64,000 nt of DNA. Source: Phycisphaerales bacterium (GTDB taxonomy: Bacteria; Planctomycetota; Phycisphaerae; Phycisphaerales; SM1A02). Every line of letters starts with the position of its first letter. Position 1 is the stretch's first letter. This document shows, piece after piece, positions 1-64,000 of the stretch. The notes beneath the pieces were generated by a model. It saw only the letters and a list, made by a program, of their open reading frames with translations, did no database searches and was not told the DNA's origin. The stretch covers positions 248,001-312,000 of the forward strand of contig JAQWNP010000016.1 in assembly GCA_029268515.1 (NCBI GenBank). The letters run 5' to 3'. The position numbers and the translations under genes were made by a program.

Positions 1-119
1 TCACGCAGCAAAGCTGCAGAAGACTCATGGTCTAACGCCAAGAGTAATATTGCTGCCTTTTGCACGCCACTTAGATCATCGCATTGATCAGGAAGTTGTT
101 GCCTAGGAAGTGGAATCAC
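1..119 (-). CDS. fliG: Flagellar motor switch protein FliG, N-terminal fragment
   Basis: Reading leftwards from a GTG at 119, the frame is open to the window edge and gives about 39 residues. They include KAAILLLALDHESSAALLR, the typical start of the FliG N-terminal domain, which binds the FliF C-terminus in the MS ring/C ring. The GTG lies one codon after the fliF stop and in the same frame, so the two are translationally coupled. The gene is cut by the window edge. The start is inferred; no ATG is available between the fliF stop and the conserved helix. Confidence 0.85.
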   Translation of the reverse strand, partial: MIPLPRQQLPDQCDDLSGVQKAAILLLALDHESSAALLR

Positions 120-122
120 GGC

Positions 123-1793
123 TCAGTTATTCTCTCCATCACTGACAACCCATTGCCGCAGCAATCCCGCTGCATCAGTTGGACTCGTTCGAACGACACC
201 AGAAATTTGATCAATCATCTCTTGGCGGCGAAGAGCTTCATCTTCAACCTCAACACCTAATAGCGCTGGCTTCATAGGATCAACTTCTGCTGCTACATCC
301 GCATCTCCGGTTGCTAGCATGACTGGTATGCCAAGAAGCTCTTCCTGAGTAATGTCGTGCTCCTTATGACTCGCACGACGAACCATCATAAACATCATTG
401 CCACGCTAATAAGCGCAAGCCCGCCAAGGCCTCCGTACTTGATACTCGCATCAACCAATGGACTGGCTAACCAAGACCCTTGCACTGTGTTTGGCAACGG
501 ACCAGCCATTGCTTTGGTTTTCTGATAATCACTAAGAAAACTGACTTCGACTGTTCCTAGCATGCCTCCCTGCATCGCACTTGTATCAACAAGCGGCAAC
601 ACAGCTGCCTTGATTGCCGCTTGTTGCTCCTGCAGAATGGGATCTAATTCAAGTGATGTTGGTGGATTTTCTGCCTGAGGATACTGTCGCTCAAATATTT
701 GAATGAGATGAGATCGTGGCACCCCAATACTCGCATTGATTTTGACTGCGTAGCCCCCTGCATCATGAGTTTGCCGATTTCGATTTCCGAAAGCGACCGC
801 TGAACTTGTCTCGTTACTTTCATCTTCCAGCGATCTATAGTTGTCGTTTCCAACATTAATACTAAGACTCGCATTGGGACGAATGCCGGCCTCCGAATGC
901 ACACTCCCCGTACCTGAAGTGATTGAACGAGAAGCCTCTCGTACTGTACTCCGCTTGGGGTCTTCATAGGCTTGAGAATGTTCAACGACTTCACGCGTGT
1001 CAACTTGTGCATTGACACTCACCCGAACCCCATCAATGTAGCCCAGAATATTGAGTATTGCCTCCCGAGTATGCTTTTCTCGCTCGATTTTGACCTCAAG
1101 ATTACGACTCACGCTCGACATTTCTTGACCACGAGCACTGCGAGATCGACTCGTCATTGCATCAATCACTTGAACACGTTCGACATCTAACCCGGCATGC
1201 GACCCCGCAACGAGCCTCGCTATGGCATCAACACCATCTTGAGATATCTCATTACCAGAACTCACAACAGTGACCGATGCCGACCGCGGCCGATGCGACG
1301 TACCAAAGCCGATTGCATCTTGATCTTCCGCGATCACTACAGTAGCTGACTGTATGCCCTTCATTTGAGTGATCATTCGGGCCAACACGTTCTGCTTAGC
1401 AATACGCTCACGCGTTTTAAACTGGCCACGCGTCATGAAAATACTTTCATCTGCTGCCAGGGATTCAAAGTCAATTTGATCTGGCTGAATCACTTGCGAC
1501 TCGTTCATACGTGTTAACACCAATGAACGATCTTCAGTAGCAACAAGGATCTGGCCGCGCGACTCCTCGTAATTGATACCAGCGCTATCTAAATAGCTAA
1601 TTGCATTTGCCTTCACTTCTGGGGTGAGTCGCAAAGGCAGAGGTACCATATCGGGATTACCCGCATACAGTGCGACCAAGAACAGCGCCATAACTAATAT
1701 GACAGCCAGTGATGCCACAAAAAGACGTGCGCTTGCTGGAAGTTCGCGCATTCCATCCCAGTAACGTCGTACTGACTTAAATTGAGCCTGCAT
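123..1793 (-). CDS. fliF: Flagellar MS-ring protein FliF
   Basis: FliF (556 aa from the chosen start) builds the MS ring of the flagellar basal body in the inner membrane. One membrane segment lies near residues 20-45 and a second near 452-472. Between them is the periplasmic region with ring-building folds and a Ser/Thr/Asn-rich stretch. The cytoplasmic tail ends in a segment expected to bind FliG, the next gene. The start is placed at an internal ATG because GGAGG sits 8 bases before it (plus strand 1802-1806). The upstream ATG at 1808 has no such site and would add five residues. A hairpin-rich leader separates it from fliE. Confidence 0.93.
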   Translation of the reverse strand: MQAQFKSVRRYWDGMRELPASARLFVASLAVILVMALFLVALYAGNPDMVPLPLRLTPEVKANAISYLDSAGINYEESRGQILVATEDRSLVLTRMNESQVIQPDQIDFESLAADESIFMTRGQFKTRERIAKQNVLARMITQMKGIQSATVVIAEDQDAIGFGTSHRPRSASVTVVSSGNEISQDGVDAIARLVAGSHAGLDVERVQVIDAMTSRSRSARGQEMSSVSRNLEVKIEREKHTREAILNILGYIDGVRVSVNAQVDTREVVEHSQAYEDPKRSTVREASRSITSGTGSVHSEAGIRPNASLSINVGNDNYRSLEDESNETSSAVAFGNRNRQTHDAGGYAVKINASIGVPRSHLIQIFERQYPQAENPPTSLELDPILQEQQAAIKAAVLPLVDTSAMQGGMLGTVEVSFLSDYQKTKAMAGPLPNTVQGSWLASPLVDASIKYGGLGGLALISVAMMFMMVRRASHKEHDITQEELLGIPVMLATGDADVAAEVDPMKPALLGVEVEDEALRRQEMIDQISGVVRTSPTDAAGLLRQWVVSDGENN

Positions 1794-1816
1794 CGCTTTG
1801 GCCTCCATGCCACGAT

Positions 1817-1882
1817 CGGCTTTCGCCGAAGCCGACTGCGATCAGTCGGCTTACCCTCACCTAGAGCCATCCATGGCTCTAG
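1817..1882 (-). promoter_or_regulatory. Overlapping hairpins in the fliE-fliF spacer
   Basis: Three inverted repeats fill the 102-base spacer before fliF. In transcript order they are: a 10-base dyad (1861-1870 with 1873-1882); a perfect 10-bp stem with a 4-base loop (1829-1838 with 1843-1852); and a 6-bp stem (1817-1822 with 1829-1834). The last two share 1829-1834, so only one can form at a time. There is no U-run, so this is not an intrinsic terminator. Likely roles are mRNA processing or stability control, or gating of the fliF ribosome site 11 bases further on. The function is inferred; the pairing is read directly. Confidence 0.6.
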
Positions 1883-1895
1883 AACCTAACGCGAT

Positions 1896-2216
1896 CTAAA
1901 CCCGCGTCTGCTTAATCTCATCATATGCTTCTAACACCTTATTGCGTACCTGAAGAAGCATCTTAAAGGCTGTATCTGCCTTCTGTGTTGCAATCATGAC
2001 TTGTTCAATATCATCACGCCGCCCTGCCGAAAGATCTTCCATTGCAGCGGTTGCATCTGCCTGCAATTGATTGACCTGATCAAGCTGACCTTGCAAAACC
2101 TGCTTGAACTCTGGCCCAGTCGGCGCAGTACCGGGTGGGCCAAGTGGATTCTGCTTCTGCAGCGGTCCCTTGACGGTTGTTACTGAATTGCCGATCAGTC
2201 CTAATGGATCACTCAT
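1896..2216 (-). CDS. fliE: Flagellar hook-basal body protein FliE
   Basis: FliE (106 aa, usual size) joins the MS ring to the proximal rod. The C-terminal half carries the family pattern, with the conserved helix around ADTAFKMLLQVRNKVLEAY. The N-terminus is Pro/Gly-rich. It is the third gene of the flgBCfliEFG unit. No strong ribosome site precedes the ATG, only GAGAA, and a small dyad lies in the 56-base spacer after flgC. Confidence 0.92.
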   Translation of the reverse strand: MSDPLGLIGNSVTTVKGPLQKQNPLGPPGTAPTGPEFKQVLQGQLDQVNQLQADATAAMEDLSAGRRDDIEQVMIATQKADTAFKMLLQVRNKVLEAYDEIKQTRV

Positions 2217-2232
2217 GGTTCATTCTCACACG

Positions 2233-2252
2233 GTGGCGACGTTTGCCGCCAC
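2233..2252 (-). repeat. Small inverted repeat in the flgC-fliE spacer
   Basis: GTGGCG at 2233-2238 pairs with CGCCAC at 2247-2252 across an 8-base loop. It lies just upstream of fliE. There is no U-tail. It may be a stability or translation element; the function is unknown. Confidence 0.35.
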
Positions 2253-2272
2253 AACCCTTGACATCGGCAGAA

Positions 2273-2677
2273 TCATCCGATGATCTGTAACGCTGCATTA
2301 ATCATGGCTTTAGAGGCCTCAATAGCTGAAATATTTGCTTCATAGGACCGAGCCGCTTCGAGGGCATTCATCTGCTCGACCACAACAGAGACGTTTGGGT
2401 AGCCCACATAGCCAGCCTCGTCAGCCCAAGGCGATCCAGGCTCATATCGCATCTGAAAGTCACTTTGGTCTAACTCGATCTCAATGACGCTGACACCTTC
2501 AGTGCTACCTGTCATGCCGTCACCGGCGGCCAGTATCGCTGCGCGCCGCCGATAAGGGGCATACTCACCCTTTTCATTAAGGATCGTCTCAGCATTGGCA
2601 ATGTTGTTGGAAATGACATTCAGCCTTGTGTGCTGAGCGATCAGTCCAGTCGTTGATATATCAAGTGCTTCAAACAT
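2273..2677 (-). CDS. flgC: Flagellar basal-body rod protein FlgC
   Basis: FlgC (134 aa) is a proximal rod subunit exported by the flagellar type III system. The N-terminus has the rod/hook signature (ALDISTTGLIAQ, then NVISNNIANAET). The C-terminus has the matching family helix (EQMNALEAARSYEANISAIEASKAM). The start at the second ATG is preferred because GGAAG lies 6 bases ahead of it; the earlier in-frame ATG, four codons upstream, lacks a site. It follows flgB by about 40 bases in the same transcript. Confidence 0.93.
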   Translation of the reverse strand: MFEALDISTTGLIAQHTRLNVISNNIANAETILNEKGEYAPYRRRAAILAAGDGMTGSTEGVSVIEIELDQSDFQMRYEPGSPWADEAGYVGYPNVSVVVEQMNALEAARSYEANISAIEASKAMINAALQIIG

Positions 2678-2718
2678 TGTGGCTTCCATGCTCGGTGTAT
2701 AAAGAGGTCTTCATCCAA

Positions 2719-3153
2719 TCAGACCCGCTCAGAAATAGCTGTATTAATGATGTCAAAACGATTCCGTAGCAACTGGGCTGACGCCTGAAACGTCATAAAA
2801 TTCTTGACCAGATCTTGCATCGTACGTTCAAGACTTCGATTATTTTTGTCGTGAAAAAGGATGTTCTGCCCATCCGATTCTGGTTGAACATTGAGGCCAT
2901 CTTTAAGAAACTCAACTTGGCTTGTATTGGTCATCTGCAAGCTTTGACTAGCACCACCCGAGCCGCTGCGCCTTTGGTCAATGGCATCCGCAAGTTGGCC
3001 TTGAAAGGCCTCAACAGACAAGTCCTGAGCTTGAAAACCAGGCGTCGATAGATTGGCGACATTGTTCGCAATGACCTCATGCCGCGCGGCAGAGAATTGC
3101 ACCATTCGCTCCAATACATCAAGTCCCATCGAATTTGTTACGCCGTTAATCAT
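2719..3153 (-). CDS. flgB: Flagellar basal-body rod protein FlgB
   Basis: FlgB (144 aa) is the first rod protein and the first gene of this operon. The N-terminal helix has the rod signature (ARHEVIANNVANLSTPGFQAQDLS). The C-terminus ends with the paired helix (FMTFQASAQLLRNRFDIINTAIS). AGGAAAT stands 5-10 bases before the ATG. The sigma54 promoter described separately begins about 29 bases upstream, so flgB is probably controlled by the response regulator encoded just upstream. Confidence 0.93.
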   Translation of the reverse strand: MINGVTNSMGLDVLERMVQFSAARHEVIANNVANLSTPGFQAQDLSVEAFQGQLADAIDQRRSGSGGASQSLQMTNTSQVEFLKDGLNVQPESDGQNILFHDKNNRSLERTMQDLVKNFMTFQASAQLLRNRFDIINTAISERV

Positions 3154-3181
3154 TTTATTTCCTAGATTCCTCTATACAGGC

Positions 3182-3197
3182 AGCAAACGGCGCTCCG
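3182..3197 (-). promoter_or_regulatory. Sigma54 (-24/-12) promoter of flgB
   Basis: On the minus strand the sequence reads CGGAGCGCCGTTTGCT. This has GG and GC separated by exactly 10 bases and TTTGCT as the -12 part, against the consensus TGGCACG-N4-TTGCW. Transcription would start near 3171, leaving a leader of about 18 bases before flgB. The adjacent upstream gene encodes a sigma54 activator with GAFTGA, which makes the site functionally sensible. Confidence 0.65.
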
Positions 3198-3278
3198 AAC
3201 GCCAAGATCGAGCCTGAGGCCATGTAACAATACCTCAACAGGTGCATTTGGTGCGCAGTGCGCAATCCATGCGCTGTT

Positions 3279-4745
3279 CTATAGGCTCTGCTCAACGACC
3301 TGCATCTCCTTCCATTTCTTCAGTTTCAGACCCAGCGTCCGAACTCCAATTCCGAGCGCTGAAGCACTACGCTGGCGATGCCCATCATGCTTTCTTAGGG
3401 TGGCCACGATCGCATCTCGCTCAATCTGCTCAAGCGTGATATCACCAGCGCAAACGAGATGCTCGTTGACTGTCCAGTAGGAGCCATCAATCACTGGAAT
3501 GTTATGAACCCTGGTATTGACTGGCTTGGTTTCAATTGCAACGCTAAAACGATCTTTCGCAGTAGAACCTAACCAGGGCCCAACAAGTGATTCCTGAATC
3601 ATGTCATTACTTGATAGCACTGCGGCTCGTTCGCATACATTTTGAAGCTCCCGAACATTACCTGGCCAGGCATATTGCATAAGCCGTTGCATTGCTTGCG
3701 GTTCGAATTGCTTGACGTGTCGTCCTTCACGCTGGGCGACCTGCTGAAGGAAGTGAGCGGTCAGCAAAGGAATATCATCTGTATGCTCTCGTAACGGTGG
3801 CATTCGCATTGGCAACACGTTTAGACGGTAGAAAAGATCTTCTCTAAACTTTCCATCACGAACTTCGGCTTGCAAATCACGATTAGAAGTCGCGATGACA
3901 CGAACGTCTACCGAGCGACTCGTACTGGAACCAACCCTCTCAAATGCCTGTTCTTGCAATACACGCAAGAGTTTAGCTTGTAGTTCTGGCGCTATCTCAC
4001 TGATTTCATCAAGCAGTAGCGTACCGCCATCAGCTAATTCAAAACGACCCTTACGTAGTTTATCTGCCCCAGTAAAAGCACCTCGCTCATGTCCAAACAA
4101 CTCAGACTCAAGCAGGGTCGACGACAGCGCCGCACAGTTGAGTGCTAGAAATGGGCCCTTAGACCGTTGGCTTTGTTCGTGTATTGATCGAGCAGCCACT
4201 TCTTTTCCAGAACCAGATTCACCACACAAGAGGACTGTCGCATGACTGCATGCAATTTTGGCAATCTCTTGCTTGATGGATTGCATGGTCATGCCACCTC
4301 CAACCAGTGCATGAGCAGGCATAAGTGAAGCATCCGATGTTTGAGACATCGATGCACGAAGAATTTGATTCTCTTTGACTAAACGACTGTGTTCAATTGC
4401 ACGCTCTACTGTCTGCAGAAGAATATCACCACTAAATGGTTTCGTAAGATAGTCATAAGCACCGCGCTTCATTGCTTCAACAGCTGTTTCAATTGACCCA
4501 TATGCAGTCATTACCACAACTGGAACCTGATCATCAATTGGCCCAATAGCGTCAAGAAGCCCCAGGCCATCCATTTCTGGCATCTGTAGATCTGTGACTA
4601 TCGCATCAAAAGTTCGCTGCGATACGCGCTGCAAAGCAGTAACACCATTGACAGCAGTGACGACCGTATGCCCCTTCTGAGAGAGCGTGCTTGCAACACT
4701 GTCACGCATCATTTCTTTATCATCAACAACAAGAATAGTACTCAC
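3279..4745 (-). CDS. Sigma54-dependent response regulator (FlrC/FlgR/NtrC type)
   Basis: A 488-aa activator in three parts. The receiver domain is at 1-120, with phospho-acceptor Asp52 in TDLQMP and Lys102. The AAA+ domain is at about 148-385, with Walker A GESGSGKE at 175-182, the sigma54-contact loop GAFTGA at 222-227 and Walker B LLLDE. A Fis-like helix-turn-helix occupies about 440-485. It starts inside the kinase stop codon (ATGA overlap), so the two form a two-component pair. Position directly before flgB indicates control of the rod/MS-ring operon; the exact target set is inferred. Confidence 0.93.
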   Translation of the reverse strand: MSTILVVDDKEMMRDSVASTLSQKGHTVVTAVNGVTALQRVSQRTFDAIVTDLQMPEMDGLGLLDAIGPIDDQVPVVVMTAYGSIETAVEAMKRGAYDYLTKPFSGDILLQTVERAIEHSRLVKENQILRASMSQTSDASLMPAHALVGGGMTMQSIKQEIAKIACSHATVLLCGESGSGKEVAARSIHEQSQRSKGPFLALNCAALSSTLLESELFGHERGAFTGADKLRKGRFELADGGTLLLDEISEIAPELQAKLLRVLQEQAFERVGSSTSRSVDVRVIATSNRDLQAEVRDGKFREDLFYRLNVLPMRMPPLREHTDDIPLLTAHFLQQVAQREGRHVKQFEPQAMQRLMQYAWPGNVRELQNVCERAAVLSSNDMIQESLVGPWLGSTAKDRFSVAIETKPVNTRVHNIPVIDGSYWTVNEHLVCAGDITLEQIERDAIVATLRKHDGHRQRSASALGIGVRTLGLKLKKWKEMQVVEQSL

Positions 4746-5698
4746 GGTTGCTTCTCCGTGTCATAAAAGCCTAGTGCTGTGTCATGCCGCCCGATCACGC
4801 AATCGGCAGACGATGCTTCCTTAGGTTGGACACCGTCTGGTGGTAGACATAGTTCAATCCGCGTACCTTTACCCTCTTTACTTCGAACCTGAACATGTCC
4901 ACCATGTGCATCAACAATGCGGTGAACAATCGCAAGACCAAGGCCCGTACCTGTTGCTCGCGTCGTAAAAAATGGATTAAAAATTCGCCCAAGCGCCTTT
5001 GCAGGAATCCCTGGGCCATAGTCCTCAACGGCAATAACCACACGATCCATACGCTGGCCATTAGAACACCGAACGTCAGCTCGAAACACTTCTAAGCTCA
5101 CCATCGGTTCATCATCTGCCTCCAGCAGACTCGCCTCAACTGCATTACGAAGCACATTTGAAATCGCTTGCACTAACAATCCCGAATCTGCCAACAACAC
5201 TTGGTCGCTAATAGACTGGTTTAAAATGACATTATGATGACCTAATAATCCATCACAATTAGCAAGCACTCTTAAAATGAGTTCTTCCGACTGCGTTTCA
5301 TCAACACGCAATGAAGACTCTCTTGCAAACAACAAGATATCTCGCACGATCGAATCAAGGCCTGTAATAGCTCTATCAATTTTTTTGCAAATCTTGTTTT
5401 GGCCAACAGTTGCCGCCTCGTCATTACCAAGCAGTTGCACATAGAGGCGAATTGAGCCAAGAGGATTTCGAATCTCATGAGCAATACCAGCAGCCATTTC
5501 TCCCAGAGCTGCAAGATCGCGAGATCGACGAAGCTGTTCATTCGCCTCAGCCAACTCGCTTTTAAGATGAGTCACTTCTGTCTGAAGTGTTCCATGAGTT
5601 GATTCCAGCCGCTCTGTGGCGAGCGTTACTGACCGCATTAACTCTCTCAGCTCTTCAACTGTCGTAGCTTTACGCGGTGTTGTTTCAATCGTTGTCAT
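4742..5698 (-). CDS. Soluble sensor histidine kinase (FlrB/FlgS-like)
   Basis: A 318-aa kinase with no membrane segment. The N-terminal third is a coiled coil with no PAS pattern I can see. The phospho-acceptor is in GIAHEIRNPLGSIRL (His74). An N box (NVLRNAVEA), G1 (DYGPGIP), F (FNPFFTT) and G2 (GTGLGLAI) follow. It is the likely partner of the sigma54 regulator it overlaps by 4 bases. The start chosen is the ATG with TAGGGA ahead of it, 7 bases after the previous stop; a longer frame would run 65 bases into the upstream gene. The input is probably cytoplasmic, for example assembly state, by analogy with FlgS. Confidence 0.9.
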   Translation of the reverse strand: MTTIETTPRKATTVEELRELMRSVTLATERLESTHGTLQTEVTHLKSELAEANEQLRRSRDLAALGEMAAGIAHEIRNPLGSIRLYVQLLGNDEAATVGQNKICKKIDRAITGLDSIVRDILLFARESSLRVDETQSEELILRVLANCDGLLGHHNVILNQSISDQVLLADSGLLVQAISNVLRNAVEASLLEADDEPMVSLEVFRADVRCSNGQRMDRVVIAVEDYGPGIPAKALGRIFNPFFTTRATGTGLGLAIVHRIVDAHGGHVQVRSKEGKGTRIELCLPPDGVQPKEASSADCVIGRHDTALGFYDTEKQP

Positions 5699-5705
5699 CG
5701 GTTCC

Positions 5706-6224
5706 CTATCCACATTGATCTGCAAATCTCTGCTTGTCCTCTTCATGACCTGTATTCCGATACGCTTCATGTGCTTCTCGGGATTCTGAGAGATCTTTCA
5801 TCTCTTGTTGGACCCGATGACTGCTAACCTCGAGGCGTTCCCGATCTTCCTCGTCCCGACGCATAACGATCCCGAGCAACTCTCCAATTTCTTCAACCAA
5901 GCTCTTAATCTGTATTTTTTCATCTGATGTCGCACCATCAAGCCGCTCATCAAGATGACTTAGCAATGGAGAAAAATCTTCTTGTGTGGTGCTGAATGAA
6001 TCAATCAATTCCTGCCGTTGCGAGAGCAAGCCAATGATTGCATCCGTCCGACCTTCTTTAATCATCGCTTCTTGCTGTGTTGCCCTTGCGACTAGTTCAT
6101 TCACAAGAGTGCGCTGCTGCCGCAATAACTCAATGAGTTCAGCAGCCCACGCCTCAGCGCTGCGGCTCTGATTGTCATTTTTGCTGACATTCTCTTGCAT
6201 CATCGAACCCATACTTTCTGTCAA
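5706..6224 (-). CDS. Small coiled-coil protein, possibly FlgN-like flagellar chaperone
   Basis: 172 aa, nearly all predicted helix, with no signal peptide or membrane segment. Residues about 25-140 have the length and spacing of FlgN-type chaperones (a helix with LVARATQQEAMIKEGR, a second with LLSQRQELID). These chaperones bind hook-junction proteins and feed them to the export gate. The sequence alone does not prove this. It lies between a TPR protein (4-bp overlap) and the flagellar kinase, which supports a flagellar job. The C-terminal 40 residues are highly charged. Alternative: an uncharacterised regulator of the kinase. Confidence 0.55.
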   Translation of the reverse strand: MTESMGSMMQENVSKNDNQSRSAEAWAAELIELLRQQRTLVNELVARATQQEAMIKEGRTDAIIGLLSQRQELIDSFSTTQEDFSPLLSHLDERLDGATSDEKIQIKSLVEEIGELLGIVMRRDEEDRERLEVSSHRVQQEMKDLSESREAHEAYRNTGHEEDKQRFADQCG

Positions 6225-8905
6225 GGATCTGTTCCCACCTGAACCGTTGTCGTCACAGGACTACTTTCTATCCATCGCTCCCAGGCCCTTCGATCCATAA
6301 GTGCATCAGGCTCCGCAAAGGCACTTTCTGGTATTTGTCCCAATCGAATCATGGCACGGCGATGGGCTGCTTGAGCCTCATTAGCACTCTCTAAATTGGT
6401 ATATGCATTGACAATTTGCACAAGTGCATAGACTGATGAATGATGTTTTGGATAGCGACGAGCAACTGATTCATATTCCGTAATTGCTTGGTCATAGGTA
6501 CCAAGTTCGAAAGCACAATCAGCAAAATAGAGACGAGCCAGGCGATCTTCATCTGACAAACTTTTATCTAACGCCAGCCCCTGTACTGGAGTCGACATAA
6601 TTTGAGAAAAAGTGCTCATAGAACTGCGGAGATATTTTTTCCTCTGCTCTTGCAAAGACTTTTTCTTCTCTTGACTCATTGGCGTCATATCCCGCAATAA
6701 ACCACTCTGCTCAGCAGCTAATTGTCGATAGCAGTCTCCAATTCGAAAGAGAACTTCGCCACGCCTTGGATCAAGTGGATACCGCACTGCTGCCTGAGTA
6801 AGAAACTCAATACCACGAGCCCAACGCCCCTCTTCGTATTCAATTTCACCGAGAAGAATCATGGCATCTCGAAAGTCAATTGCTGCCGGAGCCAGACCTC
6901 GATCACCAGATATCACCGCCAACAAGTGCTGTTTCGCTTCAGAGGATCGCTCAAGGGTGCGTAGACATCGAGCCAATGGAACAAAACTGGCCGTGGCTGC
7001 TGGGCTCGAAGGATGAAGATCAATAACTTCTTGATAGATTGACGCAGCACTTTCATAATCCAGCTGCGCCTCATGATTGGTTGCTAAACGCTGGCGTATC
7101 TCAGGAGCCCGTGCATCACTCACTGGAAAACTAGCTAGATAAGTCTGACAAACTTCAATTGTTGCAGACCGCCATGCTCCCTGATCATAGGACTCACTTG
7201 CCAATCGAAGATGGGTTGCCAATTGATGATCATGATTATTTAATGACTGAATAGCCTGAGCGATTTCAAGATGAGTGTCACCGGCTTGCCTATAGAGTTT
7301 GTGAGCTTTCGTTATCTCGCTCGCAATACTTTGGTCAGTCGTGAGATTATCTGCGAGCTGCTTACTCGTCGAAGCCAAACGCTCCAAGACAGAAACTGGT
7401 GGGTTTTCGCTTGGAAAGAAACCGTTTGCCAAGATAATATAATCCAACGCGAGTACGAGATCGCGCTGCACAATCGCTGCATCATGCCGATCTGTCAACG
7501 CAATAGCAATGCGACGGAGTCTTTGTTCGTCACTAGCAGGCGCCATCTCTATGGCTGTACATGCTTCTTGATAGTCCTGAATACTTTCTTGATGCTGCCC
7601 TTCAATACTGAAGCCGGCCGCTCGACCAAGCAAGGCATCCGCTCGGAATTTTGTTTGAGGATAATCGAAAATAACTTCATCAAAAAACACGGTTGCTTCG
7701 GGAATCTTGCCTTCGGATAAATTCAAATCACCAAGATTCACAAGGACTCTTGCTCGGTGTAAGGATCCCAACTCTGAATTTTGCATTGCTGTATTGAGAT
7801 GATGACGCGATCGAATGGGATCACCGTTGAGTTCATAGGCCTCACCTAATACGACAGAAATTTCGGCCAGTGTCTCTTTCCCAACGCCAGATGGTGACTG
7901 CTCTAACCTTCTCATAAAGACCAATAACTGATCTATCACTTCCTGAGCTTTACCTTGAGCAAGCTCAATCTCAGCCTGCCGCAGCATGAGCCACGCGAGT
8001 GTTGACGTATCTTTAGGGATTGATACATCGAAAATAAATGCTTCAAGGATTGCGAGCGAGCGAGCTGGATCATCTTGGTACAGGTCGAGCTCTGCCAATA
8101 CAATTGCTTGCAGAACTCGGTACATTCCTGGCCGAACTAAATCACCATGAGCTGGATGCGTTGCTTTCGCCCCCAGAAATTCTAATTCGTTACGCGCTTC
8201 AAGAATATTGCCACACTCAATCTGGGCCAGTGCCATAGACTCAACTTGCAGATGATTGAGACCACCGCCAACTGCACGTGCACGACCGTAAACATCACAA
8301 ATTTTTCTTGCGTAGGCTATATCTTTGTTATCTGATGTTAGACGCCAAGCAACCAATAGATCGCCAACCAGTCGAAAGTAGCTGGCTCGCTCAATTGCTG
8401 TTGCTTGATCTAGACGAGGCTCAACAGATCCACGGAGTAAGGCTGTTGCTTGTTCCAATTTTCCATCAGCCAATTCCTTGCTTGCCTGACTAAGGACCTT
8501 ACTGACTGGAACTGGGGGCTCATGCAGAAGCGTGAGGTAGAGGCCTAATCCAATCAAGGCACAGCTGAGCACAATGACTGGAACTGCCCATAGTGATCTA
8601 AGCTTCCCAGTACGAGACTCCGGACCAGATACTTGGTGGTCTTTTGTTTGAGCCAAAGCAACATCATCTAAAAGCTGCTGCCTCGCTGCACTAGCAGTGC
8701 CCACAGGCACCTGCCCCGACTCTTCAGTGGTATTCGCAGCCGCCACCGAGCCAGGTTTCCCCAGCTTGGTACTCAACGAAGTTCGTGGTGGACTGTCAGT
8801 ATCCGCCTTCTCTTCAGCTGATCCATCTGGTGCATCCAGATCGCTCAGCTCAGGGCGATTGACATCCTGCCATGGCATCCTGCCGTCCGGCACAAGAGTC
8901 TCCAT
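6221..8905 (-). CDS. Large TPR-repeat membrane protein
   Basis: 894 aa. A charged, Ser/Thr-rich N-terminal segment (about 1-105) is followed by one membrane helix (about 106-128, AVPVIVLSCALIGLGLYLTLL). The rest is a long series of tetratricopeptide-like helix pairs, clearest near AEISVVLGEAYELNGD, RVLVNLGDLNLSEGK, VLFRIGDCYRQL and DCAFELGTYDQAITEYESVARRYP. The bulk should lie in the periplasm. It is the first gene of the run leading to the flagellar two-component pair, so a scaffold or sensing role is possible. No enzyme motif is seen. A 10-bp inverted repeat lies 12 bases before the ATG. Confidence 0.8.
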   Translation of the reverse strand: METLVPDGRMPWQDVNRPELSDLDAPDGSAEEKADTDSPPRTSLSTKLGKPGSVAAANTTEESGQVPVGTASAARQQLLDDVALAQTKDHQVSGPESRTGKLRSLWAVPVIVLSCALIGLGLYLTLLHEPPVPVSKVLSQASKELADGKLEQATALLRGSVEPRLDQATAIERASYFRLVGDLLVAWRLTSDNKDIAYARKICDVYGRARAVGGGLNHLQVESMALAQIECGNILEARNELEFLGAKATHPAHGDLVRPGMYRVLQAIVLAELDLYQDDPARSLAILEAFIFDVSIPKDTSTLAWLMLRQAEIELAQGKAQEVIDQLLVFMRRLEQSPSGVGKETLAEISVVLGEAYELNGDPIRSRHHLNTAMQNSELGSLHRARVLVNLGDLNLSEGKIPEATVFFDEVIFDYPQTKFRADALLGRAAGFSIEGQHQESIQDYQEACTAIEMAPASDEQRLRRIAIALTDRHDAAIVQRDLVLALDYIILANGFFPSENPPVSVLERLASTSKQLADNLTTDQSIASEITKAHKLYRQAGDTHLEIAQAIQSLNNHDHQLATHLRLASESYDQGAWRSATIEVCQTYLASFPVSDARAPEIRQRLATNHEAQLDYESAASIYQEVIDLHPSSPAATASFVPLARCLRTLERSSEAKQHLLAVISGDRGLAPAAIDFRDAMILLGEIEYEEGRWARGIEFLTQAAVRYPLDPRRGEVLFRIGDCYRQLAAEQSGLLRDMTPMSQEKKKSLQEQRKKYLRSSMSTFSQIMSTPVQGLALDKSLSDEDRLARLYFADCAFELGTYDQAITEYESVARRYPKHHSSVYALVQIVNAYTNLESANEAQAAHRRAMIRLGQIPESAFAEPDALMDRRAWERWIESSPVTTTVQVGTDP

Positions 8906-8917
8906 CCAAATCGGGCT

Positions 8918-8948
8918 ATTTGGAGCCAGATTGTCTCGGGCTCCAAAT
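8918..8948 (-). promoter_or_regulatory. Perfect 10-bp inverted repeat before the TPR gene
   Basis: ATTTGGAGCC at 8918-8927 is repeated inverted at 8939-8948 with an 11-base gap. It ends 12 bases from the downstream ATG. The half-site centres are 21 bases apart, about two helical turns, which fits a dimeric repressor. As RNA it would make a strong hairpin near the ribosome site. No U-run follows, so it is not a terminator. Confidence 0.5.
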
Positions 8949-9061
8949 CATTCCCAGATGTAGCGCATCCATGCACTACCGACTCGACTTATCGGCGTCG
9001 ATTGCGTTGTGCCTCCAGCATTGGCCAGATCAACACGGCTCTACCCCCAATAGATCTGATT

Positions 9062-10750
9062 TCAGGCCTCTGGCGGAGGAACGATGGCTCTCGTTCGCCG
9101 CACAACGAGGGTGCCAGCGGCCTGATCATGAACCCCTTGCAATAGACGGCTCAGGATATTGACGATCACCAGCACTGGGAGCAGCAGCACAATCCACTTA
9201 ACCACGCTACGAATCAATAGCCGTCGCCGGTCAGGCACCGCCCCATCAAGAGAGATGATCTGACATCCCAGAATTCCCTTACCAAGAGTAGAACGGCAAA
9301 TTTGCTCAGTGATACCCTCATGAATGACAGTGATTGTCACCATCACTAGATATGGCAGCCCCTCAGTCAGGGTCAGATTCAAGCTCGGTATTCTCAGTAA
9401 ATCTGAAATATCAGCCTGGAAGATGAAGATCGCAACAATTCCACCAGGAATAAAATCAATCAGAAGTGCCAAGAAACGTGTTGAAAGTGGCATCAACTGG
9501 ACGCCTTGCGGCAGCGCCATCTCAGCACCCCGAGCCGGTGGACGGACCAACAAGAGCAGCAAGACAAGTCCCATCATAAGAACCGACAGCACCGTCACCT
9601 GCCAAAGATCGGGTCCAAAATGGCTGGCTGGTTGGAGCTCTAGGGGCATCCCAATCACTGCTTCATTGTCACCACTCAACGAGGAAGACTGAGCAATCGT
9701 CGCCATCGCATTCGTTCGAATGTGCCGGATCATAAAACGCCCAGGACCAAAGATCTCGAGTAATTCGACGCCGCTAGATGTTCCCAGCAATGCCCAGTTT
9801 TCTGCCGCAGGCTGGTCAAATTCGAGCAACGGCAATCGTCTATTGGCATAGACATAGGCCAACGAAATCACATCCTCTATCGCTGGGCCACCCATTTCTG
9901 CCCCAGGTTGAGCCTGCTCTTGCAGCATCAGTCTTCCACTCACCGTCAAGAGATGCTGTACTTGACTCAAGTCGAGTTTAATGAGCCGTGAATTCCACTT
10001 TGATTCTCCACCCTCCATGACCAAGGTCAGAGCTGCTGCCGCATGACCTGAACGAACACCATCAGCAACATTGACCAAAACCGTCACTTGATCGCGAGCG
10101 GTACCCTGTGCTGCAAGAAACAGAGGCCCTGTCAGGTCAGAGTCATCCTTCGAATCTGGTTTCACTAATGCGGGAAGCTGATCCCACTTCCCTCGCCTGA
10201 GGGCATAAAGTTCTACGTCTTCTAATGACGTTACAACACGATGTCCTTCTGGAGCTCCTGTCCGTCGAGTACCTGGTTCAGGCTGCTGTGACGATGACTC
10301 GATCATGACGACCGGCCCCTGCTTTGCGCCTACTGCAGAAATCAAACGACCCTCATTAGGGAGTGGTGGCTCTTGAATCAGATGATCACTTGGACTGGAG
10401 AAAAAACGCTCCAGTGTTGCGTTGTAGCCAATTCGTATTGTGAAGACCTCTCTTCGATCTTCAGCGCCCACCTCGGGTGGAAAGACCAGCCAGAGTCGAT
10501 CTTTACATGCTGCCATAGCCTCAGGAAGAAACGGCAGCTCCAGAATCGTGTTGTAAATTGGTTCCTTTGACGACACTGGAATATGCAGGAGGGATACTGG
10601 GCCACCAGCACGGCCTGTTTCAACAGCAAACCAGATGTGATCCTGGCTTGATGTTGCAACGAATCCAGGGCTGACCTGACCACTGACCAGCGGCGCAAAG
10701 ACCATCAAACAAATTGCAATTAACTTTTTATTGAAAAGGCGCCAAGTCAT
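9062..10750 (-). CDS. RDD-domain membrane protein with large exported N-terminal region
   Basis: 562 aa. The N-terminus has a signal-like segment (about 8-25, IAICLMVFAPLVSG). About 350 residues of probable extracytoplasmic sequence follow. One strong membrane helix is near 383-402, and a C-terminal RDD domain has three more helices (RFLALLIDFIPGG; LPYLVMVTITVIHEG; VKWIVLLLPVLVIV) and the terminal Asp in GVHDQAAGT. RDD domains are linked to ion exchange or transport in some families; the role here is unknown. It overlaps the lipoprotein gene upstream by 4 bases, so the proteins are probably made together. Confidence 0.8.
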   Translation of the reverse strand: MTWRLFNKKLIAICLMVFAPLVSGQVSPGFVATSSQDHIWFAVETGRAGGPVSLLHIPVSSKEPIYNTILELPFLPEAMAACKDRLWLVFPPEVGAEDRREVFTIRIGYNATLERFFSSPSDHLIQEPPLPNEGRLISAVGAKQGPVVMIESSSQQPEPGTRRTGAPEGHRVVTSLEDVELYALRRGKWDQLPALVKPDSKDDSDLTGPLFLAAQGTARDQVTVLVNVADGVRSGHAAAALTLVMEGGESKWNSRLIKLDLSQVQHLLTVSGRLMLQEQAQPGAEMGGPAIEDVISLAYVYANRRLPLLEFDQPAAENWALLGTSSGVELLEIFGPGRFMIRHIRTNAMATIAQSSSLSGDNEAVIGMPLELQPASHFGPDLWQVTVLSVLMMGLVLLLLLVRPPARGAEMALPQGVQLMPLSTRFLALLIDFIPGGIVAIFIFQADISDLLRIPSLNLTLTEGLPYLVMVTITVIHEGITEQICRSTLGKGILGCQIISLDGAVPDRRRLLIRSVVKWIVLLLPVLVIVNILSRLLQGVHDQAAGTLVVRRTRAIVPPPEA

Positions 10751-11787
10751 CTCAGTGGCACCTCAGACTCTTGTTCTGTTGATGAAGGGCTACTTGTCGG
10801 TCCAGATACATCGAGTAATCCACCACCAAGCCAACCGCCTTGTTGCCCGCGATTAATTTTTTTAGGCCGGAGCGACTGCGTAAGTCTCTCAAGATCGAAC
10901 ACACGATCCATTGGCTCTTCTTGAACATCAGCATCTGGATTAACTATGCGCAAGGCAATTCTGGCCGGCTCGAACGCGCTCTTCTCAGTCAGATTTGGTG
11001 CACTCAAATAAAGGTGTACTCGACCCGGAATCTGAGACGTGGCAAGAACTGAAGTTCCAGGCATCAGCAATGGCGTAAAGGCCGACGGATCAAATTCAAC
11101 ACGGGCGAGCTCTTGCCCACCTACATCAAGCACTCTCATACTGCGAGGCTCATATGAATGAGGCTCGATAAGCCACTGTTGGATACCGCGTCCATCGCTG
11201 ATACTCATTTCCCAGAGACCTTCAGCTGTTTGTTGCGTCATCACTGACTCAGGTATTTCATCGACCTGGTCGCCCAAGGTGACAAGACCGAGTAACGCCA
11301 GCAAACTCATGGATGGTGCTGTTTTTGTATCTCTATCGCCTCGATCATGAATAACAAGCGTGGTGTCGGGACCAGTCATGTCAAAAACCCAAGCCGTCTG
11401 TTGATTCTGCCCAGCCCAGAGGTAAGTCTCACCGAGCTTCGCAACCCGCAGTGAGACATTTTCAGGCCGCTCTACCCACAAATCGATGTTGCCTTGTTCG
11501 AGGTGGTGGCCATCCTCATCTTCCCAACGTATTTCAAGAACACCGTGGGCATAGAATTGTGTGATTGACGCAATCCGCTGGTTGTATGCACGAACAAGCT
11601 CTGCAGATGAAATTTCTGCGGGATGATCAAGCTGCCCCAGCGTCACCTGATCGGATGATTGACAACCCCCAGCAGACACTACTAGGCACAACAAAATCAC
11701 AAGAATAGATTGACGCTGAGACCACAATTCGAGGGGCCTCATCATGCCCAGAGCACGGGCAATCCAATGACGTGTAAGTTGATTCAC
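10747..11787 (-). CDS. Probable LolA/LolB-like lipoprotein
   Basis: 346 aa. A hydrophobic stretch at about 28-42 ends in SAGGC, an acceptable though not ideal lipobox, giving a predicted lipid-anchored Cys43. After it comes a beta-rich region: a domain near 65-240 with the outline of LolA/LolB-type lipoprotein carriers (AHGVLEIRWEDEDG, NVSLRVAKLGETYLWAG), then a Pro/Ser-rich tail. It overlaps both neighbours by 4 bases. If the fold is right, it would bind acyl chains in the periplasm. The family call rests on pattern, not on a strict motif. Confidence 0.6.
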   Translation of the reverse strand: MNQLTRHWIARALGMMRPLELWSQRQSILVILLCLVVSAGGCQSSDQVTLGQLDHPAEISSAELVRAYNQRIASITQFYAHGVLEIRWEDEDGHHLEQGNIDLWVERPENVSLRVAKLGETYLWAGQNQQTAWVFDMTGPDTTLVIHDRGDRDTKTAPSMSLLALLGLVTLGDQVDEIPESVMTQQTAEGLWEMSISDGRGIQQWLIEPHSYEPRSMRVLDVGGQELARVEFDPSAFTPLLMPGTSVLATSQIPGRVHLYLSAPNLTEKSAFEPARIALRIVNPDADVQEEPMDRVFDLERLTQSLRPKKINRGQQGGWLGGGLLDVSGPTSSPSSTEQESEVPLR

Positions 11788-12311
11788 GCTTGCAGATCGC
11801 CGCGCAACACCTGCCCCAATTGATCAGTCAGTGCTTGAACGTCGTCATCTGTTAATTGTGGGTTCACGATCTCAAACCCACCCGTATCTTGACCACGTCT
11901 TTTCAGAAGCCAGACCTCATTTCCTTCTGCATCTGATTCTGTGCGCCCATCAAAACGAAGCAGTCTCTTGCGAATGAGAATGAGTGCGAGCACAAATCGG
12001 AAGGCAACCCGCTGCTCTGCAGAATCATCACTGAGCTGCTCGAAGATCTCCATCAGGACTTCGTCGTCTACGAACGGACGATGATTCTCTTGAGCAGTTG
12101 GAATGGTGGTACGCCAGAAACCAAATAGGCCATCTGGCCGGTACCCCTCGGCCCAGATTTCTAGGGAATAATCCAGACGGCGAAATCCACCGCCTTCAGG
12201 ATCATCACAGAGACTGGCCATACATGCATGGCCAGGCAGTAGCTCAATGCCTGTTTTTGCACAGTGGCCCGTCGGTGGCGTGACTTGATAATCAGATCCA
12301 AACCGGCTCAT
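11784..12311 (-). CDS. Hypothetical protein with N-terminal Cys/His cluster
   Basis: 175 aa, cytoplasmic by appearance. Residues 10-35 contain HCAKTGIEL, HACMASLC, a Cys/His spacing that could bind a metal. A middle part (FRFVLALILIRKRLLRFDGR) and a C-terminal section with WLLKRRG then LTDDDVQALTDQLGQVLRG follow. I do not recognise a named family. It is the first gene of a three-gene set with the lipoprotein and the RDD protein, all with 4-base overlaps. It faces cdaA across a 248-base divergent spacer. Confidence 0.7.
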   Translation of the reverse strand: MSRFGSDYQVTPPTGHCAKTGIELLPGHACMASLCDDPEGGGFRRLDYSLEIWAEGYRPDGLFGFWRTTIPTAQENHRPFVDDEVLMEIFEQLSDDSAEQRVAFRFVLALILIRKRLLRFDGRTESDAEGNEVWLLKRRGQDTGGFEIVNPQLTDDDVQALTDQLGQVLRGDLQA

Positions 12312-12421
12312 ATCGTGATACTACGGGATCGAGACCCAAAAGTGCAGTCTTTTGGTCACCCTGGCTTCAAGTCACTGAGATTCAATGCACCTGCGACTTC
12401 CTCAAGCAAGAGTGCATACAA

Positions 12422-12431
12422 GTCACGTGAC
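12422..12431. promoter_or_regulatory. Palindrome GTCACGTGAC in the divergent spacer before cdaA
   Basis: A perfect 10-base palindrome containing CACGTG lies about midway between the two divergent starts, with a further partial copy (ACGTGTC) directly after it. It is short enough to be chance, but it is placed where an operator serving both genes would be. Confidence 0.25.
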
Positions 12432-12559
12432 GTGTCGATGACAGATTTTAAGGCTCCCAGAGTAGATCACTCCTGCTCAAAAACCTATCCGAAGGGCTCC
12501 CTGTATATACTTCTTTATAAGGAAGGCGGCAATCAGACGCCGCAGCGAATAGGCAAGCC

Positions 12560-13462
12560 ATGCTGGAATATCTTGGAAGCTATCCACTCTATCAGGTCAT
12601 TCTTGAAATGGCCGTCTTGTGGATTTGTGTCTATTTCGTATTTCGGTTCGTCCAAGGCACAAGAGCCGCTGGTGCGGTGAAGGGCTTCGCGATTGTCTTA
12701 GTTGTCTTCACCCTAATTATCAGGGTCATGACACGCGACAGCGATGCATTTGGTCGCCTCAACTTCATCTATAGCCAGTTTCTCGGTCTATTGGCAATTC
12801 TGTTGGTTGTGGTATTCCAACCTGAGTTAAGACAAGCGTTTATTCGTCTTGGACAGGCTCGGCTCTTTGGTGTCGGCAGAGGTCTCGGATCTTCTATTCC
12901 AGAGACGATCGCTACAGCGGTAACCTTCCTAAGCAAAAGTCAATTTGGTGCGATCATTGCTATCGAGCGAGAAGTTAAACTGGGTGGCCTTGTGGAACGC
13001 GGGCAGACACTCAATGCCGAACTATCCGCAAGTCTCATTGAATCTATTTTCTGGCCCAACAGTCCTCTTCATGATCTCGGTGTTGTCATCAGAGGCAGCC
13101 AAATCATTGCTGCTGGCGTACAGTTCCCACTGGCTGAAGAAGGCGTACTACCATCACGATACGGATCGCGACATCGTGCTGCGGTTGGACTTTCAATGGA
13201 CTCAGACGCAGTGATTGTCATCGTGAGCGAAGAAAATGGCGCTGTCAGCCTTGCTGAGCGAGGGCAGCTTACCTATGACATTCCTCGAGAAGAATTCGAG
13301 GCCGTGCTACGTACAAGACTGGTCACCCCTTCAACCGAAGAGGCTCCCACAACCGTTACCGATTCTAAAGACGATTCGCCAGAACAAGATCTGACTGATG
13401 CGAATCCAAGCACTGACCAGCAAAATAGCCCCGAAAAAGACCATGACGATCAGCTCGCCTAA
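12560..13462 (+). CDS. cdaA: Diadenylate cyclase CdaA (DisA_N domain)
   Basis: 300 aa. Makes cyclic di-AMP from two ATP at the inner membrane face. Three N-terminal membrane helices (about 8-30, 37-57, 68-88) are followed by the catalytic domain (about 92-235). The RHR motif (RHRAAVGLS, 204-206) is intact. The DGA motif is changed: the sequence reads PLHDLGVVI (171-178), keeping the Asp but replacing Gly-Ala by Leu-Gly. The C-terminal 45 residues are acidic and probably disordered. The YbbR gene follows by 58 bases, the usual cdaA-cdaR order. glmM, often third, is not here. Confidence 0.92.
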   Translation: MLEYLGSYPLYQVILEMAVLWICVYFVFRFVQGTRAAGAVKGFAIVLVVFTLIIRVMTRDSDAFGRLNFIYSQFLGLLAILLVVVFQPELRQAFIRLGQARLFGVGRGLGSSIPETIATAVTFLSKSQFGAIIAIEREVKLGGLVERGQTLNAELSASLIESIFWPNSPLHDLGVVIRGSQIIAAGVQFPLAEEGVLPSRYGSRHRAAVGLSMDSDAVIVIVSEENGAVSLAERGQLTYDIPREEFEAVLRTRLVTPSTEEAPTTVTDSKDDSPEQDLTDANPSTDQQNSPEKDHDDQLA

Positions 13463-13520
13463 ACGAAAGTTAACTGGATCATTCGCCCAAACCGCGACTC
13501 TAAGGACCAATGAGTAACCC

Positions 13521-14636
13521 ATGAAGACCTCCCCACTTCGTCCAGATCGATTGGTCTCCCATGCGGGACGTCTTCGTTTGTGGGTTGACCGTTGGTTTTC
13601 CAAGTCTCGAGTTGGTAGATCCATCTGGAATTACGGCATCATTACGGTCGTGGCTGTCTTGATTTGGTTCTGGGCTGCAGGCGAAACGCGTATGCGCAAC
13701 GAGATCAATGCACTCGTTAATTTTGTCGTGCCTGATCCAGAGCGATGGGTCACAAGCCCCACGCAGCGAGATATCAGAATTGTCATTGACGGCACACATC
13801 GATCAATTGATTTGGCAATCAAGGAAGCTAGCGAAGCGCTGGCTATTGAAGTGCCTGCGCGTCAACAGCGACTCACGCTTGATCTGCTTGATGAACTTCG
13901 CCGTAGTGCAGTAATCGAAGACACAGGAGTCAAGATTATCTCAGTGGATCCAACAACGACCACTATTGACATCGACGAGATTATTCAGTCCCCTGCCATA
14001 GTCAAATCTAAATTCGTCGGCGCTCAGACAACAGAGGTGAAGATTTTTCCTCCAAACGTCATAATCTCTATGCCACAATCTCTGAGACGAACCCTGGCCG
14101 AGAACATCTCGGTCGAGGCATTTGTTAATCGCGATGATATTAAGGACCTTGAGCCTGGAGTCTTACACACACTGGACGTACCTTTGCGAATGCCTGAGGG
14201 CCTTGGCACCAATCCTGACGTCACTGTTCAACCAAATATTGTCGAAGTTTCATTCAAACTAGTCAGCCAGACCTATGAGCATCTATTAGATCGAGTTCGA
14301 ATTCAGGTCGCTGGCCCCCCACAGGATTTCGGTCAGTACGACATTGAGCTCACACCTGGCGTTCTTAATGATGTAAACATCATTGCCAGCGCAGATCTCA
14401 TTGCACAAATTGCCGCCAAAGAGGCCAAAGTATTTGCTGTTATTTACCTCAGCGCGAATGAGAAGGAACAGCAAATTGCATCAAAGAAGATCTCCTACTT
14501 TGAAGCAATTCTGCCAGATGGCACAGGCATTCCTGTGCAAGCCAGTGTCGATGGCAGCAATAAAATGCCCGAAGTACAGGTGGTCATTAAACGCCGCGAA
14601 ACGCCATCAACACCTGCGAACACGACGAACCCGTAA
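13521..14636 (+). CDS. YbbR-domain protein (CdaR-like regulator of CdaA)
   Basis: 371 aa. A short cytoplasmic N-terminus and one membrane helix (about 35-53, GIITVVAVLIWFWAAGE) are followed by a long extracytoplasmic region with repeated beta-rich YbbR units (for example AIEVPARQQRLTLDLLDELRR and VSFKLVSQTYEHLLDRVRIQVAG). CdaR-type proteins bind CdaA and tune cyclic di-AMP output. Order and topology fit that role. The gene ends 19 bases from the convergent tyrS stop, with no clear terminator between them. Confidence 0.85.
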   Translation: MKTSPLRPDRLVSHAGRLRLWVDRWFSKSRVGRSIWNYGIITVVAVLIWFWAAGETRMRNEINALVNFVVPDPERWVTSPTQRDIRIVIDGTHRSIDLAIKEASEALAIEVPARQQRLTLDLLDELRRSAVIEDTGVKIISVDPTTTTIDIDEIIQSPAIVKSKFVGAQTTEVKIFPPNVIISMPQSLRRTLAENISVEAFVNRDDIKDLEPGVLHTLDVPLRMPEGLGTNPDVTVQPNIVEVSFKLVSQTYEHLLDRVRIQVAGPPQDFGQYDIELTPGVLNDVNIIASADLIAQIAAKEAKVFAVIYLSANEKEQQIASKKISYFEAILPDGTGIPVQASVDGSNKMPEVQVVIKRRETPSTPANTTNP

Positions 14637-14655
14637 TTCGTTTCTCATGACTCAC

Positions 14656-15981
14656 TCACGCCCAGTGGCTTGCGTGCCATGCCTTCTTGCCGCGGCGTAA
14701 GAGAATCGTCTTGCCGTGAAGAAGATCGCTCACTTTGAGCCGCCTCTCAACGGCGTCATCACCAGTCACTTTACTGCCATTGACCGACACTGCACCTTGA
14801 CTCAGGAAGGTTCGAGCTTCACGCTTTGACTGTGTAAGTGAAGTCTCTGCTAGAAGATCGACCAGCAATAACCCATCACCCTCCAACATCGTCTTTGCGT
14901 GTGAGCTATGAGGCACATCTGAAAACACTTCTTCTAATGCCTTCATATCAAGCTTGCTCACCTCACCGCTAAACAATGCTTGACCTGCTGCTTCAGCACG
15001 TTCGAGTTCTTCTTGTCCATGAAGCAATCGAGTTGCCTCAGCCGCAAGCGCCCTTTGAGCTTCTCGCTTCTGAGGCTCTTGTTGATGCTCTTGCTCGATT
15101 GACTCAATTTCTTCTTTTCCTAGAAACGTGAAGAAACGTAGATACCGGCCGACATCTGCATCAGACGTATTGAGCCAGAATTGGTGAAACGCATAAGGAC
15201 TCGTGCGATCAGCCGTCAGCCAGATTGCGCCTGATTCTGTTTTGCCAAACTTGGTTCCATCTGCTTTGGTCACTAATGGCGCCGTGATTCCGTATCCTCG
15301 CGGCAGTTCATCAGCTTGGTCGATCATATCTCGACGAATCAAATCAATACCACAAACAATGTTCCCGAATTGATCAGAACCTGCAATTTGAATCGTACAT
15401 TCATGCGCGCGACGCAGATGAAGAAAGTCATAAGCCTGCAGCAACATGTAAGAGAACTCAGTATATGAAATACCTTGCTCTCGATTGTGTAGCCGCTCTC
15501 TTACAGAATCCTTCTGAATCATGGCATTCACTGAGAAGTGCTTGCCAACATCGCGAAGCACCTCGAGATATCCCAGTGAACCGAGCCAGTCAGCATTGTT
15601 CACCAATACAGCTGCATTCGGATGCGCTTTATCGAAATCAAGAACACGTTTGAAGATCTTACTACACGCTTCAACATTGGCTGCCACCTGCTCGAGTGTC
15701 TGAAGCTGTCGTTCACTGTCTTTACCTGATGGATCGCCAATTAGACCAGTGCCGCCACCCATTAATGCAATTGGTTTGTGCCCACAACGCTGCAGATGCC
15801 CCAGCATCATAATTGGCACAAGGTTGCCAATCGTAAGACTGTCAGATGTAGGATCAAACCCACAGTAAGCAACCCGACCGGGTGTTGAAAGAAATCCAGG
15901 CAACACATCATCAGCTGTGGTTTGGTGTACAAGCCCGCGCCACTGTAATTCTTCTAAGAGGGGTTGAGTCATTTTGGTCAT
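14656..15981 (-). CDS. tyrS: Tyrosyl-tRNA synthetase
   Basis: 441 aa, class I TyrRS. The Rossmann core (about 35-260) contains CGFDPTSDSLTIGN, where the usual HIGH-type motif reads TIGN, so the first His is Thr50. The second signature is KFGKT (within KADGTKFGKTESG). An S4 RNA-binding domain lies at the C-terminus (LTQSKREARTFLSQGAVSVNG). It charges tRNA-Tyr. It overlaps the membrane-protein gene upstream by 4 bases and is the last gene of the long minus-strand run that starts at rpsJ. Confidence 0.95.
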   Translation of the reverse strand: MTKMTQPLLEELQWRGLVHQTTADDVLPGFLSTPGRVAYCGFDPTSDSLTIGNLVPIMMLGHLQRCGHKPIALMGGGTGLIGDPSGKDSERQLQTLEQVAANVEACSKIFKRVLDFDKAHPNAAVLVNNADWLGSLGYLEVLRDVGKHFSVNAMIQKDSVRERLHNREQGISYTEFSYMLLQAYDFLHLRRAHECTIQIAGSDQFGNIVCGIDLIRRDMIDQADELPRGYGITAPLVTKADGTKFGKTESGAIWLTADRTSPYAFHQFWLNTSDADVGRYLRFFTFLGKEEIESIEQEHQQEPQKREAQRALAAEATRLLHGQEELERAEAAGQALFSGEVSKLDMKALEEVFSDVPHSSHAKTMLEGDGLLLVDLLAETSLTQSKREARTFLSQGAVSVNGSKVTGDDAVERRLKVSDLLHGKTILLRRGKKAWHASHWA

Positions 15982-16622
15982 ATGCTGAATTGCTGTTGGT
16001 CATCAGTATTTGACCAAGTAGCCATCTCCTGCTTACGACGCTGGCCGTTGAGAAAACAAAGCACAATCACAGGCCATGCAATGGCCCATACACCACCACA
16101 AATCGAGCTCGCGCCAGCAGTAAGCTTCACCAGCTGGACCGCGGTCTCCCGCTGTTCTTCGCTCATATTGTCTACTTCTGCAACCGATTCCCCAAATTCC
16201 TCATCGCTTATTTGACTGAATTCGTAAAGGGACCAAGCAGTAGCAATCACAGCCCAAATGATCGCCACGATGGCCCAAGTATTTAGGATGCCTCGACTCG
16301 AACCTTGACGCTGAATAAGACGGATTGATCCAAACAACAACCAGATAGAAACAACAAAACCAATAATAGAAGTTACGACCGAGAATGACGAGGACGCTGC
16401 CAGTGGCAAATTTGCCTGGTCAGTCTCGCTCAGTAAACCTGCGAAGAGATTACTCGCGAAGGCAATTAAACAAATTGAACCCAAAATATTGAGCGACGCC
16501 AAGATGATGCCAATGACCCCAACCACCGTTGGCCATGTTGTTTTCTTTGGTTGTCCAGAGGGCACGCCGTTAGATACTTCAGACATCGCGGGGTGGGTGT
16601 CATCGAAATGATTGCTCATCAT
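15978..16622 (-). CDS. Four-helix membrane protein of unknown function
   Basis: 214 aa. A polar N-terminus of about 30 residues precedes two membrane helices (WPTVVGVIGIILASLNILGS; FSVVTSIIGFVVSIWLLFGS). A third helix is at TWAIVAIIWAVIATAWSLY and a fourth near the end (SICGGVWAIAWPVIVLCFL). An acidic loop (ISDEEFGESVAEVDNMSEEQ) lies between the third and fourth. No family is recognised beyond a general DUF4064/DUF4190-like outline. It sits between pheS and tyrS. Confidence 0.75.
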   Translation of the reverse strand: MMSNHFDDTHPAMSEVSNGVPSGQPKKTTWPTVVGVIGIILASLNILGSICLIAFASNLFAGLLSETDQANLPLAASSSFSVVTSIIGFVVSIWLLFGSIRLIQRQGSSRGILNTWAIVAIIWAVIATAWSLYEFSQISDEEFGESVAEVDNMSEEQRETAVQLVKLTAGASSICGGVWAIAWPVIVLCFLNGQRRKQEMATWSNTDDQQQFSI

Positions 16623-16652
16623 GAACGAACTCCAGATAATCTCAAAGAGGCT

Positions 16653-17648
16653 TCAAAACTGTCGTAGGAAGCGTGCATCGTTCTCATACAACCAGCGAAT
16701 ATCGGAGATGCCATACTTCCGCATGGCGATCCGCTCGATGCCAAGTCCGAATGCATAACCCATCCATTGATCGGGATCGTACCCGACAGAGCGCAGCACG
16801 TTTGGATTGACCATGCCACAACCCCCCATCTCACACCATTGCCACTGGTCCTTGATCTTCATCTTCATATCGACTTCGGCTGATGGCTCTGTGAAGGGGA
16901 AGAAGCCAGGGCGCATTCGGATCTCTGCCTCGGGGCCAAAATAGGCCTTTGCAAACTCAAAAAGAACCGTCTTCAGATCAACCAGGGTCAAATGACGATC
17001 CACTGCAAGTCCCTCGATCTGATGGAACATACTGAAATGCGTCGCATCATGGGTATCAGGCCGGTAGACCCGACCAACAGCGGTCACCTTGATAGGCGGC
17101 TCCGTCTTTTCCATGGTACGAATCTGTACCGTTGAAGTCTGTGAACGAAGCATCAATCCACCGTCAACATAATAATTGTCAATGGGATCGCGGGCTGGAT
17201 GATCCTCAGGCATATTGAGTGCTGTAAAGTTATGCCAATCATCTTCAACTTCTGGCCCAGTAACAGCCGTGAAGCCCATGCGTGCAAAAACTTCCGTCAC
17301 CTCATCGATCGTTCGGCTCAGAACATGTCGGCGCCCCACACCCATCGCGACACCAGGCTCAGTCAGATCAACCGCTGGCTGACCATCGACCTTCGCACTA
17401 CCGAGACCTGCCTTGGCCTGCTCAAAAGCAGACTCAAGAACTTTTTTAACTTCATTGAGACGTTTACCAACTGCTGGCTTGTCAGCAGCAACCACGTCCT
17501 TGAGCAACGGCATAATCTGACGCAGCTTTCCCTTGGTACCCAGATATGAAATACGCCACGACTCTAAAGCCGAGCCATCGGTAACGCCACCCAGCTCGCT
17601 GAGGGCGTTCCTTTCAAGATCTTCCAACTGCTGGAGCATGATCGCCAT
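16653..17648 (-). CDS. pheS: Phenylalanyl-tRNA synthetase alpha subunit
   Basis: 331 aa, class II. An N-terminal coiled coil (about 1-90) that grips tRNA precedes the catalytic domain. Motif 2 lies around GRVYRPDTHDATHFSMFHQIEG. The binding region has FFPFTEPSAEVDM, and motif 3 is GLGIERIAM. Works as a dimer of heterodimers with PheT, which is not in this window. The start is taken at the first ATG (MAIMLQQLEDL); an upstream TTG is possible. No clear ribosome site is seen. It follows rplQ by about 76 bases. Confidence 0.93.
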   Translation of the reverse strand: MAIMLQQLEDLERNALSELGGVTDGSALESWRISYLGTKGKLRQIMPLLKDVVAADKPAVGKRLNEVKKVLESAFEQAKAGLGSAKVDGQPAVDLTEPGVAMGVGRRHVLSRTIDEVTEVFARMGFTAVTGPEVEDDWHNFTALNMPEDHPARDPIDNYYVDGGLMLRSQTSTVQIRTMEKTEPPIKVTAVGRVYRPDTHDATHFSMFHQIEGLAVDRHLTLVDLKTVLFEFAKAYFGPEAEIRMRPGFFPFTEPSAEVDMKMKIKDQWQWCEMGGCGMVNPNVLRSVGYDPDQWMGYAFGLGIERIAMRKYGISDIRWLYENDARFLRQF

Positions 17649-17724
17649 TGTAACAAAGAGGTTTGTTGTACCCAGACGCCTCAATCACAACCATTTAGAT
17701 CGGTCAGTGAAATTTCCGAGTGCG

Positions 17725-18462
17725 TCACTCTGTCTTTTCTTGGCCCGAATCGCCTGCCGCCTCAGTATCTGGCGCCGCATTCTTTGGCTCTTCTGAAACA
17801 TTTGCCTCAACTTCAGCTGCCTCAACTGGCGGCGCCTCAGTGGCTGTTGCAACCGATTCAGCGGCATCATCTTTGGTATTGCTACCGGCAAATCCCTTAC
17901 GCAAGCGGGCTGCAAATGCTGCTCTGCGATTACCTATTTCACGTCGCCGAGGTGTACCACTACCAAGTTGTGGGCCATCTTCTTGTCCAACCAGTTGAAG
18001 TAGAACTAGATCAGTTCCATCACCAAGTCGATTCTTACCCAGCTTAATGATTCGCGTGTAGCCACCATCACGATCAGCAAAGAGTGGAGCCACTGTTTTA
18101 ATGATGTGCTCAACAAGACGAGGCGCCTTTCGGACTTCGCCATAGCGATTAAGCTCAATTGCAGATTCATCAGGAAGATCAAAGAAAGCATTACGCTTCT
18201 TCGCTGCACTCATACTTGAATCGCGCAACCAGGTAAAGATCTTGCGGTCATTAATCCGTGCCTCGATCTGCCGCCTTGCATGTAGATTCTTACGCTTTGC
18301 AAGCGTGATAATCTTCTCTACAAATGGCTGAACTGCTTTTGCTTTGGGCAATGTTGTTTCTATCTGCCCATGCTCAAACAGACCTGCTGCCAAATTGCGC
18401 AGCATTGCACGCCTGTGGTCGCCGTCACGACAGAGTTGTTTTCCACCAATTCGATGACGCAT
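17725..18462 (-). CDS. rplQ: Ribosomal protein L17 with long C-terminal extension
   Basis: 245 aa; ordinary L17 is about 120-130. The core (MRHRIGGKQL, then HGQIETTLPKAKAVQPFVEKIITLAKR) lies in the first 140 residues, followed by a Lys/Arg stretch and then about 70 residues rich in Ala, Glu and Pro that should be disordered. The start is the ATG with AGAGGA ahead of it; an earlier ATG six codons upstream is less likely. It follows rpoA as in most bacteria. Confidence 0.92.
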   Translation of the reverse strand: MRHRIGGKQLCRDGDHRRAMLRNLAAGLFEHGQIETTLPKAKAVQPFVEKIITLAKRKNLHARRQIEARINDRKIFTWLRDSSMSAAKKRNAFFDLPDESAIELNRYGEVRKAPRLVEHIIKTVAPLFADRDGGYTRIIKLGKNRLGDGTDLVLLQLVGQEDGPQLGSGTPRRREIGNRRAAFAARLRKGFAGSNTKDDAAESVATATEAPPVEAAEVEANVSEEPKNAAPDTEAAGDSGQEKTE

Positions 18463-18510
18463 ATCAGTCGGTCCTCTCATCGCATAAACCCAAATGGGCG
18501 AAGCGACTCA

Positions 18511-19797
18511 TTATGATCCCGTTGTAAACGGGTCCTCACGGTTCTCGGGCTCAGAATCCTTCAGCATGCTGCCGATAGATTCTTCCAAATCTTCCAATAT
18601 CGCCTGATCTGAGGTGAACGTAGTCTTCACACCTTCGCCAGGAGCCTTGTCTTCAGTGACCTGTTCCTGAGTTACTGGCGTCTCGAAGGAACTCTCTTCG
18701 CCAGCAACCAAGTCATCGAGGTCATCACTATCATCATCCTCATCATCTAGATTCATCTGTCCGATCAGCTCTGACGAGAGTGGCGTAAGTGGTGGCAGCG
18801 GGTCAGCGTGATAGCCATCTGGCAGTCTCATACCCAGCGTGAGACCCAACTCAGTAAGTTTTCGCTTCACTTCGCGAAGCGAGGTCCGCCCGAAGCTCCG
18901 TAGCCCCAACAACTCTGGCTCAGATCGTTGAACGAGTTGTGCCACAGATGCAATTTCACCAGAGTCGAGACAGTTGCAAGCCCGAACAGTGAGCTCAAGA
19001 TCTGCAACCGACATATCCAACTTACGAATCAATTCATCGTCCACAGTCGCTGCCGCACTTGCTTCAGCCGAGACCCGCTCATTACCTAATTCGAAATACT
19101 GTACAAATGGATTCAGGTGCTTTCGCAGGATCTTAGAGGCTTCGACCAAAGCCATTTCCGGAAGAATTGTGCCATCGGTCCAGACATCAATGACGAGCTT
19201 GTCATAGTTTGTCTTCTGTCCAACACGGGTGTTTTCAACACGAAATCGAACCCGTTGAACCGGAGAGAAAACAGCATCTATTGCCATCTCTCCAATGACT
19301 TGATCTTCGTTAGAGCTCTGCAGCTCAGAAGCAGGCTGATAGCCCCGGCCTCTCATTACAGTAAGCTCCATCTCAAAGTCAACAGCTTCAGTAAGTGTCA
19401 CAATCTTATGAGTGGGATTGTGAATGGTCACTGCTGTATCAGCTTCAATCAAATCCGCTGTGACGTCGCCAGGACCACTTGCTGAAAGTCGCATTGTCTT
19501 GGGTTCATCAGAATCAAGGCTGACAACCAGGCCCTTAATGTTAAGGATGATGTCAGTGACATCCTCTAAGACACCCCGCATGGTGGAAAACTCATGTTCC
19601 ACACCCGCAATACGGCACTTCACAATGGCAGCACCCTCAATACTTGAAATCAGGATCCGACGAAGGCTATTGCCGACCGTCGTCCCTAGACCTCGCTCAA
19701 AGGGTTCCGCTATGAAGCGGCCAAAAGTATCTGTTGCCGTATCACTGTCTAATTGAACAACAGCAGGCAATTCTAATCCGCGCCATCGAACATGCAT
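18511..19797 (-). CDS. rpoA: RNA polymerase alpha subunit with acidic C-terminal tail
   Basis: 428 aa; the usual length is about 330. The assembly domain (about 15-235) contains ERGLGTTVGNSLRRILISS. The C-terminal domain (about 265-329) has ELTVRACNCLDSGEIASVAQLVQ and LLGLRSFGRTSLREVKRKL. A 99-residue tail follows, very rich in Asp and Glu (near LDDEDDDSDDLDDL). No such tail exists in the model enzymes. rpsD, normally just before rpoA, is absent: the 128 bases before the ATG contain no gene I can see. Confidence 0.95.
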   Translation of the reverse strand: MHVRWRGLELPAVVQLDSDTATDTFGRFIAEPFERGLGTTVGNSLRRILISSIEGAAIVKCRIAGVEHEFSTMRGVLEDVTDIILNIKGLVVSLDSDEPKTMRLSASGPGDVTADLIEADTAVTIHNPTHKIVTLTEAVDFEMELTVMRGRGYQPASELQSSNEDQVIGEMAIDAVFSPVQRVRFRVENTRVGQKTNYDKLVIDVWTDGTILPEMALVEASKILRKHLNPFVQYFELGNERVSAEASAAATVDDELIRKLDMSVADLELTVRACNCLDSGEIASVAQLVQRSEPELLGLRSFGRTSLREVKRKLTELGLTLGMRLPDGYHADPLPPLTPLSSELIGQMNLDDEDDDSDDLDDLVAGEESSFETPVTQEQVTEDKAPGEGVKTTFTSDQAILEDLEESIGSMLKDSEPENREDPFTTGS

Positions 19798-19925
19798 TAC
19801 TCGAACTCCAATTTAGCAGTATCCACTCTTAGTGATTTCGATTGATTATCGGAGAAAGCCAAGCTCTGCTAAACAGCATGGCACCCATCTTCTCAATCGA
19901 AGAGAAATCTTTGATATCCCGCGTC

Positions 19926-20300
19926 TTACACACGGCGCCGTTTACGAGGCCGACATCCGTTATGAGGAATCGGCGTGTGATCTTCTACCGCGGTGATGTT
20001 AAGCCCGTTGTTCTGCAAAGCACCAATTGCGGATTCACGACCTGAACCAGGCCCCTTCACACGCACTTCGACATCTCGCATACCCATGCGCTTTGCTTTC
20101 TGCACAATCCGCTCCGCCGCTCGCGATGCTGCAAAAGGCGTAGCCTTTCGCGCACCTTTGAATCCAACAGTACCTGCTGATTCCCAGCAAAGGGTCTCAC
20201 CATTGATATCTGTTAGCGTAATAATTGTGTTGTTGAAGGACGCATGGATATGGGCAATACCCTTGCTTATGTTCCTTCGTACTTTTTTCTTCTTAGCCAT
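19926..20300 (-). CDS. rpsK: Ribosomal protein S11
   Basis: 124 aa, usual size. It has the family pattern: [18 protein letters not shown] near the start, [15 protein letters not shown] in the middle, and the C-terminal [17 protein letters not shown] and [12 protein letters not shown]11 lines the platform of the 30S subunit near the E site. It lies between rpsM and rpoA. The 88-base gap after rpsM contains no gene. Confidence 0.97.
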
Positions 20301-20389
20301 GTGTTATTACCTCGTCGCTTTATGCAGCACCTTCTCTGAACACACGATCTTGGCTCAGCAGGTACCTCACGAATCTCAAAACCGGCAGT

Positions 20390-20770
20390 TTAGTGAGCTT
20401 TCACGCCCTTCTTACCAGCCACTGTCTTCTTACGTCCCTTACGAGTTCGAGCATTACAACGTGTACGTTGCCCCCGAACAGGCAAACCTCTTCGATGTCG
20501 CTCACCACGATACGCTCGAATGTCCCTAAGCCGTTGCACATTTTGTTGTACCTGACGACGAAGTGCACCTTCAACCAGATAGCCGCCGTCAATCACGCTA
20601 GAAACTTGAGAGACTTCCTGATCGGTTAACTCTCCAGCCTTCTTTTCAGGATCAACGCCAGCCTCGGCCAGAATGATGTCTGAAAAACGGGGACCAATTC
20701 CATAGATATAGCGAAGGGCATAACGCACCTTCTTCTTATCAGGGATATCTACACCGGCAATACGTGGCAT
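20390..20770 (-). CDS. rpsM: Ribosomal protein S13
   Basis: 126 aa. It begins [19 protein letters not shown] with the helix [18 protein letters not shown], and ends with the basic tail [16 protein letters not shown] that reaches the P-site tRNA. S13 sits in the 30S head and contacts L5 (bridge B1). It follows rpmJ; a 7-bp hairpin (20788-20794 with 20798-20804) lies in the spacer before its start. Confidence 0.97.
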
Positions 20771-20787
20771 GTGAATGCTCCGAAATC

Positions 20788-20804
20788 CTCACCTCAAAGG
20801 TGAG
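20788..20804 (-). repeat. Hairpin between rpmJ and rpsM
   Basis: CTCACCT and AGGTGAG pair perfectly across a 3-base loop, 7 bases after the rpmJ stop. There is no U-run, so it is more likely a processing or stability element than a terminator. Confidence 0.4.
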
Positions 20805-20810
20805 CACGAG

Positions 20811-20927
20811 TTATCCCTGTCGCTGCTTTAGCCTAGGGTTTTTCTTATTAATCACGAATCGCTTGCCTTTTCGTATGACGATCTGGCAATCTTTCGTTCG
20901 TCTTTTGATACTGCTCTTAACCTTCAT
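20811..20927 (-). CDS. rpmJ: Ribosomal protein L36, zinc-less form
   Basis: 38 aa, read by hand from ATG at 20927 to TAA at 20811. It begins [20 protein letters not shown] and ends NPRLKQRQG, the full L36 pattern. Only one Cys remains; the other zinc ligands of the C+ form are replaced, so this is a C- version. The position between infA and rpsM is standard. It is easily missed because it is so short. Confidence 0.93.
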
Positions 20928-20971
20928 CGTTTCACTACTCCTAGCCTTGCTCATTCGCAAAGCCCATCATC

Positions 20972-21187
20972 CTAGTGGCGGTAGGTAATTCTACCCTTGG
21001 TCATATCGTAAGGACTCATTTCAACCGTCACTTTGTCTCCAGGAAGAATACGAATATAGAATTTACGCATTTTTCCACTGATATAGGCGAGAATCTCCTG
21101 ATCATTCTCCAGCTTCACTTTGAACTTCGCATCGGGTAATGCTTCAGTTACTTCAGCTTCCAGTGTGATCTTTTCCTCTTTCGCCAT
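20972..21187 (-). CDS. infA: Translation initiation factor IF-1
   Basis: 71 aa, the full length of the family. It is a single OB fold with [20 protein letters not shown], then [21 protein letters not shown], and ending [15 protein letters not shown]-1 blocks the A site during initiation. It sits between secY and rpmJ. adk and map, which often stand between secY and infA, are missing: only 46 bases separate the two genes. Confidence 0.97.
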
Positions 21188-21233
21188 TATGTATTCACTC
21201 TAACCCCATCTTAAAATTAGTTACCTATAAAAC

Positions 21234-22649
21234 CTACGGCCTGCGCCCTGCGCGGCTCGGCCTGGCAGCGTCGGATCCACCAAGGAATCCACTATAGTTT
21301 CGCATCATGAGATTCGCCTCCACACGCTGGAGAAGGTCAAGGCCAACACTCACGACAATTAACAGGCCAGTTCCACCAAGGAAGCTCGAGACCATAAATG
21401 GAACTTCCATCTGTTTATTCACAATCGATGGAATCACTGCAATAACTGCCAGGAATCCCGCGCCTACATATGTAACGCGCTCAACGACAGTCTCAAGGTA
21501 TTCGGCCGTTCTCGGACCAGGTCTCAGACCTGGTATGAAGCTGCCGTTTTCCTTTAACTGCCTGGCCATATCGTCTGGGGAAAATACCACTGTCGTCCAG
21601 AAGTAACTAAAGAAGTAGATCATCCCGATCTCAAAGATGATGTACGGGTACTCCCCCATCTGGAAATTACTATTAAGGAATGTTGTCGTTGCAACCCACC
21701 AACCAACTGGATCAGCGGATGCTGCAGCAGAACTACTTAGATATCCAAAAAACGCAGACGGGAAAATCAGAAGACTGCTCGCGAAAATAATTGGCATCAC
21801 ACCAGCATGATTCACCCGCAGTGGCAAATAGTGCCTTTGGCCACCATATGATTTACGCCCTCGTGTATGTCGGGCCTGCTGAATTGGTATACGTCTCTGC
21901 GCCAATGTAATTAAAATAGCGCCAGCCACCACGATCACGAAGGCAACTACCAGGAATACTATTCCAAGGACTCCAATGGCACCTTGCTCGGCCTCCGCTT
22001 GCGAAGGATTGAAGTTGTCAATTAAGTATTTGATCGCCCAAGGCATTTGGGAAACGATGCCTGCAACAAGGATCAAAGAGACACCATTACCAATGCCATA
22101 TTTATCGATTTGCTCACCGAGCCACATCAAAAAGAGGCTTCCTGCGGTGAGCGTTGTAATACCGGCAATAAAGAACAGCAGCAGAGATCCACTCTGATCA
22201 AATTCTGGCTGGACAAGATTCGAGGCCTGCATAAACTTCAGCCACATGATTGACTGAATAATGCACATACCGACCGTGGCATAGCGAGTCCATTCAGTGA
22301 TCTTCTGCTGGCCTGAAGCGCCTTCCTTCTTGAGAGCCTGCAAACTTGGAACAACTGTTTGCAATAGCTGGAAGATAATCGCTGCGGTGATATATGGCAT
22401 GATGCCAAGGCCAAAGATCGTTGACTGGCTGAATGACCCGCCAGAGAAGATAGATGCATAGGACATGAACTGGCCAAAACCAGTTCCTTCTTCCGTCGCA
22501 TTGGTTGCAAGATCTTCGAGTGCTTGCTGATTGACGCCAACTAACGGAATCCAGAAGCCAATGCGATAGATCACGAGCATCGCAAGCGTAAAGAAAACGC
22601 GATTGCGTAGCTCAGGTATCCGAAAAATATTGAAAATTGAACTCAACAT
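21234..22649 (-). CDS. secY: Preprotein translocase subunit SecY
   Basis: 471 aa with ten predicted membrane helices. Landmarks are the N-terminal RVFFTLAMLVIYRIGFWIPL, the plug region before GLGIMPYITAAIIFQLL, the basic loop ARHTRGRKSYGGQRHYLPLRVN, and MARQLKENGSFIPGLRPG. SecY forms the protein-conducting channel of the inner membrane. A periplasmic insert after the first helix (about 38-60) is slightly longer than usual. It lies between rplO and infA in the spc cluster. Confidence 0.97.
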   Translation of the reverse strand: MLSSIFNIFRIPELRNRVFFTLAMLVIYRIGFWIPLVGVNQQALEDLATNATEEGTGFGQFMSYASIFSGGSFSQSTIFGLGIMPYITAAIIFQLLQTVVPSLQALKKEGASGQQKITEWTRYATVGMCIIQSIMWLKFMQASNLVQPEFDQSGSLLLFFIAGITTLTAGSLFLMWLGEQIDKYGIGNGVSLILVAGIVSQMPWAIKYLIDNFNPSQAEAEQGAIGVLGIVFLVVAFVIVVAGAILITLAQRRIPIQQARHTRGRKSYGGQRHYLPLRVNHAGVMPIIFASSLLIFPSAFFGYLSSSAAASADPVGWWVATTTFLNSNFQMGEYPYIIFEIGMIYFFSYFWTTVVFSPDDMARQLKENGSFIPGLRPGPRTAEYLETVVERVTYVGAGFLAVIAVIPSIVNKQMEVPFMVSSFLGGTGLLIVVSVGLDLLQRVEANLMMRNYSGFLGGSDAARPSRAGRRP

Positions 22650-22673
22650 AGGTATTTAGACTGGGGCACTCAC

Positions 22674-23216
22674 TCAGCTCTTGGCTGGAGATTCAGCGAT
22701 TTTCTTTGACTTCTCTTCATTAATCTTCCGAGCAGTCGGAACTGAACGATCACGCTTCCACTTCTTGACTTCTAGAATTGTGACCGTTCCGCCAGCTGCC
22801 TCAATTTTAGCTCTTGCAGACTCAGAGCACTTACCAGCTGTCACAGTCAGCTTTTTCTTGAGCTCACCATGACCAAGCACTTTCAGTGGATATGTCGTAT
22901 CTCGAACCAGGCCCATCCCAATCAGTGTTTGGATATCAACTGTTGCACCATCCTCAAATCGCTCATTGAGAAGCGCCACATTGATAATGTAGAAGTCCTT
23001 GCGAAAGTGAAAGTTTGTAAAGCCACGTTTGGGGATACGACGCAGCAAAGACATCTGGCCACCTTCAAAGCCTGGCCTTCTTTTAAAGCCAGCGCGAGAT
23101 CCGGCGCCCTTATGCCCACGGCCAGACGTTTTTCCAACACCCGACCCATGACCACGACCGAGCCGCTTTCGCGCCTTGTGCTTGGGTACTTTGTTTGTGA
23201 TCTCATGGATCATCAT
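22674..23216 (-). CDS. rplO: Ribosomal protein L15
   Basis: 180 aa from the ATG with GGAG 9 bases ahead; a longer frame adds ten weak residues. The Gly/Arg-rich N-terminus is typical (KARKRLGRGHGSGVGKTSGRGHKG). The C-terminal globular half contains KCSESARAKIEAAGGTVTIL. A Lys/Glu tail of about 30 residues follows. L15 is a 50S assembly protein. rpmD (L30), which normally lies just before rplO, is absent; the rpsE stop is only 43 bases away. Confidence 0.95.
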   Translation of the reverse strand: MMIHEITNKVPKHKARKRLGRGHGSGVGKTSGRGHKGAGSRAGFKRRPGFEGGQMSLLRRIPKRGFTNFHFRKDFYIINVALLNERFEDGATVDIQTLIGMGLVRDTTYPLKVLGHGELKKKLTVTAGKCSESARAKIEAAGGTVTILEVKKWKRDRSVPTARKINEEKSKKIAESPAKS

Positions 23217-23259
23217 GATCAGTTTCTCCGAGTCATAAACCGTCATCCCTCACGGGACA

Positions 23260-24054
23260 TCAGTCCTTTGATTCTTCCTTAGCTGGGGCTGATTCTTTAG
23301 CAGGCGCTGCAGCAGCAGGTGCCTCAGGAGCAGGCGCTTCAGGAGCAGGCGCGGCAGCAGCAGGTGCTGCAGCAGCAGGTGCTTCAGGAGCAGGTGCGGC
23401 TGCACTTGATTGTGGAGCCTGGTTTGATTGCTTTGATGGCCTCTTCCTACCAGATCGATCTCCGCGTCCACCCTTCTTGTCCTTTCCAGGCTTAGGGGTC
23501 GCTTTGGGCGTGGGCATATCAACAATCGCTGACTGGCCACGCTCAATGATCTCTTCAACAACACTTTTCCCAAGGTCAACATTCCGAAGTGCTTCCACCT
23601 CTTCCTTTGACCGAAGTTGAGCGAGGCCATCAAGAACTGCTTTAACGAGGTTCTTGGGATTATTAGATCCCAGTGATTTAGTAAGGCAATCCTGTAGACC
23701 TAGTAATTCAAGCGGTGCACGAACGGCCGCTCCAGCAATGATGCCAGTACCAGGTGATGCTGGTATCAAACGAACCTGACAAGCGCCAAATCTTCCTGTG
23801 ACCGCATGCGGGATTGTCCGCATCGCCATTGGAAATGGGCGCATACGACGCTTCGCTTCTTTTTGGGCTTTCTCAATCGCTGGGGGGACCTGATTGGCTT
23901 TTCCATAGCCTATGCCAATTCGTCCTCTACGATCTCCAACCACAACAAGCGCGGAGAAACTGAAACGCCGGCCACCCTTAACGGTAGCAGCGGTACGGTA
24001 AACCCCGACTGTCGTCGACTCTATTGCCGATCCTTCGTCAATGAACTCTGCCAT
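23260..24054 (-). CDS. rpsE: Ribosomal protein S5 with Ala/Pro repeat tail
   Basis: 264 aa against about 165 in typical species. The S5 core spans about 8-180 (VKGGRRFSFSALVVVGD, GKANQVPPAIEKA, then PASPGTGIIAGAAVRAPLELLG). Residues 181-210 are strongly basic, and 211-264 are almost only Ala, Pro, Glu and Lys in short repeats. S5 guards mRNA entry and decoding fidelity in the 30S subunit. The tail is read directly from an uninterrupted frame; its function is unknown. Confidence 0.95.
   Translation of the reverse strand: MAEFIDEGSAIESTTVGVYRTAATVKGGRRFSFSALVVVGDRRGRIGIGYGKANQVPPAIEKAQKEAKRRMRPFPMAMRTIPHAVTGRFGACQVRLIPASPGTGIIAGAAVRAPLELLGLQDCLTKSLGSNNPKNLVKAVLDGLAQLRSKEEVEALRNVDLGKSVVEEIIERGQSAIVDMPTPKATPKPGKDKKGGRGDRSGRKRPSKQSNQAPQSSAAAPAPEAPAAAAPAAAAPAPEAPAPEAPAAAAPAKESAPAKEESKD
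23285..23405 (-). repeat. Ala/Pro-coding repeat tract within rpsE
   Basis: Short in-frame units based on GCAGCAGGTGC and TCAGGAGCAGG (plus-strand reading) recur several times. They encode APAPEAP and AAAAP blocks. Such tracts change length easily by slippage. The frame is kept. Confidence 0.75.
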
Positions 24055-24133
24055 GCTTACGCCTTCGTCCCGTTGAGTGGAGACAGTTTCTCGACTGCCA
24101 AACCACTGTTTCCTGTTCTTGTCTTCAAATCAC

Positions 24134-24496
24134 CTAGAATTTCAAACCACCTTCACGAGCTGCATCGGCCAATGCTCTAATACGCCCGTGATATCGATAC
24201 CCATTACGATCGACTTTGATCTGCTTAACCCCAGCTGTCTGGGCTCGATCAGCCAATCGTTTTCCAACTTCAGACGCTGCTTCGCAGTTCCCGCCTGGGT
24301 TGACTTTGCTTCCTTTTTCATTCGTTGATGCACTGGCCAAGGTACGCCCTGATAGATCATCAATAATCTGTGCATAGATATGCTTCGAGCTTCGGAAGAT
24401 CGTCAAGCGTGGGCGAGAAGGCACTCCGAGGATTCGTTTTCGAAGACCTCGTTTGCGCCGTATGCGCCTTATCAATCGTTGCTGGATTCGGTTCAT
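24134..24496 (-). CDS. rplR: Ribosomal protein L18
   Basis: 120 aa, usual size. The basic N-terminus (IRRIRRKRGLRKRIL) is followed by PRLTIFRSSKHIYAQIIDD and GKRLADRAQTAGVKQIKVDRNGYRYHGRI. L18 binds 5S rRNA together with L5. It lies between rplF and rpsE in the standard order. Confidence 0.97.
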   Translation of the reverse strand: MNRIQQRLIRRIRRKRGLRKRILGVPSRPRLTIFRSSKHIYAQIIDDLSGRTLASASTNEKGSKVNPGGNCEAASEVGKRLADRAQTAGVKQIKVDRNGYRYHGRIRALADAAREGGLKF

Positions 24497-24517
24497 GTAA
24501 AAATCCTCTCTCGACCC

Positions 24518-25081
24518 TTAAGCACCAAAGACTTTGCCTTGCTTACGAGTAATAACCTCTTCCAAGTACTTAATACCCTTGCCGTTGTACGGCTCTGGGG
24601 GACGCTTGGAACGAGCCTCTGCTGCAAATTGTCCGACCGCCTGCTTATCCGCACCTGAAATAGTGATCTTGTTGTCCTTGACCTCAAAAGCCACACCCTT
24701 GGGCGGCGTAATATCAACTGGATGACAGAAACCAATATTGAGCTGTAGTACCTGACCTTGAACACGAGCGTTCCAACCAACTCCAATGATCTCCAGCACT
24801 TTGCTGTAACCTTCTGTCACACCCACAACCATGTTGGCGATTCGCGATCGAGTGGTACCCCAGAAAGCCTTGACGTTACTCAGGTCTTTGCTCTGATCGC
24901 TGATCGCACATGAAAGCTCTCCAGACGCCTCATCCCATTTCACCTCAATACTTCGATGATATGAGTAAGTAAGGTCGCCCTTGGGCCCTGAAACTGCCAC
25001 TTCATTCTTACTGGCATCATGCCGAACAGTGACACCCTTCGGTACTTTTATGACTTGTTTTCCTACGCGTGACATACTCAC
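24518..25081 (-). CDS. rplF: Ribosomal protein L6
   Basis: 187 aa. It has the two repeated L6 folds. The N-terminal copy begins SRVGKQVIKVPKGVTV. The C-terminal copy holds the strongly conserved RSKRPPEPYNGKGIKY. L6 lies near the sarcin-ricin loop and the factor-binding site. Standard spc position after rpsH. MSM at the start offers two ATG choices two codons apart. Confidence 0.96.
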   Translation of the reverse strand: MSMSRVGKQVIKVPKGVTVRHDASKNEVAVSGPKGDLTYSYHRSIEVKWDEASGELSCAISDQSKDLSNVKAFWGTTRSRIANMVVGVTEGYSKVLEIIGVGWNARVQGQVLQLNIGFCHPVDITPPKGVAFEVKDNKITISGADKQAVGQFAAEARSKRPPEPYNGKGIKYLEEVITRKQGKVFGA

Positions 25082-25137
25082 GATTCCTTCAAGGCATTAC
25101 GCGGCTGACTCGGTATGGGCCAACCCGATAACCAAAA

Positions 25138-25536
25138 CTACATAACAATTGCAACGAGCTCACCGCCAACACCTTCTTGACGGCATTGACGGTCACTCAA
25201 AACTCCACGACTGGTTGAAACGACAGCAATACCAAGGCCTTGTAGCGGCTTTGGTAATTCGGTCACTTTGTTATAGCGCCTACAGCCCGGCTTTGAAACT
25301 CTGCGAATCTCATTAATGATCTGCTCGCCACGTGGGCCATATCGCAGACGCACTCGCAGTACACCTTGCCGTCCATCATCAATAATATCGAAGGCGTCAA
25401 TATAACCTTCAGACTGGAGTACACCGGCTACTCCACGGTTCAGCTTGCTGTTCAAGCACTTCACAACTTCCGCCTTATTTCGGACGGCATTGCGAATGCG
25501 GGTCAGCATATCGGCTGTTAGATCTTGCTGAGACAT
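25138..25536 (-). CDS. rpsH: Ribosomal protein S8
   Basis: 132 aa, usual size. Landmarks are DMLTRIRNAVRNKAEVV near the start, RRVSKPGCRRY in the middle and GIAVVSTSRGVLSDRQCRQEGVGGE at the end. S8 binds the central domain of 16S rRNA and often represses the spc operon by binding its mRNA. I did not find an obvious copy of that site here. Confidence 0.96.
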   Translation of the reverse strand: MSQQDLTADMLTRIRNAVRNKAEVVKCLNSKLNRGVAGVLQSEGYIDAFDIIDDGRQGVLRVRLRYGPRGEQIINEIRRVSKPGCRRYNKVTELPKPLQGLGIAVVSTSRGVLSDRQCRQEGVGGELVAIVM

Positions 25537-25606
25537 GAACTTCTCCAGGTCGCCTCTCGTTTACACATGCCAATTGCCCTCTGTCCGACATACGGACAGA
25601 ATGGGA

Positions 25607-25792
25607 TCACCAACTGGCCTTTCTCATACCAGGAACCATTCCTTGTAAGGCCAATTGACGCAGCACGATTCTGCTGACACCAAACTTACGATAGTAGCCT
25701 CGTGCTCGCCCCGTAATTGCACATCGATTTCGATGTCGGGTAGAGAACTTTGGCGTCTTGTTCATCTTGGCAAACTTAGCTTTGCTCGCCAT
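25607..25792 (-). CDS. rpsN: Ribosomal protein S14, short form without zinc ligands
   Basis: 61 aa, the length of the zinc-binding (C+) class. It ends with that class's pattern ([21 protein letters not shown], then PGMRKASW). Of the four zinc cysteines only one remains ([12 protein letters not shown]); the others are Ile/Thr, Ser and Val. So it is a short S14 that should not bind zinc. It stands between rplE and rpsH as usual. Confidence 0.93.
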
Positions 25793-25831
25793 ATTTCAAA
25801 CTCCTTCAATAGAGGGCTTAGTGCCCAATAC

Positions 25832-26425
25832 TTATGCCATTTCTGCTTCAGATCGAACGAACGGCATACCAAGTTCAGCAAGAACAAACTTGCTGACCTC
25901 CGGTTTGGATCGTTCGAAGATCATGTTGATATTCATTCCATGCTGAAAGGTGATATTGGCCACATTAATCTCTGGCCAAACTGCCTGCTCCGTGAGACCC
26001 ATGCCGTAATTTCCAGCTTGGTCAAAGGAGTTGTCTTTTACACCTCTAAAGTCCTTGATACGTGGAATCGCCAGATTGACCAGTCGATCAAAGAAGTTCC
26101 ACATTTGACGCCGGCGAACGGTCACCATAAATGCTGATGGCGAACCTTCTCGAACTTTGAAGTTTGAAACCGACTTCTTCGCTCGAATGAGAATTGGCCT
26201 CTGACCTGTGATTGTGGTCAGTGTATTCACAACAGTGTCATGAATGTCCTGCTTGAGTTTCTGGTTCTCCAGATAACGACCAATACCACAGGAGATAATA
26301 ATCCGTTCTAGCCGAGGCAGTTGATGCACATTAGCGATATTGAACTCCGACATCACCTTTGGTGCTACCGTCGTTTCATAAAGCTCTTGCAGTCGTGGCT
26401 TTGACTTTGTTTTATCAGCAACCAT
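25832..26425 (-). CDS. rplE: Ribosomal protein L5
   Basis: 197 aa. It shows LQELYETTVAPKVMSEFN, the RAKKSVSNFKVREGSP loop that holds 5S rRNA, and GNYGMGLTEQAVWPEI with DMNINMIF-like MNINMIFERS. L5 binds 5S rRNA and makes an intersubunit bridge with S13. Standard place after rplX. Confidence 0.97.
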   Translation of the reverse strand: MVADKTKSKPRLQELYETTVAPKVMSEFNIANVHQLPRLERIIISCGIGRYLENQKLKQDIHDTVVNTLTTITGQRPILIRAKKSVSNFKVREGSPSAFMVTVRRRQMWNFFDRLVNLAIPRIKDFRGVKDNSFDQAGNYGMGLTEQAVWPEINVANITFQHGMNINMIFERSKPEVSKFVLAELGMPFVRSEAEMA

Positions 26426-26484
26426 TGCTCTATCCCTGTCTCGCCAGCCTTACCACAAAGGTTGCTGGCAAATGTAGTTCCTAC

Positions 26485-26823
26485 TTACTGCTTGACCTTC
26501 GGGCCCCGCAGTGTGTGCAGCTTCTTTCCATTTCTCACCGCGACACGAACTTTTGAACCATCCTTCTCTGTTTCAAAGCGAACCCGAGAAGGCTTACCGT
26601 CGGCCGCTGGGCTGACGTTGCTCTGATCTATAGGCATTTCCTTCCGAAGCAATCCACCCTGAGGGTTGGCTTGCGTTGGCTTGATGTGCTTTGTGCGCAT
26701 GTTGACGCCCTGAACAAGCACTTTGCCACGACTCGGAAATACACGAAGTACTTCTCCAGTTACACCACGATCATTACCTGATGTAACAATTACTGAATCA
26801 CCTCTACAAATATGTCGCGGCAT
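26485..26823 (-). CDS. rplX: Ribosomal protein L24
   Basis: 112 aa. It begins with the KOW motif (GDSVIVTSGNDRGVTGEVLRVFPSRGKVLVQGVN), followed by MRTKHIKPTQANPQGG. L24 starts 50S assembly by binding the 5' end of 23S rRNA. One base separates its start from the rplN stop, so the two are translated together. Confidence 0.96.
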   Translation of the reverse strand: MPRHICRGDSVIVTSGNDRGVTGEVLRVFPSRGKVLVQGVNMRTKHIKPTQANPQGGLLRKEMPIDQSNVSPAADGKPSRVRFETEKDGSKVRVAVRNGKKLHTLRGPKVKQ

Positions 26824-26824
26824 A

Positions 26825-27211
26825 TCAGAGCACCTCCGCGGCTAATGACACAATCTTCATATAGTTTTTCTCACGCAGCTCGCGAGCCACAGCCCCGAAG
26901 ATCCGGGTACCCACTGGATTGCCTTCTGGAGACAATAAGACGCAGGCGTTTGAGTCAAATCTGACGTAAGAACCATCCTTACGTCTGGTTGGATACTTCG
27001 TTCGAACAATGACGGCACGGACCTTATCGCCCGTCTTAATCTGACTGTTCGGAAGCGATTTTTTCACTGAGCAAACAATCCGGTCACCAACACCTACTGA
27101 ACGACGAGAATGTCGCCCACGAGCTGTTGAACCACCGAGAACACCAATGACGCTCACTACGCGTGCACCGCTGTTATCTGCAACTTCAAGTCTGGATTCC
27201 TTCTGAATCAT
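26825..27211 (-). CDS. rplN: Ribosomal protein L14
   Basis: 128 aa, a few residues longer than usual. It begins [27 protein letters not shown]. The conserved middle ([10 protein letters not shown] equivalent: [23 protein letters not shown]) is followed by the end [21 protein letters not shown]14 contacts 16S rRNA at bridges B5 and B8. Confidence 0.97.
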
Positions 27212-27266
27212 CTTCGTCTACCTTTGCGCCATACCAAATGGCTGATAATCACTTCATGAACTGCGA

Positions 27267-27578
27267 TTAGGCGATGTCAGCCGCAAGCTTGGTCGCATGA
27301 ACTTCACCCGTTGACTCAATAACACGCACCAATACCCATGACTTCGTCTTGGAAATCGGCCGACACTCAGCTATCTCAACACGATCACCGTTGTGAGACT
27401 CGTTGTTTTCATCGTGCACGTTGATCACAGTTCTCTTTTTCATGTACTTCCCGTACTTCGGGTGTTTTGACTGAAATGAGATCACCACTTTTCGTGACTT
27501 ATCTCGAGCATCAGACGTAACCACACCAATTCGTCGGGGCGCACTCTCTGAGATCTTAATTTCGTTCGAATGACTCAC
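27267..27578 (-). CDS. rpsQ: Ribosomal protein S17
   Basis: 103 aa. The OB-fold core runs from [20 protein letters not shown] through [34 protein letters not shown]- and C-terminal extensions of about 12 and 10 residues make it a little longer than the usual 85. S17 is a primary 16S rRNA binder. Confidence 0.95.
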
Positions 27579-27599
27579 AGCAATTTGCCTCTCTTACCT

Positions 27600-27812
27600 T
27601 CAAAGACTCTTTCGACTATCAGACTGAATCTGACGCATTCGTTTCTCGGTCAATAGTCTTGCAATATCTTTTTTTGTATGACCATACTGAGAAGTATCTT
27701 GAATCTTCTCTGTGACCTCCTGGGTAGTCAGGTCAAAGAGTTGGCGGCGCAAACGCACCACTTCGATTCCAATCTCCTCATCACTCAGCTTATGTACTTC
27801 TTTAGCTTTCAT
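27600..27812 (-). CDS. rpmC: Ribosomal protein L29
   Basis: 70 aa, two long helices. It begins MKAKEVHKLSDEEIGIEVVRLRRQLFDL and ends with KKDIARLLTEKRMRQ, the family signature. L29 lies at the peptide exit tunnel and helps dock signal recognition particle and trigger factor. Confidence 0.95.
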   Translation of the reverse strand: MKAKEVHKLSDEEIGIEVVRLRRQLFDLTTQEVTEKIQDTSQYGHTKKDIARLLTEKRMRQIQSDSRKSL

Positions 27813-27859
27813 TTATCTTTACCTTTAGACTCATGAAGTCGTGTATACGGGCAAACCAT

Positions 27860-28279
27860 TTACACGCTCAGGCGTCTCCCAACAAAACGGCAACGAACAG
27901 GCATTTTGTGAGCAATACGTGCGAAGGCTTGCTTAGCAATCCCTTCCGAAACGCCTGCAATTTCGTAAAGCATCGTTCCACGCTTCACTCTTGCAGCCCA
28001 AAAATCTGTATCTGCCTTACCTTTGCCCATTCGTGTTTCAAGTGGCTTCTTCGAAATTGGCTTATCTGGAAACACGCGAATATAGACCTTGCCTTGGCGA
28101 CGAAGGAAGTGCTGTGCAGCAATACGGCCGGCTTCGATCTGCCGAGCGGTTACCCAATGTGGCTCAAGGGCCTGCAACCCATAATCACCATATGCCACGT
28201 AGTTACCGCGCAATGCATTGTGCTGAAGTTTCCCTCGCTGCTGCTTACGGAACTTAATTCTCTTTGGCATTCGTGGCAT
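27860..28279 (-). CDS. rplP: Ribosomal protein L16
   Basis: 139 aa, usual size. It shows MPKRIKFRKQQRGKLQ, LQALEPHWVTARQIEAGRIAAQHFLRR and VFPDKPISKKPLETRMGKGK. L16 binds near the A-site tRNA elbow. Position between rpsC and rpmC is standard. Confidence 0.97.
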   Translation of the reverse strand: MPRMPKRIKFRKQQRGKLQHNALRGNYVAYGDYGLQALEPHWVTARQIEAGRIAAQHFLRRQGKVYIRVFPDKPISKKPLETRMGKGKADTDFWAARVKRGTMLYEIAGVSEGIAKQAFARIAHKMPVRCRFVGRRLSV

Positions 28280-28338
28280 TGACTGAACTCCTTACCCATA
28301 CCGCTCATTCGGCTAGGGAATACCTAACAATGTTCCTC

Positions 28339-29037
28339 TTAGTGGCGACCTCTAGCTCGACCGCGAGCACCCGCGGCTGTTGAGGCTTCCTCATCTTCTT
28401 CTTCATACATTCCCTTGTAGATCCAAACTTTGATTCCGATCGTGCCATAAGTTGTATGGCTCGGTACTGATGCATAATCAACATTTGCTTGCAAGGTTGA
28501 TAAAGGAATCGAACCAAGGCGGACTTGGAACTTACGCGACATTTCTGCTCCACCAAGCCGGCCCGAAACCATGATTCGAACACCCTTCGCACCGTTTTGA
28601 ATGGCAGCCTCACAACGCTGTTTCAAGAGGCGGCGGAAGTTTGCTCGTTTCTTCATCTGCTCAGCAACCGCTTCGCCAACAAGACAAGCATCTGTGTCTG
28701 GATTCCTGATTTCAACAATTTTGACTTGCACCTTACGACCAGTAAGGAGCTGTAAGTCTGTACTCAACTTGTCAATCTCAGTGCCCTTGGGGCCAATGAC
28801 GAGGCCAGGCCGAGCAGTACGAACAATAACTGTCAGCTCTTCACGCGTGCGCTCAATTTGAATATCAGAAACCGCAGCGAAAGGTGGCGTCCTATTAAGT
28901 CGCTTATCCACGTACTGACGAATCTTGTAATCTTCCACTAATAGCTCAGGGAAGATCGCCTTCGGGGCGTACCAACGAGACTTGTGCCCCTCAGTAATAC
29001 CGACGCGAAATCCAAATGGATGAACCTTCTGTCCCAT
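28339..29037 (-). CDS. rpsC: Ribosomal protein S3
   Basis: 232 aa. N-terminal MGQKVHPFGFRVGITEGHKSRW is typical, then the KH domain with IVRTARPGLVIGPKGTEIDKL, then the C-terminal domain with RAKGVRIMVSGRLGGAEMSR-like KGVRIMVSGRLGGAEMSRKF. The last 15 residues are Arg/Gly/Ala-rich. S3 forms part of the mRNA entry helicase site. It follows rplV by two bases. Confidence 0.97.
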   Translation of the reverse strand: MGQKVHPFGFRVGITEGHKSRWYAPKAIFPELLVEDYKIRQYVDKRLNRTPPFAAVSDIQIERTREELTVIVRTARPGLVIGPKGTEIDKLSTDLQLLTGRKVQVKIVEIRNPDTDACLVGEAVAEQMKKRANFRRLLKQRCEAAIQNGAKGVRIMVSGRLGGAEMSRKFQVRLGSIPLSTLQANVDYASVPSHTTYGTIGIKVWIYKGMYEEEDEEASTAAGARGRARGRH

Positions 29038-29039
29038 AG

Positions 29040-29372
29040 TCAGTTCTTCTCCTCAAGAGCAATATGAAGATGACTGGTCCTCTTCAAGATGCGATGCGCT
29101 CGCCCACGATCCTTGGGCTGCCATCGCTTCATTGTTGGGCCTTCATCAACGCGTGATTCGCTGATAAAAAGGCGAGGCAGATCAGCATCTTTTTCCTCGG
29201 CGTTTGCAATCGCGCTTTTCAATACAGCCCTAAAGTAATAGGCAGCGCGACGCTTGTTGTATTCCAATTCAGTAATGGCGACATCGATCGCTTTGCCGCG
29301 AAGTGAGTCTGCGACAAGTCTCGCCTTTCGAGGCGCGATTCGAGCAAATCGATGTGATGCTTTGTATTCCAT
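29040..29372 (-). CDS. rplV: Ribosomal protein L22
   Basis: 110 aa, usual size. It shows HRFARIAPRKARLVADSLRGK at the start and the C-terminal loop MKRWQPKDRGRAHRILKRTSHL that lines the exit tunnel and the macrolide site. It lies between rpsS and rpsC in the S10 cluster. Confidence 0.97.
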   Translation of the reverse strand: MEYKASHRFARIAPRKARLVADSLRGKAIDVAITELEYNKRRAAYYFRAVLKSAIANAEEKDADLPRLFISESRVDEGPTMKRWQPKDRGRAHRILKRTSHLHIALEEKN

Positions 29373-29406
29373 ATGAGTGCTGCTCCAGAAAGCTCATCGC
29401 CTGATA

Positions 29407-29694
29407 TCAGGACCTCTTGATGCCTTCCTTCTTATTCGTATGCCCTCTAAAAAGGCGAGTGGGGCTAAATTCGCCGAGCTTGTGTCCAACCATATCCTCA
29501 GTCACGAACACTTCGATAAAAGAACGCCCGTTGTGTACTTGAAAAGTAAAACCAACAAACTCAGGGACGATGGTGCAAGCTCGCGCCCAGGTTCGGATAG
29601 GCCTTCGGCTTCCTGGGCCTGCTTCACTTTGCATCATGACCTTCTTGAAGACCTTTTCGTTAACAAAAGGGCCCTTCTTTAGAGATCGACTCAT
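29407..29694 (-). CDS. rpsS: Ribosomal protein S19
   Basis: 95 aa, usual size. It begins [19 protein letters not shown], has [26 protein letters not shown]-type core (key residues IVPEFVG and VHNG) and [11 protein letters not shown] near the end. S19 sits in the 30S head with S13. Confidence 0.97.
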
Positions 29695-29762
29695 GTTCGC
29701 TCGTCCTTCCTGCTCAAGCCGTTACTCGCTTGATCAAATCCATAACTGCAGTTGCTAACCCG

Positions 29763-30617
29763 TTAGACCTTCAACTGCCCGTAACGCTTACTCTTCCGAC
29801 GTCGCAGAATGCGAGCGTCGGTCCACTGACCTCGTTTCCTCGTTCGTCCACCTTTTGCCTTCGTACCCGAAGTACTCGCTGGCTCACGTCCGCCTTTAGA
29901 ACGACCTTCTCCACCACCGAGGGGATGGGAATGGTGAGACTTGGCAATACCACGCACCTTGGGTCTTCGACCACGCCAGCGATTGCGGCCAGCCTTACCC
30001 AATTTAATATTCTGATGATCACTATTGCCTATGACACCAATCGTCGCTCGACACTCGATAGAAACCTGACGAATCTCTCCAGAAGGCAACACCAATGTGG
30101 CCCAACGACCTTCTTTATTGGTGAGGCGAGCTCCACTTCCAGCCGACCGACACAAAGCGCCCTTTTTGCCCGGCTCGAATTCAATATTGTGAACAGTCAA
30201 GCCAGTAGGAATGTGCTTAAGCGGCATGCAATTGCCCGGCTTTGGTTCTACTGGCTCCACAGAACTAAGTAGAACCATGCCATCAGTAACACCCTTAGGA
30301 GCAAGAATGTATCGCTTGGTACCGTCCTCATATTCCAACAAAGCAATATGACAGGTGCGGTTTGGGTCATATTCAATACCAATGACCTTCGCCGTCATAT
30401 CGTCTTTAGCTCGACCAAAGTCAATTGATCGATAACGTCGTTTATGGCCACCACCACGACCACGAACTGTGATCTTGCCCTGACTGTTACGCCCACCAGT
30501 TTTCTTGATGGGGCGCAGCAGAGACTTTTCAGGTCGCTTCTTTGTCACCTCAGCATGGAGGTTTACGGAAGCATTCCGTCGTCCTGGCGTCGTTGGTTTA
30601 TAGACTCGAATCGGCAT
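29763..30617 (-). CDS. rplB: Ribosomal protein L2
   Basis: 284 aa from the ATG (MPIRVYKPTTPGRRN) that follows AAGGGA; an in-frame GTG seven codons upstream is less likely. It has RGGGHKRRYRSIDFGRAKD, EYDPNRTCHIALL, and the peptidyl-transferase-centre loop with SHHSHPLGGGEGRSKGGREP, including the conserved His. L2 is needed for subunit joining and peptide-bond formation. Confidence 0.96.
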   Translation of the reverse strand: MPIRVYKPTTPGRRNASVNLHAEVTKKRPEKSLLRPIKKTGGRNSQGKITVRGRGGGHKRRYRSIDFGRAKDDMTAKVIGIEYDPNRTCHIALLEYEDGTKRYILAPKGVTDGMVLLSSVEPVEPKPGNCMPLKHIPTGLTVHNIEFEPGKKGALCRSAGSGARLTNKEGRWATLVLPSGEIRQVSIECRATIGVIGNSDHQNIKLGKAGRNRWRGRRPKVRGIAKSHHSHPLGGGEGRSKGGREPASTSGTKAKGGRTRKRGQWTDARILRRRKSKRYGQLKV

Positions 30618-30658
30618 CTCAAATCCCTTGGTGTTCACAGCCTCAGCAGCAGGCTTTT

Positions 30659-30937
30659 CTAGAACAATTCAATCCTGTCTTCTGGGTGAATCTTGACGGT
30701 GGCACGCTTCTTATTGCCAGCCTTCCAAAATCCAGTTTTATTACGTCGTAACTCACCCTTGCGAACTTGTGTTGCCACTGACATCACACGAACGCCGTAG
30801 AGCTCTTCAATAGCCCGCTTAATTGCTGGCTTCTTGGCCCTCATATCTACCTCAAACACATAGCGATTAAATTCGCTTGTCGCATAGGTCGACTTTTCGG
30901 TCACCAGAGGTTTTCGAATGATGGTCGTGGCTTCCAT
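30659..30937 (-). CDS. rplW: Ribosomal protein L23
   Basis: 92 aa, usual size. It begins with TTIIRKPLVTEKST and contains NRYVFEVDMRAKKPAIKRAIEELYGVRV, the standard family core. L23 forms the docking site for trigger factor and SRP at the tunnel exit. It starts two bases after the rplD stop. Confidence 0.96.
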   Translation of the reverse strand: MEATTIIRKPLVTEKSTYATSEFNRYVFEVDMRAKKPAIKRAIEELYGVRVMSVATQVRKGELRRNKTGFWKAGNKKRATVKIHPEDRIELF

Positions 30938-30939
30938 TG

Positions 30940-31611
30940 TTATGCGGCCTCCCGATCATCACTCTTGGTGACTGCTCGCTGCTTAGGATCACTGTTGACG
31001 AAGCCTTCCAGCGTCTCTTTAGCAACAACTAAATATCGATGATTGAGCAACTCAAATGCGTTGAGCTGCTCAATTCGAATGGTTGTCACATTGGGAAGAT
31101 TACGTGCAGACAGTGCAGCATTTTGATTTTCTGTACTCAAGGCAACTAAGCAAGTTCGATCAACACCAGCGGCTTCCAGAATTGCTTTCAGATTGCTCGT
31201 GTGTGGCTTTTCCATCTCAAGCGATGAAATGCATTTGACCTCCTGGTCAACTAACTTCGCAAGCAATGCATTTCGATTGGCGAGTTGTCGCATTTTTCGA
31301 GGCATACGCTTTCGATAGGCCTTCTTTTCCTTGGTCTTTGCGAAAGCCACTCCGCCACCTCGACGAATCACCGTGCGAGCACTACCAACCCGGGCGTTAC
31401 CAGTGCCCTTCTGTCGATAAAGCTTTCGTGTGGAGCCTTCGACCATACCGCGGCTTTTGGTGCGAGCTGAGCCCTGCCGCCGGTTGGCATGGAACATCAC
31501 ATAGGCCTGCTTAAGCAGAGCGGGGCGCACCTCGTTTCCGAGACGCGCCTCGTCGATGGACAAGGAGCCTGTCTCCTTACCCTCACTATCTAATACGGGA
31601 AGTTCAATCAT
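30940..31611 (-). CDS. rplD: Ribosomal protein L4
   Basis: 223 aa. It has VMFHANRRQGSARTKSRG, the tunnel-lining loop STRKLYRQKGTGNARVGSAR with RRGGGVAF, and C-terminal RYLVVAKETLEGF. L4 is an autoregulator of the S10 operon in gamma-proteobacteria; whether it acts so here is unknown. AGGTG lies 7 bases before the ATG. An unusually long 175-base spacer separates it from rplC. Confidence 0.96.
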   Translation of the reverse strand: MIELPVLDSEGKETGSLSIDEARLGNEVRPALLKQAYVMFHANRRQGSARTKSRGMVEGSTRKLYRQKGTGNARVGSARTVIRRGGGVAFAKTKEKKAYRKRMPRKMRQLANRNALLAKLVDQEVKCISSLEMEKPHTSNLKAILEAAGVDRTCLVALSTENQNAALSARNLPNVTTIRIEQLNAFELLNHRYLVVAKETLEGFVNSDPKQRAVTKSDDREAA

Positions 31612-31786
31612 CCGTCTACACCTGATGGCCTATGCCATTTGATTCGCCTCATCCTCCCTGTTCGTCGTGCCACCCTTTGGTCTGACTTACAGGGCAGGAT
31701 TATGACTCGGCAATTTTGCTCTTACTGTTGTGACCATACGGTTCCGAGCCACAACGAAGTGAACACGGCCTCTATGGTCGCTGGAT
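31612..31786 (-). other. Long rplC-rplD spacer with inverted repeat
   Basis: These genes usually lie within a few tens of bases. Here 175 bases separate them. GACCATA at 31732-31738 is repeated inverted at 31773-31779 (34-base loop). A small ATGGC/GCCAT dyad lies near the rplD ribosome site. A 14-codon frame beginning MRRIKWHRP ends in TGA that overlaps the rplD ATG (ATGA) and follows GGGAGG with no spacing. No convincing gene is present; a regulatory leader is possible. Confidence 0.4.
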
Positions 31787-32473
31787 CTACGAACCAGCTT
31801 TCGCCAAACGCGTCTTTCTCCGATTGAGTCGTACGGCCTGCCGTACAAACACAAGACCGCTATTAGGGCCAGGCACCGTGCCTTTGACCACTAGTAAATT
31901 GTTTGCTGCATCAACGGCAACCACATCCATGCTACGAGCAGATACACGCTCGTTACCCATGCGTCCCGACATGCGTTTGCCACGCTTGATCTTCGGACCG
32001 GTACCAAGGTTGGTTGCATGCCCATTGATTGAACCAGGGGAACGGTGGCGGCGCTTCACACCGTGAGATGCTTCAAGGCCGCTGAAGTTATGACGCTTCA
32101 TGCTTCCCTGAAAACCCTTGCCCTTACCGTATCCAATGACATCAACGTATGGAACACCCTCAAAGACTGAGGCATCTAATGTCTTGCCAAACTCAAATTC
32201 ATCAAGCTCTGAAGGCTCTAAACGAATCTCTCGATGTTCAGCTTTGGGCGTCGTTTCTGCTTTTGCATCATGACCGATCATTGGCTGCGTGCTGCGATGA
32301 GCGCGGCGTTCTTCGAAGCCAATCTGCACAGCAGCATAACCATCTGTTTCAGGTGACTTGACCTGCGTAATCACACAAGGCCCAACCTGGAGTACTGTGA
32401 CGAGGATATTTTCCCCATCTTCCAGGAAGTAACGCGTCATCCCAATTTTTCTTCCTAGTAATGCTGCAGGCAT
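31787..32473 (-). CDS. rplC: Ribosomal protein L3
   Basis: 228 aa. It begins with LLGRKIGMTRYFLEDGENI. The central loop that reaches the peptidyl-transferase centre is GYGKGKGFQGSMKRHNFSG, followed by RHRSPGSINGHATNLG and RMSGRMGNERVSA. L3 starts 50S assembly. It is the second gene of the S10 cluster. Confidence 0.97.
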   Translation of the reverse strand: MPAALLGRKIGMTRYFLEDGENILVTVLQVGPCVITQVKSPETDGYAAVQIGFEERRAHRSTQPMIGHDAKAETTPKAEHREIRLEPSELDEFEFGKTLDASVFEGVPYVDVIGYGKGKGFQGSMKRHNFSGLEASHGVKRRHRSPGSINGHATNLGTGPKIKRGKRMSGRMGNERVSARSMDVVAVDAANNLLVVKGTVPGPNSGLVFVRQAVRLNRRKTRLAKAGS

Positions 32474-32538
32474 TGCTCGCCCATTCTCTCATTCAAATAA
32501 AAAAGGGTGTCACTTTCGCAGTGCACCCTTGTCTCGTA

Positions 32539-32847
32539 TCAAGCCTTAATCTTTACAAACACACCCGCTGGAACCACCAGTCTATTGAGTGCCTCAACCG
32601 TACGGGCATTGGGCTCCGTAATATCAATAATTCGTTTGTGCGTTCGAATTTCAAACTGCTCTCGTGACTTCTTGTCAATAAAGGTACTACGGTTGACCGT
32701 ATATACCTCACGACGTGTTGGCAGTGGTACTGGACCAGCAACACGAGCACCAGTGCGCTTTGCGTGATCAACGATCTCGCGCGCAGAAGCATCTAATGCC
32801 TGATGGTCATAAGCTTCCATCCTGATTCGAATCTTCGTAGCGCTCAT
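32539..32847 (-). CDS. rpsJ: Ribosomal protein S10
   Basis: 102 aa, usual size. It has [30 protein letters not shown]-type start (key RIRMEAYDH and DASA) and [33 protein letters not shown]10 lies in the 30S head and also acts with NusB in antitermination. It is the first gene of the long ribosomal run. tuf, fusA, rpsG and rpsL are not upstream. Confidence 0.97.
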
Positions 32848-33117
32848 CGATAGTCTCTACCTGTGAAACCAACACCACCGAAAAACAGTGGTCACCAGAA
32901 CTCAAACCAGCGGCACATCCGCTGATCTATTTCCCCACCCAATGAAACCCAACCATTTGTAAACCGCAACTTATTTAGTGTCTTGTTACAACACGAAACA
33001 TGCAATGGATTCACAATCATCAAACCAGGTACTGCACGTCCCATTGAAGGAATACAGGCCTGACAAGATGCCGCCGGTCAAATTGCTCAATCTGCCCTGA
33101 GGGGATCAAGACCGGCG
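32848..33117 (-). other. Leader of the S10 operon
   Basis: From the predicted start point near 33111 to the rpsJ ATG there are about 264 bases without a gene. The first part holds a 7-bp inverted repeat with a long loop (GCCGGTC near 33073-33079 and GACCGGC near 33110-33116). Closer to rpsJ, CAGCGG/CCGCTG forms a short stem near 32910-32927. A structured autoregulatory leader is plausible; no known ribosomal-leader motif can be assigned by eye. Confidence 0.4.
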
Positions 33118-33145
33118 ATGATAGGCCTCTTCCAGCCCCTGTCAA
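33118..33145 (-). promoter_or_regulatory. Sigma70-type promoter of the S10 operon
   Basis: The minus strand reads TTGACA (33140-33145), a 16-base spacer, then TATCAT (33118-33123). This is a perfect -35 and a one-mismatch -10, and the only such pair I see upstream of rpsJ. Transcription should start near 33111. Confidence 0.7.
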
Positions 33146-33265
33146 CTCCATTGAGATCAGTTTGAGATGTTGGCAGGACGTTAGTAACTTACTTTGGGGC
33201 AAGTGGGCCCTACTGACTTGAAGCCTGGGGGGGCATCAAACCATTATGGAGGTTACAGTCCTTGT

Positions 33266-34735
33266 ATGGTGAAGACCTACCCCATTCCGCCAACATCAGC
33301 GCTCATACTCGCCCTCCTCGTGCCGGTAATGGTGATTTCAGCCCATCTGATGGGCCGCCAAGATGCCCCAGCAAACTCACAAACCACTGCAAATAAACAA
33401 CTTGAATCTGTTCCCATAGATATCCCGCTGCTTGGATTCTCAATTCAGCTGCCTAAAGGCACTCAGGTTGAACGCCAACAGAGCCCAGCAGGCCTGACCT
33501 ACCAGTTCTTGGCCAGCTCTATTCCAGCTCCAACGAGCCAAAATCCCAATGCATCGATGAGGCCATGGTCCCTCAGAGCCCAGGTCGTTCAAAGCAGCAA
33601 CATTGAGACAACCGGGCCTCAGTTAATTAGTGAGATCATTGCAGCCCACCGGCAAGCTGGGGCGAATTTGACCAATCTGGCGACCATTCCGTTCACTGTC
33701 GATCGAGGCGAGCGAGCCACGCTGGACTATTTTGAACAGCAATTGCCGGAAGGCCCACGTGTGATCTGGGGCTACACAGCGATTCCGATACACGAGAACC
33801 ACTTTCTGCTCCTGACACTTCTTCTTTCACCAGAAACTTATCAACCCTACCGCTCACTATTAGAAAGTAGCCTCAACACCATCACGCGCACGAGTAAGGC
33901 GGCCTCTTCACTTGGACTCAGAGCCTGCATCACTCGAGGTGATGCGTTCTTAGCTTCACTGACACCAGAAAGGCTAAAGAAGCTTGCTGGACTGCGCCAG
34001 TGGGTTCGCATTTACCGACCTGCCACAACTTCCAATGGTGCGGATCAAGAGATTGGTTACGCACTACTCAAAATAGAAATAGGCAGCAAAGAATCTGTCC
34101 AGACTGGTGATAAACACAACAACCAGGAGGAGGGCCTTCTGGTCACCGTCCAGGCGCGCGTCATCGTTGATGCAGATCGGGATATCTACAGAGACTCAAT
34201 TGGACTGTACTGGATGGCCTGGAACCAATCGGAAGAAATCTGGTCTGTTCGCGGCACACAGCGACAAGGCGCTGCAGAGCTCTCAGAAGCAGAGTCGGGC
34301 CTGCGCTTACCGCCCACAGCTGGGAAACCTCGCCCAGAACTCATTGTCATACGCCAGGGGCGTGAGTCGAACACCAGAACCCCATCACAATGGACTGTCC
34401 CCGATGTCTATCTGTCACAGCCACTGGGCTGGCTATTGGGAAGACTGCTGCCAACAACGGCAGAAGCAGAAGGTGAATACTGCTTTTATTTCTACGATTA
34501 CACGAGCACGACCCCCACACTCAGTCGCCGAATTGATCACTGGGCTCCTTCCAATAATCGATCTGGCCAGTGGATTCTCACAACCCGACTGAACCCAACG
34601 GCAACACCGAACACTGCACGCTATAGCGATCAGGGCATTCTCATTGAACAGCGAACTGCAGATGGCGTGGTCACCGTTCCAGTCACATCCGCAGAACTTG
34701 ACAGAATCTGGAACGACAAGAAATTACGCCGCTAA
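33266..34735 (+). CDS. Exported or membrane-anchored protein of unknown function
   Basis: 489 aa from the ATG behind GGAGG (33248-33252); a longer frame is open but improbable. A hydrophobic segment at about 10-30 (SALILALLVPVMVIS) serves as signal or anchor, followed by a Gln/Thr/Asn-rich stretch. Two halves can be seen: the first (about 50-230) resembles nothing I can name; the second has alternating hydrophobic strands and IRQGRESNTRTP. The stop overlaps the next start (TAATG), so the two gene products are made together. Confidence 0.7.
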   Translation: MVKTYPIPPTSALILALLVPVMVISAHLMGRQDAPANSQTTANKQLESVPIDIPLLGFSIQLPKGTQVERQQSPAGLTYQFLASSIPAPTSQNPNASMRPWSLRAQVVQSSNIETTGPQLISEIIAAHRQAGANLTNLATIPFTVDRGERATLDYFEQQLPEGPRVIWGYTAIPIHENHFLLLTLLLSPETYQPYRSLLESSLNTITRTSKAASSLGLRACITRGDAFLASLTPERLKKLAGLRQWVRIYRPATTSNGADQEIGYALLKIEIGSKESVQTGDKHNNQEEGLLVTVQARVIVDADRDIYRDSIGLYWMAWNQSEEIWSVRGTQRQGAAELSEAESGLRLPPTAGKPRPELIVIRQGRESNTRTPSQWTVPDVYLSQPLGWLLGRLLPTTAEAEGEYCFYFYDYTSTTPTLSRRIDHWAPSNNRSGQWILTTRLNPTATPNTARYSDQGILIEQRTADGVVTVPVTSAELDRIWNDKKLRR

Positions 34736-35550
34736 TGTCATACAACCAAAAACAAAAATACTTCGTGTTGCTCGCGAGCCTGATCACCTTTATTGGCTTG
34801 TGCTCATGCCAGCAAAAACCAGCGAATCTGGCATTACTTAATGCCAGCCCTGTCACCCCAGCAACAAGGCCTTTACTCGCGCCAGCTTATGGGCTCCTTC
34901 AACCAGGCACGACACGTTACGTCAACCTTGAAAAACCTCAAGCCGAACCTCTGACAATCACTATTGCGCCCGACGATCGTTTTGGTGGCTCCGTATCGCG
35001 CACCCTCAATGACCAACGCATTGAATATCTTGGGATCTCAAAGCGCGGCAACACTGTGATGCATGCCAGCACCGACATTAAGCGTGGCACAACTACGATT
35101 TTCCCGACACCGCTGATTCTGGCAAGTGCCTCTCAGCCACCCTTACAACCGGCGCACCAAGAAGTGCCTGCCCAGCTAGTAGATAGTGAGTCGATTAAGA
35201 AGGTTGAAGCTCATGGCATTGGTCGACGAACCGCAGTTTACGAAGGAAGCTGTGTCATAGAGACCAATCAGGGACCAATCACAACGCAACAGATTCGCAC
35301 CATGTTTCGAGCTGATCTATCAATTGCACAAGCGAGATATACGGGACTCATTTTTGTTGCCAACCAACCTCAGCCTGGAATCGTAGCGATGGTCCTCACC
35401 GAAGAGCTGCGTGTCTTTGGAATCCCCATGCGATCTGAGAGTGGAACCTACCTCAGAGAGGACCTTGTCGTCCGCCCCACCACAGCCCCCTCTTCACCTA
35501 ATGCAGATTCAACACGAGCAACTAATGAGTCCAATGCTTCGTCTGGATAA
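34735..35550 (+). CDS. Predicted lipoprotein of unknown function
   Basis: 271 aa. N-terminal hydrophobic segment (FVLLASLITFIGL) then LCSC, a good lipobox with the second Cys as lipid site. The mature part is beta-rich (for example LTITIAPDDRFGGSVSRTL) and ends in an Ala/Thr/Ser/Asn-rich tail. No family recognised. Start overlaps the stop of the gene before. The last 103 bases overlap the 3' end of the BshC-like gene on the other strand, an unusual amount of shared coding sequence. Confidence 0.7.
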   Translation: MSYNQKQKYFVLLASLITFIGLCSCQQKPANLALLNASPVTPATRPLLAPAYGLLQPGTTRYVNLEKPQAEPLTITIAPDDRFGGSVSRTLNDQRIEYLGISKRGNTVMHASTDIKRGTTTIFPTPLILASASQPPLQPAHQEVPAQLVDSESIKKVEAHGIGRRTAVYEGSCVIETNQGPITTQQIRTMFRADLSIAQARYTGLIFVANQPQPGIVAMVLTEELRVFGIPMRSESGTYLREDLVVRPTTAPSSPNADSTRATNESNASSG

Positions 35551-36884
35551 AAGATAAAGGGCCAGTCTCGTGCTGCCGGCAGGTCAGTTTCTAATCGAGA
35601 TGCCAAAGCGTCACGACTAAGTCTCTCTGTTGCTTGAAGTCTGCTTGCATAGATCTGCCGTTGATCCGCCAAGAAGTCATGTAGTTCAATGTACTTCTGC
35701 TGCCGCTGCGTCGATTTCCAGGGCGACTCTTGAATCATGTCGAGAAAGTTCTTTTTATGTTTACTAGGACCTTGATCCTGTAAGTCGAGCCGCTGAGGAT
35801 CGTGCCACAGACGATGCCCGAGCGAGATTAATCGATCTAAACCACGATTACTCTTATCCCTAAAGACACTCAGACCTGGCAAAGTCAAGGTGCAACTAAT
35901 AGCGACAGCCCCAGCCGGGCGAATCCCCAACCATTGATTCATCCACTGCTCCATGACTTTGTCATAGATAGCACCGGATTGGCCATGAATAAATAGATCC
36001 GCCAGGGCGATTCGGCTAATCGCTGTGATCACTAACGCTCTGGGAAGCAACGCATCGAGCTCAGGTATGGATTCTCCTGTGATTGGAATCTTCACTGCAA
36101 TACGTTGTCCAGATTGATCACGCTTCCACAATGGCAGCTCAATTTGAGACGCGTCAACTTTCAGTAGCCGCATCTTGCTATCGGGCCATGCTTGTACAGC
36201 CTTGTTATAGGCTTCTACACACGACCGAGGATTCTCATACATCAGCGCCACCAAGCGACGACCAATTGGCGTGTTCAATAAATTTGAGGCACGTACAACC
36301 TGCACAGGCTTAACCCATGGCGATCGGAGTTTGGATGTCATCATGGCAAGTTGCCCAGCTGCATCAGTTGCATCTAGATGATTACCCAGTAACTCATGCA
36401 TCAACTGAAGACCGTTTGCAACACCTTCGGTTGCAAGACAATCTGCCGTGTCCAGGGGCTTTGGTTGCTGTGCCGATTGCCAGCACAGTGGAACCGTCGA
36501 ATCGAGTGATAGCAGCGGTAAATAATGTCGTATCAAACCATCGCCAACAACATCATCACCCTCCACAACTTTCGGAATCGGTACCACCCCAGCAGGTCCC
36601 ACATGATGATCAATGACGAGTTCCACACCTACAGCTTGTTTAGCACGCATTTGCTCCGCAAGCGCAATGTATTTCACCAGAATACCTGGATGATGCATTG
36701 TTGGCTGATGACCTGTCATCACAATAGGCTGAGCAAGAGGAACGCCAACTGCTTCTTTGGTTGCGTCACCCCACCAAGAGATAGGCTTGCCATCTAAGTC
36801 CCCATGGGCTTTATCTGGCGTGCGCCATTTTGGACCGTTCGATGGTCCATCAAACCACAGACCTTGGTCCCAACCTTCACTCAC
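35448..36884 (-). CDS. BshC-like protein (possible cysteine-adding enzyme)
   Basis: 478 aa from a GTG whose GTGA overlaps the glycosyltransferase stop; an alternative GTG 11 codons upstream would overlap that gene by 37 bases. The region IVMTGHQPTMHHPGILVKYIAL followed by VELVIDHHVGPAG resembles the TGQQ...DxD nucleotide-binding part of BshC, the last enzyme of bacillithiol synthesis. The rest is helical with a coiled section near the end. No bshA or bshB is in this window, so the function stays tentative. Confidence 0.5.
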   Translation of the reverse strand: MSEGWDQGLWFDGPSNGPKWRTPDKAHGDLDGKPISWWGDATKEAVGVPLAQPIVMTGHQPTMHHPGILVKYIALAEQMRAKQAVGVELVIDHHVGPAGVVPIPKVVEGDDVVGDGLIRHYLPLLSLDSTVPLCWQSAQQPKPLDTADCLATEGVANGLQLMHELLGNHLDATDAAGQLAMMTSKLRSPWVKPVQVVRASNLLNTPIGRRLVALMYENPRSCVEAYNKAVQAWPDSKMRLLKVDASQIELPLWKRDQSGQRIAVKIPITGESIPELDALLPRALVITAISRIALADLFIHGQSGAIYDKVMEQWMNQWLGIRPAGAVAISCTLTLPGLSVFRDKSNRGLDRLISLGHRLWHDPQRLDLQDQGPSKHKKNFLDMIQESPWKSTQRQQKYIELHDFLADQRQIYASRLQATERLSRDALASRLETDLPAARDWPFIFYPDEALDSLVARVESALGEEGAVVGRTTRSSLR

Positions 36885-37642
36885 GACGATGAAACAACGG
36901 CGTCCATTTTCGGACACGGCGCCTTACCTCGCCGAGCAAGTTGTTCTGTCACGGCACTGCGGTAGTGAGCAAGCCGAATGCTAAAGTCATCAAGCTCTCC
37001 ACCAAAGGTACGATTTTCGTCTGGATATAAAAGCTTTACTGGAATCTCTCTGATACGAAGTTTAGCTTCGGCAACTTCCACCCAAAACTGCATTGGAATG
37101 TCATAACCATCACGGTCGAGCTCCAGCTTCTGACAGGCCGCTACTCGGTAAGCCTTGAAACCACAAAATGCATCAGTAATTCTTAGACCCAAGCAGCGAT
37201 TGAGCTCATGGGTCATCAGCTGGTTAATACGCCGACGGTCGGCGGGAGGCGCATCATTCTCAGGCCGCGATTCCAGATACCGACTGCCGGATACCACATC
37301 TGAATCATCTTCCGCAATTGCCTCTAGAAAGACCGGTATTGATGCTGGCTCATGTTGCTCATCACAGTCAATCGTAATGAGCCACTCAAATGAATGTTGC
37401 GCGGCCCAAGAAAGCATATGACGAATTGCCCATCCATAGCCACGGTTTTCTGGACTGCGTATCACATGGACTGGCTGGCCCACTAACGCCTGGCTTGTAC
37501 CGTCGGTTGATCCATCATCAACAACCAACACATCCGCACAAGAGGCATGAGCAACACGCCCCACTTCTTCAATGACCCTACTGACCGTTTCTTCTTCGTT
37601 GTATACAGGAATGCCAATCAGCACCCTACCATTCGCTGGCAT
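36881..37642 (-). CDS. Family 2 glycosyltransferase (DPM1/polyprenyl-phosphate type)
   Basis: 253 aa from the ATG with AAGGA 8 bases ahead. A GT-A fold with VLIGIPVYNEEETV at the start, VVDDGSTDGT for the nucleotide, and the metal motif ITIDCDEQHEP (DxD as DCD). VSGSRYLESRP and DAFCGFKAYR follow. There are no membrane helices, so it probably works at the membrane surface with a lipid-linked acceptor. It lies 66 bases after the YhaM-like gene and is coupled to the BshC-like gene. Confidence 0.88.
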   Translation of the reverse strand: MPANGRVLIGIPVYNEEETVSRVIEEVGRVAHASCADVLVVDDGSTDGTSQALVGQPVHVIRSPENRGYGWAIRHMLSWAAQHSFEWLITIDCDEQHEPASIPVFLEAIAEDDSDVVSGSRYLESRPENDAPPADRRRINQLMTHELNRCLGLRITDAFCGFKAYRVAACQKLELDRDGYDIPMQFWVEVAEAKLRIREIPVKLLYPDENRTFGGELDDFSIRLAHYRSAVTEQLARRGKAPCPKMDAVVSSS

Positions 37643-37708
37643 TTTATTTTCCTTTGAAGGCTCTACAGAACTCAATCAAAACCCCAGAACGCTTTTTCCT
37701 ATCAATCA

Positions 37709-38710
37709 TCAATCTCCTGCAAGCGGATCTGGCTTGTAGAGCCTTGTATTGAGAGCCCAGATCTTGTCGGTCAGTGGTCCACGATGCACGCTTTCTTCAT
37801 CATCATTGCCATCCCTTGCAGCTGTGATTCCCATCTGCGTCTTGGCATCAAGATCGTCTAAGTTTGCAACGAAGATCGCCTCTGGCGTACTCGGAACCTT
37901 GGCCGCACCAAATTCAAGCACACCGTGGTGACTGAGAACGATATGGATCAATGCCATTTCTGAATGCTCAGACAAAGAACCTTGCCCAGAAGCGGGCATT
38001 TCATTTAGCTTTTCTTTCAGGATCATTGCCCCACCAACAACATGGCCAATGAGATTGCCGCCAATCGTGTATTCAAATCCACGTTCCCAGGTCAGCTCAT
38101 AGACTTTACCAAGGTCATGCAGAAACAAACCCATCAGCACGAGATCGCGATTCAGTGCAGGATAATGTTGCAGCATTCCATCTGCTAACTTCATCAGCTG
38201 TAGTGTGTGCTCCAGTAATCCACCGATCCAAGCATGGTGCAACAACATTGCCGCCGGGGCCTGGCGGAATCTACGCATCAGATCTTCATCGGTCAAAAAG
38301 AGTTCGGCCAACGCACGCATTCCATGATGATCTAATGAACGAAGAAGCCCCTCGACCTCTCTAAACATGACATCAATATCTTTCTTGGTCGCAGGAAGTA
38401 AATAAAGCATCTCATCTTGAGAAACTTCATGCTTTCGTACTTGCTCCAAAATAATCTGTAGTTGCCCGTTGTAATCCTGTGTCTGACCCGAAATCCAGAC
38501 AAAGCCAGTCTCTCCCAATTCGCTCAGATGATCACGATTGAATGACCATTGTCGCGCAGGCGCATCCCCAGTGGCGTCTCGTAGTAAACATTTTAAATAG
38601 TCTTTACCGTTGCGCGTGGTACCAATTTGCGGATTGAGAATGCTATACGCACCTTCGACGTAATCATGGGGTTTCAGTTTTCTAATATCACGGTGCGTGT
38701 CTATCGACAT
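37709..38710 (-). CDS. YhaM-like 3'-5' exoribonuclease (OB fold plus HD domain)
   Basis: 333 aa. The N-terminal OB-fold (about 15-95, GTTRNGKDYLKCLLRDATGD) is followed by a helical linker and an HD domain with HHAWIGGLLEHTLQL and the metal pair in MGLFLHDLGKVYEL, then HIVLSHHGVLEFGA. This is the layout of YhaM/Cbf1, which trims RNA and single-stranded DNA with Mn2+. The 94-base upstream spacer holds only a weak ACTC..AGTG dyad. Confidence 0.88.
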   Translation of the reverse strand: MSIDTHRDIRKLKPHDYVEGAYSILNPQIGTTRNGKDYLKCLLRDATGDAPARQWSFNRDHLSELGETGFVWISGQTQDYNGQLQIILEQVRKHEVSQDEMLYLLPATKKDIDVMFREVEGLLRSLDHHGMRALAELFLTDEDLMRRFRQAPAAMLLHHAWIGGLLEHTLQLMKLADGMLQHYPALNRDLVLMGLFLHDLGKVYELTWERGFEYTIGGNLIGHVVGGAMILKEKLNEMPASGQGSLSEHSEMALIHIVLSHHGVLEFGAAKVPSTPEAIFVANLDDLDAKTQMGITAARDGNDDEESVHRGPLTDKIWALNTRLYKPDPLAGD

Positions 38711-38804
38711 GTCTTGCCATTCTCATAAGACCCTGAATCAGTTCATCCAACACATCACTCAAAAAAGTGAGACCACTATTCTACCACTGGGCCTGCTCTC
38801 TTTC

Positions 38805-39767
38805 TTAACATCCCTGAGAATCACGAATAGCAGCAATAGCTGTCGGTATTTCAGTCAATAGATCTGTCGCGAGCATGCCTGTTTTGCCATTGCGATGAGC
38901 CCATTGATCACCTGCAGACCCGTGCACAAATACGCCTGAAATTGCAGAAGTAATAAGTTTCCGGCCTATCGAACCGGCCCCTTCCGACCACTGACCAATA
39001 AAGGAAGCGATCACACCCGTCAGTATGTCACCCGAGCCACCAGTGGCCAAAGCAACATTTCCAACATCACTGATCCAGATCTGCTGCCCATCACTCACGA
39101 CAGTAGATGGCCCCTTAAGCACCACAACGGCGCCCAATCTTTGCGCCAGAAGCTGAGCGGCTGCCGAACGCTCTTTTTCACTCACTGGGTCAGCCTCTAT
39201 CTGAAACGCGTCTGCCAGGAGCCGATACTCACCCGGATGCGGCGTGACAACTAAGGGCGCTCGAATGTCTGGTCCAACATCCACAATGGCTGCAAGCGCG
39301 CGTAGGCCGTCGGCATCAAGAACAATAGGGCAACGATCTTGTGTTAATAAATGTAGCACCAGCTGTTGTACGCTCTCACCAGTTCCAAGTCCGCAACCAA
39401 TCGCAACGACTGATGCACTGTCAATGATGCGATCTACAATTTCAGCGGCAGCACTCGCCAGAAGCTGCCCTTGAGCATTGACAGGAAGCCCAGCCAGCGT
39501 TGCGGTCGGCGCGATGCATCCAGCAGCGACTGCCAACGGTTCTGGAACAGCAAGGACACAACGACCGGCACCCGCGCGCATTGCCGCCTGTCCACACATG
39601 GCCGCTGCGCCGAGCATTACTGTTGGCTTTTCTGCACAATCACCAACAACGCAAACAGTGCCAAAGGTACCCTTGTGACCCGATTCTGGTCTCGGTGGAA
39701 GTTCAGGACTCAGACCAATTTGAAATTCAGAGGGCTCGGCCAAAGGTGGATCACTAGGACCGATCAC
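38805..39767 (-). CDS. nnrD: ADP-dependent (S)-NAD(P)H-hydrate dehydratase
   Basis: 320 aa, ribokinase-like fold. The N-terminal GHKGTFGTVCVVGD and the C-terminal GSGDILTGVIASFIG (substrate and phosphate binding, catalytic Asp) are diagnostic. It repairs hydrated NAD(P)H. The epimerase domain often fused to it is absent, so that partner must be encoded elsewhere. It overlaps the transglutaminase gene upstream by 4 bases, as that gene does lysS. Confidence 0.92.
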   Translation of the reverse strand: MIGPSDPPLAEPSEFQIGLSPELPPRPESGHKGTFGTVCVVGDCAEKPTVMLGAAAMCGQAAMRAGAGRCVLAVPEPLAVAAGCIAPTATLAGLPVNAQGQLLASAAAEIVDRIIDSASVVAIGCGLGTGESVQQLVLHLLTQDRCPIVLDADGLRALAAIVDVGPDIRAPLVVTPHPGEYRLLADAFQIEADPVSEKERSAAAQLLAQRLGAVVVLKGPSTVVSDGQQIWISDVGNVALATGGSGDILTGVIASFIGQWSEGAGSIGRKLITSAISGVFVHGSAGDQWAHRNGKTGMLATDLLTEIPTAIAAIRDSQGC

Positions 39768-41320
39768 CTTTTCGGGTCCTGATCATAATGAACCGAAACA
39801 ACCTCAATCTCAAGGTTGCCCATCAACCCAAGCATTGCAATAAGATCTTCCGCCATCGAACCATCAATAAGACTCGAAGTGCCAACCAAAATATGACTTG
39901 CACTAAAACGACCCGGAAGTGTTGCATCAAGATCAACCCAGGCGCCATCGATCATTGCCTGCGTCCACATATGCCACCCGAAAATATCATCTCGATCAGC
40001 GAACTGCTCAGCATAGATTAACCCCGCCGCAGATCGAGCGGGAATACCATGACTGCGCAACAGGGCCGCAAGCAACACAGCATGTTCAGAGCAGTCACCC
40101 TCCCGTGAGCGAGCGACTTCTGATGCTGTGGCGAATGCTGTATTGAGTGACTTCGTAGAAATATACTCGTGTACGAAGCGTCGCATTGCTTCAGCTTGCT
40201 CCAGATCACTATCCCCAGCCGAGATCAAGGCCGTAGCCACCAACTTTTTGATAGCCGGGTCTTCACCATCTACCACCACTGAAGATTGAAGGAACTCTTC
40301 GCTGCTTTGTTCTTCTTTTGTAGCTGGCTGCCGAGCAAAAACATCAACGACGACATCTACCCAGCCAATATTCTCGCCATGCTTGACATATTGCGCCCCT
40401 GCAGATGGCAGTGTGCTCAGAACATCGCTTGAAGATTTGAGTCGATATCGAGCAATGCTTGTTGCCAGCGAATTTGGAATAGATCGATTCGGCTTGACAA
40501 AGGTCTGGACCATAATCTCTGGCAACTGCTCAGCATCCGTTTGAGCCATTTCCTGGGTGGCCCGCTGAGTCACCATGTCGCCAATAGGAAGACTCGTAAC
40601 ACTCCTGATCAATTCACCTGCCTGGTCATACACTTCATGAGACGTCATGGGGACACCAGCAACTTTGGAATCAAAGGCAACAACTGGAATCTCACGGCCG
40701 TCGATGGTCACCGTATCGGGGCCAACCAAACGACGCTTCATCTCAACGTCAATAATTCGAAAACCCATTTCAACATCAACGGTCCGATACTGAATAGTCT
40801 TTGCTTTCGACTTCAGCCGTGTGTCCACAAACCGTTCCATTGCTGCGGGCATAAACCAAGAACCGGTTGGCAGTGGCTGACTCGCTTGATGGGTCCGATC
40901 ACCTTGCATCGTCACTACATTGACCCCATCTGACGTGAAGGTAATTTTGCGTTTAACCTCCGAGGCTCCCATCAATTGCACAACCGTGATCTCAATCGGC
41001 TGGCCATCTTTGCCCTCAATAAAAGTCGCCGATGAACCAACACTCATATTTTGACCAGCGCGATTCAATTCAATTTGCATCTCTTGAACTGTTTGGTAGC
41101 GACGCCCATCACTTGATCGCACTTGGTGCAACCAGCCTGCATGCGACCCGCCAATAGTGATGGCAAACCATCGCTCCTCTTCTTGTTCCCATACAACCGG
41201 GGACAAAGGAGTGGCATCTTCAACCTGAGCAGTGGCCGGCGTGCCTACCAAGATCATCATGCAGCCAAAGATGAGCCCAATAGGAACCACCTGAAACAAC
41301 CATTTACTCCGCAAGCTCAT
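39764..41320 (-). CDS. Exported transglutaminase-fold protein
   Basis: 518 aa. A signal-like N-terminus (VVPIGLIFGCMMILVGTPATA) precedes about 330 residues of beta-rich sequence and then a transglutaminase core. The core has the catalytic Cys in REGDCSEHAVLLAALL, His in FGWHMWTQAMID and Asp in WVDLDATL. Such proteins act in the periplasm as peptidases or cross-linkers; the substrate is not known. It is flanked by lysS and nnrD with 4-base overlaps on both sides. Confidence 0.87.
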   Translation of the reverse strand: MSLRSKWLFQVVPIGLIFGCMMILVGTPATAQVEDATPLSPVVWEQEEERWFAITIGGSHAGWLHQVRSSDGRRYQTVQEMQIELNRAGQNMSVGSSATFIEGKDGQPIEITVVQLMGASEVKRKITFTSDGVNVVTMQGDRTHQASQPLPTGSWFMPAAMERFVDTRLKSKAKTIQYRTVDVEMGFRIIDVEMKRRLVGPDTVTIDGREIPVVAFDSKVAGVPMTSHEVYDQAGELIRSVTSLPIGDMVTQRATQEMAQTDAEQLPEIMVQTFVKPNRSIPNSLATSIARYRLKSSSDVLSTLPSAGAQYVKHGENIGWVDVVVDVFARQPATKEEQSSEEFLQSSVVVDGEDPAIKKLVATALISAGDSDLEQAEAMRRFVHEYISTKSLNTAFATASEVARSREGDCSEHAVLLAALLRSHGIPARSAAGLIYAEQFADRDDIFGWHMWTQAMIDGAWVDLDATLPGRFSASHILVGTSSLIDGSMAEDLIAMLGLMGNLEIEVVSVHYDQDPKR

Positions 41321-42891
41321 ACAGAATCCTCAGTCGTACCAGATCGATTCAGTAATGGAAACAGAATGACATCGCGAATATTAACTTCGCCACACATCAG
41401 CATAATCAACCGATCAATGCCGATGCCAAGTCCACCAGCTGGCGGCATTCCGACATGCAGGGCGTTAATAAAGTCCTCATCAAGTGTTCTAAAAGCCGCC
41501 GCTTCATCACCGCCACCTGTGAGCTGCGCTGTAAATCTCTCTCGCTGCACCTCAGGATCATTCAGTTCGGTATAGGCATTGGCGAGTTCCATTCCACCAA
41601 TAAAGAGCTCTGATCGATCACTAATGTCTGGATCTTCCCGGCGCGGCCTTGTGAGTGGCGAAATTTGACTTGGGAATCCCGTGACAAAAAGTGGCTTCGT
41701 TGGTTCAATCGAGTCTTCCACAACTGCATCGAACAAATCTTCAACCAACACCCAATGGTCTTTTTTATCCGCATCCACAATGTTGCATGATTTTGCCTTT
41801 GCGAGGACTGCTGCTTCATCCCGCATCGAGCAGCCGGCATGCTTCTCGAAAAGATCGCCATATTCCTGCCTTGCAAAGGGAAGGCTGTAGTCAATTTCAT
41901 GGTCACCAAAGGAGCGAACAGGCCCCTGTCCATCATTGAGCTCAACGGCCAGGCTATTAAAAAGCCGCTCCGTTAAATCGAGCATCGAATCACAGTCACC
42001 AAAGGCCTGGTAGATCTCAAGCATGGTGAACTCGGGATTGTGCCTGCGATCAATTCCCTCATTACGGAAGTTCCGGTTGATCTCATAAACACGCGGCAAC
42101 CCACCAACAAGAAGACGCTTGAGATACAGTTCGGGAGCAATACGAAGAAACAATTTCATATCTAACGCGTTGTGATGTGTCTCAAATGGACGAGCCGCGG
42201 CGCCACCTGCAACTGGCTGCATCATGGGCGTCTCAACTTCCATAAAATCTTCGGCATCGAAAAATGCTCGTACGTGGCGAACAATCTGCGACCTCTGCTT
42301 AAAGGTCGCTACTGTCGAAGGATTCATATACATATCAACATAACGCTGGCGATAGCGAGCTTCTGTGTCGGTGAGCCCATGATACTTTTCAGGTGGTGGA
42401 GACAATGACTTACATGCAAGGTCAAAGCGATCTGCCCAGACACAAATCTCACCACGATTGGTTTGCCCCATGGGGCCACCAGCAATCACGATGTCACCAT
42501 AATCCAACTTGGCCGCAAGTTTAAAAGTCTCTGGAGCAACTGCTGCCTTAGAAACACTTATTTGTAGATCACCGGTGTGATCCCGCAAAACAATGAAGAC
42601 CAGCTTGCCCATTGCTCTGTGCTGTACACAACGACCCGCGACCAACATGTGAGGTCGATTGTCCGTGGCGCCTTCACTTTCTGAAAATGCCTCATGTGCA
42701 GAAAGATCAAAGGTGGCACGGGCCTCTGCTAAGGAAGCAAGGCCATCACAGCGATCACCATACCCATCAATACCGAAGACTTCCCGCCACCGAGCAAGCT
42801 TCTGCCGCCGGGCTCTTACTAGATCAGAATCGCCTGGTGCCTTTACGGCACCCGCCTTGCTCTCACTCGAATTGGCCTTTGTGTTGCTCAT
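41317..42891 (-). CDS. lysS: Lysyl-tRNA synthetase, class II
   Basis: 524 aa. An N-terminal OB domain (about 60-175) precedes the class II core. Motif 1 is near EDFMEVETPMMQPVAGGAAARPF, motif 2 is FRNEGIDRRHNPEFTMLE and motif 3 is GLGIGIDRLIMLM. An N-terminal basic stretch of about 30 residues is slightly longer than usual. It is first of a three-gene unit and faces the dehydrogenase gene across 54 bases. Confidence 0.96.
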   Translation of the reverse strand: MSNTKANSSESKAGAVKAPGDSDLVRARRQKLARWREVFGIDGYGDRCDGLASLAEARATFDLSAHEAFSESEGATDNRPHMLVAGRCVQHRAMGKLVFIVLRDHTGDLQISVSKAAVAPETFKLAAKLDYGDIVIAGGPMGQTNRGEICVWADRFDLACKSLSPPPEKYHGLTDTEARYRQRYVDMYMNPSTVATFKQRSQIVRHVRAFFDAEDFMEVETPMMQPVAGGAAARPFETHHNALDMKLFLRIAPELYLKRLLVGGLPRVYEINRNFRNEGIDRRHNPEFTMLEIYQAFGDCDSMLDLTERLFNSLAVELNDGQGPVRSFGDHEIDYSLPFARQEYGDLFEKHAGCSMRDEAAVLAKAKSCNIVDADKKDHWVLVEDLFDAVVEDSIEPTKPLFVTGFPSQISPLTRPRREDPDISDRSELFIGGMELANAYTELNDPEVQRERFTAQLTGGGDEAAAFRTLDEDFINALHVGMPPAGGLGIGIDRLIMLMCGEVNIRDVILFPLLNRSGTTEDSV

Positions 42892-42945
42892 ACAAGTAGA
42901 ATGGTATCTCGCTCAGGCAAACCCTGCATTTAGAGAAGCCCACTT

Positions 42946-43716
42946 ATGTTAGTTTCCTTAGAAGATCGCACTGTCCTTGTGACAGGTGCCAGCACCGGCA
43001 TTGGCAGAGCCACGGCGCAAGCCCTGGCGGACCGGGGCGCCAATGTGGTGGCTTGTGCTCGCAACCAAGACGCCCTGACCGCCGTTATTGACGATCTTCC
43101 CCACACCCCTGGCAAGCATTTGGCCATTGGATGTGATGTCAGCGACCGAAACCAAGTGGGTGAAATGGTCGACCAGACGGTGCGTACCTATGAGACTGTC
43201 TACGGACTGGTTAATGCTGCTGGGGTCATGCCGCTAGGCCCATTTGTGGAATGTCGCATGGATGACTGGGATCACGTGGTCGATGTGAATATCAAAGGCG
43301 TACTACACACAATTGGTCATTTACTTCCCCATTTTCTGAGCCAACAGACTGGACACATTGTCAACATTAGTTCCATCGCCGGACATAAAGTCATGCCGAC
43401 AGCAGCGGTTTACTGCGCAACGAAGTTTGCTGTCCACGCAATCTCAGAGGGGCTTCGCAGCGAACTTTCAAAACATGCCCAGTCCGAACCACATACGATA
43501 CGTGTCACCGAGATTGCGCCTGGTTTAGTAGAAACTGAGCTACGGCATTCAATCACCCACGAGAAGACGAAGCAACAGGTTTCAAACTGGCTTGCTGGAA
43601 TGAAAAATCCACTTCAGTCTGAAGATGTTGCAAGAAGTATTTGCCAAGCGTTGGAGGCACCTCAACATGTTGGAATCAACCAAGTTCTTCTTCGCCCAAT
43701 TGAAGAAGTTCACTGA
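42946..43716 (+). CDS. Short-chain dehydrogenase/reductase
   Basis: 256 aa, classical SDR. It has the cofactor site VTGASTGIGRATA, the NAAG-like VNAAGVMPLG and the catalytic set Ser in NISSIAGH and YCATK. Arg after the first strand (ACARN) suggests NADP(H). It resembles serine/3-hydroxy acid dehydrogenases of the YdfG type; the substrate cannot be told from sequence. Confidence 0.92.
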   Translation: MLVSLEDRTVLVTGASTGIGRATAQALADRGANVVACARNQDALTAVIDDLPHTPGKHLAIGCDVSDRNQVGEMVDQTVRTYETVYGLVNAAGVMPLGPFVECRMDDWDHVVDVNIKGVLHTIGHLLPHFLSQQTGHIVNISSIAGHKVMPTAAVYCATKFAVHAISEGLRSELSKHAQSEPHTIRVTEIAPGLVETELRHSITHEKTKQQVSNWLAGMKNPLQSEDVARSICQALEAPQHVGINQVLLRPIEEVH

Positions 43717-43815
43717 AAAAAGATGATGGCTTCATTTTGATGAGGTAGTATCTCACCTCGCTACGCAGTCCGTTACCACTTTGAGGAACCTAGTTTCTGT
43801 ACTGGTTTTTAGCTT

Positions 43816-44916
43816 ATGACTAAGAAAATTCGTCGCATTGGCCTGCTCACTGGAGGCGGAGACTGCCCTGGCCTTAACGCCGTCATCCGTGCCGTTACAA
43901 AGACAGCACGCTCCCGATTTGACATTGATGTTGTGGGCGTACTTGACGGCTATCGAGGGCTCATTGAAGGAAGTGTAAAAGAGCTCACCTGGTCCACGGT
44001 GTCAGGAATACTGAATCGAGGCGGCACAATTCTGGGATCTAATAATCGCGTCAATCCTCAGCGATATCACATTGGCCATGATGAAGATGGCGCCCCACAA
44101 TTTGAAGATGCCACTCAGAAGTGCCTCAAGACCATTGAAGAACACAAGATTGATGCCATGATCATTATTGGTGGCGATGGAACAATGAGTGTCGCAGAGT
44201 CACTTCTACAGGCTGGCGTTAATTGTATCGGTGTACCTAAGACGATTGACAATGACATCATCGGAACTGACCTCACATTTGGTTTCACGACCGCAATGAC
44301 CACTGCAACATTGTCACTTGATCGCTTACATACAACTGCTGCATCTCATCATCGAGTCATGGTCTGCGAACTCATGGGGCGAAACGCGGGATGGCTAGCG
44401 CTAAGTGCAGGCATTGCCTCGGGATCTGATGTCATTCTTATTCCTGAGATTCCTTTTGATATCAATAAACTCTGTGAATATGTCGATGGCCGACAACATC
44501 GTGGGCGTGGGTTCTCAATCATTGCCTGTGCCGAAGGGGCCTGTGAGGTAGACGGCGACAAACACGTACGCCTGCACGACCCACTGAGTCCAGATCCGAT
44601 CCGCCTTGGTGGCATTGGCGCTCATGTGGCTGACGAGGTCGAAAAACGGACTGGCATAGAGACCCGCACCACCGTACTGGGGCATGTCCAGCGTGGCGGC
44701 CCCCCAGTTGCCGCCGACCGTGTCCTTGCGACCCAATTCGGCTGGGCCTCAATAGAACTGCTCATGGCTGGTGGCCATGGACGAATTATCGTGGTTCAAG
44801 ATGGCAAGCTCAGCGATATTGATATCCGCTCAGTAGCGAATAAACAGCGGTTGGTGCCGCTCGATGATCCCCTGGTCCAGGCCGCTCGTTCCGTCAAGAC
44901 GTCCTTTGGCGACTAG
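43816..44916 (+). CDS. pfkA: 6-phosphofructokinase, probably ATP-dependent group III
   Basis: 366 aa. It has LTGGGDCPGLNAVIR for phosphate binding, GGDGT (Gly122) and PKTIDNDI (Lys142). Gly at the first of these positions points to ATP, while Lys at the second is shared with PPi-using enzymes. The Gly/Lys pair is known from actinobacterial ATP-PFK of group III. C-terminal GHVQRGGPPVAADRVLA is conserved. It phosphorylates fructose 6-phosphate in glycolysis. Confidence 0.93.
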   Translation: MTKKIRRIGLLTGGGDCPGLNAVIRAVTKTARSRFDIDVVGVLDGYRGLIEGSVKELTWSTVSGILNRGGTILGSNNRVNPQRYHIGHDEDGAPQFEDATQKCLKTIEEHKIDAMIIIGGDGTMSVAESLLQAGVNCIGVPKTIDNDIIGTDLTFGFTTAMTTATLSLDRLHTTAASHHRVMVCELMGRNAGWLALSAGIASGSDVILIPEIPFDINKLCEYVDGRQHRGRGFSIIACAEGACEVDGDKHVRLHDPLSPDPIRLGGIGAHVADEVEKRTGIETRTTVLGHVQRGGPPVAADRVLATQFGWASIELLMAGGHGRIIVVQDGKLSDIDIRSVANKQRLVPLDDPLVQAARSVKTSFGD

Positions 44917-44991
44917 GCACTAATCGAGCATGAGCCCCTTCTCAGACGAGGTGGATTTGTCGGCAGCAGAAGTCGCGCGTATTCTTCAACT

Positions 44992-45930
44992 GTGCAAAGA
45001 GCTATTTTTCTAGATCGAGACAACACACTGATCAAGTGTGATGGCGACCTGGGTGACCCAGCGTCTGTCGAATTGCTTGAGGGCGTGCCAGATGGCCTGC
45101 GCCAACTTCGTGAAGCAGGGTATCACTTGATTGTCGTTACGAACCAGGGCGGCGTGGCCAGAGGCCGATATGAAGAAACTGACGTTGATGCCACGCATCA
45201 ACGCATTGCCACACTTGTTGATGAAGCTGCTGGGCAGCCACGTCTTATCGATCGGTTTTATTACTGCCCATACCATCCTCAAGCAACGATCGATGCATAT
45301 CGACGAGACCATCCTTGGCGGAAACCACAACCAGGCATGTTGATGCAGGCTGCTGATGATCTAGACATTGACTTAAAAAAGTCTTGGATGATTGGTGATC
45401 AAGAACGCGACATTGATGCCGGACATGCAGCTGGATGTCGCACCGTGCTTATTACACCAGTGATGTCTCAAGACCAGGAACATGAAAACCGGGCCATTGA
45501 AGTCGTCACTTTTTCCGATGCAGTCAAAGCAATCCTGGATCAACCCACTAAGACGAAACCAAACGCCCCAATCTTGCATCAACCTGTCGCCAAGCTGGAA
45601 GAAACTCCTGAAAAACATTCAGGTAAAACTCCGTCAAAAAAACCCACTCCTACCAACAGAAGATCAGAGCAACCAGATAAAAATGCTCTTAGTGAGATTC
45701 AGGGCGCGATGACTGATCTCGCCGAGGAGTTTCGTGCAGCAAGAATTCAGCGATCAGAACTGTCGACTGCCCGAATTATTGCTGGAGTCTGCCAGGGACT
45801 CGCGATTCTCTTAGCCATACTGGCACTGGTGCAGCTGAATGAGATTGGTTCATTCGCCCGCACCATCACATTCGCAGGATTGCTTCAACTCATGACGATC
45901 GCATTCCTTCTGTTTGACTGGCGTCGTTAA
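44992..45930 (+). CDS. GmhB-like HAD phosphatase fused to a two-helix membrane tail
   Basis: 312 aa. The HAD domain (1-185) has the nucleophile motif DRDNT (8-12), VVTNQGGVARG, and RKPQPGML with IGDQERDIDAG. GmhB removes a phosphate from heptose 1,7-bisphosphate in LPS synthesis. Of its zinc site only CPYH is kept; the CxC before RKP is replaced by HPW. A Pro/Lys/Ser linker leads to two predicted membrane helices (about 255-280 and 288-308). The start is GTG: no in-frame ATG exists after the pfkA stop. The heptosyltransferase gene starts two bases later. Confidence 0.8.
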   Translation: MQRAIFLDRDNTLIKCDGDLGDPASVELLEGVPDGLRQLREAGYHLIVVTNQGGVARGRYEETDVDATHQRIATLVDEAAGQPRLIDRFYYCPYHPQATIDAYRRDHPWRKPQPGMLMQAADDLDIDLKKSWMIGDQERDIDAGHAAGCRTVLITPVMSQDQEHENRAIEVVTFSDAVKAILDQPTKTKPNAPILHQPVAKLEETPEKHSGKTPSKKPTPTNRRSEQPDKNALSEIQGAMTDLAEEFRAARIQRSELSTARIIAGVCQGLAILLAILALVQLNEIGSFARTITFAGLLQLMTIAFLLFDWRR

Positions 45931-45932
45931 CA

Positions 45933-46985
45933 ATGCCAGCAATGAGCAATACTTCGGCTATCGATGCCAATACGCGATCTCTGTGCGTCCTACTCCCCTC
46001 ATGGGTCGGCGATACCGTCATGGCGACAGGACTTCTCAGAGCATGCGCCATACAACATCCACAAACAAAAATACAAGTGGTTGTTCGCCCTGGACTGGGT
46101 TCGCTACTTGAAGGACTGCCCTATATCAGTGCCATATTTGAAGCACGCATGAAAGGTAGTGTTGGCCCACTACGATGCGCTCGCAAAATAAAAGAAAGCA
46201 AGTCAGATGCGGTTCTCGTATTACCGAATAGCTTTCGATCGGCTCTCATCGCACGCTTATCTGGAATACGCAAGCGTATTGGATACGCGCGAGATCGTCG
46301 TGGCTTTCTACTCACTGATGCAATGACCGTTCCAGAGCACAAAGGGCCAATTTCACTTTTGGATTACTACCAACACTTGGCCACCTTCGCATTTGGAAAA
46401 CGCCCAGATGATATGACCCCAGGCCTCACTGTCACCGCTGAGCAACTTCAAGATAGCAAAGCCTTACTCTGTGAATCTGACCGACCACTCATCATTTTAA
46501 ACCCCGGCGGCAATCGAATGGCCAAGAGATGGCCAGCAGAGAAGTTTATTGAGTTGGCACTTCTACTCAAGAGTGAACACGGCGTTGAGTTTGCGATCAC
46601 CGGCTCTCCCGCAGAAGCTGAACTTGTGAGTCAGATCGCACAAGCGATTCCAGACAGTACCGATCTCACCGCCAAGGGCCTTTCCCTGGCGACACTTAAG
46701 GGTGTCATCAGTCGGGCCAGCCTTATGATTACCAACGATACCGGCCCGCGACATATCGCAGCAGCCCTTGGGACTCCTGTGGTCACACTTTTTGGCCCAA
46801 CTGATCATCGATGGACCACACTTCCTGGCGTGAAAGAGCGGCTTCTGATCGCAGAGCCATTCCTTCCAGAGGAACTCGTAGCGGACCATCATGCAGACTT
46901 GTGTCATGTTGACCGAATTACGACTCACGACGTATTCGTAAACGCGCAAGCACTGCTCTGCGAAACGCAGGCGACTCGCTCCTGA
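45933..46985 (+). CDS. ADP-heptose:LPS heptosyltransferase (WaaF type)
   Basis: 350 aa, GT-B fold, family 9. N-terminal LLPSWVGDTVMATGLLRA and GVRKRIGYARDRRGFLLTD-like IRKRIGYARDRRGF bind the acceptor. The C-terminal half has LNPGGNRMAKRWPAEKF, TNDTGPRHIAAALGTPVVTLFGPTDH and a terminal Cys-containing loop (LCHVDRI). It adds heptose to the LPS core at the inner membrane. It is coupled to the GmhB-like gene. The final 68 bases overlap the opposite-strand kinase gene. Confidence 0.9.
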   Translation: MPAMSNTSAIDANTRSLCVLLPSWVGDTVMATGLLRACAIQHPQTKIQVVVRPGLGSLLEGLPYISAIFEARMKGSVGPLRCARKIKESKSDAVLVLPNSFRSALIARLSGIRKRIGYARDRRGFLLTDAMTVPEHKGPISLLDYYQHLATFAFGKRPDDMTPGLTVTAEQLQDSKALLCESDRPLIILNPGGNRMAKRWPAEKFIELALLLKSEHGVEFAITGSPAEAELVSQIAQAIPDSTDLTAKGLSLATLKGVISRASLMITNDTGPRHIAAALGTPVVTLFGPTDHRWTTLPGVKERLLIAEPFLPEELVADHHADLCHVDRITTHDVFVNAQALLCETQATRS

Positions 46986-47586
46986 GCGCGGCGCGAATCA
47001 AAGGCATCCATCCTGATTTCGGAACCCGAATAGATGTGCCCACGAGTTCACATCCAATTCGCTCTATCATTCGATCCCTCTCAACCTCTTTGTTGCGACT
47101 GTGGCGGATACCCACAGGATCAATAATAAACACATCTGGCTGTTGACCTTGTCCGATCACGATGTTGGATAGTTTAATATCACGATTAAAAAATCCCGCA
47201 TCTGATATGCGTTGCACCGCATTTCCTAAAGATCGACCAAGATGCCTTGCTTTCGAATCATCAATCGCATCTTCTTGCAGGAGGTCTAGGCATGGTGTGC
47301 CTTGGATATAGTTCATTTTCAGCGTCATACGCAAACTAAATCCATGTCGTACACAGGACATGCGTGGTAAATTTGAGGTGAGCACGCCAGCTTTAATGAG
47401 ACGCCGTGTACCACGACACTGCCGCTGTGGCTGCGTAATACCCAATAAGAGCTTGATGACAAACCATGGCGTCATGGGCCATTGCTTAAGAACTTGCTTT
47501 GTTCCATCAGGCAGCGATATCAACCAGACGCTCGTTCGCCCCTGCTCTTTTAGACATTGAATGGCATGTGGCGGGTCAAATGACAT
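46918..47586 (-). CDS. LPS kinase-like protein (Kdo/WaaP family outline)
   Basis: 222 aa. A small kinase fold: Lys in KQVLKQW at about 30-35, hinge at MNYIQGTPCLDLL, a catalytic loop FFNRDIKLSNIVIG where HRD/HGD is NRD, and a metal motif IIDPVG in place of DFG. This matches RIO/WaaP-like LPS kinases. Position among heptose and O-antigen genes supports a lipid-core kinase. It is on the opposite strand and shares its last 68 bases with the heptosyltransferase. Confidence 0.7.
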   Translation of the reverse strand: MSFDPPHAIQCLKEQGRTSVWLISLPDGTKQVLKQWPMTPWFVIKLLLGITQPQRQCRGTRRLIKAGVLTSNLPRMSCVRHGFSLRMTLKMNYIQGTPCLDLLQEDAIDDSKARHLGRSLGNAVQRISDAGFFNRDIKLSNIVIGQGQQPDVFIIDPVGIRHSRNKEVERDRMIERIGCELVGTSIRVPKSGWMPLIRAALRSESPAFRRAVLARLRIRRES

Positions 47587-47805
47587 TAATAAGGGTCAAC
47601 CAAGATCTGTAAATGCTGCCAAACACTATACAAGGATCGGCACGGAACCTAACATGCCGCCCAAAACATACACGCTCTTCATAGTGAAATGTATTGCTGT
47701 AAACGAGGGTGACCTTGATCTGCACCGTTTGAGCTTGCTTTGAGAATCTTTTTTCAGAATTGCTTATTACCACAGAATCTCCATGCCATTCAAGCTGCTC
47801 AAGCA

Positions 47806-49107
47806 ATGGCGAGGGAGCGTACGCCCTTTCTTTATCAAGTGCACACTGGCACTGCCATGGTTTTTTGCGCGACCTTGCCACTGGCGCCGGCGCCCAGCAA
47901 TATTGCCTGGGTGTGTTTATTAGGCGCCTTTGTGATTCGGTTGCCGTGGCTGTTCAAACCCTGTTTACCATTACTGCTCCAACCGCTGGCATGGTTTCTC
48001 TTTCTCTTCGTACTTTGGACGGGCCTCTCCATGGATTGGTCCACAGATCCTGATGCTGGATTCCGTCTTTGGAGAACATCCCGACTGGTGGTGACACCAA
48101 TACTTCTGTGGCCCGTCCTCGATCGACTCCCTTGGCTTATTGTCTGTTTTCTAATCGGCGTGCTTACACAAAATGTCTTGCAGATTATTGACATCACGGG
48201 GCTCGCATCGATCAGCCCTGAAGACGAAGCGCATCGAGCTGGAGGCTTACTGCATCCAACCTTGACCGGCGCCTTTTGTGTGACCGCCATTTGCTGGTAT
48301 GCCGCTGCCTTTCTCAATGCAACACGGGTCTGGATGATTGCTGCCGCTATTGGTGGCCTTCTTGCAGCCTTCGGACTGGTGATTTCTGGAAGTCGTGGCG
48401 GCTGGGTCGCGGCTTTCTTTGCGCTCGTACTCATGTGGATCATTTCAGCCTATCGTTTTCCACAGGTACGACGCCGCTGCGTCATGAGCATCATTCTGTT
48501 CGTGCTCTTGTTTGCAGTGAGCTGGCCATTCACAGGGTCAATGATTCGCACCGGAGTAGAGCGAGCCAGCGAAGAGTTCCAGATGATGCAAGAAGATCAG
48601 AAATACAACACATCTGCTGGCCTTCGCGTGCTTATGTGGGACTGGGCTAGCCGGGCATTTATGGCTCACCCAGTCACCGGAATTGGCATTGGAAGCTTCA
48701 AAGACTACGTCACTGAACAGCCAGAGTATCTTGAGGCTGTTGAATCAGATCCGAACACAGCACGTTACATGCTTCGTGATCATGCACATAGTGACTACCT
48801 ACAAGTACTCGCGACGACCGGGATCATTGGCTTGATTCTATTCGTGGCAATCCTTTTACTTATTCTCTACCAATCCTGGCATGATCTTAATAATCACATC
48901 TTCGCCATAGGCTCATTTTTTGCGACCGTTGGCTGGTGCATCTCTGCTCAATTTGATTCTTTGATTTATATCGGTGGGATGATGGGACTTCTGATGCTCT
49001 TGGCATCTGCCACAACCCCGACACGCAGCTTGCTCCGCCTTAAGATCCCCGCATCCGATGCGACCGATATCAGCAGGGCCGTGCAAGTAACTACAAAGAA
49101 GTGCTAA
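47806..49107 (+). CDS. O-antigen ligase / polymerase (Wzy_C family)
   Basis: 433 aa from the first ATG; the frame is open to a TTG 22 codons upstream. About ten to twelve membrane helices. The large periplasmic loop (about 245-330) contains GLRVLMWDWASRAFMAHPVTGIGIG and RDHAHSDYLQVLATTG, the Wzy_C signature with its His. It joins O-antigen to lipid A-core or polymerises a surface glycan. The 220-base divergent spacer with the kinase contains no other gene. Confidence 0.85.
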   Translation: MARERTPFLYQVHTGTAMVFCATLPLAPAPSNIAWVCLLGAFVIRLPWLFKPCLPLLLQPLAWFLFLFVLWTGLSMDWSTDPDAGFRLWRTSRLVVTPILLWPVLDRLPWLIVCFLIGVLTQNVLQIIDITGLASISPEDEAHRAGGLLHPTLTGAFCVTAICWYAAAFLNATRVWMIAAAIGGLLAAFGLVISGSRGGWVAAFFALVLMWIISAYRFPQVRRRCVMSIILFVLLFAVSWPFTGSMIRTGVERASEEFQMMQEDQKYNTSAGLRVLMWDWASRAFMAHPVTGIGIGSFKDYVTEQPEYLEAVESDPNTARYMLRDHAHSDYLQVLATTGIIGLILFVAILLLILYQSWHDLNNHIFAIGSFFATVGWCISAQFDSLIYIGGMMGLLMLLASATTPTRSLLRLKIPASDATDISRAVQVTTKKC

Positions 49108-49116
49108 GATAAGCTG

Positions 49117-49809
49117 ATGTGGACTTGGTTCCTTTGCATGATTGTCACCTACTTGATCGGCTCGATCCCATTTGGATTACTTCTGGGTTGGACGCGTGGC
49201 GTTGATATTCGGCAACAAGGATCACGAAACATCGGAGCCTCAAATGTTTGGCGAATCTTGGGCCGACGTTTAGGACTGCTGTGTTTTACTTTGGATGTAT
49301 GCAAGGGCGCGGGACCAGTGATTGCCTCTGGTGCAATCATGGGTGTGATTGGCGAGCCATTTACGAATATCACTGCCATACAAATATGGCTTTGGCTTGG
49401 CATCGCATTGATTGCAGTGCTTGGGCACATGTTCTCGATTTATCTTGGTTTTCGAGGCGGCAAGGGTGTCGCAACTGGTTTTGGTGCGATGGTTGCAATG
49501 TGGCCACTCATGACCTGGCCAGCACTCGGAGCCCTTATCATTTGGGCGATTGTATTCAAAATATCTGGCTACATTTCTGTCGCAAGCATGCTCGCCGCAA
49601 TTGCACTACCTGCCCTCGTTGTTGCATGGATCTATATCGAATCTACTAACGTCGATGGCAGTAATACAGCGCGATTTAATGTGGGATGGCCGCTTCTTGC
49701 TGGCACCGGCATCATTGCAATCCTCGTCATTTGGAGGCATCGACAAAACATTTTTCGCATGGCTACAAAGCAAGAACCGAAATATGGACGGCTAAAAAAC
49801 GCGGAGTGA
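49117..49809 (+). CDS. plsY: Glycerol-3-phosphate acyltransferase PlsY
   Basis: 230 aa, slightly longer than the usual 200. Five to six membrane helices. The three cytoplasmic motifs are visible: GSRNIGASNVWR, the glycine-rich GHMFSIYLGFRGGKGVATGFG, and the third near the C-terminus (WRHRQNIFR). It transfers acyl groups from acyl-phosphate to glycerol 3-phosphate at the start of phospholipid synthesis. It lies 9 bases after the ligase gene. Confidence 0.94.
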   Translation: MWTWFLCMIVTYLIGSIPFGLLLGWTRGVDIRQQGSRNIGASNVWRILGRRLGLLCFTLDVCKGAGPVIASGAIMGVIGEPFTNITAIQIWLWLGIALIAVLGHMFSIYLGFRGGKGVATGFGAMVAMWPLMTWPALGALIIWAIVFKISGYISVASMLAAIALPALVVAWIYIESTNVDGSNTARFNVGWPLLAGTGIIAILVIWRHRQNIFRMATKQEPKYGRLKNAE

Positions 49810-49814
49810 GTTTG

Positions 49815-51068
49815 TTATCTGCCGGAGTCAGGAATTTCAACAACCACTGGCAAGTAGATAATCATCTGATCGCTTGCATGCTGCAGCTGATTAATCCACT
49901 GCCGAATCCACGCCATCTGATCCAACCGGTCTTGAGGCGCCTCATCTGAAATAGCCACAAGCCGCGTTGTCACTGGTTCAACCAGTGCAAGTTCTTGCAG
50001 AAGGCTGTCCACATCACATAGCCGGATTGCAATGGTGTACGTGGCGCCACTATCAGAATAACTCAACTGGATATCGTAATCCGGAGCTAAATTCGATGGA
50101 CCACTGATCACACCAGATTGATTTGTTTTAGAGCCTTGCCCTGCAAAGTCTTGATCGCTCACCCAGTTTCGATGACCACCATCGAACCAACGGACAGGGC
50201 CATCTGCCATATCCATCGCCGCGAGCGTGCCTGGCATTGGCCCAACACGACTCGGATCATCTACAGCGAGTAAATCCTGCTCTAGCTGGGCTGCCTCTAT
50301 GCGAGAAAAATTGCGGACGACTGTCACCATGCCATCCTCAGCGGCCAGGCGGCGCCTTGCCCTGAGAAGTAGTTCCATTGCCTGTTTGTCTGTCGATGCA
50401 GACAAAACCAATGCAAATGGAATTGGCTCAGCGTTGAGTCGCCAAGTTTCTTTCACACTCCGTTCCGATACGCTCGAGTCAACAGCAAGGATCTCTGGCA
50501 TTCGCACTGCTTCACTTTTGGCGAGCAATGGTGCCACTGCTTCAGGCGGCAATAGCCCGTCATTGTTGCCGGATGCCAACAATGGCGCCTCAGAACCCTC
50601 TGGCTCTGAAAGGCCAGGCGAGATGGCGATCATAAAGATGACTGCGCCAGTGACAATAATGATGGCCGCTGCCAAAGCTGTAATCAAACGCAAGAAGCGA
50701 GCTCGTTGCGCCTGCTTATTTATTTTCCTTCGATAAGCGCCCGGTGCTGATACTTGAGAAGCAACGAGCATTGGCCTTGCAAGTGCAGTCTGTACGTCGA
50801 TCTCCATACCAACAGGCATCGGCGAAGACTTACATGATTGCAAGAGGCGACGATCTGCCTGAAGCGACTCAAGTAGCTGCATCAGCGCCGGATGATCTGC
50901 TAACTTGGCAAGCAATGCCTGTTGCTGGCTTCCGTCAAGTTCACCCTCCACAAAGGCATGCAGATCAGCCTCTTGAAAGGCTTTCAGACTCTGCTCAATG
51001 GCTGGATCCCGCGGCCACCCATCAGGCATGTCGTTTCTCACTTGATTTGGATCTTCACTTTCCGTCAT
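49815..51068 (-). CDS. Membrane protein, probable anti-sigma partner of the ECF factor
   Basis: 417 aa. A soluble N-terminus of about 120 residues contains a helical zone (FVEGELDGSQQQALLAKLADHPALMQLLESLQADRRLL) of the kind found in anti-sigma proteins of planctomycetes. One membrane helix (about 128-150) follows, then about 260 residues outside. The HxxxCxxC zinc signature of ZAS proteins is absent. It follows the sigma gene by 62 bases on the same strand. An anti-sigma role is inferred from order and topology. Confidence 0.65.
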   Translation of the reverse strand: MTESEDPNQVRNDMPDGWPRDPAIEQSLKAFQEADLHAFVEGELDGSQQQALLAKLADHPALMQLLESLQADRRLLQSCKSSPMPVGMEIDVQTALARPMLVASQVSAPGAYRRKINKQAQRARFLRLITALAAAIIIVTGAVIFMIAISPGLSEPEGSEAPLLASGNNDGLLPPEAVAPLLAKSEAVRMPEILAVDSSVSERSVKETWRLNAEPIPFALVLSASTDKQAMELLLRARRRLAAEDGMVTVVRNFSRIEAAQLEQDLLAVDDPSRVGPMPGTLAAMDMADGPVRWFDGGHRNWVSDQDFAGQGSKTNQSGVISGPSNLAPDYDIQLSYSDSGATYTIAIRLCDVDSLLQELALVEPVTTRLVAISDEAPQDRLDQMAWIRQWINQLQHASDQMIIYLPVVVEIPDSGR

Positions 51069-51130
51069 ACGAAGTTAAATAGCCTTTTATGATCTGGATG
51101 ACCTGACTCAAAGGTATGAGTGCATTTCCT

Positions 51131-51832
51131 TTACGACGCCTCTTGTCCGCTACCTGAGGCCTTATTTTTGTGTGACTGCTCGCCCCACTTTGTCTCATAG
51201 GCATGGCGAAAAGCCAGCCTTGCCCGATAGACCCGCGACTTAACCGTTCCAAGTGGAACCTCCAAAACCTCAGACAACTGCTGATAGCTGAGCTCTTGAA
51301 TATCACGCAAGATCAACAATCCACGTGTTTGAGGTTCTAGCTCAGCGAGGACCTCATGCACCTGAATACTGGCCTCAGCCTGTTCGACGCCGGCCCCCGG
51401 CTCAGGTTCCAACCCTGATCCAATTCGATCACGAGATTGTGGCTCAGGGGCCACCGCAAGCGGTTTATGGCGGCGTAATCGCTCCCGTCGCAAATGGCTC
51501 AAGCAACAATTCATGGTGACACGGATCACCCAAGTACTCAGCTGAGCCCGCCCGTCATAGCTATCCAGCCCCTCGATCACCCGCACCATCGTGTCTTGAG
51601 TAATATCCCTGGCCTCTTCTGGGTTGCCCAACATGCGGTAGCAAACCGCATAGATTCTGGGCTGATAGGCCTGAAGCAACTCTCCCATTGCATCAGCATG
51701 CCCATCACGGTGTGCCTCTACCAACTGCAATTCTCGCAGGGGAGTCATCCGCGGGGGCGCTTGCGACAGTGGGCCTGACTCTGAGGCAGGCGTCTGGTCG
51801 CCACTGGGAGTACTTCCTGATTCTTGTGCCAT
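51131..51832 (-). CDS. ECF-family RNA polymerase sigma factor
   Basis: 233 aa. Region 2 (about 40-110) has CYRMLGNPEEARDITQDTMVRVIEGLDSYDGRAQLSTWV-type motifs (key DITQDTMVRV and STWVIRV). A linker rich in Pro/Glu of about 40 residues precedes region 4 (LEPQTRGLLILRDIQELSYQQLSEVLEVPLGTVKSRV, key GTVKSR). The N-terminal 30 residues are Ser/Pro/Thr-rich, as often in planctomycete ECF factors. It probably controls a stress or envelope regulon together with the next gene. Confidence 0.92.
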   Translation of the reverse strand: MAQESGSTPSGDQTPASESGPLSQAPPRMTPLRELQLVEAHRDGHADAMGELLQAYQPRIYAVCYRMLGNPEEARDITQDTMVRVIEGLDSYDGRAQLSTWVIRVTMNCCLSHLRRERLRRHKPLAVAPEPQSRDRIGSGLEPEPGAGVEQAEASIQVHEVLAELEPQTRGLLILRDIQELSYQQLSEVLEVPLGTVKSRVYRARLAFRHAYETKWGEQSHKNKASGSGQEAS

Positions 51833-51997
51833 ATCTACTACCGAGGAGCTTGTAATCCCAATGAGACCGCGTCAGAGGGTTTTTGAGCTCTTTGTACGCG
51901 GCTGATTTTAGCGAAACAGAGATCCACCTGTCTCCAAAGCGCCCTAGAGTACCGAGCCACACTATCATCGTAGCGGTCCCCATGTGAACATCAGCTT

Positions 51998-53434
51998 ATG
52001 ACACAAGAAACAACATACCAGTCTCCATTATCTGCCCGCTATGCCTCTCCTGAGATGCAGGCGATTTGGTCGTCCCAACGAAAGTTCTCAACTTGGCGAC
52101 GACTATGGCTTGCGCTTGCCGAGTCAGAGCAGGCATTAGGCCTTGACATCACTGACCAACAAATCAATGAACTCCGAGCCCACCTCGATGACATTGACTA
52201 CACCTCTGCTGCCAAGCATGAAAAACGTCTGCGCCATGATGTGATGGCTCATGTACATACGCTTGGGGAGGTGGCGCCAACAGCTCGGCCGATCATCCAT
52301 CTTGGAGCAACCAGTCAGTTTCTGAATTGCAACACCGAGTTAATGCAACAGAGGGACGCCCTGCAACTGATAGCCAATCGCCTTGCCAGCGTCATCGATG
52401 CACTCGGCAGGTTTGCAAAGACACGACGCAACCAACCCACCCTGGGATTTACCCACTACCAACCAGCCCAACCAACGACTGTTGGGAAGAGAGCTTGCCT
52501 TTGGGCCCAAGAATTTGCCATCGCAATTGATGAGATTGAGACACGTCTTCAAAAACTTGGCTTTCGAGGCGTCAAAGGAGCCACCGGCACCCAGGCTTCA
52601 TTTATGAGCCTGTTTGATGGTGATGCCAATAAGGTCGAACAACTAGACCGTATGGTCACCGAAAAAATGGGCTGGAATCCAGATCAACGGTATGTCGTGA
52701 CTGGACAAACTTATCCACGCATCGTCGATGCCCAGATACTCTCCGCACTTGCTATTGCTGCATCTGCAGCCCACAAATGTGCGACTGATATCCGGCTCCT
52801 GGCAAATCATCGTGAGGTAGAGGAACCATTTGAATCGAACCAAATTGGTTCCTCGGCGATGGCCTACAAGCGAAATCCAATGCGTTGCGAACGGATCTGC
52901 GCTCTATCGAGGTTCGTGATGTCGCTGCCAACAAATGCTTTCCAAACGGCCTCTGTGCAATGGCTTGAGCGGACACTTGATGACTCGGCGAATCGTCGCT
53001 TGACGCTACCAGAAGGGTTCCTTGCTCTAGACGGGCTCTTGGCAACGATGCAAAATGTCGCGGGGGGGCTCATCGTGAATGATGCCATTGTCACGGCAAA
53101 TCTACAGCAGGAATTACCATTCCTTGCTACTGAGAATCTAATGATGGCAGCAGCTGCACATGGAGCTGATCGCCAAGAAGCCCATGAGATTGTCCGAAAA
53201 CTTTCTCAAGAAGTGGGCACAGAGATGAAGCAGACAGGCTGCGGCAACGATCTGCTCAAGAGATTGGCCAAGCACCCGATGTTTGCCAAGGTTGACCTGG
53301 AAGCAACACTTGATCCCATGGCTTTCATTGGTCGCGCCCCGCAGCAAGTTGATGAGTTTATTTCGGTTGTTGTTGAACCGATTCGAGCTAGATATGCCGG
53401 AACGAACGTCAATGACGTTGAACTCCAGGTCTGA
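51998..53434 (+). CDS. purB: Adenylosuccinate lyase
   Basis: 478 aa, fumarase/aspartase superfamily. It contains FTHYQPAQPTTVGKRACLW with the catalytic His region, GVKGATGTQASF, and the signature IGSSAMAYKRNPMRCE with the mobile-loop Ser. It cleaves SAICAR and adenylosuccinate in purine synthesis. The length and the long C-terminal domain match the larger (eukaryote-like) PurB group. It diverges from the ECF sigma gene across 165 bases. Confidence 0.95.
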   Translation: MTQETTYQSPLSARYASPEMQAIWSSQRKFSTWRRLWLALAESEQALGLDITDQQINELRAHLDDIDYTSAAKHEKRLRHDVMAHVHTLGEVAPTARPIIHLGATSQFLNCNTELMQQRDALQLIANRLASVIDALGRFAKTRRNQPTLGFTHYQPAQPTTVGKRACLWAQEFAIAIDEIETRLQKLGFRGVKGATGTQASFMSLFDGDANKVEQLDRMVTEKMGWNPDQRYVVTGQTYPRIVDAQILSALAIAASAAHKCATDIRLLANHREVEEPFESNQIGSSAMAYKRNPMRCERICALSRFVMSLPTNAFQTASVQWLERTLDDSANRRLTLPEGFLALDGLLATMQNVAGGLIVNDAIVTANLQQELPFLATENLMMAAAAHGADRQEAHEIVRKLSQEVGTEMKQTGCGNDLLKRLAKHPMFAKVDLEATLDPMAFIGRAPQQVDEFISVVVEPIRARYAGTNVNDVELQV

Positions 53435-53925
53435 AATGAGCTTGTCATAACTCGCCTCGCCAATGCGATGACCTCTAGGACCTTGCCCTCTGGAAACAGG
53501 CGAACCACAGAACACTCGATGATTGGATGATCGCGTGCTTATGGCATCCAAACGAGGGGAATAGACAACTCATAGGACCCCCGGAAACCTGTTTGCGGAT
53601 TGCGAACACGCTTCCCTCAATGTCTTGGCACTTTCGAGTATTCCAAGCGGGAGAGCAGCCTTCACCACCCAAAAAACGATTAATTTGCACTATCCCATCA
53701 AAAAGAGAAGGGACGTAAACCCTTACAGGACAACATCTCATCAATAATTCTGGCCCAAAAATAGGCTGGAAGTGGGCTAAAGGGACTTGCAGAACCATGC
53801 CTAACGTGATGACAATGCATACGAAGGCCCATTTCTGGTCATCAGAGAGGGGGTCTTTGGTCGATCACTCAGTGAAGTGATGATGTTCAGAGCCAATAAA
53901 TAACCCGTTGGAAGTGAGGCAAAGT
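53435..53925. other. 491-base gap between purB and the histone-like gene
   Basis: No convincing gene. The longest frame is on the minus strand (53475-53798) and codes 107 residues with odd composition and no family pattern. The sequence has no repeat of note except a small ATCACT/AGTGAT dyad near 53864-53881. Promoter elements for the histone-like gene should lie in the last 100 bases, but I cannot mark a clear pair. Confidence 0.5.
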
Positions 53926-54099
53926 ATGGAAGCATACGATCGCTTGATCAAGCTCGTTCATGAAGCTCAAGAGGATGTCCATAAAGCTGATGGAGGCAAC
54001 AAAGCTGCTGGCACCCGCGTTCGCAAGCAAATGCAGGACATTAAGCAAGCTGCTCAAGATGTTCGCGTTGCCGTTCTATCGGCACGTAGCGACGACTAA
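53926..54099 (+). CDS. Hc1-like histone H1 homologue, small DNA-binding protein
   Basis: 57 aa from the ATG behind GGAAGTGAGG. The pattern GGNKAAGTRVRKQMQDIKQAAQDVRVAVL matches the Hc1 family of small basic chromatin proteins known from Bacteroidota and Chlamydiota (without the Lys/Pro/Ala-rich tail of the chlamydial form). The first half is a helix, MEAYDRLIKLVHEAQEDV. It probably binds and bends or condenses DNA. It stands alone, with its own long upstream gap. Confidence 0.8.
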   Translation: MEAYDRLIKLVHEAQEDVHKADGGNKAAGTRVRKQMQDIKQAAQDVRVAVLSARSDD

Positions 54100-54171
54100 G
54101 TAGGCACCGCACTGCTTGAATCTGATTGCTAGTGATGCCCTCAGCTCAATAGCTTTGCATATGCTTCGTCT

Positions 54172-54187
54172 GGGAGCCTTGGCTCCC
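54172..54187. repeat. Hairpin GGGAGCC/GGCTCCC after the histone-like gene
   Basis: A perfect 7-bp stem with a 2-base loop lies 70 bases after the stop codon. No U-run follows on either strand. It might stop RNA decay at the 3' end or be a Rho-linked end; this is uncertain. Confidence 0.35.
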
Positions 54188-54306
54188 CGAAATATCGCAT
54201 TGAACGAGATGATTGAGAACTAGCCAAATAAGCCTGTGTTATCAACAAGCCCTGTATCTAAATGATTGGGCCTTATGCTGGTAACACCTTGCTGTTAATA
54301 TCGTTG

Positions 54307-54324
54307 ACGGCTGCGTGCAGCCGT
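54307..54324 (+). repeat. Hairpin in the leader of the FabZ-like gene
   Basis: ACGGCTGC and GCAGCCGT form a perfect 8-bp stem with a 2-base loop, 28 bases before the TTG start and 14 bases before its GGAG site. It could influence ribosome access or simply mark a processing site. Confidence 0.35.
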
Positions 54325-54351
54325 TCCTAGTTATCTGACGGAGAGGCCACA

Positions 54352-54825
54352 TTGTCTGCTGCAGAAGTAATTGATATCTCAGCCATTGATCTCACTGAGA
54401 TTGCGATCTCAGCTGATGAGGTCGGCGAAATGTTGCCGCAGTGCGGTGATATGCGTCATTTAGACCATATCATCTACCATACGTCAGACTATTCTCAGGG
54501 CGTTGGTATTAAGTACGTTCGCAATGATGAATTCTGGGTCCCGTTTCATATTCCGGGCCGCCCCCTTCTCCCTGGCGTTTTAATGATCGAGGCTGCAGCT
54601 CAACTGTGCTCGATTATGTTCCGCAGAAAAACAGGCAAAGACAATTTTCTCGGCTTTACGCGATGTGATCACGTCTCTTTCCGCGGCCAGGTCGAGCCTG
54701 GTGATGAACTTATCTTGACCCAGGAGGTCCTTAAATTCGGCCATCGTCGAATGGTGTGCAAGACACAAGGACTCGTCAAGGGGCGCATGGTCTTCGAAGG
54801 CCAAATTACTGGCATGACGATCTAG
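54352..54825 (+). CDS. FabZ-like 3-hydroxyacyl-ACP dehydratase
   Basis: 157 aa, hot-dog fold. The active-site stretch reads WVPFHIPGRPLLPGVLMIEAAAQ (key His in FHIPG and Glu in MIEAAAQ). Then LGFTRCDHVSFRGQVEPGDELIL. FabZ normally has GHFPG; here FHIPG, so the flanking residues differ but the catalytic pair is present. The start is TTG, supported by GGAG 8 bases ahead. It acts in fatty acid elongation or a related acyl pathway. manA follows by 22 bases. Confidence 0.83.
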   Translation: MSAAEVIDISAIDLTEIAISADEVGEMLPQCGDMRHLDHIIYHTSDYSQGVGIKYVRNDEFWVPFHIPGRPLLPGVLMIEAAAQLCSIMFRRKTGKDNFLGFTRCDHVSFRGQVEPGDELILTQEVLKFGHRRMVCKTQGLVKGRMVFEGQITGMTI

Positions 54826-54847
54826 TCCTCCGCGTTTGAGCCAAATT

Positions 54848-55840
54848 ATGGATGCACCCCCACTTGTCTTTGAACCCATTCTCAAATACCGGGTATGGGG
54901 CGGGCGAAAGCTTGCTCACTTAGGTAAGCAACTCCCCCCAGACGAAGTCATCGGTGAGTCTTGGGAGATTACCGATCTACCAGAAACCACTGAGGATGGG
55001 CAGTCACGCGTCGCTCATGGACCAATGGCTGGACGCACACTGCGATCACTTATTCAAGAAGACCCCCAAGCGATACTCGGAACGGGCGCATCAGAAGATG
55101 ATCCCTTCCCCTTGCTCATTAAATTTCTTGATGCCGAACAAAACCTATCCGTTCAAGTGCATCCACCTCAGTCCTATGTGGAAAAACACTCGGACACCGC
55201 ACTCAAGTCAGAAGCCTGGGTCATCCTGGCTGCCGAACCAGGCGCCCAACTCTATATTGGATTACGAAAAGGGCTTTCTGCTGAGCGACTGAAGGCACAA
55301 GTCGAAGCAGGTACATTTCAAGACGAACTCATCCGTGTCGACGCCCACGTCGGTGACTGCCATTATCTTCCTGCTGGAACTTGCCATGCACTCGGTGAAG
55401 GGATTGTGGTTGCTGAGATACAGACACCAAGTGATACCACTTTCCGAGTCTATGACTGGGGACGCACTGACCGAACAATGCATATTACAGAAGCAACCGA
55501 GTGCATTGACTTCGACAATCCCTTGCCGCCAAGTCAAACTGATGCGCCGATAGAACAAAGAGGTGAAGTTCGCATGCAGCGATTATGCGATTCACCATTC
55601 TTTACAATTGATCGACTTGAGGCCTTAGAAGATGAAGTCCTACCTATCGAAACCGGAGATCAACCCGTCATCTGGATGGTGCTTGATGGACGAGCTCGCA
55701 TCGACAGTGCAGACCTAGACCACAACGCAGTTGAACTTAATCGCGGCATGACAGCATTGCTTCCGGCCAGCCTAACCGGCTCAGAAGTTGCAATAGAGCG
55801 AGGCTGTATTTTGCTTGAGGTTCGGCCGTTAACGCATTGA
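54848..55840 (+). CDS. manA: Mannose-6-phosphate isomerase (type I, Zn)
   Basis: 330 aa from the ATG; an in-frame TTG four codons upstream is possible. Cupin fold with YRVWGGRKL at the start, the zinc motif SVQVHPP, and CHYLPAGTCHALGEGIVVAEIQTPSDTTFRVYDWGR at the second site (key GTCHAL and EIQ). It interconverts fructose 6-phosphate and mannose 6-phosphate for glycan precursors. No strong ribosome site. Confidence 0.92.
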   Translation: MDAPPLVFEPILKYRVWGGRKLAHLGKQLPPDEVIGESWEITDLPETTEDGQSRVAHGPMAGRTLRSLIQEDPQAILGTGASEDDPFPLLIKFLDAEQNLSVQVHPPQSYVEKHSDTALKSEAWVILAAEPGAQLYIGLRKGLSAERLKAQVEAGTFQDELIRVDAHVGDCHYLPAGTCHALGEGIVVAEIQTPSDTTFRVYDWGRTDRTMHITEATECIDFDNPLPPSQTDAPIEQRGEVRMQRLCDSPFFTIDRLEALEDEVLPIETGDQPVIWMVLDGRARIDSADLDHNAVELNRGMTALLPASLTGSEVAIERGCILLEVRPLTH

Positions 55841-56027
55841 CCAAAAACAAGGTCCGAAAACATTTTTCACTTGTTCGGAAGGCGCACGGGTCGATCTTTG
55901 CGCGTCATAGTCGTTATCAATAGCGCCCGTATTGCATTGCAGAGTCTGTCAACACAAGGCCGATGGAACGATCCGCGTCACGAGCAAAAGGGAAGTGGTT
56001 GTGACAGTATGATTGCACGAGTTGTTT

Positions 56028-56330
56028 ATGGATGTAACAAATACATCTTGGGTTCAGGCCCGCGCCGCCTTTGCACTGAAGTCTTCAGGGGGGTATCGCT
56101 GCGACGCAGCGCCGACTCTGAACCCTACAACTCGTGCAAATCAATCACTCGCAAACACCACAACAAATGAGCTTATTGCTGGATCAGTACATCAGCCTCC
56201 CCACTTTGCTAGCGCAGCTGCCACAAGGCAATTGTCAACTGGACAATTACAGTTGTATACGCGGCCTGCTGATCGTAATGAAGCGGCTGTAGGCGTTGCT
56301 CTCGGTAAATGCGTTGATTTACGCGCCTAG
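56028..56330 (+). CDS. Small protein of unknown function
   Basis: 100 aa. The frame is open from an ATG (or a TTG five codons earlier) to a TAG 15 bases before the convergent proS stop. Composition is protein-like, with AAATRQLSTGQLQLYTRPADRNEAAVGVALG near the C-terminus suggesting a short conserved-looking helix pair. No signal peptide, membrane helix or family that I recognise, and no good ribosome site. The remaining 187 bases after manA hold no gene or terminator I can support. Confidence 0.45.
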   Translation: MDVTNTSWVQARAAFALKSSGGYRCDAAPTLNPTTRANQSLANTTTNELIAGSVHQPPHFASAAATRQLSTGQLQLYTRPADRNEAAVGVALGKCVDLRA

Positions 56331-56345
56331 TCAACCAGTCCGAAC

Positions 56346-57857
56346 TCAATAAGACTTGCCCCAGATAACCCGCTGTACTGATGGCTCGCCTGTAAATGCA
56401 CATGTGCCCGGCTCTGCGTCAGCTTGGCGGGGAACACATCGCACCGTTACCTGTAGATCGTTTTTGATCTGACCTTCTAGTTCGGGATCGCCGTTGTAAT
56501 GCGTTGAAGCAAAGCCACCACCGGAGTCCTGGCTGAAGAACTCATAGAACGCTTCCTTCGTATCGATTGCATGTGTATGAGATTCGCGGAATGCAAGTGC
56601 CCGCTCAAACATACCTTGCTGAATCTCATCGAGTAGCTTCACAATCTCACTCACAAATTGCTGTTTTGGAACCGAAGCTTTTTCCTTCGCAGGCTTGTCA
56701 CGGCGAGCCATAAAGACACTGTCATTGGCCATGTCTCTTGGACCCACCTCGAGACGTATAGGAACGCCTTTCTTGACCCACTGCCAATTCTTTTCCCCGC
56801 CACGCAGATCACGCCCATCGATCTCAACCTCAATCTTACGACCGTGATACGTCTTTTGACGGAGCTCGTCCGCTAAAGCATGGCAATAGGCTTCCACCTC
56901 TTGTGGCTGATCGGCCTTAAATATGATTGGCATGATGACCACATGAGCCGGTGCAAGACGCGGTGGCAGCATCAGACCATCATCATCTGCATGGGTCATA
57001 ATTAATCCACCAATCAACCGTGTCGATACACCCCAAGAGGTTGTCCACGCGTGCGTACGTTGGCCATTTTCATCCAAAAATTGGATGTCTGAGGCTTTCG
57101 AAAAGTTCTGGCCTAAGAAGTGGCTGGTTCCTGCCTGTAAAGCCTTGAGATCTTGCATCATTGCTTCAATGCAATAGGTTCGAACAGCGCCTGGAAAACG
57201 CTCGGCCGCTGTCTTCTCACCTGTGATCACAGGCATCGCCATAAATTCATTCGCGAACTTTGCGTAGACATCCAACATACGAATCGTATGCTCGGCGGCC
57301 TCTGCTTCAGTCGCATGCGCCGTATGTCCTTCTTGCCAAAGAAACTCAGTGGTTCTTAGAAATAGGCGTGTCCGCATCTCCCAGCGCACAACATTTGCCC
57401 ACTGGTTAATAAGAAGCGGAAGATCACGGTATGACTCAACCCACTTGGAAAAGCTTGCTCCAATAATTGTCTCCGAGGTTGGCCGCACAACCAGTGGCTC
57501 CTCAAGTGGACCAGCTGGAACCAGCCCGCCCTCGGCACCCTCCTCTAGTCGATGGTGAGTGACCACCGCACACTCTTTTGCGAAACCATCAACGTGTTCA
57601 GCCTCCTTTTCAAGAAAGCTCAACGGTATAAATAGTGGGAAGTAAGCATTTCGATGACCAGTGGCCTTGAACATCTCATCAAGTGACTTTTGAATGTTCT
57701 CCCAAAGAGCGTAGCCCCAGGGTTTAATGACCATGCATCCACGGACTGGTGAGACCTCCGCAAGGTCCGCACCCCGGATCACTTGTTGGTACCACTCCGG
57801 GTAGTCCTCTGCTCGTGTCGGAGAAATCGCTGTACGTTGTTTTGGCTTGTTCGTCAT
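56346..57857 (-). CDS. proS: Prolyl-tRNA synthetase, archaeal/eukaryotic type
   Basis: 503 aa, class II, ProS type 3: no editing insertion between motifs 2 and 3. Landmarks: VRGCMVIKPWGYALWENIQ at the start, RPTSETIIGASFSKWV, motif 2 with RWEMRTRLFLRTTEFLWQEGHTAH (key LRTTEF and EGHTAH), and the C-terminal zinc-like region ending CAFTGEPSVQRVIWGKSY with Tyr last. TATAAT lies 10-15 bases upstream of the ATG, so the mRNA may have almost no leader. Confidence 0.94.
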   Translation of the reverse strand: MTNKPKQRTAISPTRAEDYPEWYQQVIRGADLAEVSPVRGCMVIKPWGYALWENIQKSLDEMFKATGHRNAYFPLFIPLSFLEKEAEHVDGFAKECAVVTHHRLEEGAEGGLVPAGPLEEPLVVRPTSETIIGASFSKWVESYRDLPLLINQWANVVRWEMRTRLFLRTTEFLWQEGHTAHATEAEAAEHTIRMLDVYAKFANEFMAMPVITGEKTAAERFPGAVRTYCIEAMMQDLKALQAGTSHFLGQNFSKASDIQFLDENGQRTHAWTTSWGVSTRLIGGLIMTHADDDGLMLPPRLAPAHVVIMPIIFKADQPQEVEAYCHALADELRQKTYHGRKIEVEIDGRDLRGGEKNWQWVKKGVPIRLEVGPRDMANDSVFMARRDKPAKEKASVPKQQFVSEIVKLLDEIQQGMFERALAFRESHTHAIDTKEAFYEFFSQDSGGGFASTHYNGDPELEGQIKNDLQVTVRCVPRQADAEPGTCAFTGEPSVQRVIWGKSY

Positions 57858-57867
57858 ATACCGCCGA

Positions 57868-57873
57868 ATTATA
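57868..57873 (-). promoter_or_regulatory. Possible -10 element very close to proS
   Basis: The minus strand has a perfect TATAAT at 57868-57873 with no convincing -35 at the expected distance. If used, transcription would start about 3-5 bases before the proS ATG, giving a nearly leaderless mRNA. No ribosome site is seen ahead of the ATG, which fits. Confidence 0.35.
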
Positions 57874-57925
57874 GAACGACCTTGACCATGCTCGCTATCC
57901 TCTGGTCAGGATCATTTACTGAGTG

Positions 57926-58858
57926 ATGACAAATCTACCTATGACAGCCTCCAGCCCCATCACCTCAAGCCGGGTTATTGCCGCGGATATCAAGCTGTCT
58001 CACAGCATCTTCGCTTTACCCTTTGCCCTTCTGGCAGCATTTTTGGTTGTCGCCAAGACCGGTGGATCAGTTGATTGGGTCAAATTCAGTAGTCAGCTTC
58101 TGTTAATCATACTAGCTATGATCTCGGCTCGAACGGTCGCCATGCTTTCCAATCGAATTCTTGATCGCAAGATCGATGCCACCAACCCACGAACGAAGAA
58201 TCGTGCCATTCCTTCGGGAAGACTGCCCCTTAGACATGCAATTACGACCCTGCTGACGGTGGCTCTCGTCTTCATGCTCATCTGCTTGGCCTTCGCTCTG
58301 TTTTTTGGCAACTGGTGGCCCCTCATCCTGGGCATTCCAGTGCTTCTATGGATTGCTGTTTATCCACTATTAAAACGTTGGACCTGGGCTTGCCACCTTT
58401 ACTTAGGCTCTGCCTTAGCTCTGAGTCCGATTGCTGTGGCCATTGCGATAGAACCCAATGCCCTTTTTACAATTCCCGCCATCTGGCTGATTGCTGGAAT
58501 GGTGCTGTGTTGGGTCGCGGGCTTCGATGTCATCTATGCACTTCAAGATGAATCAATTGATCGCAGCCAAGGCATCTCTAGTATCCCCGCTCGTTTTGGC
58601 AGTGCCACCGCTCTTTGGCTAAGCCGCCTACTCCATCTCCTTGCAGTCGGATTCCTGGTAGCAACGGTCCTTATTGAACCAATCTTTGGCCTACTATTCT
58701 GGATTGGCATCGCGACTGTCTCTGCCCTGTTGCTCTATGAACATCTCACAGTCGCTCGCTGGGGCACCACTCGGATGGCTTTGGCATTCTTCACACTTAA
58801 TGGCATTATCAGCTGCATCCTTGGTGGACTGGGCATCATCGATACGCTCATTAACTAA
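57926..58858 (+). CDS. UbiA-family prenyltransferase, probably MqnP-like
   Basis: 310 aa with eight to nine membrane helices. Both Asp-rich motifs are present: NRILDRKIDATNPRTKNRAIPSG and DVIYALQDESIDRSQGISSIPARFG. The second form is typical of the UbiA-like enzyme in the futalosine route to menaquinone (MqnP) and of 4-hydroxybenzoate prenyltransferases. Which substrate is used cannot be told here. The start is the ATG after an in-frame GTG. After the stop, CCCAC-TT-GTGGG makes a short stem without a full U-run. Confidence 0.88.
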   Translation: MTNLPMTASSPITSSRVIAADIKLSHSIFALPFALLAAFLVVAKTGGSVDWVKFSSQLLLIILAMISARTVAMLSNRILDRKIDATNPRTKNRAIPSGRLPLRHAITTLLTVALVFMLICLAFALFFGNWWPLILGIPVLLWIAVYPLLKRWTWACHLYLGSALALSPIAVAIAIEPNALFTIPAIWLIAGMVLCWVAGFDVIYALQDESIDRSQGISSIPARFGSATALWLSRLLHLLAVGFLVATVLIEPIFGLLFWIGIATVSALLLYEHLTVARWGTTRMALAFFTLNGIISCILGGLGIIDTLIN

Positions 58859-59030
58859 TCAAGTAGAACAGCGTACCTGATCAGAGCAAACCCACTTGTG
58901 GGCTTATCAACAGAGCGATCACTGATGTATACCAAGGCCCTGAAACATTCTCACGATCTACAGTTACAGCCAAAGCGAACTCACCACACTTCTAAGGTGA
59001 GATGAGTGCTTGACGAGCATCGTTCAAAGT

Positions 59031-60407
59031 TTATTGCGCCAGTGAGCCCATCGGATCCCAAGGAGGAAGCACGGTCGGCTCTTCTGACAACACCGCTTGT
59101 AGCTCTTTTGGGAGTCGTGACCGGTGACATGCAATCTCGAACATATGCTCATCGAACCAAGAGTCATTCATTGTGTAAAAGCCCTTGCGGCCGCTCTTAT
59201 CACTGCCCCAACTGTTCTCCACTCTCCAACGGCGCGGCTTACCATCAACTACATCAACACCTGTAAAGAGCATGGCATGGGTCATGAGCGTTTCGTGATA
59301 ATCCAACCGACCCGCCTTATCAAGCGTAAATTCAGAGTCATAGATCTCACCATACGTATAAAGATCACGATCCCAGAGCCCCAATTGACGTTGCATCTGC
59401 TTGCCGACATCACATCCAAACCAAACTGGCTCACCTGATTCAAGTACTTCTTGCGTAATAGACTTAATCATGTCCATCTCTACGTTGAGGTAAAGAACAC
59501 GACCACCACCAACCACATTGCCAAGACATTCCACCGTATACATACGACCTCGAGGGCTGCTTTCGCGTGGGTCATTTACAATGCAAACATACTCATCTAA
59601 ATCAATATCAACATATTTAGCAGCAAATTCTCGAGGTGTCATTTCGCCGTCACGATGGAATTTTTTATCTTTGTCTTCCCATTGCCAATCAAAATTCTTT
59701 GGAGGCGTGCCCAGGTGAATACAAAGCATTCTCCATATCACTTCAAGAATCTCATCCTTAGCAGCACGAACTTCTGACTCCTTCGCACCACTGGCGTGAA
59801 TATCACGAAGTGCCTTTGCGCCCTCACGAAGTTTATGAATCACCATTGCATTCATTCTTCGAGAATGAGAAGAGCTCTCCGTTTCAGGCATCGCAGACTG
59901 AGGCACGAGCCCATGCTTACTCACAATGTTGACGAACATATTCCATTGGCCGCCATCATCGAGTGGTCGATCAAGTAAAAATGCAGGCACGCGATCATCA
60001 AGAGGGCGATCTGCTGTACTAATGATCTGCTCTAGAAAGTAATTTGCTCTTTCAAACTTATCCCAAAAGAACATGTAGTTCTGACTGAACTCGAATTCTT
60101 TGATGTTCATCTTTTTCATTGCACCAACTCTAAATAGATTCAGCGCGGCAAATAGCCAACATCTTCCAGATGCCTTCTGATTTGTGACCTCCCAATCATC
60201 TAAACGGGTCGAGAACGAGAAGTCTGTACTCGTTACCACAGATCGATCAAGAGCAACGTCTTCGATCGGGGTCTTTGTGACGGCATTCTGAGAAATCCGA
60301 TTCCGAGGCCTACTTTCAAATGTGTCTCTCAAAGCATCAATCTGTCGTTCCGAAAGATTGCCGCTGTTTGTTTCTACTCTTTGGCCTGATCCAGCTAGTG
60401 TTGTCAT
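59031..60407 (-). CDS. C1-family aminopeptidase (bleomycin hydrolase / PepC type)
   Basis: 458 aa, no signal peptide, so cytoplasmic. Catalytic Cys in QKASGRCWLFAALN, His in MTHAMLFTGV, Asn in RVENSWG. The middle has QNYMFFWDKFERANYFLEQI. These enzymes form a hexameric chamber and remove N-terminal residues or hydrolyse small amides. AAGGAG lies 6 bases before the ATG. The upstream dnaK terminator isolates it from that gene. Confidence 0.94.
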   Translation of the reverse strand: MTTLAGSGQRVETNSGNLSERQIDALRDTFESRPRNRISQNAVTKTPIEDVALDRSVVTSTDFSFSTRLDDWEVTNQKASGRCWLFAALNLFRVGAMKKMNIKEFEFSQNYMFFWDKFERANYFLEQIISTADRPLDDRVPAFLLDRPLDDGGQWNMFVNIVSKHGLVPQSAMPETESSSHSRRMNAMVIHKLREGAKALRDIHASGAKESEVRAAKDEILEVIWRMLCIHLGTPPKNFDWQWEDKDKKFHRDGEMTPREFAAKYVDIDLDEYVCIVNDPRESSPRGRMYTVECLGNVVGGGRVLYLNVEMDMIKSITQEVLESGEPVWFGCDVGKQMQRQLGLWDRDLYTYGEIYDSEFTLDKAGRLDYHETLMTHAMLFTGVDVVDGKPRRWRVENSWGSDKSGRKGFYTMNDSWFDEHMFEIACHRSRLPKELQAVLSEEPTVLPPWDPMGSLAQ

Positions 60408-60505
60408 GACTTACTCCTTGCAGATTGTCTATACATCGTAGCAGGCCTAAGGAACTTGCCCCAATAGACCAGCGGCGATAAATCGTGCACAACCCAGGCT
60501 TACCT

Positions 60506-60532
60506 AAAAAAAAGCCCCGCCGAAGCGGGGCT
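60506..60532 (-). terminator. Intrinsic terminator of dnaK
   Basis: On the minus strand AGCCCCGC-UUCG-GCGGGGCU is followed directly by seven more U. This is a perfect 8-bp GC stem with a UUCG loop and a full U-run, 55 bases after the dnaK stop. Confidence 0.95.
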
Positions 60533-60587
60533 CGCTGAATTTCAATGAGATGGGCAGATAGAAATTCCAGCAGTAGGGTTGTTTCTT

Positions 60588-62495
60588 TTAGTTACTGTCT
60601 TCCTTGACTTCATAATCAGCATCGATCACGTCATCAGCATTTGCTTCTGGGCTCTCTGGGGCCGAATCACCGGATGGCTGAGCCTGGTCCGCTGAAGTCG
60701 ACTCATAGACAGCCTTGCCAAGTTGGATTGCGGCTTCATTAAGCTGCTTCAACGATGCTTCAATCGCTGCCTTATCTTCGCCCTTGACCTTATCGTCAAG
60801 GTTGCTCAAGGCTGATTCAATGCTTCCGCGCACATCTGGCGAGACTTTGTCGCCGTGCTCTTCAAGCTGCTTCTTCGTTGTATGAAGCACTTGTTCAGCC
60901 GCATTCTTTAGATCTACAAGAGCTCGACGCTCACGATCCTCGTCTGCATGCGATTCTGCCTCTTGCTTCATACGATCGACTTCCTCAGTCGAGAGGCCTG
61001 ATGAACCAGTAATCTCAATCTTCTGACTCTGCCCAGTGGCTTTATCAGTTGCCAATACGTTCAGAATGCCGTTGGCGTCAATGGCAAACTCAACTTCAAT
61101 TTGTGGCATTCCACGAGGAGCAGGAGCAATACCGCTTAGATCAAAGCGACCCAATGTGCGGTTATCCTTTGCAAAATCACGTTCACCTTGCAGAACATGA
61201 ATGGTCACAGAAGTCTGGCTATCCGCCGCTGTTGAGAAGACTTCTTTTTTCGAAGTTGGGATCGTTGTATTTTTATCAATGAGCTTGGTCATCACACCAC
61301 CGAGGGTTTCAACACCAAGGCTCAATGGAGTTACGTCGAGCAACAACACGTCTTTGACGTCACCCTGCAGAACACCTGCTTGAATTGCTGCACCAATAGC
61401 AACAACCTCATCTGGGTTTATTGACTTATCAAGTTCGGCTGTTCCGAAAATCTCTTTGGCAAGCTCCTGCACTCTTGGAATACGAGTAGAACCACCAACC
61501 ATGACCACGTCACCAATATCTGATGGGCTCAGGCCAGCATCCTTAAGTGAGGTTTCACAGGGCCCACGCAAACGTTCGAATAGATCATTACAAATACTGT
61601 CAAAAGTCGCTCGTGTGATCTTGACCTGAAGGTGCTTCGGCCCGTTTTGATCTGCCGTGATAAATGGAAGGTTGACATCTGTCTCCATTTGCTGTGACAG
61701 CTCACATTTCGCCTTCTCTGCGGCTTCTTTCAGACGCTGAAGTGCCATTGCATCGCTACGAATATCGATGCCTTCCATTTTCTTAAACTCATCAGCAACA
61801 TAATCAATCAATCGTTGATCAAAATCATCGCCGCCCAAGTGTCCATCACCACTTGTTGATAGCACTTCAAAGACACCATCCCCAACATCGAGCAGAGAGA
61901 TATCAAAAGTACCACCACCCAAGTCGAACACTGCAATTTTCTTATTGGTGTTCTTTTCAAGACCATAAGCAAGCGCAGCAGCAGTCGGCTCATTGATGAT
62001 TCGCTCGACTGTCAAGCCTGCGATTTCACCGGCATCTTTCGTCGCTTTCCTTTGCGAATCGTTGAAATAAGCAGGAACGGTAATCACAGCCCGACTAATT
62101 GACTCACCAAGATAGTCTTCCGCTGTTCGTTTGAGCTCCTGAAGAATCATTGCTGAAATCTCAGGTGGCGTATATGACTTACCTCGGGCGTCGACGGTTA
62201 CGAGATCGTCGCTTCCACCTTCGATCCCGTAGGGAACAAGCTTCTCCTCAGACTCGACCTCATTATGCCGGCGTCCCATGAAACGCTTGATGGAGAAGAC
62301 GGTATTTTCCGGATTCGTGATCTGCTGGTGCTTTGCCGCCTGACCAACCAGCCGATCTCCCTTATCTGTAAATGCAACAACCGACGGGGTCGTGCGATTA
62401 CCTGATGCGTTGATGAGCACTTTGGGTTGCTCACCTTCCATAACGGCGACCACAGAGTTGGTGGTGCCTAAATCGATTCCAATAATTTTTGACAT
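60588..62495 (-). CDS. dnaK: Chaperone DnaK (Hsp70)
   Basis: 635 aa from the ATG ([21 protein letters not shown]) that follows GGAGG; the frame is open 34 codons further but that part is not family-like. ATPase domain with [22 protein letters not shown] and [11 protein letters not shown], linker [12 protein letters not shown], then the substrate domain and a C-terminal lid ending in EVKEDSN. It refolds proteins with DnaJ and GrpE, neither of which is beside it. It is a single-gene unit with its own terminator and a sigma54-like promoter. Confidence 0.97.
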
Positions 62496-62589
62496 AGTGT
62501 TTATCCTCCAGGAAGCAGGGCTCAAGGCCTCTGACTTCCGAATGCGACCACAACCAACTGTGAGCGCACCTTCACTACCAATAGAAGAA

Positions 62590-62605
62590 TGCAACATTGA
62601 TGCCA
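62590..62605 (-). promoter_or_regulatory. Sigma54-like promoter upstream of dnaK
   Basis: The minus strand reads TGGCATCAATGTTGCA, matching the sigma54 consensus TGGCACG-N4-TTGCA at TGGCA and TTGCA with GG and GC exactly 10 bases apart. Transcription would start near 62579, giving an 84-base dnaK leader. No CIRCE element and no sigma32-type promoter is evident between it and the gene. Function is inferred. Confidence 0.5.
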
Positions 62606-62623
62606 GTTTTTACCCCCCCTAAG

Positions 62624-62640
62624 ACCCCCTTTAAGAGGGT
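62624..62640. promoter_or_regulatory. 17-base dyad upstream of the dnaK promoter
   Basis: ACCCCCTT-T-AAGAGGGT is an inverted repeat with one mismatch in eight. It lies 19 bases upstream of the -24 element. A second C-run (62613-62619) lies between. It could be the binding site for an activator of the sigma54-like promoter, although such sites are usually 80-150 bases away. Confidence 0.35.
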
Positions 62641-62714
62641 TTGTCGCACCGTAACGGCAATAAGTGGAGCGCCGGCTGCCAGTTTGGCGGCCTCATGGGC
62701 ATTACACTCTAGCG

Positions 62715-63737
62715 ATGCTGACCATTGGCCAAAAGAGCCTCCCGACACCCCTACTGCTTGCGCCAATGGCCGGCTACTGTGATCTCGCCACACGCCTGAT
62801 CTGTCGTGAGCTCGGCGGAGTGGGGCTCGCCAGCACCGATCTACTGAACTCTCATAGCGTGCTCGCAGGGGGCCACCGCGTTAACCGCCTCACGGCGACC
62901 TGCGATTCTGACCGGCCTCTTTCGATGCAGCTCTATGGGAATCACAATGATCCCCTTCCAGATGCAGCTCGCTGGGCTGTTGATCAGGGCGCTACGACGG
63001 TCGACATAAACATGGGATGCCCCGTCGACAAAGTCTGCAAAACAAATGGTGGATCTCTCCTCCTTTGTGATGTTGACCAAACCGTAAAGCTCTCCGCCAA
63101 AATAGTAGCGGCGATCAGCGCTAGCAACGTACCAGTAACAGCCAAGATTCGCCTAGGGTGGGCATCAGATCAGATCATCGCACCGCAATTAGCAGCGCAG
63201 CTCGAATCAGTCGGAATACAAGCAATTACTGTTCATGGCCGTACGACACAACAGCGTTTTGGAGGCCGTGTTGATCTCTCTGCCATCAGAGATGTCGTGC
63301 GTGCCGTCAAGAAAATACCCGTGATTGGCAATGGCGATATACGTGAGCCTGAGGATGCCATTGAAATGATGGCCGCAACAGGCTGCCAAGGCGTCATGAT
63401 CGGACGAGGCGCACTACGTTGCCCATGGATCTTCAACCGCACCTGGGAGCTCATGCAAACAGGCCACAAAAGTCCAGAACCGCTTGCGGTCGAGAAGATT
63501 GATATTATTTCCCGCCACTTAGATCTGCTTTTAGAACATGCAGACGAGTTCACTGCCGTGCTCTGCCTAAGCAAACGCATTAGCTGGTATGGCAAGACAA
63601 TGCGACATATCAAAGGGCTCAAAGAGCAAATTCGTCTTGCCAAAGACTCGAAGACAATACGACAGGCGCTTGCCCAATGGAGAGGCAAACTCAACTGTGA
63701 ACCCGCATCAGCGATTGACGCTATTGCCTGCTTTTAA
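62715..63737 (+). CDS. tRNA-dihydrouridine synthase (Dus family)
   Basis: 340 aa from the ATG before [22 protein letters not shown]; the frame is open to a GTG 17 codons upstream. FMN barrel with [21 protein letters not shown] (catalytic Cys in GCP), [27 protein letters not shown] and [13 protein letters not shown]. It reduces uridines in tRNA. The DusB-like group is most probable. It diverges from dnaK. Confidence 0.93.
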
Positions 63738-64000
63738 GATGCACTGTCCAGTTTGATCGCATCGATCTGATCAACCTCAAGCCGGAATGGGCCAGCTTTC
63801 TTGTCGTACATATAAAACTCGATTGCTCGAACGTCATCTGGCGAAATACGCCCCGCCATGCGCTCTCCAAAGAAGTGCCGTTCCATCTCATTAATCGGTA
63901 TCACAACCGAGGTCCATGTGTCTTTTTCTGTTGGAAAACGTGTCCAGTAACTATCCGCACCTCGCACACTCGATTTACGAGTACCAATAATCCATGTCCG
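63734..64000 (-). CDS. C-terminal part of a CIA30-like carbohydrate-binding-fold protein
   Basis: At least 88 codons, open to the right edge, with no start in the window. It contains [23 protein letters not shown] and [26 protein letters not shown], the end of the CIA30 domain, a jelly-roll fold found in complex I assembly factors and in many exported bacterial proteins. The stop overlaps the convergent Dus stop by 4 bases. What the rest of the protein does cannot be seen. Confidence 0.7.

What the first reader, a model, noticed from the sequence alone, without database searches (positions are those of the whole stretch)
62590..62640. dnaK appears to have a sigma54 promoter and an upstream dyad
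The sequence upstream of dnaK matches the -24/-12 consensus at TGGCA and TTGCA with exact GG-N10-GC spacing. A 17-base dyad lies just behind it, and neither CIRCE nor a sigma32-like site is seen. A major chaperone driven directly by sigma54 would be unusual. It would link protein folding to an enhancer-binding activator. A chance match is possible, as only about ten positions are informative.
Basis: partly seen in the sequence, partly recalled or inferred. Interest (0 to 1): 0.55.

Follow-up and report, generated by a model that had tools for sequence, protein, structure and literature searches.

The report
Sigma54 enhancer control of dnaK
In this planctomycete and many relatives the heat-shock chaperone gene dnaK, with other chaperone genes, appears to be switched on by sigma54 RNA polymerase and one dedicated enhancer-binding regulator instead of the usual heat-shock sigma factor or repressor, and both the DNA site and the likely regulator can now be named and tested.

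Summary
The -24/-12 promoter is real: TGGCATCAATGTTGCA (62605..62590, minus strand) precedes dnaK, and TGGCA-N6-TTGC is kept in 47 of 50 family and 70 of 75 named upstreams read. The conserved element lies further up: an inverted repeat YGCCA-N3-TGGCAG (62690..62676), mostly at helix-phased distances from the promoter, as expected of an enhancer. In this genome the same repeat precedes groEL, hsp20, hsp20-hsp20 and a groES-groEL operon. The likely activator is one NtrC-type regulator, "bEBP-D", coded outside the window: the only sigma54 activator found in 11 of 17 relatives scanned, with its orthologue directly upstream of dnaK in 10 of 30 genomes outside the class. Sigma54 enrichment of chaperone families in Planctomycetota is already predicted in print (PMC12316311, passages read); I saw no enhancer or activator named there. 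Everything here is sequence inference; I had no transcript data.

The parts
60588..62495 (-). dnaK (635 aa; ATG at 62495..62493, GGAGG ribosome site at 62509..62505)
   Evidence: (HSP70 855.6 bits; NCBIfam DnaK over cut-off)
62601..62605 (-). -24 element TGGCA
   Evidence: kept in relatives
62590..62594 (-). -12 element TTGCA; the transcription start is expected near 62579 (inference from the usual sigma54 geometry)
   Evidence: kept in relatives
62676..62690 (-). proposed enhancer: inverted repeat CCGCCAAACTGGCAG, centre about 78 bp upstream of the -24 element, between dnaK and the divergent dus-like gene

Best explanation
dnaK is transcribed from a sigma54 (-24/-12) promoter. It is activated from the inverted repeat YGCCA-N3-TGGCAG by one dedicated NtrC-type response regulator, here called bEBP-D (receiver, AAA+ domain with a GAFTGA-type loop, Fis-type HTH; G000:C10:180370-181752, outside the window). 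The same repeat stands before groEL, hsp20, hsp20-hsp20 and a small-protein-groES-groEL operon in this genome, so sigma54 plus bEBP-D would form a chaperone (heat-shock) control circuit. Shown by sequence: promoter, repeat, their phased spacing, the repeat at other chaperone genes, rpoN, and the bEBP-D gene with its neighbourhood in relatives. Inferred: that bEBP-D binds the repeat, that phosphorylation by a histidine kinase (encoded beside it in some relatives) switches it on, and that heat or unfolded protein is the signal.
For: TGGCA-N6-TTGC in 47 of 50 and 70 of 75 dnaK upstreams, 5 of 6,250 shuffles. Repeat at 9 of 10 core positions or better in 36 of 47 and 62 of 70 of these, shuffles 12 of 2,340. 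Spacing between repeat and promoter clusters with a best period of 10.8 bp over 83 distinct upstreams. Composite repeat+promoter: 38 hits in 37 of 101 family genomes, 0 for the backward pattern; 24 of the 30 hits held as loci are dnaK, 1 hsp20, 1 groEL, 2 small protein + groEL. 4 of the 7 exact repeats of the own genome precede chaperone genes. bEBP-D orthologue in 17 of 17 relatives scanned and the only activator found in 11. Orthologue directly upstream of dnaK in 10 of 30 genomes outside the class; one clade at 98/96 support. D-type recognition helix in the best hit of 13 of 14 genomes with and 1 of 12 without the repeat.
Against: No expression, binding or start-site data. No bEBP-D gene beside dnaK in this genome or family as far as seen. 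G005 and G017 have bEBP-D as their only activator but no recognisable repeat at dnaK. 29 of 60 dnaK upstreams outside the class lack a repeat at 10 of 12 or better, and G200 has the D-type helix without the repeat, G130 the repeat without the helix. 7 of 83 distances fall outside the main clusters (99, 100, 133, 160, 162, 167, 171 bp). The own groEL1 repeat has no clear -24/-12 box within 45-180 bp, and the two hsp20 sites sit at 87 and 88 bp, about 3 bp off the phase of the 84-85 cluster. Some one-activator genomes have 15-20 more TGGCAY-N5-TTGC sites than the backward control, mostly not read, so the regulon may be wider than chaperones. Most genomes are draft assemblies, so an activator may be missed. 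Whether rpoH or hrcA genes are present here was not searched; the R. baltica paper says rpoH is present in that planctomycete.
Confidence: 0.83

Rival explanations
1. The sigma54 promoter and the repeat are real, but the repeat is bound by another protein (another sigma54 activator or a repressor), not bEBP-D.
For: The own genome has three more genuine activators, A, B and C. No binding data. G200 and G130 break the correlation between D-type helix and repeat. G005 and G017 keep bEBP-D without a recognisable repeat.
Against: 11 of 17 relatives scanned have only the D orthologue; 10 of 30 genomes outside the class have it directly upstream of dnaK; 13 of 14 against 1 of 12 for helix and repeat. 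B has its own kinase gene and a fliF-like gene nearby. A repressor would not explain why a sigma54 promoter needs an activator.
Confidence: 0.09
2. dnaK has the sigma54 promoter as a minor or condition-specific one (for example starvation or development), while heat induction runs through another, undetected promoter or regulator.
For: Sigma54 circuits usually serve nutrient or envelope signals (established knowledge). R. baltica induces dnaK by heat without change of rpoN (passage of PMC2754498), though sigma54 need not change in amount. The heat signal is not shown here.
Against: The repeat stands before several heat-shock chaperone genes, not before a mixed set, among the sites that were read. 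No sigma70-like promoter was found by the scan; no CIRCE or sigma32-like site above shuffles in the own upstream.
Confidence: 0.2
3. The -24/-12 match is a chance match.
For: TGGCAY-N5-TTGC occurs 33 times in the genome against 6 for the backward pattern, and many sites lie inside genes.
Against: Kept at the same gene in 47 of 50 and 70 of 75 upstreams while spacer bases vary.
Confidence: 0.01

Closest known systems
Survey of sigma54 regulons by class-specific matrices (PMC12316311, 2025; passages seen)
   Different: In the passages seen no enhancer, activator or phased spacing is given for these genes; here the repeat, the candidate activator, the gene neighbourhood and the family-wide count are added.
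Sigma54-dependent grpE and groES of Bacteroidota (stated in a passage of PMC12316311)
   Same: Heat-shock genes under sigma54.
   Different: Another phylum; the activator and enhancer there were not compared here.
NtrC-type two-component activators (NtrC, AtoC, ZraR)
   Same: Receiver, AAA+ and Fis-type HTH; activates sigma54 polymerase from an upstream inverted repeat.
   Different: bEBP-D reaches no NCBIfam equivalog cut-off (AtoC model best, 385 against 714 bits); its proposed targets are chaperone genes.
Bradyrhizobium groESL3 under NifA and sigma54 (recalled, not looked up)
   Same: A chaperonin operon behind a sigma54 promoter.
   Different: One of several groESL copies tied to nitrogen fixation (recalled); here dnaK itself and other chaperone genes share one repeat.
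Sigma32, HrcA/CIRCE and HspR heat-shock control (recalled)
   Same: Same target genes.
   Different: No matching sites above shuffles upstream of this dnaK; sigma54 and an enhancer instead.

Membership tests
sigma54-dependent promoter | -24 GG and -12 GC elements with 10-base spacing, close to TGGCAY-N5-TTGC | tested here: met
   kept in relatives
sigma54-dependent promoter | rpoN in the genome | tested here: met
   (PF04552, 198.8 bits)
sigma54-dependent promoter | mRNA start about 12 nt below the -12 element, lost without rpoN | not testable with these tools
   needs RNA and mutants
enhancer of a sigma54 activator | conserved inverted repeat upstream, on a fixed face of the helix relative to the promoter | tested here: met
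   (best period 10.8 bp over 83 upstreams; 34 distinct distances at 10.6 bp give p about 3e-4; kinship inflates the former; 7 of 83 distances are outside the main clusters)
NtrC-type sigma54 activator (bEBP-D) | receiver + sigma54 interaction domain with GAFTGA loop + Fis-type HTH | tested here: met
   (PF00072, PF00158, PF02954); loop G, T and final A in 56 of 56 and A (50) or S (6) at position 2, own copy GSFTGA
phosphorylated response regulator (bEBP-D) | phospho-acceptor Asp and conserved Lys of the receiver | tested here: met
   Asp in 54 of 56, Lys in 55 of 56
AtoC / NtrC / ZraR as named equivalogs | score over the NCBIfam cut-off | tested here: not met
   (AtoC 385 of 714, NtrC 379 of 559, ZraR 340 of 760 bits)
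HrcA-CIRCE control | CIRCE repeat upstream of dnaK | tested here: not met
   own best 10 of 18, within shuffles; the hrcA gene itself was not searched
sigma32 heat-shock regulon | sigma32-type promoter at dnaK and an rpoH gene | tested here: inconclusive
   best site 7 of 12, no better than shuffles; rpoH gene not searched

The most novel reading that the evidence does not exclude
In a large part of the phylum Planctomycetota the classical heat-shock control by sigma32 or HrcA is replaced by an enhancer-based two-component circuit: histidine kinase to bEBP-D to sigma54, acting through CTGCCA-N3-TGGCAG on dnaK, groESL, hsp20 and clpB. In streamlined relatives with a single activator this may be the main job left for sigma54.
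Probability: 0.7. Interest if true: 0.8.

Novelty: new variant of a known kind. Interest (0 to 1): 0.72.

Why it matters
Bacterial heat-shock control is usually described as sigma32, HrcA/CIRCE, HspR or CtsR (recalled). In a model planctomycete, chaperone induction by heat was measured and the authors wrote of 'a significantly different response cascade' (passage of PMC2754498). This report gives a concrete circuit to test: one sigma factor, one activator, one 15-bp enhancer and a list of targets. Sigma54 promoters stay silent until an ATP-driven activator remodels polymerase, so chaperone induction would depend on a signal sensed by that activator and probably on phosphorylation. Relatives with one activator are a simple natural system for finding the signal.

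Tried and rejected
A hairpin between repeat and promoter as a conserved part: several relatives (e.g. L008, L025, L032) have a GC hairpin with a T run just before the -24 box, but over 83 segments the mean folding z-score is only -0.40, with 10 below -2; the control stretch upstream of the repeat gave 4 of 95 below -2 and its mean could not be computed. Left unexplained. A known RNA element in the leader: no Rfam match up to E 0.5 in 62400..62760. Activators A, B or C as the dnaK activator: disfavoured against D. The second exact -24/-12 match in the window (58181..58167, minus): no repeat near it, inside a prenyltransferase-like frame, probably chance. Counting promoter matches in one-activator genomes as a regulon size: the backward control is imperfect and the list was cut, so only G039 (all 7 sites) and G042 (all 11) were read in full; from the other seven genomes only some sites were looked at, of which one other than dnaK (L323, inside an open frame) has a repeat-like stretch at 9 of 10.

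Rows dropped or not fetched: of 57 family genomes with a dnaK hit, 50 upstreams were read; G022, G025, G045, G056 and G058 were not fetched, G011 and G024 are cut at a contig end. In 2 of the 50 (G052, G055) less than 350 bases lie upstream. L204 and L273 gave no start by my pattern. L218-L221 (labelled Deltaproteobacteria, Desulfuromonadales or Geobacter) are outgroups left out of the counts; none shows such a promoter, but L219 has only 56 bases upstream. The family and named sets overlap: 175 distinct upstreams among the 193 of all three sets. Of 104 phylum genomes with a dnaK hit, 69 loci (L252-L320) were taken and 68 gave an upstream; 8 of these are from the class and 60 from outside it. 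Of 33 promoter matches in the own genome, 30 were held as loci.

Full report
What was checked. The window's dnaK (62495..60588, minus strand) is preceded by TGGCATCAATGTTGCA at 62605..62590, an exact -24/-12 element with GG-N10-GC spacing. The genome carries rpoN. A consensus scan found no sigma70-like promoter between 62400 and 62800. CIRCE and sigma32-like matches in the own upstream are no better than in shuffles; over all 193 upstreams one reaches 13 of 18 CIRCE positions where shuffles reached 12. No Rfam family matches.

Conservation. dnaK was found in 57 of 61 family genomes and 50 upstreams were read. 47 of 50 hold TGGCA-N6-TTGC; the other three carry one-base variants: L010 TTGT at the -12 box (read by eye), L015 CGGCA and L036 TGGTA at the -24 box. 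A scan of named genomes gave 80 loci, most labelled Phycisphaerales, Phycisphaerae, Phycisphaeraceae or Planctomycetota; of the first 76, 75 were usable and 70 hold the element somewhere in 450 bases. Shuffles hold it in 5 of 6,250 cases. The bases between the boxes vary while TGGCA and TTGC stay. The two sets overlap in genomes.

The enhancer. Aligning upstreams on the -24 box showed a second conserved element: (C/T)(T/C)GCCA-N3-TGGCAG (base counts over 93 distinct upstreams). In the window it is CCGCCAAACTGGCAG at 62690..62676. At 9 of 10 core positions or better it is present in 36 of 47 family and 62 of 70 named upstreams that have the promoter; shuffles give 12 of 2,340 (at 8 of 10 or better: 41 of 47, 69 of 70, shuffles 176 of 2,340). 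Its distance from the -24 box differs between species but clusters at 64, 73-75, 82-86, 92-97, 104-108, 114-118, 128 and 137-139 bp, with 7 of 83 outside (99, 100, 133, 160, 162, 167, 171). The best period is 10.8 bp over 83 distinct upstreams; taking each of the 34 distances once, period 10.6 gives p about 3e-4. The first figure is inflated by kinship. Helix-phased spacing is what an activator that touches polymerase by DNA looping would leave (established for sigma54 systems).

The regulon. In this genome TGCCA-N3-TGGCA occurs exactly at 7 places against 1 for the backward pattern. Four precede chaperone genes: groEL1; hsp20; hsp20-hsp20; and a 172-aa protein without a Pfam match followed by groES and groEL2. 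The last three have (A/G)GGCAY-N5-TTGC boxes 87, 88 and 128 bp below the repeat; groEL1 has no clear box within 45-180 bp. The other three places have no chaperone gene I could see. dnaK's own repeat has 9 of 10 core positions and so is not among the seven. Over 101 family genomes the repeat-promoter composite gives 38 hits in 37 genomes and none for the backward control. Of the 30 hits held as loci, 24 are dnaK, 1 hsp20, 1 groEL, 2 the small protein with groEL behind it, and 2 have no gene I could call (Pfam for the hsp20 and groEL). In two relatives with one activator all exact promoter matches were read (7 in G039, 11 in G042). Those with a repeat at 8 of 10 or better and a gene start are dnaK and clpB in G039, and dnaK, groEL and the small protein-groEL in G042; one more G039 site (L355) has an 8-of-10 stretch 34 bp away and no recognisable gene (Pfam for clpB and groEL). 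Other one-activator genomes have up to about 20 more such sites than the backward control (G018 25 against 5, G096 30 against 10). Most of these were not read, so the regulon may hold more than chaperones.

The activator. The own genome has four genuine sigma54 activators plus four weak AAA+ hits. B (window 3279-4745) has a kinase gene beside it and a fliF-like gene nearby. Seventeen relatives, chosen mostly for small genomes, were scanned: 11 have exactly one activator at E 1e-20 or better, and all 17 have an orthologue of own D (67-76% identity). Sigma54 polymerase needs an activator (established), so in the 11 the dnaK promoter should use this one, unless another was missed in a draft assembly. 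G005 and G017 are among the 11 but show no recognisable repeat at dnaK. Outside the class, the place of the best D homologue was compared with that of dnaK. In 10 of 30 genomes with a D-clade hit (G105, G112, G116, G120, G122, G126, G132, G162, G167, G186; 8 families) it lies directly upstream of dnaK on the same strand; in G201 it lies 1.8 kb upstream. In the 30, many pairs lie on different contigs, and G195 has no dnaK hit at the cut-off. Of five such loci whose flanks I read (L396, L397, L399, L401, L406), four have a histidine kinase gene directly before bEBP-D; so has L377 within the class. In this genome and in L372, L375, L228, L226, L236, L400 and L386 I saw none in the flanks read. 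A maximum-likelihood tree of 88 activators puts all 56 D-type proteins on one side of a branch (support 98/96, 98% of 200 bootstrap trees), with own A, B and C on the other. The helix ERT(L/M)YRK is found in 55 of 56, the 56th being cut short.

A test outside the family. I chose 14 genomes with the repeat at dnaK (2 of the class, 12 outside) and 12 without, by the dnaK upstream alone, all among genomes without a D hit at 1e-120. The D-type helix is in the best hit of 13 of 14 and 1 of 12; three of the 12 had no hit at 1e-92 and count as lacking it (Fisher one-sided about 2e-5, worked by hand). The exceptions are G130 and G200. Over 60 dnaK upstreams outside the class, 23 have a promoter-like box (9 of 12 or better) and a repeat at 10 of 12 or better, distance not constrained, against 0.1 expected from shuffles; 31 have the repeat, 29 do not. 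The system is thus much older than the family but not universal in the phylum.

Mechanism. Most likely a kinase phosphorylates bEBP-D, which binds the repeat, assembles its ATPase ring, loops to sigma54 polymerase waiting at -24/-12 and opens it, so that dnaK and the other chaperone genes rise together. Receiver residues are nearly invariant (phospho-acceptor Asp in 54 of 56), so phosphorylation is the likely switch. The signal, the kinase in Phycisphaerales, and any feedback by DnaK are unknown.

What is known. A 2025 survey predicts sigma54 promoters enriched in chaperone families of Planctomycetia and, less, Phycisphaerae, and states that grpE and groES of some Bacteroidota are sigma54-dependent (PMC12316311; passages). 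In Rhodopirellula baltica heat induces dnaK, groEL, grpE, dnaJ, hsp20 and clpB; the authors say that rpoH, rpoE and rpoN are present and were not seen to be regulated (PMC2754498; passages). A 2004 paper on Pirellula sigma54 activators could not be read and may hold part of this. In six paper searches I saw no listing that describes the repeat or a dedicated chaperone activator in planctomycetes; subscription papers are mostly not held, so that is no proof.

Noticed in passing
window 3279-4745 (-) and 4742-5770 (-): A sigma54 activator (own B) with an adjoining histidine kinase gene, near a fliF-like gene (123-1808, -): probably flagellar control, not the dnaK activator.
   Followed up: partly
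L059 827-1342 (-); L132 2998-3519 (+); L133 7089-7625 (-): A small protein of about 170 aa, receiver-like by eye but without a Pfam match for two copies tested, stands between the repeat and groEL (with groES between in this genome); function unknown.
   Followed up: partly
L008, L009, L013, L025, L032 (dnaK upstreams): A GC-rich hairpin followed by a T run, like an intrinsic terminator, lies directly before the -24 box between repeat and promoter; over the whole set it is only weakly above chance.
   Followed up: partly
L396, L397, L399, L406: In other planctomycete families a short histidine kinase gene stands directly before bEBP-D, which in L397, L399 and L406 stands directly before dnaK.
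   Followed up: partly
window 58167-58181 (-): A second exact TGGCAY-N5-TTGC match inside a prenyltransferase-like frame, 324 bp before proS, without the repeat; probably chance.
   Followed up: partly
G057 and G024: Two family genomes have a second, more distant dnaK-like gene (56-60% identity); its upstream was not read.
   Followed up: no
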